IMG/VR virus record: IMGVR_UViG_3300030090_000999
Location: 1-34,062 of that record
DNA from: a virus
Length of the DNA stretch: 34,062 bases
Strand: one strand, 5' to 3'
How positions within the stretch are numbered: position 1 is the stretch's first letter; every line of letters starts with the position of its first letter. Positions 1-34,062 of this stretch are shown here, piece by piece. The position numbers and the translations under genes are program-made. The notes beneath the pieces are model-generated. The model saw nothing but the letters and a program-made list of their open reading frames with translations. It was not told the DNA's origin and did not search any database.

Positions 1-1
1 G

Positions 2-1627
2 AGTGATAGTAGATATGGGATACTCTCTAAGTCTGGTGCCGATGCGAAGAAAATGTTTACTGATAAGGTTGTACCTATATCTTTAAACTACCCTTTCTTT
101 TTCAAGCCAATACAAGACGGTATGGATCGTCCAAAGTCTGAGCTTGCGTATAGAGTGCCGGCTAGTAAGTTTACTCGTAAGAAAATACAGAGCAACGAGC
201 AGCTTGAAGAAATAGTAGGTCTTGATACTACTATCGACTGGAAAAACACTGGTGATAATAGCTATGATGGTGAAAAGCTAAGCTTGCTAGTACACGACGA
301 GAGTGGTAAGTGGGAGAGACCTGACAATATATTAAACAACTGGCGAGTTACTAAGACTTGTTTAAGATTAGGTAGTAAAATCGTCGGTAAGTGCATGATG
401 GGTAGTACTAGCAACGCGCTTGATAAAGGTGGTGATAACTTTAAAAAACTATACAATGATTCTGACGTCACACGACGAAATCGTAATGGACAAACGAAGT
501 CTGGCCTTTATTCTCTCTTTATCCCAATGGAATGGAACTATGAAGGATTTATTGACGAATACGGACTTCCAGTCTTTGATAGTAGAAGTGATGATGTACG
601 ATATGGACCGGACGGTGAATTAATAGATGTAGGCGTTGTTGATCATTGGGAAAATGAAGCTGATGGCTTACGTGACGATCAAGACGCGTTAAACGAATTT
701 TACAGACAGTTTCCTCGCACTGAAGAACACGCGTTCAGAGACGAGACAAAGAATAGTATATTTAATTTAATCAAGATCTACGAGCAGATCGATTTTAACG
801 AAGGTAGTAGATACAACGCTCACGTTACTCGAGGAAGCTTTGGCTGGATCAACGGTGTTAAAGACACACGTGTTGTTTTTCACCCAGATCCAAACGGTAG
901 ATTTAGTGTTAGCTGGGTGCCGCCCGCTAGCTTACAAAATAGGCAGATTATAAAAAATGGAATTAAATACCCAGGTAATGATCATGTTGGCGCCTTTGGT
1001 TGTGATAGTTATGATATCAGTGGTACGGTTGACGGCCGCGGTTCTAAGGGCGCTTTACACGGATTAACGAAATTTTCTATGGAAGACGCACCATCGAGTA
1101 CGTTTTTCCTAGAGTATATAGCAAGACCACAAACCGCAGAAATGTTTTTTGAAGACGTTTTAATGGCTTTAGTATTTTACGGCATGCCATTACTTGCAGA
1201 GAACAACAAACCTAGATTACTGTATTATCTAAGACGCAGAGGTTATAGAGGTTACAGCATGAACAGACCAGACAAGTCTTGGAAAAAATTATCAACAGCT
1301 GAAAAAGAAGTTGGCGGTATACCAAACTCAAGTGAAGATATCAAGCAGGCTCATGCCGCGGCTATTGAAATGTATATCAATGATCACGTAGGTCACAAAG
1401 GTGATGGTGAGTATGGTACAATGTATTTTAACGATACGTTGCTTGACTGGTCTAAGTTTGATATAAACCGTAGAACAAAGCACGATGCTTCAATAAGTTC
1501 TGGTTTAGCTATTATGGCTTGCAACAAAAATCTATACGCACCTAATCCCAACAGAGATAAAAGACCATTAAATTTAAATATATCAAAATACGATAACAAA
1601 GGATACACATCCCAAATAATAAAGTAA
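2..1627 (+). CDS. terL: Phage terminase large subunit, C-terminal part (5' end outside window)
   Basis: The reading frame is open from base 2, so the ATG at 53 is an internal methionine and the gene begins before the window. What remains (541 residues) is the end of the ATPase region and the RNase H-like nuclease domain of a large terminase, the motor that cuts phage DNA and pumps it through the portal. The nuclease is indicated by the motif GCDSYDISG near 1001-1027, whose first Asp (codon 1004) fits the first metal-binding acidic residue, and by KHDASISSGLA near 1478-1510, whose Asp (codon 1484) fits the last acidic motif. The Walker A and B motifs lie outside the window. The portal gene follows 3 bases after the stop, the usual phage order. 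The family call is firm; the exact catalytic residues are inferred from spacing and context. Confidence 0.88.
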   Translation, partial: SDSRYGILSKSGADAKKMFTDKVVPISLNYPFFFKPIQDGMDRPKSELAYRVPASKFTRKKIQSNEQLEEIVGLDTTIDWKNTGDNSYDGEKLSLLVHDESGKWERPDNILNNWRVTKTCLRLGSKIVGKCMMGSTSNALDKGGDNFKKLYNDSDVTRRNRNGQTKSGLYSLFIPMEWNYEGFIDEYGLPVFDSRSDDVRYGPDGELIDVGVVDHWENEADGLRDDQDALNEFYRQFPRTEEHAFRDETKNSIFNLIKIYEQIDFNEGSRYNAHVTRGSFGWINGVKDTRVVFHPDPNGRFSVSWVPPASLQNRQIIKNGIKYPGNDHVGAFGCDSYDISGTVDGRGSKGALHGLTKFSMEDAPSSTFFLEYIARPQTAEMFFEDVLMALVFYGMPLLAENNKPRLLYYLRRRGYRGYSMNRPDKSWKKLSTAEKEVGGIPNSSEDIKQAHAAAIEMYINDHVGHKGDGEYGTMYFNDTLLDWSKFDINRRTKHDASISSGLAIMACNKNLYAPNPNRDKRPLNLNISKYDNKGYTSQIIK

Positions 1628-1630
1628 AGC

Positions 1631-3991
1631 ATGGCTGAGTCAGTATATGTTAATTTTCCTTCTCAAGTTGTTAGCGACTTAGAAAAAATGAGTCCAGAGT
1701 ATGGACTTAAAATAGCTAAAGCTATTGAGCAGGAGTGGTTCAATGGAGTACAGTCTAATAGATATGTAGATACGCAAAATAAGTTTCACAGATTAAGACT
1801 ATACGCTAGAGGAGAGCAATCAATACAAAAATATAAAGATGAATTATCTATTAATGGTGATTTATCTTATCTTAATTTAGACTGGAAGCCCGTACCAATT
1901 ATACCTAAATTTGTAGATATAGTTGTTAACGGTATGTCTGAGCGTATGTTTAATGTGACTGCATATGCGCAAGATCAATATGGTGTTAGCAAAAGAACTG
2001 AATATATGGAGTCTCTTATTAGAGACATGCAAGCTAAGACTTATAATGATCAAGCTAGTAAGTTCTTTAACATGGACTTATACGAAAACGATAAAGAAGA
2101 ATTACCAGAAACTAAAGAAGAGCTAGAGTTACACATGCAGCTTAACTATAAACAGGCTGTTGAGTTAGCTGAAGAGCAGGCTATAAACGTTTTGCTAGAA
2201 GGCAATAAATACGATTTAACTAGAAGAAGACTACTCCACGACTTAACTGTATTAGGTATAGCTTGCGTAAAAACAGGTTTTAATACTAGCCAAGGTGTTA
2301 CTGTTGATTACGTAGATCCAGCAAATATAGTTTATTCTTATACAGACTCTCCATATTTTGATGATATATATTATATAGGTGAAGTTAAAACTTTATCTAT
2401 AAACGAACTCGTTAGAGAGTTTCCTAATTTAACTCAATCAGAGTTAGAAGAAATAAAGAAAAGCTCTTATAGACCTAGACGCAAGTACAATAGAGTAGAA
2501 GTACGTGATCAGAATAAAGTTCAAGTTTTATATTTTAACTATAAAACATATAAGAACGACACTTACAAATTAAAGGAAACTGGTACAGGAGGTGAAAGAG
2601 CTATACCTAAAGATGATACATTTAATCCACCAGAAAACAAAGAAGGTGGATACATGAAGTTACAACGCGCTGTAGAAGTAGTATATGAAGGCGCGGTTGT
2701 TATAGGTATTGATAAACTGCTTAAGTGGAATATATGTCAAAACATGATGCGCAGTAAGTCTGACTTCAATAAAGTTAAGATGAACTACAATATTGTAGCA
2801 CCACATCTATACGATAATCGTATTGAATCTTTAGTTAGCAGGATCACTGGTTTCGCTGATATGATTCAGCTTACGCACTTAAAGCTACAACAAGTCATGT
2901 CACGTATGGTGCCTGATGGTGTATATCTTGATGCTGACGGTTTAGCCGAGGTTGACTTAGGTAACGGAACTAATTACAACCCACAAGAAGCGCTTAATAT
3001 GTTCTTCCAAACTGGTAGTGTTATTGGCCGATCTTACACTCAAGACGGTGATCCAAATCCAGGCAAAGTACCTATTCAGCAGATAGCAAACGGCGCTGGC
3101 CAAGATAAAATTGGCAGCCTAATACAGACATACAACTATTACTTACAAATGATCCGCGATGTAACCGGATTAAATGAAGCGCGTGATGCTAGTATGCCTG
3201 ATCCTAAGTCTCTTGTTGGAATACAAAAATTAGCCGCTGCTAATTCAAACGTAGCTACTAGACACATTCTTCTTGGCTCTATGTATTTAACTTCCGAAGT
3301 TGCTGAATCATTGTCGCTTCGTATATCAGATATATTAGAATATTCTCCAACAGCTGATGCTTTTGTTCAAGCTATAGGCTCGCACAACGCGGCTACGTTG
3401 AAAGAAATGTCAGAGCTATACTTATATGACTTTGGTATATTTATAGAGCTCATGCCAGACGCAGAAGAGAAGCAACTTCTTGAAAACAATATACAAACGG
3501 CTTTAGCGCAGCAGCTAATAGATCTAGATGATGCAATAGACATTAGAGAAATACGCAATGTAAAGCTAGCGAATCAGTTATTAAAAATAAAGAGAAAGCA
3601 GAAACAAGAACGTGATCAAAAAATCCAACAGGACAACATCAAAGCGCAAGCAGACGCGAATGCGCAAGCTCAACAAGCCGCTGCTCAAGCTGAGATACAA
3701 AAAAATCAGGCAAAAACTCAAGCGGACTTGCAATTAGAACAAGCTAGAAACCAAGCTAGATTAACTCAACTACAAGAAGAAGTTAGATTAAAGAAAGAGC
3801 TAATGCAATATGAGTTTGAATTAAACCAACAATTAAGAGAGCAAGAGCGCGGTGATAAGATGCAAGTGACACGCTTCAAAGAAGAAGCAAAAGATAAGCG
3901 GGAAACTGCTAAAAAGTTTGAGTCTTCAGGTAATGATATACTTGGAAGCGGAATAGGATTAGACAAGTTTAATCCACAAGTAGGAAATTAA
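1631..3991 (+). CDS. Portal protein
   Basis: This 786-residue protein directly follows the terminase and precedes the scaffold and capsid genes, the usual place for the portal, the dodecameric ring at the capsid vertex through which DNA is packaged. The first ~600 residues look like a folded portal core, with regions such as GLNEARDASMPDP near residue 515-530 of the type seen in large podovirus and crAss-like portals. From about residue 650 to 760 the protein is almost entirely Gln, Ala, Lys and Glu, predicted as a long helical or coiled-coil tail, probably the barrel that projects into the capsid. The start at 1631 lies 3 bases after the terminase stop, suggesting coupled translation. No other function fits as well; the call rests on position, size and architecture rather than a catalytic motif. 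Confidence 0.82.
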   Translation: MAESVYVNFPSQVVSDLEKMSPEYGLKIAKAIEQEWFNGVQSNRYVDTQNKFHRLRLYARGEQSIQKYKDELSINGDLSYLNLDWKPVPIIPKFVDIVVNGMSERMFNVTAYAQDQYGVSKRTEYMESLIRDMQAKTYNDQASKFFNMDLYENDKEELPETKEELELHMQLNYKQAVELAEEQAINVLLEGNKYDLTRRRLLHDLTVLGIACVKTGFNTSQGVTVDYVDPANIVYSYTDSPYFDDIYYIGEVKTLSINELVREFPNLTQSELEEIKKSSYRPRRKYNRVEVRDQNKVQVLYFNYKTYKNDTYKLKETGTGGERAIPKDDTFNPPENKEGGYMKLQRAVEVVYEGAVVIGIDKLLKWNICQNMMRSKSDFNKVKMNYNIVAPHLYDNRIESLVSRITGFADMIQLTHLKLQQVMSRMVPDGVYLDADGLAEVDLGNGTNYNPQEALNMFFQTGSVIGRSYTQDGDPNPGKVPIQQIANGAGQDKIGSLIQTYNYYLQMIRDVTGLNEARDASMPDPKSLVGIQKLAAANSNVATRHILLGSMYLTSEVAESLSLRISDILEYSPTADAFVQAIGSHNAATLKEMSELYLYDFGIFIELMPDAEEKQLLENNIQTALAQQLIDLDDAIDIREIRNVKLANQLLKIKRKQKQERDQKIQQDNIKAQADANAQAQQAAAQAEIQKNQAKTQADLQLEQARNQARLTQLQEEVRLKKELMQYEFELNQQLREQERGDKMQVTRFKEEAKDKRETAKKFESSGNDILGSGIGLDKFNPQVGN

Positions 3992-4008
3992 TTATATAAT
4001 ATTTTATT

Positions 4009-5208
4009 ATGGAAAATGAAAATCAAACAGACCTTGAAGATGTAATCCAAGAGGTTGAAAATGAAACACCACAAGTTGAAGAAGTTGTAGAAGAACAACC
4101 TGAACTTGATTTGAGCAAATTTAATAGCGCGGAAGATCCTAGCGTTATTAAGGTAGATTTATCTAAACCAAACGATGAAACTGAAGAAGGTAACACTGAC
4201 GACGCAGGAGTGGTTAGAGTCGATGAAGACGCCGAGCCCGCACAAAGTGAAGACGAAGTACAACCGCAAGGAGAAGTACAAGAAGAAGTACCAACACTAG
4301 AAGAAGTAACTGAAGAACAAGTCGAAGACTTTAAGGAAGAGGTTGCCGATGCTATTGAAGAAGCGCAGGCTACAGGAGGTGAACTTCCAGAAAATGTAAA
4401 GAAGCTCATTGACTTCATGGCAGATACTGGTGGTGATCTTGAAGACTATGTTAGACTAAATAGAGATGTATCTAGTATAGACGATCAAGATGCTTTACGT
4501 GAGTACTATAGAGATACTAAGCCTCATTTATCTTCAGAAGAAATAAGCTTTTTGATGGAAGATCAATTTGCTTATGATGAATCAATAGATGATGAGCGTG
4601 ATATAAAGAGAAGAAAATTAGCCCGAAAAGAGCAAGTTGCCGAGGCTAAAGCCTACTTAGACAGGCAAAAGTCTAAATACTATGAAGAGATTAAAGCCGG
4701 AAGCAAGCTCACGCCTGAGCAGCAGAAAGCTATGGATTTTTTCAATAGATACAATAAAGAGTCTGAGCAGACGCAGAAGACTGTAGAAAAACAAAAGTTA
4801 GTTTTTAATAAGAAGACACAACAAGTTTTCAACGACGAGTTCAAAGGTTTTGACTACAATGTCGGGGATAAAACTTACAGGTATTCTGTTAAAGACGCCG
4901 AGCAAATTAAAAACACTCAAAGCGATATTAACAATTTTGTCGGAAAGTTTCTTGACGAAAACAATACGATGAGTGATGCAAAAGGTTACCACAAAAGTTT
5001 ATTTACAGCCATGAACGCGGATGCTGTCGCTAGGCACTTTTATGAACAAGGTAAGGCTGACGCTTTGAAAGAAACAGTAGCTAAGTCTAAAAATATTAAT
5101 ATGGACCCAAGACAATCGCACGGTGTGGTTGAAGCAGGTGGTATTAAAGTTCGTGTGTTAGGTGACGATTCAAACTCTTTTAAATTTAAAATGAAAAGTA
5201 AAAAATAA
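4009..5208 (+). CDS. Probable scaffolding / capsid assembly protein
   Basis: A 399-residue protein between portal and major capsid protein. The first ~125 residues are extremely rich in Glu, Asp, Val and Gln (about one residue in three acidic), with no predicted fold. The middle, about residues 130-270, is charged and helical, and the C-terminus is basic, ending in KMKSKK. An acidic, helical protein with a basic C-terminal tail just before the capsid gene is the usual profile of a phage scaffolding protein, whose basic end docks on the capsid protein. No protease motif is evident, so it could also be a capsid assembly cofactor without scaffold function. The start ATG at 4009 follows an A/T-only leader and has no Shine-Dalgarno site. 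Confidence 0.65.
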   Translation: MENENQTDLEDVIQEVENETPQVEEVVEEQPELDLSKFNSAEDPSVIKVDLSKPNDETEEGNTDDAGVVRVDEDAEPAQSEDEVQPQGEVQEEVPTLEEVTEEQVEDFKEEVADAIEEAQATGGELPENVKKLIDFMADTGGDLEDYVRLNRDVSSIDDQDALREYYRDTKPHLSSEEISFLMEDQFAYDESIDDERDIKRRKLARKEQVAEAKAYLDRQKSKYYEEIKAGSKLTPEQQKAMDFFNRYNKESEQTQKTVEKQKLVFNKKTQQVFNDEFKGFDYNVGDKTYRYSVKDAEQIKNTQSDINNFVGKFLDENNTMSDAKGYHKSLFTAMNADAVARHFYEQGKADALKETVAKSKNINMDPRQSHGVVEAGGIKVRVLGDDSNSFKFKMKSKK

Positions 5209-5221
5209 AAATTAAGAAAAA

Positions 5222-6715
5222 ATGGCAATTAATGCAGGACCTAATTTGAATAGCGTGCCAGCTTCACAGCAGCAAACGTTATCTTCAAATTACTTAGATC
5301 TTTCATCTGCTTCTAACGCAGGTTGGGGTCAACAATATGTTCCAGATCTAATGGAGAAAGAAGCTGAAGTATTCGGACCGCGTACTATTTCAGGTTTCCT
5401 TTCACAAGTTGGAGCTGAAGAGTCTATGACAGCTGACCAAGTTATTTGGTCTGAGCAAGGTAGACTACACCTTTCGTACAAAGGTAAGACGACGGGCACT
5501 GCCACAGTATTACTACAAGGAGATATCGATGAGGCTTTATACAATGCTTCTGGTATTTCTAGTGCTACTGGTGGTGGTCACGGTGTTAGAGTAAATGACA
5601 CAGTTATTATTGCAAACTCTGTTGAAGTTGTAAAAGCTTTAGTAGTTAGCATATCTACTGACACTCTAACTATTGCACCTTACGGAGCAACAACTATCAC
5701 TCACGGAGCTGGTACAAACGCTGATAAAGATTGTACTATCTTAGTTTACGGTTCTGAGTTTGGTAAAGGTAAAACTTACGGTAACGCAACTGCTGGAGCT
5801 TCTGACTCTAGAGGCGCTAACGAGCCAGACTTTAAGACGTTTACTAACAAGCCTATCATTATGAAAGACTACTACGAGGTATCAGGATCTGATGCTTCTC
5901 GTATTGGTTGGGTTGAGATAGCTGCTGAAGATGGTCAATCAGGTTACTTATGGTACTTAAAAGCCGAAGCAGATACTCGTGCTCGTTTCAATGATTACAT
6001 TGAGATGTCTATGATTGAGTCTGTAAAAGGTTTAGATAGTACTGCTGCAACTGACGCTGACGTAGAGATTAATGGTAACGGAAACGCTTTCGGTACAGAA
6101 GGTTTATTCGCTGCTATTGAAGATCGTGGTAACATTACTACTGGTGTAACTGGTGTTAATGCGGCTACTGACTTAGCTGAATTTGACGCTATCTTAGCTG
6201 AGTTTGATTCTCAAGGTGCTATTGAAGAGAACATGCTATTTGTTAACCGTGCTACATCTCTAGCATTTGACGACATGCTTGCTTCAATGAACTCATATGG
6301 TGCTGGCGGTACTTCTTACGGAGTGTTTGAAAATGACGAAGACATGGCCCTAAACCTTGGCTTCTCAGGTTTCCGTCGCGGATCTTACGACTTCTACAAG
6401 TCTGACTTCCGCTACTTAAACGATCAAGCTACTCGTGGAGGTATCAACGCTGTCGCTGGATCAAACGCTATTCGTGGTGTTATTATCCCAGCTGGTACTT
6501 CAACTGTATACGATCAATCATTAGGCAAGAACCTTAAGCGTCCTTTCCTACACGTTCGTTTCAGAGCTTCTGCTACTGACGACCGTCGTATGAAGACTTG
6601 GGTTACTGGTTCAGTTGGTGCTGCTACATCTGCGCTTGACGCAATGCAGCTTCACATGCTAACTGAGCGCTGCTTAGTAGTTCAAGGAGCTAACAACTTT
6701 ATGTTGATGCAGTAA
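5222..6715 (+). CDS. Major capsid protein
   Basis: A 497-residue protein after the scaffold-like gene. Around residues 207-265 it has the stretch NKPIIMKDYYEVSGSDAS followed by GYLWYLKAEADTRARFNDY, a pattern I recognise from major capsid proteins of crAss-like and uncultured marine phages with the HK97 fold. A Gly/Thr/Val-rich beta segment near residues 85-170 may be an inserted surface domain. Its codon use differs from its neighbours: 16 of its 20 arginines use CGT or CGC, while flanking genes mostly use AGA, as expected for the most highly translated gene. More C-ending codons (TTC, AAC, GAC) point the same way. A strong terminator hairpin lies 13 bases after the stop. No cleavage site or prodomain can be recognised with confidence. 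Confidence 0.87.
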   Translation: MAINAGPNLNSVPASQQQTLSSNYLDLSSASNAGWGQQYVPDLMEKEAEVFGPRTISGFLSQVGAEESMTADQVIWSEQGRLHLSYKGKTTGTATVLLQGDIDEALYNASGISSATGGGHGVRVNDTVIIANSVEVVKALVVSISTDTLTIAPYGATTITHGAGTNADKDCTILVYGSEFGKGKTYGNATAGASDSRGANEPDFKTFTNKPIIMKDYYEVSGSDASRIGWVEIAAEDGQSGYLWYLKAEADTRARFNDYIEMSMIESVKGLDSTAATDADVEINGNGNAFGTEGLFAAIEDRGNITTGVTGVNAATDLAEFDAILAEFDSQGAIEENMLFVNRATSLAFDDMLASMNSYGAGGTSYGVFENDEDMALNLGFSGFRRGSYDFYKSDFRYLNDQATRGGINAVAGSNAIRGVIIPAGTSTVYDQSLGKNLKRPFLHVRFRASATDDRRMKTWVTGSVGAATSALDAMQLHMLTERCLVVQGANNFMLMQ

Positions 6716-6728
6716 ACTATGTTTATCG

Positions 6729-6764
6729 AAACTACCTCACCTTCGGGTGGGGTAGTTTTATATT
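6729..6764 (+). terminator. Rho-independent terminator after the major capsid gene
   Basis: A 13-base-pair stem (6729-6741 with 6746-6758, one G-T wobble) closes the four-base loop TTCG with a C-G pair, the very stable C(UUCG)G tetraloop. The right arm ends in TTT and continues into a T/A-rich tract. This is a textbook intrinsic terminator directly behind the capsid gene and probably separates its transcript level from the downstream genes. Confidence 0.9.
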
Positions 6765-6782
6765 ATTTAATTATATTATATT

Positions 6783-7610
6783 ATGGCAAAAAAGAAAACA
6801 CAAGAGGTTGTAGAAGAACCTCAAATAGAGACTGTTGTAGCTGAAGCGCCGAAGCCTAAGCCAACTCCAGTAGTAGAAAAACCAAAGAATACTTGGGAAT
6901 TTAAAGATAGAGTTTATTATTTAAAAGGTAGTAAAAAGCCTTTATCATATTCTATTAGAACCTCTAATTTATTTTACTTTGATAAAGAAAAAGGTTATGA
7001 ACGTGAAATTAAATATTGTCAAAATCAAAGCACTTGCTTCGTCGATGAAATGAAAGGTGATCAAAGATTAGAGCATGTTGTGTTTAGAAACGGTGCGTAT
7101 TTTGTGCCAAAAGAAAAAACAACACTACAAAAGTTCTTATCTTTATACCACCCTCATAATGGTAATTTGTTTTACGAGCATAAGCCTGTCGAAATAGCTG
7201 CAAACCAAATTGATATTCTAGAAATGGAAGTAGAAGCATTAGTCGCTGCTAAAAACATTGATATTGAAATGGCAGAAGCTATAATGAGAGTAGAGGTTGG
7301 TTCTGAAGTATCTAAGATGAGTTCTAAGGAGCTTAAACGCGATTTATTACTATATGCTAAGAGAAACCCAGCAGTGTTCTTAGAACTGTTAAATGATGAC
7401 AACGTAGTTCTTAGGAACTTTGGTATCAAAGCAGTTGAACTTGGTATTATCAAACTTTCAAATGATCAACGCTACTTTATGTGGGGATCAAACGACAGAA
7501 AGATCATGACGGTGCCTTTTGACGAGCATCCATACACAGCTTTAGCGCATTGGTTTAAAACTGATGAAGGTATGGAAATTTACTCTAATATAGAGAAAAG
7601 ATTAAACTAA
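6783..7610 (+). CDS. Conserved phage head/neck protein of unknown function
   Basis: A 275-residue protein between two hairpins, right after the capsid gene. The first ~35 residues are Lys, Glu, Pro and Val rich (AEAPKPKPTPVVEKPKN) and probably disordered. The remainder looks folded: a mixed beta region to about residue 130 with FVDEMKGDQRLEHVVF, then helical segments (residues ~135-230) such as SSKELKRDLLLYAKRNP. I recall similar proteins directly downstream of the capsid gene in uncultured marine phages, but no function is known to me. Position suggests a capsid decoration or head-completion role; this is inference only. The leader is A/T-only with no Shine-Dalgarno site. Confidence 0.6.
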   Translation: MAKKKTQEVVEEPQIETVVAEAPKPKPTPVVEKPKNTWEFKDRVYYLKGSKKPLSYSIRTSNLFYFDKEKGYEREIKYCQNQSTCFVDEMKGDQRLEHVVFRNGAYFVPKEKTTLQKFLSLYHPHNGNLFYEHKPVEIAANQIDILEMEVEALVAAKNIDIEMAEAIMRVEVGSEVSKMSSKELKRDLLLYAKRNPAVFLELLNDDNVVLRNFGIKAVELGIIKLSNDQRYFMWGSNDRKIMTVPFDEHPYTALAHWFKTDEGMEIYSNIEKRLN

Positions 7611-7618
7611 CTAGTTGT

Positions 7619-7650
7619 GTGACTGCCCTTCGGGGCGGTCACTAAACTTT
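7619..7650 (+). terminator. Second C(UUCG)G hairpin, probable terminator or mRNA-stabilising stem
   Basis: A 10-base-pair stem (7619-7628 with 7633-7642, one G-T wobble) closes a TTCG loop with a C-G pair, as in the hairpin behind the capsid gene. The bases after it, TAAACTTT, hold only a weak T tract, so termination would be leaky. It may instead protect the 3' end of a processed transcript. Confidence 0.7.
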
Positions 7651-7661
7651 AAAAACGAATT

Positions 7662-8411
7662 ATGGCAGTAAGTGTAGACACGGTATATCAAAGAGTATTA
7701 GCTCTTGCAAATAAAGAGCAACGAGGTTATATTACACCACAGGAATATAACTTACTTGCCAACCAGGCTCAAATGCAAATATTTGAGTCTTATTTTTATG
7801 CTAAAAATCAAAGAGAACGTACTGAGCCGAATAGATCTGCGGAAGTAGATGAAACTGATATTAGCGAGTTAATAGATTTAAAACTTAGACCGTTTGTTAA
7901 CGTAGAAAACGTAGCAGGTGGAACCTCTTTTCCAACAGCGTTAGTTAACTCTGGTGTGTCTTATGATATATATCAAACGGGCAAGCTGTTTTACAACGGC
8001 CAAGTTTGCAGTAAGATATCTGTTAATGAACTCAATCGCATGTCTACTTCTGTTAGACACTATAGCACGATGCAAAATCAAAGCCCGGTATTTATTGATA
8101 GCTACAACAACGGTGAAGATGTTTTAGTTTATGCTGGACCCACAGATACCGGTACCTTTGAAAATAAAACTACAGGAGTAACCATAGAGTGCTTTAGAAA
8201 GCCAATAGAAGTTGAGTGGGCTTACGTTGTAGTAAACGAAAAAGCTTTATATAACGCTAATGTAGCAGTTGATTTTGAGTTACATATATCAGAAGAAGAT
8301 ACGTTAGTCAATAAAATATTAGAGCTCGCTGGTATTATAATGAACAAGCCTGGATTGATTGCCGCAGCGGCTCAATACAGCGCTAACGAACTAGAAATAC
8401 AAAAAGTGTAA
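7662..8411 (+). CDS. Probable head-tail adaptor / ring protein
   Basis: A 249-residue protein between the head genes and the large tail genes. Its N-terminus (VDTVYQRVLALANKEQRGYI, then a P-x-E-Y-N-L-L-A-N-Q-A motif near residues 26-36) is helical and is a pattern I associate with adaptor or tail-tubular proteins encoded near capsid genes in marine podovirus-like phages. The centre is beta-rich and the C-terminus helical. No enzymatic motif is visible. Its stop is followed after 3 bases by the next gene, so the two are probably translated together and form neighbouring neck layers. The specific ring position is not determinable from sequence. Confidence 0.5.
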   Translation: MAVSVDTVYQRVLALANKEQRGYITPQEYNLLANQAQMQIFESYFYAKNQRERTEPNRSAEVDETDISELIDLKLRPFVNVENVAGGTSFPTALVNSGVSYDIYQTGKLFYNGQVCSKISVNELNRMSTSVRHYSTMQNQSPVFIDSYNNGEDVLVYAGPTDTGTFENKTTGVTIECFRKPIEVEWAYVVVNEKALYNANVAVDFELHISEEDTLVNKILELAGIIMNKPGLIAAAAQYSANELEIQKV

Positions 8412-8414
8412 ACA

Positions 8415-9359
8415 ATGGGTATAATAAAATCAGCTCCTCAAACATATTATGATAATACTAATCCAGATTTTGGTAATTATCGATATGTACCGCTAAGTGA
8501 TATTATAGGATCATTTAACGCAGCTTATGTAGGTAAAGGAAAAATATGTGAAGGAGTTTTAGGTATGGACGTAAATTTCCATGCTATACGCGCTTTGCAA
8601 GAGTTGAGCTATGACACTCTTAAGTGCACTAAAGATTTAGAAGTAGAAGTACCGTCATCACTGGTACTAGTTATGCCAGTAGACTACGTTAATTACGTAA
8701 GTTTGCAATGGGTTGATGATAACGGCATATTCCGTAGATTATATCCTACGAATAAATCAGGTAATCCTTTTGATGTTCAAAACAGTGTAGAAGGTTATGG
8801 TGGTTTTACTACAACACCAGTTTTAAACAGTGAGTCAGATGTTGACAGAGAACCAGCTGATGCAGATGGTAATTTTGGCTCTACAAGCTTTGAAAGCTTT
8901 AAAGCTCAAAACGTAAACGATATTGGTAATCTTGATGCAGACGAAATAGATGATGTGTATGGAGATTTAGTTGGTGGTAGATACGGTATCGATCCTCAAT
9001 ATGCTCAAGCTAACGGCACGTTCTTTGTAGACGAAACTCAAGGCAAGTTCCACTTTAGCTCAAGTGTAGCTGGTAAAACAGTAGTACTTAAGTATATTAG
9101 CGATGGTATTGTATCGACAAGTTCTGCTGGTATTGATCTCACAGCATGTGAAGTGCCAAAGCTTGCTGAAGAAGCTATATACAAGCATATACTATACGGA
9201 GTGTTGTCTGCTAGAAAAGATACACCAGGCGGTTTACTTGGCCAACTCAAGCGAGAGAAGTTTGCTGAGACAAGAAAAGCTAAGCTTAGGCTTTCAAATA
9301 TTAAGCTAGAAGAATTAACTCAAGTACTTAGAGGAAGCTCTAAAATAATTAAGCACTAA
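8415..9359 (+). CDS. Probable neck / tail-tubular structural protein
   Basis: A 314-residue protein in the neck cluster. It contains a segment around residues 35-115 with NFHAIRALQELSYDTL and LVMPVDYVNYVSLQWVDDNG, followed by a YPT element, a combination recurring in neck or ring proteins of crAss-like and related marine phages (from memory). An Asp/Gly-rich loop region near residues 140-200 separates this from a C-terminal beta strand and a basic helical tail (residues ~255-314). Genes on both sides lie within 4 bases. No catalytic motif was seen, and assignment to a particular ring is not possible here. Confidence 0.5.
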   Translation: MGIIKSAPQTYYDNTNPDFGNYRYVPLSDIIGSFNAAYVGKGKICEGVLGMDVNFHAIRALQELSYDTLKCTKDLEVEVPSSLVLVMPVDYVNYVSLQWVDDNGIFRRLYPTNKSGNPFDVQNSVEGYGGFTTTPVLNSESDVDREPADADGNFGSTSFESFKAQNVNDIGNLDADEIDDVYGDLVGGRYGIDPQYAQANGTFFVDETQGKFHFSSSVAGKTVVLKYISDGIVSTSSAGIDLTACEVPKLAEEAIYKHILYGVLSARKDTPGGLLGQLKREKFAETRKAKLRLSNIKLEELTQVLRGSSKIIKH

Positions 9360-9362
9360 CAT

Positions 9363-12300
9363 ATGGCAGAGTTGAGACAAGATTTCTCAAAAGCTCGTAT
9401 GAATAAGGACATGGACGAACGCCTTGTTCCTAACGGCGAGTACAGAGATGCAAACAATATACAAATAGCTACATCTGATGGTTCAGATATAGGTACAGTA
9501 CAATCGTTGCTAAGTAATTATGTTCGAAATCGAACAGAACAAAACGCTTCTTCAGGTAATTATAATTATCTATATAGCGACGGCACCACCTCACCCTCGA
9601 ATATTAAACATACTATAGTAGGCACAGTAGCTGATGCTAGTAAAGATAAAATATATTATCTAGTTTCCGGTGGAGATCAGTATGATTCTGCTAATTATAA
9701 TACTGTACGTAAAGATTACATTATAGAGTACGACACCGTTACTGAAACTAATAAGTATGTTTTTGTAGATATATTTGGCGTAGATACCACCGTATCAGGC
9801 GCTCCTGGCTCAACAACTACGTTTCACATAGCGTTAGGCGCTGGAGATTCTCAATACGATATAGGTATTAGAGTTGGTATGAATATTACTACTACGGCTA
9901 CTACGCCTAATACTACTTTAAATACAGACCTTGTTGTCACAGCTATAGCGTATGATACGGATGGTGGCACAAACAAGTGGAAAATAACCACTAATAAAGC
10001 TCATGGATTATCAGATACTAACGCTATAGCTTTTGAAGCTAAAAGAGTATTAAATTTCTCTAAGTTTAACTTAATTACAGGGATAAACATATTAGAAGAT
10101 TTTATATACTTTACAGACAATGTTCATGAGCCTAAAAAAATAAGTATTAGCAGAAGCATAGCTGGTACTGGTGGTTTAGTGGAGCTTAACACAGAGCCTA
10201 CAGACATATTTACTGGAAACACTCAGCATTTCCATACTAGATTAGTTAAAGATTCAAGTAACTACGAAGAGTCTCAAAACACTTTGCGTGTAGTGGTAAA
10301 TGACGCGGGTACTTTACCGGTGTATGTAGACGAAAGCCATATAACGGTAATTAGAAAGTCTCCTACACAGCCTCTAAAACTTAAAATGTTTAGACAAGAG
10401 TCTAGCAAAATTAATAACCAAGGTGAAGAAAACCCTGTTACAGGTACTATAGAAAACTTTATGCACGATTTTAATGGTAACGTGCCGGGTCCTAGTGGGC
10501 AAATTTTTTCTGATGCTGATGGTTTTTTCTTTACGTCTGAAATAGACATAAGGGAAGGAGATATAATACTTGGAACTTTAGAAGAAAACTTAGATTTAGA
10601 AACTGCAGAAGAAGATTACTTTGATTACAGGATGTTGTGTCTTGATAGCCCTGTTACAGAGCCTAATAACTTAACAACAGGCGCGGCTAATAACACGTTT
10701 GTGTTTAGCTTATTATCTATGTCTAGTGCTGCACAGCAATACTTTGACGATCAGTTTCTTCCACTACAAAATCTTCATGTTAAGATTCAAGAAAAAGACA
10801 TAATATTTCAACATAAGTTTCCAAGATTTTCTTATAGATATAAGTACCAAGACGGTGAATACTCTACGTTTGCACCGTTTTCAGAAGTAGCTTTTTTAAC
10901 AGGTGACTACGAATACAAGCCAAACAAAGGTTATAACTTCGGTATGTCAAACCAACTTAGAACTTTACATTTAACTGATTTTGTTGGTCATGAAAACATA
11001 ATGCCAGAAGATGTTGTTGAAATAGATATACTTTATAAAGAAACAAATAACCCTACCGTATATAGCGTGGAAACTTTAAAGCCAACAGATGACGGTTGGC
11101 CTGGCTCTCAAGAATTACAGGATCAAAACAATCCAAACCGCCGCGGCTTTATAGAGTTAGACACTGATCTTATACACGCAGTTTTACCTTCTAATCAACT
11201 TCTTAGACCGTATGATAACGTACCTAGAAAAGCTTTAGCTCAAGAAATAACAGCAAATAGATTAGTGTATGGTAATTATGTTCAAAATTACACAATAGAC
11301 TCTAACCCTCGTTTATCTGTCAACTATCAAAGAACTAAATATAGTGATGGAGGTTTTGAATATGCACCACCTTCAGTAAAATCTTTACGCAACTATCAGG
11401 TAGGTGTTGTGTTTAGCGATGAATATGGTAGAGAAACTCCAGTATTAAGTTCTGACGCGTCTTCTGTATTTATACCTATTCAGGCTTCTGCTGATAGAAA
11501 TAGATTAGCAGTGGCTTTAGATGTTAAAAATACTACTATACCTGATTGGGCAAAGTATTTTTCATATTACGTAAAAGAACCAACTGCTGAGTACTATACT
11601 ATGGCTATGGATCGTTGGTATAATGCCGAAGATGGTAACATTTGGATATCTTTCCCGTCCGCAGATAGAAACAAAATACAGGAAGACGATACTATTATAC
11701 TTAAAAAAGCGGCCGGATCAAACGAAGCTATTAAAGTAGACAATAGATACAAGGTTTTAGCTATATCTAACGAAGCTCCCGACTTTATTAAAGAAACTAA
11801 AAAAGTTTTAGGTACAGTTGTTGCAGGTTTAGGTATTATTGGAAACGATAGTACTGGTAACCTGTACCCATTGCCTGGTGTTAATAGAATAAAAGTTACC
11901 GATCTACATTTTATTAAGGCGTTTGGGACTAACTTACACGTGATAACTCCAGATAAATTACTATTAAGAATTGAAGGCGCTGGAGAAACTTCTGATTTAT
12001 ACGAAGTCGCTGCATTAACTAGATTTGGCGCTGAGTCAGGTGATTTTGTTATTACCACTAAAAAACCGTTTGGCGAAGACATGAGCTTTACATCTACAAC
12101 CAATAGTGGTTTTGATGCTATAGATGAAATAAGATTAACACTAATACAAGTAGATGTTCTTAATAAACCTGAGTTTGATGGTAGATTTTTTGTAAAGATA
12201 TTTAAAGATTCAACACTAGCTAAATATGTTTTAATTCAGCAGCAAGAAGATTTAGTAGTCGGTAGAAGTTTTCCACTTAGATATATCAACAACAACGCTT

Positions 12301-15300
12301 ATGATAACTTAGGCGCTAACGGCGCTATAATACCTCCATCTATAAATTATCTTGGAGAGTATATCACTGATTTTAACGGAAACGAAATAACTGGATCTAC
12401 ACCTCTTTCATCAGATACTGAAACTGCTTCAGGAGATAGAGAAAACCACCCTACAGAGTACTCTTATAATACTGGTGGTACTATGACTAACAACAGTGGC
12501 GAACCAACAAACAATACTGGTACGTACACTTGGGGTTTTTTCTCTAATAATAATCCTTTTTCAGCAGGTGTAACCGCTAGCCACATAAGTAACAATCCTA
12601 TTGGGGCTTTGAACAATAATCACCAAGACGGTGACTCTGAAAAGTACTGGGAAGAGGTAGCTAACCAAGACTCTTTCTTTATAGATGGCTGCACAGCTTA
12701 CGATTGGAATGGCAATATACAAGTAAATCACACTAGCAACCAAGGTAACATTATATTTGATGAACAAGGAGGTTCTCCAGGAGACACTATACGAGCTTCT
12801 GAATATGACGATGGTTACGAAGGAAGTTACACTGGTAACTGTACTTCTTTTGCTAATCCTAGTAGAGCTATATGGGGTAGTGGACGTTTAATGGATATTT
12901 CTTGGTGTCAGTTTTCAAACAACCACACACATAATAGTGGCTCAACACCATATGCACAAAAGCTTCAAGACTCTGGCACTGATCAATCTGAAGCGCTTAC
13001 GTTTATAAAAGAATTAGTTACGCCAGGTACTAAGTTTAGATTTTCTAGAGATCCAGACTCAATTATATATACCACAATAGGCACATATGGATATGGATTA
13101 TCTAATATTGAAGGCACGTTGAAATACAACGATCCTCTTACGTGGGTGACTTCACAAACTACAAATGAAACTGGCGCTTGGGGTATAAGAAATTATGCTA
13201 GTACTGGTACTTTTATGAGTACTAGGGAGAAAAGGATGTTTAACTATGGCAACATAAGACAACGTTGGACTATTAGAGTTGCTAACAGTGCTGGTGGTGG
13301 TATTGGATCTGCCGGTCATGGTTATGATCCTACGAGGGGTACTTTGCCTTTATCTCAAGGAGGTCCGCTTACGAACGCCCCAGAGTTTAGAAGGGCTTTG
13401 CATCACGATGGTACAGATGCTGACGCTATACAGATTATGATTCCTCTTCTTGACGGTGTTAATAGCGAAGAAACTTTTGTTGATAACCCAGCGGTTTGGG
13501 AAATTGAACCTAGAGAAACCGTAGAACTAGATATATACTATCAAGCATCACCGCTTATACCTATTGTGCTAGATAAATCTACTAACGAAGAGCTTTTACC
13601 TATAGGATCTACGTTTACTCTACCAGCTCAAGAAGCTGCTCAAGGTGTTCTTGAAATACCAGAAACTACTCATACTATTACTGGGTGGAGCGATCAAACA
13701 ATGACGTTTACACCAGCACTTACAACTGGATTTGTTTTTGAAGAAAATCAATTAATAACATTTAATAAATATAGCAACTATTCTTTAAACGCTAGATTAG
13801 ATGTTTCTGCTGCAGCGTATGCGAGTGTTACTCAACTCACTCTTCACGGTGGGCCTACAACAAATGACAATGTTCTTAAGATACCGTACCAGACTCACTT
13901 TTTAGATTATAATAACTGTTGGTGTTTTGGAAACGGAGTAGAGTCAGATAGAGTAAGAGACATGTTTAACGATCCTCAAATGGATAACGGCGTTAAAGCG
14001 TCAACAGTTGTAGCAGATCCTTCTCTTTTAACTGAAGAGCGAAAAAAGCATGGATTAATTTGGTCAGGCATTTACAGTAGTAACACTAGTACAAACGACA
14101 CTAATCAGTTTATCGCTGCTGAGCCTATCACTAAAGATATAAACCCAGTTTACGGTAGTATACAGAGACTGCTAAATAGAGAAACTAGATTAGTTATGTT
14201 CTGCGAAGACAAGGTTTTAAGAGCAGTAACAAATAAAGACGCTTTATATAATGCGGATGGTAATCCTCAACTAGTATCTAGCAATGCCGTTATTGGTGAT
14301 GTAACACCATATGCTGGTAAATATGGTATAGCTACTAATCCTGAGTCTATGGCTGCTACTCCAGAGAATACGTACTTTACTGACGTTATGCGCGGTAGAG
14401 TTTTAGTGTTGTCGAACTCAGGTGATGGTGTTAGGCCTATATCTGCTATAGGTATGAAAGATTATTTTGCTGACTTCATGGCTGACTATGTTGACACCGC
14501 TATAGGTAGCTACGATTCTCGTAAAAAAGAATACAATATAACTATAAGTAAAAAATACGAGTCGCACCAAGCTCAATCACACGAGCAAACTACAGTATCA
14601 TATAGTGAGTATTCTAAAGGCTGGATAAGCTTTAAGTCTTATTATCCAGACGCTGGTATTAGTTTAAATAATAAATATTACACGTTTAAAAACGGCGTAA
14701 TATACGAGCATCACTACGAACGAGACGCTGGAATTCTCAATAGTAGAAATGAATTCTATGGAACTCAATACACGTCCGACATAACACCTATATTTAACGG
14801 TATGCCAGAGTCTGTTAAAGGCTTCAATTATTTTAAGTACGAAGGATCAAACGCTAAAATCCCTATTTTTCAAGAGTTTCATAATCAAAATTATTTTACA
14901 GGAGATTACAGTGTTAACGACGGTCTAGTTGACACAGATAATATTACTGATGGTGAGTATTACAATATTTATTTTAAAGCAGAAAATTTACTTGGATGGT
15001 ATATAGACAACGTAGCTACTAATCTTCAGACATGCGGTAACGTGTATTTCTTAAATAAAGAAGGTAAGCACTATGCGTATCCTACTGGTGAAACAACTAG
15101 TTTATCTAATCTTGACACTAAAGAGTTTAGCGTACAAGGTATAGGTATGGCTAATATAGTTCATAACGATAACACCGTTGGAGATCAAGCTACGTTAACA
15201 TTTACTAATAACTTGAATTCTGTTACAAATTTTGGTGGCGCTGGTCAAAGTGATTCTAGCGGCAACGCAGATCAGGTAGGTATAGGTAGATGGACTATTA

Positions 15301-17327
15301 CTGACGCTACTTATAACGCTACTGTAGGCACCGCGCTAGGTAGTAGCCAAACTGTAGAAATGACTATAAGTCCTTTTTACGACGGTGTTTATACTGGTTT
15401 CCCTGTTAGCGCTAGTAATTTCGATCTTGAAGGCGCAACAGAGAGTCCAGCAGGTACGTTTACTGTAGACGCTAACACAGGTGTAATAAGCACAAATGGA
15501 AGCGCAGGAGCTGGGGACGGCCTTGAATTAGACTCTGCTGTAGCAAGCGTTGTGTTTTCTGACAATGGTGTTGCTGGAGATCCTGCTAACACTGTAAAAG
15601 TGACAGTAAACTTAAACGCTAGCTTTGTGCCGGCAGGAATTGGCACTACCACTCTTGATATAGATGAGGTTGTAGCTAAAACTGCAAGGGAAAGATCTTC
15701 TTGCTTGCTAGTTCAATATGATAATTTATCTAACGCAAACGAAACTGCAAACGCAGTATCAGGAATTACCACCGCTAACGTGCTAAACTTATCGCACGTT
15801 ATAAATCAACACAGCGGTAATGTTAACGAAGGAGAATCTAACTTAATTGCTCACTATACGTTTGCAACGACTGGTACTAGTTACTATGTTGGCGGTGTAG
15901 CTAGTCCTACTGTTAGTTTTGAAAGTTTAGGAGCATATGCACCTTATTATTCTTACACTATAGATCTTGCGTTTACAGGTAGTAATATAACTTCTTTTGT
16001 AGTTAAAATATATTACGACCCACCTGTTGTTAGTTATTTAAGCGTTGATCCGCCAGATATTTGCGCGCTAGCGCATAAAGCTGTAGTTAGAGCTCAAGTA
16101 AAAACGCCTGACGTAGATCTTCATGATATTCGAAGCTTATCATATGCGCCTGATGTGAGCTCTATTGGTGGTGTTAACACAATTACTGTTAGAGGCGCTA
16201 AAGACGCTAAATACAAGCTTTCAGTACAAAAAAAGCAAGGATTAAATAATCCTGTTACTACTACCACAGGTGGTTACTATGATTTTGGTAAAAATTCTTT
16301 TGTAGATGATGAAGCAGGTTTGATAGGAACTATTGATGCAACTGGATTCGCTGATCACTTTGTGTCTTTGCCAAGCGTAAGCGATGATACTAGATATGAC
16401 ATTATTGTAGATGGTATAGTAAACGGCTCTACTTTTTCTTTAGCAGATTCAATACCAACAATTGCTGGTGATGCAACTATTACGCAACATGGTACTAGAA
16501 CACTAACGCTATCTCCTACGACTCAAACAGCAGCTAATTTTGGAACTTTACCTACTGTAGATATAATTAGACCTGCTAGACACAATCGTGATAGATATTA
16601 TGATTTACCTTTCTTAAAGATAAATCAAACAGGTACTACTAAAAACGTAGCTTCTACTAGACTGTTGTTAGATAAAGAGAATACAAACATCAAGCAAGGT
16701 ATGTTTGTTATAGATCCGTCTAGTAATACATCTATACCACATAACACAACTGTTGTAGGTATAAGAAGCAACGCCATAACCCTAAGCAACGCGTGTACTA
16801 TACCTGACAACACTAGATTGACATTTATAAGAGGTAACGCTAGTTTCGTGCCGTTTACTTTAACGATACCACCTGGAACTGGTAAAACTTTATATTTAAA
16901 CTCTAGCGCTAGCGTAGTTGATTCAGTAGCAACGGAATCTGTTTCTTTTGTTCCTCACATGCCTACATCTGACGATATTACAATTAGACCAAGCACTTCG
17001 TTATACACACCGGCACAGCAATTTGAATTTGTTAGCAGAGTAAATGTTGGAGACATAGTCTCTGGTAATAAAGTTAGCACTACTAATCTTACAGTGGCAG
17101 CAACAGACACTTCGGCGTTCACTATAACTTTAAATCAATCAGACATAGGCGCTGAGCAATCAGACAAATTATCATTTTCTGGTTCAACAGCTGCCGCCAA
17201 AGTTGTACACGCTACTTCCGCTATAACTGACGGAGATTTAATTATAAACGGTTATCTTAAAATTGATGACGTAAATACCAGGGCTAACATATCTGTATTT
17301 ATTGATAATCTAGTAAACGTAAACTAA
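9363..17327 (+). CDS. Giant tail protein, crAss-like 'stabilization protein' type (2,654 aa)
   Basis: This 2,654-residue protein has N-terminal motif MNKDMDERLVPNGEYRDANN (residues 13-32), characteristic of the tail 'stabilization'-type proteins of crAss-like and marine phages. A second conserved block at about residues 1515-1790 contains GNGVESDRV, a GLIWSGIY element, TKDINPVYGSIQRLL, FCEDKV, NKDALYNADGN, then NPES and YFTDVMRG, plus a later FYG segment; these are recognisable from the same family. Between them, about residues 1000-1200, sits an Asn/Ser/Thr/Gly-rich stretch that looks inserted. The last ~750 residues are beta-rich and repetitive in composition, like receptor-facing or structural beta-sandwich domains. 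No hydrolase motif was recognised. It probably forms a large part of the tail hub or tail tube. Family membership is fairly sure, exact place in the tail is not. Confidence 0.7.
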   Translation: MAELRQDFSKARMNKDMDERLVPNGEYRDANNIQIATSDGSDIGTVQSLLSNYVRNRTEQNASSGNYNYLYSDGTTSPSNIKHTIVGTVADASKDKIYYLVSGGDQYDSANYNTVRKDYIIEYDTVTETNKYVFVDIFGVDTTVSGAPGSTTTFHIALGAGDSQYDIGIRVGMNITTTATTPNTTLNTDLVVTAIAYDTDGGTNKWKITTNKAHGLSDTNAIAFEAKRVLNFSKFNLITGINILEDFIYFTDNVHEPKKISISRSIAGTGGLVELNTEPTDIFTGNTQHFHTRLVKDSSNYEESQNTLRVVVNDAGTLPVYVDESHITVIRKSPTQPLKLKMFRQESSKINNQGEENPVTGTIENFMHDFNGNVPGPSGQIFSDADGFFFTSEIDIREGDIILGTLEENLDLETAEEDYFDYRMLCLDSPVTEPNNLTTGAANNTFVFSLLSMSSAAQQYFDDQFLPLQNLHVKIQEKDIIFQHKFPRFSYRYKYQDGEYSTFAPFSEVAFLTGDYEYKPNKGYNFGMSNQLRTLHLTDFVGHENIMPEDVVEIDILYKETNNPTVYSVETLKPTDDGWPGSQELQDQNNPNRRGFIELDTDLIHAVLPSNQLLRPYDNVPRKALAQEITANRLVYGNYVQNYTIDSNPRLSVNYQRTKYSDGGFEYAPPSVKSLRNYQVGVVFSDEYGRETPVLSSDASSVFIPIQASADRNRLAVALDVKNTTIPDWAKYFSYYVKEPTAEYYTMAMDRWYNAEDGNIWISFPSADRNKIQEDDTIILKKAAGSNEAIKVDNRYKVLAISNEAPDFIKETKKVLGTVVAGLGIIGNDSTGNLYPLPGVNRIKVTDLHFIKAFGTNLHVITPDKLLLRIEGAGETSDLYEVAALTRFGAESGDFVITTKKPFGEDMSFTSTTNSGFDAIDEIRLTLIQVDVLNKPEFDGRFFVKIFKDSTLAKYVLIQQQEDLVVGRSFPLRYINNNAYDNLGANGAIIPPSINYLGEYITDFNGNEITGSTPLSSDTETASGDRENHPTEYSYNTGGTMTNNSGEPTNNTGTYTWGFFSNNNPFSAGVTASHISNNPIGALNNNHQDGDSEKYWEEVANQDSFFIDGCTAYDWNGNIQVNHTSNQGNIIFDEQGGSPGDTIRASEYDDGYEGSYTGNCTSFANPSRAIWGSGRLMDISWCQFSNNHTHNSGSTPYAQKLQDSGTDQSEALTFIKELVTPGTKFRFSRDPDSIIYTTIGTYGYGLSNIEGTLKYNDPLTWVTSQTTNETGAWGIRNYASTGTFMSTREKRMFNYGNIRQRWTIRVANSAGGGIGSAGHGYDPTRGTLPLSQGGPLTNAPEFRRALHHDGTDADAIQIMIPLLDGVNSEETFVDNPAVWEIEPRETVELDIYYQASPLIPIVLDKSTNEELLPIGSTFTLPAQEAAQGVLEIPETTHTITGWSDQTMTFTPALTTGFVFEENQLITFNKYSNYSLNARLDVSAAAYASVTQLTLHGGPTTNDNVLKIPYQTHFLDYNNCWCFGNGVESDRVRDMFNDPQMDNGVKASTVVADPSLLTEERKKHGLIWSGIYSSNTSTNDTNQFIAAEPITKDINPVYGSIQRLLNRETRLVMFCEDKVLRAVTNKDALYNADGNPQLVSSNAVIGDVTPYAGKYGIATNPESMAATPENTYFTDVMRGRVLVLSNSGDGVRPISAIGMKDYFADFMADYVDTAIGSYDSRKKEYNITISKKYESHQAQSHEQTTVSYSEYSKGWISFKSYYPDAGISLNNKYYTFKNGVIYEHHYERDAGILNSRNEFYGTQYTSDITPIFNGMPESVKGFNYFKYEGSNAKIPIFQEFHNQNYFTGDYSVNDGLVDTDNITDGEYYNIYFKAENLLGWYIDNVATNLQTCGNVYFLNKEGKHYAYPTGETTSLSNLDTKEFSVQGIGMANIVHNDNTVGDQATLTFTNNLNSVTNFGGAGQSDSSGNADQVGIGRWTITDATYNATVGTALGSSQTVEMTISPFYDGVYTGFPVSASNFDLEGATESPAGTFTVDANTGVISTNGSAGAGDGLELDSAVASVVFSDNGVAGDPANTVKVTVNLNASFVPAGIGTTTLDIDEVVAKTARERSSCLLVQYDNLSNANETANAVSGITTANVLNLSHVINQHSGNVNEGESNLIAHYTFATTGTSYYVGGVASPTVSFESLGAYAPYYSYTIDLAFTGSNITSFVVKIYYDPPVVSYLSVDPPDICALAHKAVVRAQVKTPDVDLHDIRSLSYAPDVSSIGGVNTITVRGAKDAKYKLSVQKKQGLNNPVTTTTGGYYDFGKNSFVDDEAGLIGTIDATGFADHFVSLPSVSDDTRYDIIVDGIVNGSTFSLADSIPTIAGDATITQHGTRTLTLSPTTQTAANFGTLPTVDIIRPARHNRDRYYDLPFLKINQTGTTKNVASTRLLLDKENTNIKQGMFVIDPSSNTSIPHNTTVVGIRSNAITLSNACTIPDNTRLTFIRGNASFVPFTLTIPPGTGKTLYLNSSASVVDSVATESVSFVPHMPTSDDITIRPSTSLYTPAQQFEFVSRVNVGDIVSGNKVSTTNLTVAATDTSAFTITLNQSDIGAEQSDKLSFSGSTAAAKVVHATSAITDGDLIINGYLKIDDVNTRANISVFIDNLVNVN

Positions 17328-17328
17328 T

Positions 17329-17718
17329 ATGCCATCAGCAACATTAAATTTTTCAGCACCAATAAACGTGTCATGTCAAGTAGGTGATACTGCTTACTAT
17401 GTAGACACTAGCTCAGTAGGTGGTTTTACAGTATCTACTAACTCTGTGGCAAGTCAAGAAAACACTATCGTAGAGATAGGTGAAATACGTGAAATACAAG
17501 GGCCAAAAACTAATACGCCGGCTATAATAGTTGAAACAACTTTAGGTTACAATGAGCTAAACGGTTTAAATAGGTTTATATTCTTTTCAAAAAACAATAA
17601 AGCTAATTTAAGCTCACCTTTAGGTTATTACGCTAGCGTTAAGTTCGTAAATGATAACAGCTATACAACTGCAGAGCTTTACGCTATTGAGGCAGACATA
17701 TACGAAAGTAGTAAATAA
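17329..17718 (+). CDS. Small structural protein of unknown function
   Basis: A 129-residue protein starting 1 base after the stop of the giant tail gene. It is Ser, Asn and Thr rich with alternating hydrophobic residues, so probably all-beta, and has no signal peptide, membrane span or catalytic motif. N-terminal sequence INVSCQVGDTAYYVD and a C-terminal YYASVKFVNDNS element recall small conserved proteins beside the large tail gene in uncultured marine phages. Its position suggests a tail or neck component, possibly a partner of the giant protein. The function is unknown. Confidence 0.5.
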   Translation: MPSATLNFSAPINVSCQVGDTAYYVDTSSVGGFTVSTNSVASQENTIVEIGEIREIQGPKTNTPAIIVETTLGYNELNGLNRFIFFSKNNKANLSSPLGYYASVKFVNDNSYTTAELYAIEADIYESSK

Positions 17719-17755
17719 ACACTAAAAAGTGTAACTATATATCAGTACACTTTAA
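17719..17755 (+). promoter_or_regulatory. Two mutually exclusive hairpins in a 46-base gap
   Basis: The gap before the cupin gene can form either a short hairpin (ACACT 17719-17723 with AGTGT 17728-17732, AAAA loop) or a longer one (AAAGTGTA 17726-17733 with TACACTTT 17746-17753, 12-base loop). They share the AGTGT arm, so only one can form at a time. Such a pair can act as an attenuator or weak terminator, but the stems are short and A/T-rich, and chance is possible. Confidence 0.35.
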
Positions 17756-17764
17756 TTAAATTTA

Positions 17765-18238
17765 ATGACTGATAATAAGTTACAAAAAAACTTTAAGTCA
17801 GACGTAAAAAATCTACTTAACACATTAGCAAAACACGCTGACGGAGAAAATATAATTGTAGGAACTAAAGAAGATCCTATAATTACAAACTCAGATAAAC
17901 TACCAATAGAACATTTTTTTATGGATGGTGTTTACGTTAGAAAAATGACTATGTATAAAGACTCCGCTGTTGTAGGCGCGATACATAAACATTTGCATAT
18001 GTGTTTTTTATTATCTGGGCACTTAACAGTCTCTAGCGAACATGGTGTTGTAGAATACAAGGCGCCTTGCCATGTAATCGCTACACCAGGAACTCAAAGA
18101 GTTTTATACGCTAACGAAGAAAGCGTTTGGTACAACGTACATAAAAATATAACTAACACTGAAGACGTTAAACAGATTGAATGTGATTTAGTAGTATTAA
18201 ATCAAGAAGAATATGAAGAATATATTAAAAATAAATAA
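17765..18238 (+). CDS. Cupin-fold protein
   Basis: A 157-residue protein with a compact cupin barrel at about residues 75-125: HKHLHMCFLLSGHLTV, a beta turn, then APCHVIATPGTQRVLYA and finally WYNVH. The spaced His residues (HKHLH, and the later VH) fit a metal-binding cupin site, though the exact ligand set is uncertain. Cupins serve as sugar isomerases, dioxygenases, sensors or structural domains, so the activity cannot be named. It is surrounded by virion genes, and similar small cupins occur in structural clusters of marine phages, which suggests a virion or assembly role; that is inference. It is preceded by a small gap with possible hairpins and followed after 3 bases by the next gene. 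Confidence 0.65.
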   Translation: MTDNKLQKNFKSDVKNLLNTLAKHADGENIIVGTKEDPIITNSDKLPIEHFFMDGVYVRKMTMYKDSAVVGAIHKHLHMCFLLSGHLTVSSEHGVVEYKAPCHVIATPGTQRVLYANEESVWYNVHKNITNTEDVKQIECDLVVLNQEEYEEYIKNK

Positions 18239-18241
18239 ATC

Positions 18242-19009
18242 ATGGCATTTGCGTTAAGTACTGTAGCAATTGTAGGTGGAGCTATAGCCGCTGCCGGAGG
18301 CGTAGCGAAAGCTATTGACGGAGGCATCAAAGCTAAAGATGCTAAAGAAGACGCTGAAAGAGCTGAAAAAGAGATGGAAAAGCAGAAGAATCTTTTCGCT
18401 AGTTTAGATACTAGTAATCCATACCTTAATATGGAAAACACAATGGAAGATCTTACTGTCAACCAGAAAGAGGCTCAGTTTATGGCTCAACAATCACAGC
18501 AATCGCAAGCTAATATCTTACAAAGCATGCGTGGCGCAGCTGGAAGCTCTGGTATTGCAGCGCTAGCTCAAACACTAGCTAATCAAGGTGCGTTAGACGC
18601 GCAAAAAGCCGCTGCTTCTATTGGGGCACAAGAAGCAGCTAACCAAAAGTTACGTGCAGAAGAAGCTAGCAGGCTACAAGGTCTTGAGCGTGAAGGCGAG
18701 CTTATTAGTAGAGAAGCTGAAATGGGTAAAGTATCATCTTTACTTGGTATGGCAGCAGACGAAGCTGCTGCAGCACGTCAAGCACAGGCTGAGTTTAGAG
18801 ATCAGATGTTTGAAGGTATATCAGATGTTGGTAGTTCTCTTATGAGCATGGATGGTATTAAAGGTGGTGTTGATGGTGGTGGTGATATAGAAAAGCTACT
18901 TGGAGATTTAAGTGAAGAAGAACTACAGGAGCTAATAAGAAAAACAGGTGGAGATGCTTCAGGAGGAGGTACAGGCTTACAATTACCAGGCGGTGGTGGT
19001 TACGTTTAA
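18242..19009 (+). CDS. Probable internal virion protein (Ala/Gln-rich, hydrophobic N-terminus)
   Basis: A 255-residue protein upstream of the giant ejection protein. The first ~25 residues are hydrophobic and Gly/Ala-rich (STVAIVGGAIAAAGGVAKAI), a possible membrane-inserting segment. Residues ~30-190 are highly helical, rich in Ala, Gln and Glu. The C-terminus is Gly-rich, ending LPGGGGYV. This resembles the composition and position of the small internal core proteins of T7-like phages (gp14/gp15), which leave the capsid to help build a DNA channel across the host envelope. There is no clear sequence signature that proves it, so the call is based on position, hydrophobic N-terminus and helical body. 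Confidence 0.5.
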   Translation: MAFALSTVAIVGGAIAAAGGVAKAIDGGIKAKDAKEDAERAEKEMEKQKNLFASLDTSNPYLNMENTMEDLTVNQKEAQFMAQQSQQSQANILQSMRGAAGSSGIAALAQTLANQGALDAQKAAASIGAQEAANQKLRAEEASRLQGLEREGELISREAEMGKVSSLLGMAADEAAAARQAQAEFRDQMFEGISDVGSSLMSMDGIKGGVDGGGDIEKLLGDLSEEELQELIRKTGGDASGGGTGLQLPGGGGYV

Positions 19010-19021
19010 ATTTTAAAAATT

Positions 19022-20131
19022 ATGGCAGAATCAACAAGATCATTAGATTACGGTTTAAGTGCAGATATATTAGACAGGGTTGCTGGCGCTAGAGAAGCTA
19101 AGTACGAACCTGGCAAAAGAACTATATACGACACAGCTGTAGATTTAGGCACAAAAGCTTTAGAAAAAGGTAAAGAAAAACAAGCTGCTCAACAAGAGTC
19201 TTTAGCTGATTGGGATAGTGCTTTCGCCGCTATGGGTGATCGTGGTTCTTGGGCTTCACCTCAGTTGTTCGATCAATTCCAGGAGTTAGAAAAAGGATAT
19301 AGAGATGATTATATAGAAGCTGTTAGATCTGGTAATAAAGCTGATCAGCAAAGAATGTTAAAAGAACAAGCAGCTAGATCATCATCTCTACAGGGCTGGA
19401 AAGACGTAATGGAAACAGCTAAACAAATAAACGATCAAGTTGGTTGGGGTGCACTTGTAACTAGAAACCCTAAAAGTAAAGCTATATTACAAGCTTTAGC
19501 TAAAGGTGACGGTAGCGCTGTACCTGTTGTTGGTGAAAATGGAGAGTTGTTATTTGAAATAAACGGCGAAAGATACAGCCGTAGTCAAATAGATGATTTA
19601 GTTGCTAAAGGTACAGATCCAAAAGCACTAAGAGCTCAGTTTTTAAACGGCGCAGCTAGTCAAATGGAGGCTGGTGTAAAAAACGGTGTGTTTGATCAAG
19701 ACCTGGTTAACCAAACAAACTTAGGTAGCCTTGATAACGATAAAATGTATACATACATATACGACGCGTGGACAGGGCCTACATCATTTGCTGAAGACAT
19801 TACAGCTCTTGAAGGAGCTACGTTTTCAATAAAAGTGCCAAAAGACCATCCTTTAAACACAAATAATGACGAAGTTGTAGACATACAAGACTTTCAGATT
19901 GCGGGCGTAGATATCGATGCTATGTTAGAAGCTATGCAAGATCCAGAAAATATAGACATAGCTAAGCAAGTTATTGCAGACTACATGACTATAAAGCAAA
20001 AAGCTAATTTCGATAAAGGTAAAAAAATATATGACGAAAGACTAAAAGAATCAGATCCTACTGCTGGCATGACTGCCCAAGAAAAAATTGATTATTACAA
20101 AGAATTAGCAGCAGCTAAAAAAGATAGCTAA
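19022..20131 (+). CDS. Probable internal virion / ejection-associated protein
   Basis: A 369-residue, mostly helical, charged protein whose stop abuts the start of the giant ejection protein (stop ends at 20131, next ATG at 20132), a coupling typical of partners. The N-terminus (SLDYGLSADILDRVAGAREA) and a central DWDSAFAAMGDRG segment are followed by a region with Asp-rich turns and a C-terminal Lys/Asp/Glu-rich helix. There is no signal peptide, membrane span or recognised enzyme motif. I do not recognise the family; the internal virion assignment is from the gene order only. Confidence 0.45.
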   Translation: MAESTRSLDYGLSADILDRVAGAREAKYEPGKRTIYDTAVDLGTKALEKGKEKQAAQQESLADWDSAFAAMGDRGSWASPQLFDQFQELEKGYRDDYIEAVRSGNKADQQRMLKEQAARSSSLQGWKDVMETAKQINDQVGWGALVTRNPKSKAILQALAKGDGSAVPVVGENGELLFEINGERYSRSQIDDLVAKGTDPKALRAQFLNGAASQMEAGVKNGVFDQDLVNQTNLGSLDNDKMYTYIYDAWTGPTSFAEDITALEGATFSIKVPKDHPLNTNNDEVVDIQDFQIAGVDIDAMLEAMQDPENIDIAKQVIADYMTIKQKANFDKGKKIYDERLKESDPTAGMTAQEKIDYYKELAAAKKDS

Positions 20132-23100
20132 ATGAACGAAGAGTTATTGCAAATAGTTGAAGCTATGATAGCTGCTGGTGAACCAGCGGAGTCTATAGAA
20201 GCTGTTATTAATCAGTACCAATCTCCACAAGAAGAGATCAAGATACCTGACGCTAATGTTATACCTATTAGTCAACGTGACTTAGACGATGGTTTAAAGC
20301 CTGAGTCATATGTTAACTCCACCGCTTGGAGTTCATCGGGTTTAGATAGATCTACATACTATGATGAACAAGGAAACTTACTTACGGTAAATGCTACCGG
20401 TATTCCGTTTGACCCACTTACAGACATTGGTTATTCTTTAGCATTAGAAGACGAAGCAAGAAGAGAAGAGTTGATGAGAGAGTCAGAAGCTCCAATTATT
20501 TGGTCTTCTGAAGGTTTATTTACTGTTACAGATGAAGATCAAGAAAATGCTATCGCCGCTGCTAATGCTACATATGATAGTTATGCAGCTATAGATCAAG
20601 TGTATGAATCTGACACTCGTTATCAGTCATTCAATTATGCGGATGGAGGTTCTGAAGTACAAAGAACAAGAGATGTACTAGACCCTCAAGGAGACGGAAC
20701 GCAGACAATTTCTGTTACAGACACTGTAGCCGAAGGTTGGCAAACTATGTATTACGAAGGTTTTGATGCCATTATACCCGGCGGCGAGACACCTCGAGAA
20801 AGAGAGGCGAGATTTATGGGTATTTGGAGAAGCCAAGGAAAAGCAATGGAGAGAGGGACATTAAATAAACCCCGAGCCTTTTCAAGCTCATCTTCCGAAT
20901 TAACTTTTACCGCAGAAAAATATGCTCAATGGAGACTTGGTTTAGCTAGAGATCCTAGCAACGATTTATACGATCCGTTGTTAGCTAGTAATATTTATGA
21001 CAAGTTTGAAGAAGGTACTGATTTAAACAAATTATACGAAGTAGAAAAAACTTTACTAGCTATACAAAAGTTAGAAAAAGAAACTGGCGAAAAAATAAAC
21101 TTTACTCTAGGCGAAGATAAAGTAAGCGACGTTCCTGGATTACAGAAAATGATTAACAGCATATCTAACGACGATCCAGAGTTAAAAGATATAATTGTTA
21201 AAAATGAATCTAGAATTAATAGAAGTAATCAGATCAGCCAGCAAGCTCTAGAACTAGCTAATAAAGAGATTGACGAAGAGCTATACTCTCCAACAAAACC
21301 AGGTTTAATAAACTATTTATTTGCAACTCCTGAAGATCAAGAAGAAGCCGCTAAACGAGCTGAAGAAGATTTAGATTTTCTTGGAATAGACATTAAAGAA
21401 AAGGCTTTACAATACAACGCTATATCAGAGCAATATGCAGACGTTAACAGTCGATTAACGGATGTAAATAAAGAGCTTGAAAAAGAAGAATATAAAGATC
21501 CTAAAGCTCATATAGAGGAAATAAAAGCTAAACACGATTTAACAACGCGAGAAGGTGTTGCCGCCGCTAATAAAGAGATACAAGAGTTTATTGGTAGGTA
21601 TTCTAATTTAATTGAAGAGTATAATAGGCTAAGACCTGCGGTTCAAGATACAGCCACTGCTTTAATAAGATTAGAACAAGAAATTAGTGATCTTGGAGTT
21701 AGAGAGCAAGATTTAAGTGCGTTTACAAATACAATTAGTAAAAACCATAGAACAGCTACTAAAGTCGCTTTAGCTTTTAGTAACGCAACGGTTGATCTAG
21801 TTCAAGGCGCCGCTGAATTTGTTTATATGGTAAATCCTTTAGGAGCTATAGCCGATGAATTAGTAGATTACGCAGGCGAAGATTCTTTGATTGGTACTAT
21901 TGTTGAAGTAGCAAGATATGCCACGGCTATACCTACTGGTGGTATAACTTTATACTCTGGAGAACGAAGAGACGATGTAACTCAAGCTATTGACGGGTAT
22001 CAGCAAAACGTAAGCTCGATGGTTGGCGAAGCTGTTCGCTTTGAGGATATTGAAAGCACTGGAGATGCTATAGAGTGGGCTTTAGTAGCTGGCGCATCAC
22101 AAGTTCCGCAGCTAGCTTTACTTGCTGCTACAGGTGGTACAGCTGGTTTAATAGTCATGGGTGCTACATCAGCTGGCCAAAAGTTTTCAGCTATGGATCA
22201 GCAAAGAGATCTATACAGGCAAACTGGTGGCATGTACGGCCAAAACCATAATTTTGCTACTATGTATGCTAACTCTATTGCTACAGGTAGTATAGAGGCT
22301 TTATCTGAAAGAGTAACTTTAGGGCTATTAAAAGGAACTGGTGGTGTAGTATCCAATAGAGTATTTAAAAGCGTAGGCTCTAAAAAGGCGGCTGATATGT
22401 TTAAGCGTCGCTTGTTTACAAAAGAAAACTTAAAGTACTCTACTAAGAAGCTTATTGACATAGCTGAGGAAGGTGGTTCTGAGGCGTTAGCTACTATGGG
22501 TGGTAATTACATTGATAGGTTAAGCGGAGATAAGACTGTAAATATATTTGATGACGTAGCAGAGTCTTTCGTGACTGGTGCATTGATAGGCTCTACTTTA
22601 TCAATGCCACACGTGTTCAAAGACGCATACAGTGCTTTCCAAAGTGTAGAAGCATCTACAGCTATAGCACAAAACTTTGATAGAATACAAGCTAATAACG
22701 ATATAATAAACGATCCTAAATCTTCTCAAGAAGCTAGGGATGCAGCGTTAGCGGCTATTGCAGAATTAACTGCACAAAACTCAGAGTTTATAGCGTTAGA
22801 TTTAAAAAGAGTTGATTCTCTTTCAAGCGCTCAAAAAAGAGAGTTGTTTGAAATAGAAAAATCTCAAAGAAACTTAGAAGTACGGTTTGCTGAAATTAAC
22901 GCGTCTGATATGACGTTAGAGCAAAAGCGAAAAATAGCTAACGAAATGAACGCTGGCTATAACAAAAACCTTGCTCGTAAAAACGAAATACTAAAAAGCA
23001 TACCTACAGATCAAGTTCTCAAGAACCACGAAAACGAAATAAAGCGTATAGAAGAAGAGAGCGCTAGATTAGTTGCTGAAGGTGGCCCAGCTATCAATGT

Positions 23101-26100
23101 TACTAGAGCAAATGGTAAGAACGACGCAGATATTGCAGAGCAGTTTGAAGAGTGGAGGAATAACGCTAAGAAAAAAGGCAATGTAAAAATTGCAGCTTCG
23201 GAAGACGGCACGCAAGTTTATGGTGCTATGGTACCAATTTTAGATAATAGCGGAAATGTTATTAACTACGAGATGTTCTTCAATGATAAGAACATTTACG
23301 AAGACGGTGTTACCACTACTGGATCGCATGAGCTATTACACGCAGCTGTATTTAACACTATAAGGGCTAATCCTGCCTTAAGAAATAGATTTGGTGATGC
23401 TATAAATAGAATACTAGAAGGGCCTGGTGTAAAGATATCTAACAAAGCTCAAAAAGAGTTAGATCGTGTTAATCAGTACAGCAAAGAACAGCGAGGTGAA
23501 GAGATATTTGCGATAGTATCTGAGCTAATGGTGTCTGGCGATATAACAATTGATGGTAGCGCTGTAGGTAGATTTAAAGACTTGATGCGTAGAACCACTA
23601 TGCAGACTACAGATACTGACATAGAGTTTAATGATGATACTGACGTTAGGAACTTCTTAAAAGATTATTCAAGATCAAGAAAGAAAGGTCTTGCTGATAA
23701 ACGTATAACAAGCTTATTTACTAAATCAGCTAAAGGTAAGTTAGTTGAAACTGAGATTAGTAGAGAGGAAGCTAAAAGAGTTGTTGAAGGTAGGCTTGAA
23801 GAAGCTTTACAAGAAAGCTACATGAGTACACTATCTGCTAGTCTTAGAGCTAAACCGGATTTACGTCAAGAGTTTGACCAGTTTGTAAAAAATGAAGATG
23901 GAACACCGAAGTTTGCTACAAATGCTCAGTTTTTAAGTGAAGGTAGCGCACAGGCGTATTTAAAAATAGTAGAATCACCGGCGCTTGACGGTTTAATACA
24001 GCAAGGCATGACCGAGCGTGGTTTACCACCAGCGGCATTACGAGATTTTACTAGAAAAGTAAAAGAAAATTTAGCAGATAGATTATTAACTAACTATGAC
24101 GTAACTAAAAACGATAGTTTATTTGGTTGGTTGACAGGTGTATCAGGTGGCGCTGGTAGGTCTATTATATATAGAGCTAAAGGCGACGTTATGAATCAGT
24201 ATAAAAAAGACGGTGAGCTTGAAACTGTTTCTATGGATGCTCCAGTAGGTGAAACAACTACGTTTGAAGCTACTATAGAAGCTGAAACCGATGCATTTAT
24301 GCAGCAGCTTGAAGAAGCTGACTTAAGTAGGACTCGCGCAGAGCGTGAAGCTAGAAAACCAAAGAGAGTTGTTAACGAGCTAAATATTGACAGTGACGGT
24401 AAAGCCGCTATAAATAAAGCTGTATCAGACGCGGCGGTTGACATAGCTGGCTTACAGTATAAAGACGTAAAAAAGCTTGGTAATTCCGTTGACGCACCAT
24501 TGTACAAAACACTACAAGTTGTATCAGAAAAGTTCGGTGTAAATCCTAAAAACGTTATAAAATCCGCTAACTTAAATACTAAGCAGCGTAAGTCAGCTCA
24601 GCAGTTTATAAACAAAAACGCAGAGTTTTTGCTTAATATGTTGCCTGATGGTGAGACTAGAAGCGGAGAAGCCACTGGTGTACCTAGAGTATTGTTAAAT
24701 AATTTCTACGAAAAAGGTGAGAGATTAAAGTATAAAGACGGAGCGACGGCTGCGGGTAAGTTTACACAGCAAAAGCGAACTGATATAACACCTGAGCAAT
24801 TTAAAGAAGCTTTCGGTATTAGACCAGACGGTACTTTAGATAACAACAGAAAATACGACAGCGCAATAAACGCTTTAGTCAATCAAGCCACTATGCTTGC
24901 TAACAACCAGGCTTTACGCGAGTACGCTATGAAAGAAGGCACTGCTTCAGAGGCAGTAGTAGCTAAATTAGGTGAAGGTAGAGCTGAAGTAATGTTTAGC
25001 GTAAGGGTAAGAGACAGTGTTAAAAACACTTTTGATCAATTATATCCTGATCTAATAACAGCTGTGGCAGCATCTAACACTGGCGACATAGACTCTATAA
25101 GAGTAGCTGTTGAGTCTGTTTATGGTAACGTACTTAGTAAATCTGAAATTAACAGATTAGTAAACGAGGTTTATGATCAAGCAGACGAGTATAATACTAT
25201 AAACCAAAACTTCAAAGGTGTTGGAGTTGATGCGCCTTTAAGCTTAGAGCAGTTTTTACAAGATAAATACGAAAGTAATAATAGTGAAAAAGGTATATTA
25301 AAAGCATTAGAAGATAAGTTACCAAAAGACGAAAATGGTAAAACAATAAAGATAGGTGCTCACTTTCTAGACGCTGAAAGGATAAATAAGCAACGAGCTA
25401 TACCAGGTCTGTTTGTTGCTGAAGCTAAAAAACAAGGTTATTCAGATCAGCAAATAGCTGAAATGCTCATAGCTCACGCTGCTCCTATGTTTTCTGGAGC
25501 AAGTAAAATAAGTGACGGTAGATTTGTTGTAGAAGAAGGTGTTGTTGTTGAAGATCCTAATTGGAAACCTACTAGAATAAATAAAAAAGGCCAAGAAGTT
25601 CCTCAGAAAAACAGAAAACAAGCTTTTCAAAACGTACCTGATTACATAGCTGTACTTAACACTCTTGGTCTAGGTAAAATAGAAAAAGTTGGACGAGGTT
25701 ATACGCTTGATGGAGCTTCGTTAAATACTACGTTAATACCTGAAACATCAGAGGCTAGATTAAAAGATGCTAGATTTGAAAAAGGTAAAAAGCAGGCTGA
25801 AGACGCAAGAGTTGTTACAAAAATGGTATTAGACTCTTTATATGCTAAAGCCAACGATCCAAAAAGTAATTACGATTACGCTGATTTTGCTATGACTTTA
25901 ACTAGTCTTGGTTCTAGTATGCAAGCGCCTATGAGGAGAGCTGCTTTATTTGAGTATTTTATGGAAGGCGTTGAAGATGTAGTAGCTAATAGAGGTGATG
26001 CAAGTATTGGGTCTGTTACTGAGTTTGAGCATTTAAAACCTCAAGAAGAGGCTATTGGAGAGATTATACACTCTTACTTAACTACTGGTGAGCTTGACAT

Positions 26101-29100
26101 GCGTATATTTGAAGGTGGTGGACCTTACAGGCCATACAAGACTGGAGTTATTAGCAAAAGCATGGACAACGCGGTAACAGACGCTGGTCATAAGTTTACT
26201 TCTCCAAGATTAGGAAGAGGCGATAGTAGGCAATATTCGTTCGAGGCTATCCGTGATAATAGAATTAGACCTCTTAGAAGTATTGATCCAGCTAAAAAAG
26301 GAACTGCAAAAGAGTTTGTTGGTAGAGAGTGGGTGCAGATGAATGACGCTATAGCTAGAGACGATGGCACTGTAATAAGAGACATGAAGGTTCTAGGTGG
26401 TATATTTGGAAACATATCGTTCTCAAAAAGACCTGCTAAAAATAAAGGTGCTAGCATACTTGATTTTGACGATACGTTAGCTACAACTAAATCTAGCGTG
26501 TTGTTTACGGCACCTGATGGCACTAAAGGTAAGTTAAACGCCGAAGAGTATGCTAGAGATTATGTTGAGCTGCTTGGCCAAGGTTATGAGTTTGACTTTT
26601 CAGAGTTTAATAAAGTAGTTGAAGGAGCTCCTGGCCCATTGCTTAATAAAGCTAAAAAACTAGCTAAGAAGTTTGGCACCGATAACATGTTTATCTTAAC
26701 TGCTAGAGCGCCACAAGCTCAAGAAGCTATATTTGAGTTTATGAAATCGCAGGGCTTAGAGATACCTATTAATAATATTATAGGTTTAGGTAACTCTACT
26801 GGTCAAGCTAAAGCTAACTGGATCGCGGAAAATTTAATAAAAGAAGGCTACAATGATATGTACTTTGCAGACGATGCGTTGCAAAACGTCGAGGCTGTTA
26901 AAAATATGTTTGAGCTCTTTGATGTTAAAAGCAAAGTTCAACAAGCTAAAGCTGAGTTTAGTAGAAGAGCGCCTAAGCAAATGGATGATATCATTGATGA
27001 AGGCGCCGCAGACCTTGATTCAGACTTTAACATTATACTAGAAGAAACTAAAGGTGTAGCTAGGTTTAAGCAGTTTTCTGCTGGTAAAGCTAGACAACGC
27101 GGTAAAAACAAAGGTAGATTTAAGTTCTTCATACCGCCATCAGCAGATGACTTCGCTGGTTTGCTATATAGCTTCATGGGTAAAGGAAAGCAAGGCGACA
27201 AGCACCACAAGTTTTTTAAAGTCAATTTATTTGATCCGTTTAGTAAAGGAATAAGATTATTAAATAGAGCAAATCAAATAGCTGCTAATGATTTAAAAAA
27301 CCTACGTAAAGCTTTTCCTGATGTACGTAATAAGCTTAAAAATAAACTACCAGGCTTAGAATATACTACTGAAGACGCTATAAGAGTATACAACTGGAAT
27401 CAACAGGGCTTTGATGTACCAGGTTTAGCACAAACAGATTTAAATGCTATTGTAAAAGCTATTGAAGGTGATGCTAAATTAAAAGCATTTGCAGATGGAG
27501 TTAGCGTTATTAATATAAACGAAGCAATAGTTCCTGATGACTCTTGGCTTGCTGGAACTATAGCTTCTGATGTCAATGAAGCTCTTGAAACCGCAAGGTC
27601 AACGTATTTACAAGAGTGGATTGATAATAAAAACGCTATATTCACTGAAGCCAACATGAATAAAATTGAAGCTGTTTACGGCTCTAATTTTAGAGAAGCT
27701 TTAGAAGACGTGCTATTCCGTATGGAAAACGGTGGTAATAGATCTCGTGGTCAAGGTAGGTTAATGAATAACTTTACTAATTGGATACATGGTTCTATTG
27801 GTACTACGATGTTCTTTAACGCTAGATCAGCTATGCTGCAAATGATATCTAACGTTAACTTTATCAACTGGAGCGACAACAACATGCTAGCGGCTGCTAA
27901 AGCATTTGCTAATCAACCACAGTACTGGAAAGACGTGGCAATGATATTTAACTCTGATTTCTTAAAACAAAGAAGAGGTAGGATACAGACTGATGTTAAC
28001 GCTGCGGAATTACTATCAGAAATACGTGATTCTAAAAACCCAATGAAGAAAGCTACAGCGTACTTGCTTCAACTAGGTTTTACACCAACACAAATAGCAG
28101 ACAGCTTTGCTATTGCAACGGGTGGAGCTACTTTCTACAGAAACAGAATTAACTCACACACGCAAAATGGTTTGTCTCAAGCTGATGCTGAGACTCAAGC
28201 GTTCGAAGACATGATGGAGATCGCTGAAGAAACTCAGCAGTCTACAAGAGAAGATAGAATATCTCAACAGCAGGCTTCGCCTCTTGGTAAGTTTATACTA
28301 GCTTTCCAAAACACACCTATGCAGTACAACCGTTTGATTAAGAAAGCTGCTCAAGACTTAGTTAACAGAAGAGGTAGTGATACCGCTAACGTATCTAAAA
28401 TAGTTTACTACGGTGCTATACAGAATATGATATTCTATGGATTACAACAAGCTTTATTCGCGGGGCTGTTTGGTGATGACGAAGAAGATCAACTTGATGA
28501 TGATAAAAAAGAAAGAGTAATCAACGGCATGTTTGATACTGTTCTTAGAGGGTCAGGTATAGGCGGTGCAGCTGTATCTACTGTGAAAAACGTTATACTG
28601 CGTTTTATGGAAGAAGAAAAGAAAGCAGACGACGATAAATTTTTTACAGAGCCAGACCATGCTTATACTGTAATAGAGGCTCTTAATATATCTCCACCGA
28701 TAGGTATTAAAGCTAGAAAGTTATATAGTGCTTTGCAGTCTTGGGAGTTCAACAGGGAGGTTATTGACTATATGGATAAGACTGATATTGATAATCCAAT
28801 TTACGACGCGGTATTTAGCGCTACGGAAGCTATTACAAACCTGCCTTTATCAAGACTATACAGTAAGTATCAAAACTTAAAAGAAGCTGCTAATTCAGAT
28901 CACGAAACCTGGAAGAGAGTAGCTATGCTATTAGGTTGGAGCAAATGGAGCTTTGGTATTAAAAACCAAGATGTGATGTCTGCTAAAAACGAGATTAAAG
29001 AAATTAAAGCAGAAGAAAAAGAAGAGCGTAGAGAGCAAAAGAAGAGAGAAAGAGAAATTGAAAAAGCTGAAGAAGAACGTCAAGTCATCGAAGACAACAA

Positions 29101-29335
29101 GCTAGATCAAGAAGAAAAAAGAGAAGATGGCGCTACTGAAGTTCAATGTGCCGCCGTTAGTAGATCAGGTAAGCGCTGCTCTAACATGGCTCTGCCTGGT
29201 GAAGATTTCTGTACAATACATATGCCAGTACCACAACAAGCTAACGAGGTACAGTGCTCACATATAAAAGATAACGGCGAACGCTGTAAAATGAAAACTA
29301 AAAACAAATCAGGAAAATGTTACTACCACGATTAA
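20132..29335 (+). CDS. Giant polyvalent ejection protein (3,067 aa): zincin, HAD domain, twin Cys/His modules
   Basis: A 3,067-residue protein, the largest in the window, probably packed in the capsid and injected with the DNA, by analogy with T7 gp16 and the large polyvalent proteins of marine phages. Visible parts in order: helical N-terminal half; hydrophobic Ala/Gly-rich segment near residues 647-680 that may insert in a membrane; HELLH zinc-protease motif at 1066-1070 with a possible third ligand, Glu1123 or Glu1124; a sigma-factor-like stretch near 1310-1370; a HAD phosphatase-like domain at about 2105-2265 with D2111-x-D2113-x-T2115, T2190, K2227 and D2247-D2248; a conserved region FFIPPSADDFAGLLY after it; a conserved FQNTPMQYNRL block near 2725 followed by a hydrophobic stretch at 2757-2785; a highly charged helix near 2950-3000; and two C-x9-C-x10-C-x2-H modules at 3006-3030 and 3042-3066. 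Each domain's activity is inferred, not demonstrated. Confidence 0.72.
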   Translation: MNEELLQIVEAMIAAGEPAESIEAVINQYQSPQEEIKIPDANVIPISQRDLDDGLKPESYVNSTAWSSSGLDRSTYYDEQGNLLTVNATGIPFDPLTDIGYSLALEDEARREELMRESEAPIIWSSEGLFTVTDEDQENAIAAANATYDSYAAIDQVYESDTRYQSFNYADGGSEVQRTRDVLDPQGDGTQTISVTDTVAEGWQTMYYEGFDAIIPGGETPREREARFMGIWRSQGKAMERGTLNKPRAFSSSSSELTFTAEKYAQWRLGLARDPSNDLYDPLLASNIYDKFEEGTDLNKLYEVEKTLLAIQKLEKETGEKINFTLGEDKVSDVPGLQKMINSISNDDPELKDIIVKNESRINRSNQISQQALELANKEIDEELYSPTKPGLINYLFATPEDQEEAAKRAEEDLDFLGIDIKEKALQYNAISEQYADVNSRLTDVNKELEKEEYKDPKAHIEEIKAKHDLTTREGVAAANKEIQEFIGRYSNLIEEYNRLRPAVQDTATALIRLEQEISDLGVREQDLSAFTNTISKNHRTATKVALAFSNATVDLVQGAAEFVYMVNPLGAIADELVDYAGEDSLIGTIVEVARYATAIPTGGITLYSGERRDDVTQAIDGYQQNVSSMVGEAVRFEDIESTGDAIEWALVAGASQVPQLALLAATGGTAGLIVMGATSAGQKFSAMDQQRDLYRQTGGMYGQNHNFATMYANSIATGSIEALSERVTLGLLKGTGGVVSNRVFKSVGSKKAADMFKRRLFTKENLKYSTKKLIDIAEEGGSEALATMGGNYIDRLSGDKTVNIFDDVAESFVTGALIGSTLSMPHVFKDAYSAFQSVEASTAIAQNFDRIQANNDIINDPKSSQEARDAALAAIAELTAQNSEFIALDLKRVDSLSSAQKRELFEIEKSQRNLEVRFAEINASDMTLEQKRKIANEMNAGYNKNLARKNEILKSIPTDQVLKNHENEIKRIEEESARLVAEGGPAINVTRANGKNDADIAEQFEEWRNNAKKKGNVKIAASEDGTQVYGAMVPILDNSGNVINYEMFFNDKNIYEDGVTTTGSHELLHAAVFNTIRANPALRNRFGDAINRILEGPGVKISNKAQKELDRVNQYSKEQRGEEIFAIVSELMVSGDITIDGSAVGRFKDLMRRTTMQTTDTDIEFNDDTDVRNFLKDYSRSRKKGLADKRITSLFTKSAKGKLVETEISREEAKRVVEGRLEEALQESYMSTLSASLRAKPDLRQEFDQFVKNEDGTPKFATNAQFLSEGSAQAYLKIVESPALDGLIQQGMTERGLPPAALRDFTRKVKENLADRLLTNYDVTKNDSLFGWLTGVSGGAGRSIIYRAKGDVMNQYKKDGELETVSMDAPVGETTTFEATIEAETDAFMQQLEEADLSRTRAEREARKPKRVVNELNIDSDGKAAINKAVSDAAVDIAGLQYKDVKKLGNSVDAPLYKTLQVVSEKFGVNPKNVIKSANLNTKQRKSAQQFINKNAEFLLNMLPDGETRSGEATGVPRVLLNNFYEKGERLKYKDGATAAGKFTQQKRTDITPEQFKEAFGIRPDGTLDNNRKYDSAINALVNQATMLANNQALREYAMKEGTASEAVVAKLGEGRAEVMFSVRVRDSVKNTFDQLYPDLITAVAASNTGDIDSIRVAVESVYGNVLSKSEINRLVNEVYDQADEYNTINQNFKGVGVDAPLSLEQFLQDKYESNNSEKGILKALEDKLPKDENGKTIKIGAHFLDAERINKQRAIPGLFVAEAKKQGYSDQQIAEMLIAHAAPMFSGASKISDGRFVVEEGVVVEDPNWKPTRINKKGQEVPQKNRKQAFQNVPDYIAVLNTLGLGKIEKVGRGYTLDGASLNTTLIPETSEARLKDARFEKGKKQAEDARVVTKMVLDSLYAKANDPKSNYDYADFAMTLTSLGSSMQAPMRRAALFEYFMEGVEDVVANRGDASIGSVTEFEHLKPQEEAIGEIIHSYLTTGELDMRIFEGGGPYRPYKTGVISKSMDNAVTDAGHKFTSPRLGRGDSRQYSFEAIRDNRIRPLRSIDPAKKGTAKEFVGREWVQMNDAIARDDGTVIRDMKVLGGIFGNISFSKRPAKNKGASILDFDDTLATTKSSVLFTAPDGTKGKLNAEEYARDYVELLGQGYEFDFSEFNKVVEGAPGPLLNKAKKLAKKFGTDNMFILTARAPQAQEAIFEFMKSQGLEIPINNIIGLGNSTGQAKANWIAENLIKEGYNDMYFADDALQNVEAVKNMFELFDVKSKVQQAKAEFSRRAPKQMDDIIDEGAADLDSDFNIILEETKGVARFKQFSAGKARQRGKNKGRFKFFIPPSADDFAGLLYSFMGKGKQGDKHHKFFKVNLFDPFSKGIRLLNRANQIAANDLKNLRKAFPDVRNKLKNKLPGLEYTTEDAIRVYNWNQQGFDVPGLAQTDLNAIVKAIEGDAKLKAFADGVSVININEAIVPDDSWLAGTIASDVNEALETARSTYLQEWIDNKNAIFTEANMNKIEAVYGSNFREALEDVLFRMENGGNRSRGQGRLMNNFTNWIHGSIGTTMFFNARSAMLQMISNVNFINWSDNNMLAAAKAFANQPQYWKDVAMIFNSDFLKQRRGRIQTDVNAAELLSEIRDSKNPMKKATAYLLQLGFTPTQIADSFAIATGGATFYRNRINSHTQNGLSQADAETQAFEDMMEIAEETQQSTREDRISQQQASPLGKFILAFQNTPMQYNRLIKKAAQDLVNRRGSDTANVSKIVYYGAIQNMIFYGLQQALFAGLFGDDEEDQLDDDKKERVINGMFDTVLRGSGIGGAAVSTVKNVILRFMEEEKKADDDKFFTEPDHAYTVIEALNISPPIGIKARKLYSALQSWEFNREVIDYMDKTDIDNPIYDAVFSATEAITNLPLSRLYSKYQNLKEAANSDHETWKRVAMLLGWSKWSFGIKNQDVMSAKNEIKEIKAEEKEERREQKKREREIEKAEEERQVIEDNKLDQEEKREDGATEVQCAAVSRSGKRCSNMALPGEDFCTIHMPVPQQANEVQCSHIKDNGERCKMKTKNKSGKCYYHD

Positions 29336-30360
29336 GTTTATTATTAACCTTATTGTTTAGCTGTGCGACACTGCAGGCTCAAGAGCTAAAGAAAGCTTTT
29401 AAGTTCTCTACGTTCTACGCAGCTGTAAATGGAGGTAACTCCGTGTCAGATCAGACTATATACTCTGTTACTAACGGGTTGACTCAAGAGACTATAGCAA
29501 CACCATTTGACTACAGTCTATCTATGGGTGTACGTAAGATCGCTAGGTTTGGTTACGAAAATAGAGCTAACGCTTTTTATGACGGATCAGAAACATCTTG
29601 GTCTGCTGACGCAAACATAGGTAAACGTAACGGCATAGAGTTTCTTGGAGAAGTTACATACGAAAGACAGCAGGGCCGAGAGTTCTTTAACCAACACCAC
29701 TTTTTTCGCTACATCGGAGACAAAGTTATGGCAAAGGTTGAATATCTTGAAGACGGGTTTGCAGACATTGAGTACTTTGAAGGATCACAGCGATTTCGAC
29801 TTAAGTTCGGCAACAAGTTTTCTTTGCACGCAGGTGTCGCACAACGTATCTCAGAGCCTTACGGGTATGATCCACTTGAAGATTGGAAGCTGGCAACAGG
29901 AGACATACACTATACTTACCTCGCAATTGAAGAAGGATATTCACACAACCTTGTTACAGGCGAGTACCTCGATCCTGATGGGACAGTCGTTGCAACAAAC
30001 ACTGAAGTCTGGGAGGCAGTCACTATCCCTAACATCTTATCTGAATACACTGCTAGAAAAAGAAGTGAACTCGATCGTCAATGGAATTACTCAGTGGTTG
30101 CCGGCTTCGACTTCTATCACTTTACAGACGACTTCTGGTTCCACACATGGGGAAATATTTTACCCTACCATTACAACAGTGGAGGTGAATATATGTATCA
30201 CAATACAGTAGGTGGTCAATGGCTTGATTATTCAGGTGGGTTGATATTTGGCAAGAGATTTAACAAGCACATAGGTATATTCCTTGAAGGTAGATATTAT
30301 AAGTACTGGAATAGAGAGTGGTACAACTTTAAGTGTGGAGCAAACTATGTAATCTTTTAA
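29317..30360 (+). CDS. Secreted beta-barrel outer-membrane-like protein
   Basis: A 347-residue protein whose start overlaps the last 19 bases of the ejection-protein gene. The N-terminus is a signal peptide: MLLPRLSLLLTLLFSCATLQ, cleavage predicted after residue 21 (LQA before QELKK). The rest alternates aromatic and polar residues in short strands, and the protein ends in YVIF, the terminal Phe typical of outer-membrane barrels recognised by the BAM complex. Strand-like segments include RFRLKFGNKFSLHAGVA and the final ~60 residues. It could be a phage-encoded barrel inserted in the host outer membrane, for example to block superinfection or change permeability. A virion role is possible but less likely given the signal peptide. 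A Cys at residue 16 gives a poor lipobox (LFSC), so I do not call it a lipoprotein. The specific function is unknown. Confidence 0.65.
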   Translation: MLLPRLSLLLTLLFSCATLQAQELKKAFKFSTFYAAVNGGNSVSDQTIYSVTNGLTQETIATPFDYSLSMGVRKIARFGYENRANAFYDGSETSWSADANIGKRNGIEFLGEVTYERQQGREFFNQHHFFRYIGDKVMAKVEYLEDGFADIEYFEGSQRFRLKFGNKFSLHAGVAQRISEPYGYDPLEDWKLATGDIHYTYLAIEEGYSHNLVTGEYLDPDGTVVATNTEVWEAVTIPNILSEYTARKRSELDRQWNYSVVAGFDFYHFTDDFWFHTWGNILPYHYNSGGEYMYHNTVGGQWLDYSGGLIFGKRFNKHIGIFLEGRYYKYWNREWYNFKCGANYVIF

Positions 30361-30363
30361 GAT

Positions 30364-30648
30364 ATGGCAAAGCAAATAGGTGAGGATACTAAAGTAACGT
30401 TAGACCTCAAAACAATAGGTATGGCTGCAGCAGGTTTAGCTGCTTTAATTGGTATGTACTTCACGCTACAAGCTGATATAGCTTTAGCAAAAGAACTACC
30501 AGAACCACTACCACCAGACATCACTCGTATGGAGTTTGATATGAAAGATAAACTGGTGCGTCAGACTATTATGACTACACAAGAAGATGTGTCTGAGCTC
30601 AAAGAAGATTTAGATCGTATCGAAGAGAAAATAGATAAACTACAGTAA
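30364..30648 (+). CDS. Small single-span membrane protein with C-terminal coiled coil
   Basis: A 94-residue protein. A hydrophobic Gly/Ala-rich span at about residues 17-38 (IGMAAAGLAALIGMYFTLQ) is followed by a Pro-rich linker (LPEPLPPD) and a C-terminal acidic coiled coil (EDVSELKEDLDRIEEKI). One membrane helix with a coiled-coil domain on one side is seen in small phage holins, spanin inner subunits and virion membrane proteins. There are too few features to choose between them. Its stop codon overlaps the start of the next small gene (TAATG), and it lies 3 bases after the beta-barrel gene, so it is translated as part of the same envelope cluster. Confidence 0.6.
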   Translation: MAKQIGEDTKVTLDLKTIGMAAAGLAALIGMYFTLQADIALAKELPEPLPPDITRMEFDMKDKLVRQTIMTTQEDVSELKEDLDRIEEKIDKLQ

Positions 30649-30800
30649 TGAAAGAGTTTACACAGCACTTCTTTGGTATGTGTGATAGTCATACTTGTGA
30701 TTATCACGGACACCCAAGCATTATATACGCTATAGCTTTTATAGCTATATGCTCTATTGGTAGTATTGTAATTAATAAGAAAGCATGGAAGAAACAATGA
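30648..30800 (+). CDS. 50-residue membrane microprotein with a Cys/His cluster
   Basis: This short gene begins at the A shared with the previous stop (TAATG) and ends in a TGA overlapping the next start (ATGA at 30797). It encodes 50 residues: a cytoplasmic- or periplasmic-facing head with a Cys/His cluster (MCDSHTCDYHGH, residues 11-22), then one hydrophobic span (IIYAIAFIAICSIGSIVI, residues 25-42), then a basic tail KKAWKKQ. The overlaps on both sides are the best evidence that it is real, since they match the coupling seen across this cluster. The Cys/His cluster could bind a metal or form disulfides. Basic residues after the span suggest the C-terminus stays in the cytoplasm. Function is unknown; a small lysis or envelope protein is possible. 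Confidence 0.6.
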   Translation: MKEFTQHFFGMCDSHTCDYHGHPSIIYAIAFIAICSIGSIVINKKAWKKQ

Positions 30801-31153
30801 ACTTTAGAACAGTAGCGGCATACATTATCTTAATGCTATGTATGTTTGTGGCTGGTACAGCTTTTAGCCAAAACATGTGCAACAGTGATATTTGTGTCGT
30901 ACAGTTTAATGCTAGCTGGAACGAAAGCAATAGCGTAGATTATCTTGGCAAGTTAACAGACTGCGAAGTTATGAATATTAGTATTGACGAAGGTACTTAT
31001 CAATCTGATTATAAGATCGTAGTAGTACCTACAATCATAGTGTTTAACGGTAAAGAAGTTGAAAGGTTTCAAGCAAACATAATGATGGAAATGGAAGCTA
31101 CACGTAAAGACGTGCAAGGTGTAGTTGATGAAATAATATATAGCGATTTTTAA
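30797..31153 (+). CDS. Exported thioredoxin-fold protein lacking the CXXC active site
   Basis: I choose the ATG at 30797, overlapping the preceding TGA, over the in-frame ATG at 30785: it gives a clean signal peptide (MNFRTVAAYIILMLCMFVAG, cleavage near FS-Q25). The 118-residue product has a thioredoxin core: VVQFNASW leading to the active-site helix, then VVVPTIIVFNGKEVERFQA with the conserved cis-proline at residue 78, then a C-terminal helix. Where thioredoxins have WCxxC this protein has WNESN (41-45), so normal dithiol exchange is impossible there. Three other mature cysteines remain (28, 33 and 56), with C28-x4-C33 just before the first strand. It is probably periplasmic. It may act as a binding or chaperone version of the fold, or use the unusual pair; neither is shown. 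Confidence 0.7.
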   Translation: MNFRTVAAYIILMLCMFVAGTAFSQNMCNSDICVVQFNASWNESNSVDYLGKLTDCEVMNISIDEGTYQSDYKIVVVPTIIVFNGKEVERFQANIMMEMEATRKDVQGVVDEIIYSDF

Positions 31154-31154
31154 T

Positions 31155-33461
31155 ATGAGATATTTAATTTTATTTTTATTAGCACCACTAGGTGTATTTA
31201 GTCAACTTGACAGTATACCTCCACCACCTATTGATAGTATACCACCTTGTGTTATAACAAACTTGCAAGGTGAAATATCTTGTTTTCCATGGTCACCTAA
31301 TCAAGGTGAGCTAAGCGTAAACTGGGAAGCTCCACCAGGTTGTCAGCCTGTAGGATTTTATAGAGGCGATGACTTAGATAACTTACAGTTTATACCTTAT
31401 GGTCCTTGGTTTGGTAATTACTTTTATGGCTATGCACAATCTACGCCTGTATCTAGTAGCGAATATTATTTTATAGTAGAATCACCAGGCGGTATTATGG
31501 ATACTCTTGTATTAGATAATCCTAACTGTGGTCTTGGCTGTATGGATCCGCTAGCGTCTAACTATAATCCATTTGCTGGTATTGAGTCTGAGTTTGAAGA
31601 GTCTTGTTTGTACGGCAATGTATCTGAGTGCGGTGATACGTTAACTCAAAACGTTTATGTAAGTATAACAGGTGATACGTTTTCACAGTGGGAAACTAGC
31701 TGGGAAATATTAACTACAGACAGTGTACCTATTGTTTTAGCTAGTGAAGAACAAGGTTTTTATGAAACTGCTGGGCTTAACGTGACTACAGAGTATTGTA
31801 TACCGTTAGGCGTGGAGTTTACGTTTAATATATACGACTCTTGGGGTGATGGTCTTGCTGGTTCTACTACAGGTGGATCAGCTGATGGTGATGTATTAGT
31901 TTACACAGAGTGTGGCAATGTTATATACAGTATACTACCATTTGAAGGGCAAAACCCAGACTTTGGTTATGAAGCTAATAGTGTACCTAACTTGCTTAAC
32001 CTTTGTCCTCCAGAAAATCCACCGTTTGGTTGTTTAGACCCTAACTATTTAGAGTTTAATTCTCTTGCAGAAAACAACGATCAAAGCCAGTGTATAACGC
32101 CTGCAATACCAGGTTGCGTAAACGAAAACGCTTTTAACTATGATTCACTAGCTAACACTATGGACTTAGTGCCCGAGTGCGAATACACGTTAATGTTGTT
32201 TGATGGTGGTGGTGATGGTTGGGATAACTCATATTTAGGTGTAGTGCAAGACGGCGAGCCTATTGGCGCGTTTACATGTACAGAACAAGACGCTTTTTAC
32301 AATATTACAGTAAGCTCACTAACACATGTTGAGTTTACATTTTACCCTGTAGAGTTTGGTGGCTTCTTTGGTGAAGATGGAACTGTAACAGATATATCAC
32401 AAGTAGGTTTTAAGCTTATTAAGCCTAACGGAGATATTGTATTTGATAAAGGCACTAATCCTTGGCTTGATCCTGTAGAACCTAATAAAACTTACACGCC
32501 ATATTTAAGATGTGGTAACTACTGTGAGCCATACTCATATGGTTGTACAGATGAAACAGCGCAGAACTATAACTCTGAGATAAATACAGAAGACGGTAGT
32601 TGCTACTACCAAGCTGGTTGTACTCAAGCAGGTTACTTAGAATATTACACACAAGGCTATGAAGCTGATTACGATAACGGTGACTGTCAAACACTAGCAG
32701 TATTCGGTTGCATGGACGAAGAAGCATTTAACTATAACCCAGAAGCAAACGTTGATAACGAGGGTTGTATACCTGTAGTACTAGGCTGCATGAACCCACT
32801 TGCTTTTAATTACAACTCGGCCGCTAATACTGACGATGATAGTTGTATACCTTTCGTCTACGGTTGCACGGACGCAACAATGTTTAATTATGATCCAGAA
32901 GCTAATGCTGAAGACGGTAGCTGTATCCCTTACATTTATGGCTGTACTGACAGTAGCGCCTTTAATTATGATCCAACTGCTAATACTGATAATGGGTCGT
33001 GCGAGGAAGTGGTTGTCGACTGCATGGACCCAGCTGCATATAACTATAACCCTGAAGCTAATGAAGCCGCTAGTAACTGCTTATACGCGGCTGACTGCGT
33101 TACAGGACCAGGAGAACCGTACTGGTTGAACGATATGTGCTATGCTTGGGTAATTCAAGCAGATCCATATTGCTGTGATGAGGCTTGGGACGCTACGTGC
33201 CAGCAGACTTATAACTATTGTGAAACAACAGGTATAGAATCCATACTAGCTGGTGACGACTTAGTCGTATATCCAAACCCAGTTAGTAACGTGTTAAACA
33301 TAAATCAAAACGTTGACATAGACGTGATCGATTCAAACGGACGTATCCTATTATCTAAAACAAATACGAACGCGATAGACGCGTCCTTATGGCCTCCAGG
33401 AATGTATATGGTACGTATTGTTTGGAACGGTCGCGTTGTTGTCAAGAAGATTATCAAATGA
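31155..33461 (+). CDS. T9SS-targeted, cysteine-module surface protein
   Basis: This 768-residue protein has a signal peptide (MRYLILFLLAPLGVFSQ, cleavage near residue 16) and a C-terminal type IX secretion sorting domain at about residues 697-768: VVYPNPVSNVLNIN, then a DSNGRIL strand, GMYMVRIVW and final KKIIK. In Bacteroidota such domains direct proteins through T9SS across the outer membrane and are cleaved or anchored at the surface. Between them are ten modules of the form GC(M/T)D..AFNYNP.AN.DDGSC starting at residues 128, 292, 320, 463, 488, 518, 544, 570, 596 and 622. Two segments with the DSWGDG and GGDGWD pattern near 230 and 350 resemble jelly-roll domains common in marine flavobacterial secreted proteins. 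This is probably a phage-encoded protein displayed or released by the host. It starts 1 base after the thioredoxin-like gene. Confidence 0.85.
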   Translation: MRYLILFLLAPLGVFSQLDSIPPPPIDSIPPCVITNLQGEISCFPWSPNQGELSVNWEAPPGCQPVGFYRGDDLDNLQFIPYGPWFGNYFYGYAQSTPVSSSEYYFIVESPGGIMDTLVLDNPNCGLGCMDPLASNYNPFAGIESEFEESCLYGNVSECGDTLTQNVYVSITGDTFSQWETSWEILTTDSVPIVLASEEQGFYETAGLNVTTEYCIPLGVEFTFNIYDSWGDGLAGSTTGGSADGDVLVYTECGNVIYSILPFEGQNPDFGYEANSVPNLLNLCPPENPPFGCLDPNYLEFNSLAENNDQSQCITPAIPGCVNENAFNYDSLANTMDLVPECEYTLMLFDGGGDGWDNSYLGVVQDGEPIGAFTCTEQDAFYNITVSSLTHVEFTFYPVEFGGFFGEDGTVTDISQVGFKLIKPNGDIVFDKGTNPWLDPVEPNKTYTPYLRCGNYCEPYSYGCTDETAQNYNSEINTEDGSCYYQAGCTQAGYLEYYTQGYEADYDNGDCQTLAVFGCMDEEAFNYNPEANVDNEGCIPVVLGCMNPLAFNYNSAANTDDDSCIPFVYGCTDATMFNYDPEANAEDGSCIPYIYGCTDSSAFNYDPTANTDNGSCEEVVVDCMDPAAYNYNPEANEAASNCLYAADCVTGPGEPYWLNDMCYAWVIQADPYCCDEAWDATCQQTYNYCETTGIESILAGDDLVVYPNPVSNVLNINQNVDIDVIDSNGRILLSKTNTNAIDASLWPPGMYMVRIVWNGRVVVKKIIK
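32706..33080 (+). repeat. Five-unit tandem protein module (26 aa, 78 bp period)
   Basis: Within the T9SS-targeted gene, modules starting at residues 518, 544, 570, 596 and 622 are spaced by exactly 26 residues. Each carries an initial Cys, a F/Y-N-Y-N/D-P motif and a closing Cys about 20 residues on. The DNA between copies differs at many third positions, so this is an old, protein-level repeat rather than a recent DNA duplication. One disulfide per module is likely. Confidence 0.85.
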
Positions 33462-34062
33462 TTAGATGGATAGGCCAACATATAGTAGATTTTATAGCAA
33501 GGTTTCGTAGTGACGTTTACCTGGAAAGCCTTGCTAATCCAGGTTCTGACACAGATAAGTTTTTAGTCATAGACGCTAACAACAAAGTTGGTTATAGAGC
33601 TGGTACCGACGTACTATCTGATATTGGCGCTACTTCTAGTACTGGAGATATAACAGGTGTAGATTTAACTGGCGGTACTGGTATTGAGATAGCTAGCGAA
33701 ACAAACACAACTAGCGGTGATTACTCAGCTACGATAAACTGTGATTTAGAAGGCACGGAACTTAAATCTACAGGTGAAACTGGCACCACTAAATTCTTAA
33801 GAGTTGATGGTGATGGATCTTGTAGTTGGCAAGTACCTTCTTATACAACAAATACTAATACACAAAATACCACCACTTTATCTTTCGTAGATAGTAGTGA
33901 TGATATCATTTTAAGAAACACAACCGGTGGAGCTGGATCTGGTACAGACGATATAAAATTTGTTGCAGGTAGCAACATAACTCTTACGCACACTGATGCT
34001 GATAATATAACTATTGCAGCTGCAGGAGGGGCTGTAACTTCAATAGTTGCAGGCGATGGTAT
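33458..34062 (+). CDS. Tail-fibre-like protein, N-terminal part (runs past window end)
   Basis: The start overlaps the stop of the T9SS gene (ATGA at 33458-33461), and the frame stays open to the window end (201 residues visible). The N-terminus has a short amphipathic helix (MIRWIGQHIVDFIARFRSDV) that may bind the virion. The rest is Gly, Thr, Asp and Ser rich, with repeated beta-type segments such as TGDITGVDLTGGTGIEIAS, typical of long, trimeric tail-fibre or spike shafts in marine phages. A host-recognition tip would be expected downstream, outside the window. The family call is by composition and the N-terminal helix, so a structural tail needle or other fibrous virion protein remains possible. 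Confidence 0.65.
   Translation, partial: MIRWIGQHIVDFIARFRSDVYLESLANPGSDTDKFLVIDANNKVGYRAGTDVLSDIGATSSTGDITGVDLTGGTGIEIASETNTTSGDYSATINCDLEGTELKSTGETGTTKFLRVDGDGSCSWQVPSYTTNTNTQNTTTLSFVDSSDDIILRNTTGGAGSGTDDIKFVAGSNITLTHTDADNITIAAAGGAVTSIVAGDG

Follow-up and report, generated by a model that had tools for sequence, protein, structure and literature searches.

Several cellular proteins use the thioredoxin fold for binding without, or apart from, dithiol catalysis, among them the b/b′ domains of PDI, ERp29, and the chaperedoxin CnoX/YbbN. The type IX secretion system (T9SS) is a system of the Bacteroidota. Phage-encoded T9SS cargo proteins have already been reported in Cryophage (PMC7468147) and in crAss-like/BACON phages (PMC6949934), with sorting domains that presumably direct these proteins to the host T9SS. 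In the accessible portions of these two reports, the cargo types are a glucanase, a glycoside hydrolase, a PA14 protein, and BACON repeats, with no mention of a pseudo-thioredoxin or of a cassette with a barrel or the 94-residue protein described below. A limited, largely open-access literature search likewise returned no report of a pseudo-thioredoxin tied to phage T9SS cargo.

Here we describe such an association in a virus record of 34,062 bp (G000), the whole of which is referred to as the window and which contains terminase, portal, and virion genes. The central gene, TRX, encodes a pseudo-thioredoxin that is predicted to be exported. Unlike PDI b/b′, ERp29, and CnoX/YbbN, which are cellular, the TRX family is nearly confined to phages and lies in a phage envelope cassette. 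The features of the window are as follows.

29317–30360, + strand: bb, 347 aa, signal peptide and outer-membrane β-barrel of about 12 strands (medium-confidence model)
30364–30648, + strand: p94, 94 aa, a single predicted membrane segment with a charged tail resembling a coiled coil; constant neighbor on the upstream side of TRX
30648–30800, + strand: 50-aa membrane ORF between p94 and TRX, N-terminal CDSHTCDYHGH; found in some close relatives only, non-core
30785–31153, + strand: TRX, pseudo-thioredoxin with predicted export, 122 aa
30785–30868, + strand: predicted TRX signal peptide, residues 1–28
30878–30895, + strand: C28-x4-C33, not family-wide
30917–30931, + strand: WNESN at the CXXC place
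30962–30964, + strand: third cysteine, C56
31028–31033, + strand: cis-Pro-Thr of the VVPTI strand
31155–33461, + strand: cargo, 768-aa secreted protein with repeated GC-[TM]-D..NYNP..GSC modules, starting 1 nt past the TRX stop
33267–33458, + strand: T9SS type A C-terminal sorting domain of the cargo (PF18962/TIGR04183)

Results

A sequence-only reading of this DNA had proposed a gene at 30797–31153 for an exported thioredoxin fold with the redox motif replaced and the cis-proline intact. The ORF, its translation, C28-x4-C33, W41-N-E-S-N45, and VVPTI were all found where that reading placed them. The end of the gene also stands, and its start is revised: 30797 is an internal ATG, and the ATG 12 nt upstream at 30785 (122 aa, MEETMNF...) is probably the true start, since relatives keep ME-(T)-x-T-MNF from that codon. 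Two numberings are therefore in use, with C28, C33, C56, and W41–N45 counted from 30797 and the alignment positions N42 through Q111 counted in the 122-aa protein. The ORF at 30785–31153 translates as MEETMNFRTVAAYIILMLCMFVAGTAFSQ followed by NMCNSDICVVQFNASWNESNSVDYLGKLTDCEVMNISIDEGTYQSDYKIVVVPTIIVFNGKEVERFQANIMMEMEATRKDVQGVVDEIIYSDF, the predicted cleavage falling roughly at the junction, ahead of a Q or N.

Four lines of evidence, namely selection, AlphaFold2, Foldseek, and profile search, establish TRX as a real gene with a thioredoxin fold. The mature part is under strong purifying selection, with dN/dS of 0.02–0.09 versus 0.06–0.49 in the signal part. The AlphaFold2 model (pLDDT 90.3, pTM 0.83) has the thioredoxin fold that had been proposed, its best Foldseek matches in the PDB are thioredoxins throughout (E 9e-5, TM 0.69), and the family profile matches the PDB thioredoxin 2vim with an E of 4e-9. 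By family tests TRX is not a thioredoxin, as it has no CXXC and the single sequence scores below the cut-offs of PF00085 (15.6 against 23.5 bits) and TIGR01068 (16.1 against 96.8 bits), yet the fold is that of a thioredoxin. Compared with thioredoxins (PF00085/TIGR01068; PDB 2vim, 2o89, 6kil), TRX shares the fold from the W-motif strand through the C-terminal helix and keeps the cis-Pro and the groove loops; it differs in being exported and in lacking both CXXC and the N-terminal strand-helix. It is also shorter near the old active site, where HMMER places a 5-residue gap straight after the W and the AlphaFold2 model has only a short helix after the former motif. Substitution of CXXC and deletion of CXXC together with the first helix turn are both possible; the motif is absent either way. 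The closest structural relatives found are unnamed viral proteins in BFVD (A0A516L471, A0A516M0U0, and similar), with TM-scores of 0.78–0.83 and 28–30% identity to TRX.

The claim that the protein is exported was supported by an N-terminal signal peptide that is clear by eye, from hydropathy (2.16 over 19 residues), and from evolution. In the window protein and its relatives these signal peptides are canonical and Bacteroidota-style, cleaved before Q, fast-evolving, and variable in length; in TRX, cleavage is predicted before Q29 (between AFS and QN). TRX is annotated as a predicted Sec-exported protein. A lipoprotein reading of the Cys that follows the signal peptide was rejected, as there is no lipobox (QNMC/QNLC/QNPC) and the residue is missing from many relatives.

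Successive IMG/VR scans for TRX relatives returned 29 contigs, then 59, and finally at least 433. For counting, we used 191 distinct family members from loci sampled via TRX itself, p94, cargo, and barrel, and excluded one scan in which N-x-x-N was part of the query pattern. Every one of the 191 carries [WF]N-x-x-N at the CXXC place; none has CxxC in the core, and a search among them for an ancestral CXXC form at this genomic position found none. In a 41-sequence alignment (A6; 37–80% identity to the window TRX), N42, A43, N46, N49, P82, T83, E91, R94, and Q111 are invariant and F41, V80, Q96, and A97 nearly so. More divergent members retain N-x-x-N and the proline, with A43 and T83 varying, the latter (the Thr of cis-Pro-Thr) in L341–L343. 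From the alignment to thioredoxin and by comparison with E. coli thioredoxin, we take N46 and N49 to be the places of the two active-site cysteines, VPT to be the cis-Pro loop, and FQA to be the VGA loop. Read in this way, the conserved surface of TRX corresponds to the substrate-binding surface of thioredoxins, while the cysteines come and go.

The sequence-only reading had also singled out C28 and C33. As a conserved feature, this pair was overturned by the counts: C28 is present in 74 of the 191 relatives and C33 in 101, both less common than C56 (172), and 12 have no core cysteine at all. Thiol chemistry is therefore not the shared function of the family. Six of the cysteine-free proteins were checked against their own cargo, and the adjoining cargos hold 36–48 cysteines. 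This uncoupling rules out obligatory thiol chemistry and is still compatible with the holding of a Cys-rich client.

TRX lies in a cassette with bb, p94, and cargo. The bb model is an antiparallel 12-stranded barrel (pLDDT 73, pTM 0.70), and the protein has a signal peptide and a C-terminal aromatic residue. Its Foldseek matches are outer-membrane barrels, albeit weak (best E 6.5e-4, TM 0.34), and comparison with PorP/SprF or any known barrel gave no assignment. A search of p94 against spanin families gave no match, and the only family hit, a weak one, was phrog_1009 (function unknown), in 10 of 25 members. p94 is itself exceptionally conserved, being found on at least 525 contigs with 76–98% identity among the best 80. 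The cargo sorting domain was detected by PF18962 (6e-12) and TIGR04183 (1.9e-12, 47 bits against a cut-off of 23), and cargos across phages contain 18–88 cysteines. Exactly one PF18962 domain occurs in 72 of 83 TRX-bearing records; in most of the remainder (the L058–L067 group) the cargo is present with a shortened tail that PF18962 misses. This shortened C-terminus (..LGRPAK..LLFFIYDDGTVEKKxIK; L058:8374-10590, L062:8374-10584, L065:9556-11763, L066:8368-10281), which is also missed by NCBIfam, is possibly a minimal T9SS signal.

Independent sampling by TRX, p94, cargo, and barrel converged on one cassette in three gene orders. Starting from TRX, p94 lies upstream in 189 of the 191 loci, within 20 nt in 157, and both exceptions are cut by the contig end. 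A Cys-module cargo is near TRX in 161, and in each of the other 30 the sequence runs out within 5 kb on one side or both. The orders are bb-p94-TRX-cargo (72), cargo-bb-p94-TRX (63), and p94-TRX-cargo-bb (22). Sampling by cargo gave 65 loci, 57 of which have TRX, p94, and bb within 6 kb; the other 8 end where those genes would lie, so that every uncut cargo locus (57/57) has all three. Among cargo-bearing virus records, 30 of 32 have TRX, including contigs of 85–119 kb. Sampling by barrel gave 80 loci, with p94 and TRX in 69 and the rest cut on the expected side, as read from coordinates. The association of TRX with the Cys-module protein, first suspected from adjacency, is thus non-accidental, and neither of the two results that would have undone the earlier reading, a different fold or only rare adjacency in relatives, was obtained. 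As to the cargo being the partner of TRX, the linkage is fixed, but p94 (the tightest neighbor) and the barrel are equally part of the unit, and the cargo is therefore only one of three candidate partners. A few divergent records show p94-TRX with no barrel or tailed cargo detected beside it (L071 in G032, L029/L080 in G038, and L341–L343, within 4 kb).

The surroundings of the cassette vary widely (L299, L264, L303, and others) and include endolysins, holins, a thermonuclease-like protein, and capsid-decoration-like repeats, indicating that the cassette travels as a single unit. In several lineages it is bordered by genes for an endolysin (Amidase_2, M15) or a holin (phrog_3427). In the window, it has virion-gene neighbors, lying between a 3067-aa protein and a downstream fiber-like ORF, with no lysis gene identified at its borders. 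The 3067-aa ORF (20132–29335), whose product is probably a large internal virion protein, contains a HELLH-like metalloprotease motif (GSHELLHAAV).

Among cultured phages in INPHARED, no relative of the window TRX protein or of p94 was found, and a consensus-like TRX query matched, along some 40% of its length, nothing but ordinary thioredoxins of Streptomyces phages. A profile pattern scan of bacterial genomes found no TRX relative. A survey at the level of the order (296 genomes) and of the phylum (395) yielded one virus-like contig in a MAG (G116), equal in length to an IMG/VR contig, and one chromosome-like copy (G333, WNDKN); weak matches in that family are ordinary WCGPC thioredoxins. 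In G333, the exported WNDKN homologue (L336:1-1972, C183:110-472) lies upstream of an M1-type aminopeptidase-like gene on a chromosome-like bacterial contig, and it is perhaps a rare cellular member of the N-x-x-N family acquired from a phage. Cargo-like proteins are encoded, with no TRX alongside, in MAGs of Flavobacteriales/Cryomorphaceae, and the TRX family is missing from the bacterial genomes that encode them. These cargo-like proteins, the restriction of the T9SS to Bacteroidota, and the binning of one virus-like contig from this group (43,296 bp; L308/L267) with a Flavobacteriales MAG make Flavobacteriales the likely hosts. TRX is carried by hundreds of uncultured marine phages that probably infect Flavobacteriales.

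Discussion

We tentatively favor, at somewhat short of an even call, a non-redox pseudo-thioredoxin that acts in the periplasm during infection and binds a partner peptide as an escort, holdase, or adaptor for a cassette protein. TRX would reach the periplasm by Sec and fold there as a minimal thioredoxin. Its groove would hold an extended peptide of the partner without chemistry, the Asn side chains taking the place of the cysteines. The conserved VPT and FQA loops and the invariant N-x-x-N at the old active site, in a groove mapped by alignment to thioredoxins, are consistent with such a binding role. In order of belief, the candidate clients would be the cargo en route to the T9SS, the barrel, and the periplasmic part of p94; the cargo is placed first because it must cross the periplasm before type IX secretion. 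Linkage does not separate these clients, as all co-occur and p94 is the tightest, and the divergent records that keep p94-TRX with no detected barrel or tailed cargo favor p94 as the obligate partner. Together, the four genes would allow the phage, late in infection, to display a protein of its own on the host cell.

The flanking endolysin and holin genes also fit a lysis role. On that account, p94 would be a spanin-like protein of the inner membrane, the barrel its outer-membrane counterpart, and TRX the periplasmic link between them, with the cargo incidental or a surface accessory. The products would then line up from the inner membrane through the periplasm and outer membrane to the cell surface, and it is these flanking genes in several lineages, along with the position of p94 as the tightest neighbor, that keep the explanation alive. 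We nonetheless consider it rather unlikely. Outer-membrane spanins are small lipoproteins, not 347-aa barrels such as bb, and p94 has no spanin-family match. Linkage to the T9SS cargo is no looser than to the barrel, and the cassette in the window has virion genes for neighbors.

A change of the host surface that serves to exclude superinfection or to mask receptors also seems unlikely. Here TRX would hold a p94–barrel complex as its structural stator or adaptor instead of escorting cargo. A phage barrel combined with a T9SS surface protein is a natural route to altering the host surface, and the groove of TRX is conserved without any enzyme motif; phage T9SS proteins have precedents (PMC7468147, PMC6949934). 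However, these genomes look lytic and would gain less from exclusion, and the escort model fits the same linkage data.

In a third account, TRX is a redox folding factor in which C28/C33, or C33/C56, serve as a substitute dithiol, creating or rearranging disulfides in the Cys-module cargo. The subfamily of the window itself has C28, C33, and C56 all invariant (28/28), the same three positions are occupied in 59 of 99, and TRX would enter an oxidizing compartment alongside a cysteine-laden cargo. The family-wide counts and the cysteine-free proteins beside Cys-rich cargos already strongly weaken this account, and the cysteines lie away from the groove, at strand starts, where structural disulfides are common; we regard it as very unlikely. 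That TRX is a virion or injected protein merely bearing a hydrophobic N-terminus is more improbable still: it would suit the place of the window cassette between the giant protein and the fiber-like ORF, but not the canonical, fast-evolving signal peptides, the export of cargo and barrel, or the position of the cassette elsewhere in other phages.

The four-gene set suggests a dedicated phage kit for remodeling the host envelope. We can further picture, as a doubtful extension of the escort reading, a trans-envelope device with p94 in the inner membrane, a Cys-independent TRX in the periplasm, a dedicated outer-membrane barrel, and a Cys-module protein that surfaces via the host T9SS. This would be the first known use of the T9SS by a phage with its own accessory proteins, and the groove, converted from C-x-x-C to N-x-x-N, would be a pure binding clamp.

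In PHROGs, Pfam, and NCBIfam, all four protein families have weak annotation or none, and they recur across at least 400 viral contigs. If the proposal is correct, hundreds of marine phages would have in common a conserved, hitherto undescribed cassette, which reaches across the envelope of their likely hosts, the Flavobacteriales, and makes use of a Bacteroidota-specific secretion system. TRX would offer a tractable case of a thioredoxin groove under strong selection after the loss of all redox chemistry, and the cassette would supply a delimited group of genes with which to ask how lytic phages benefit from decorating a host surface that is soon to be destroyed.
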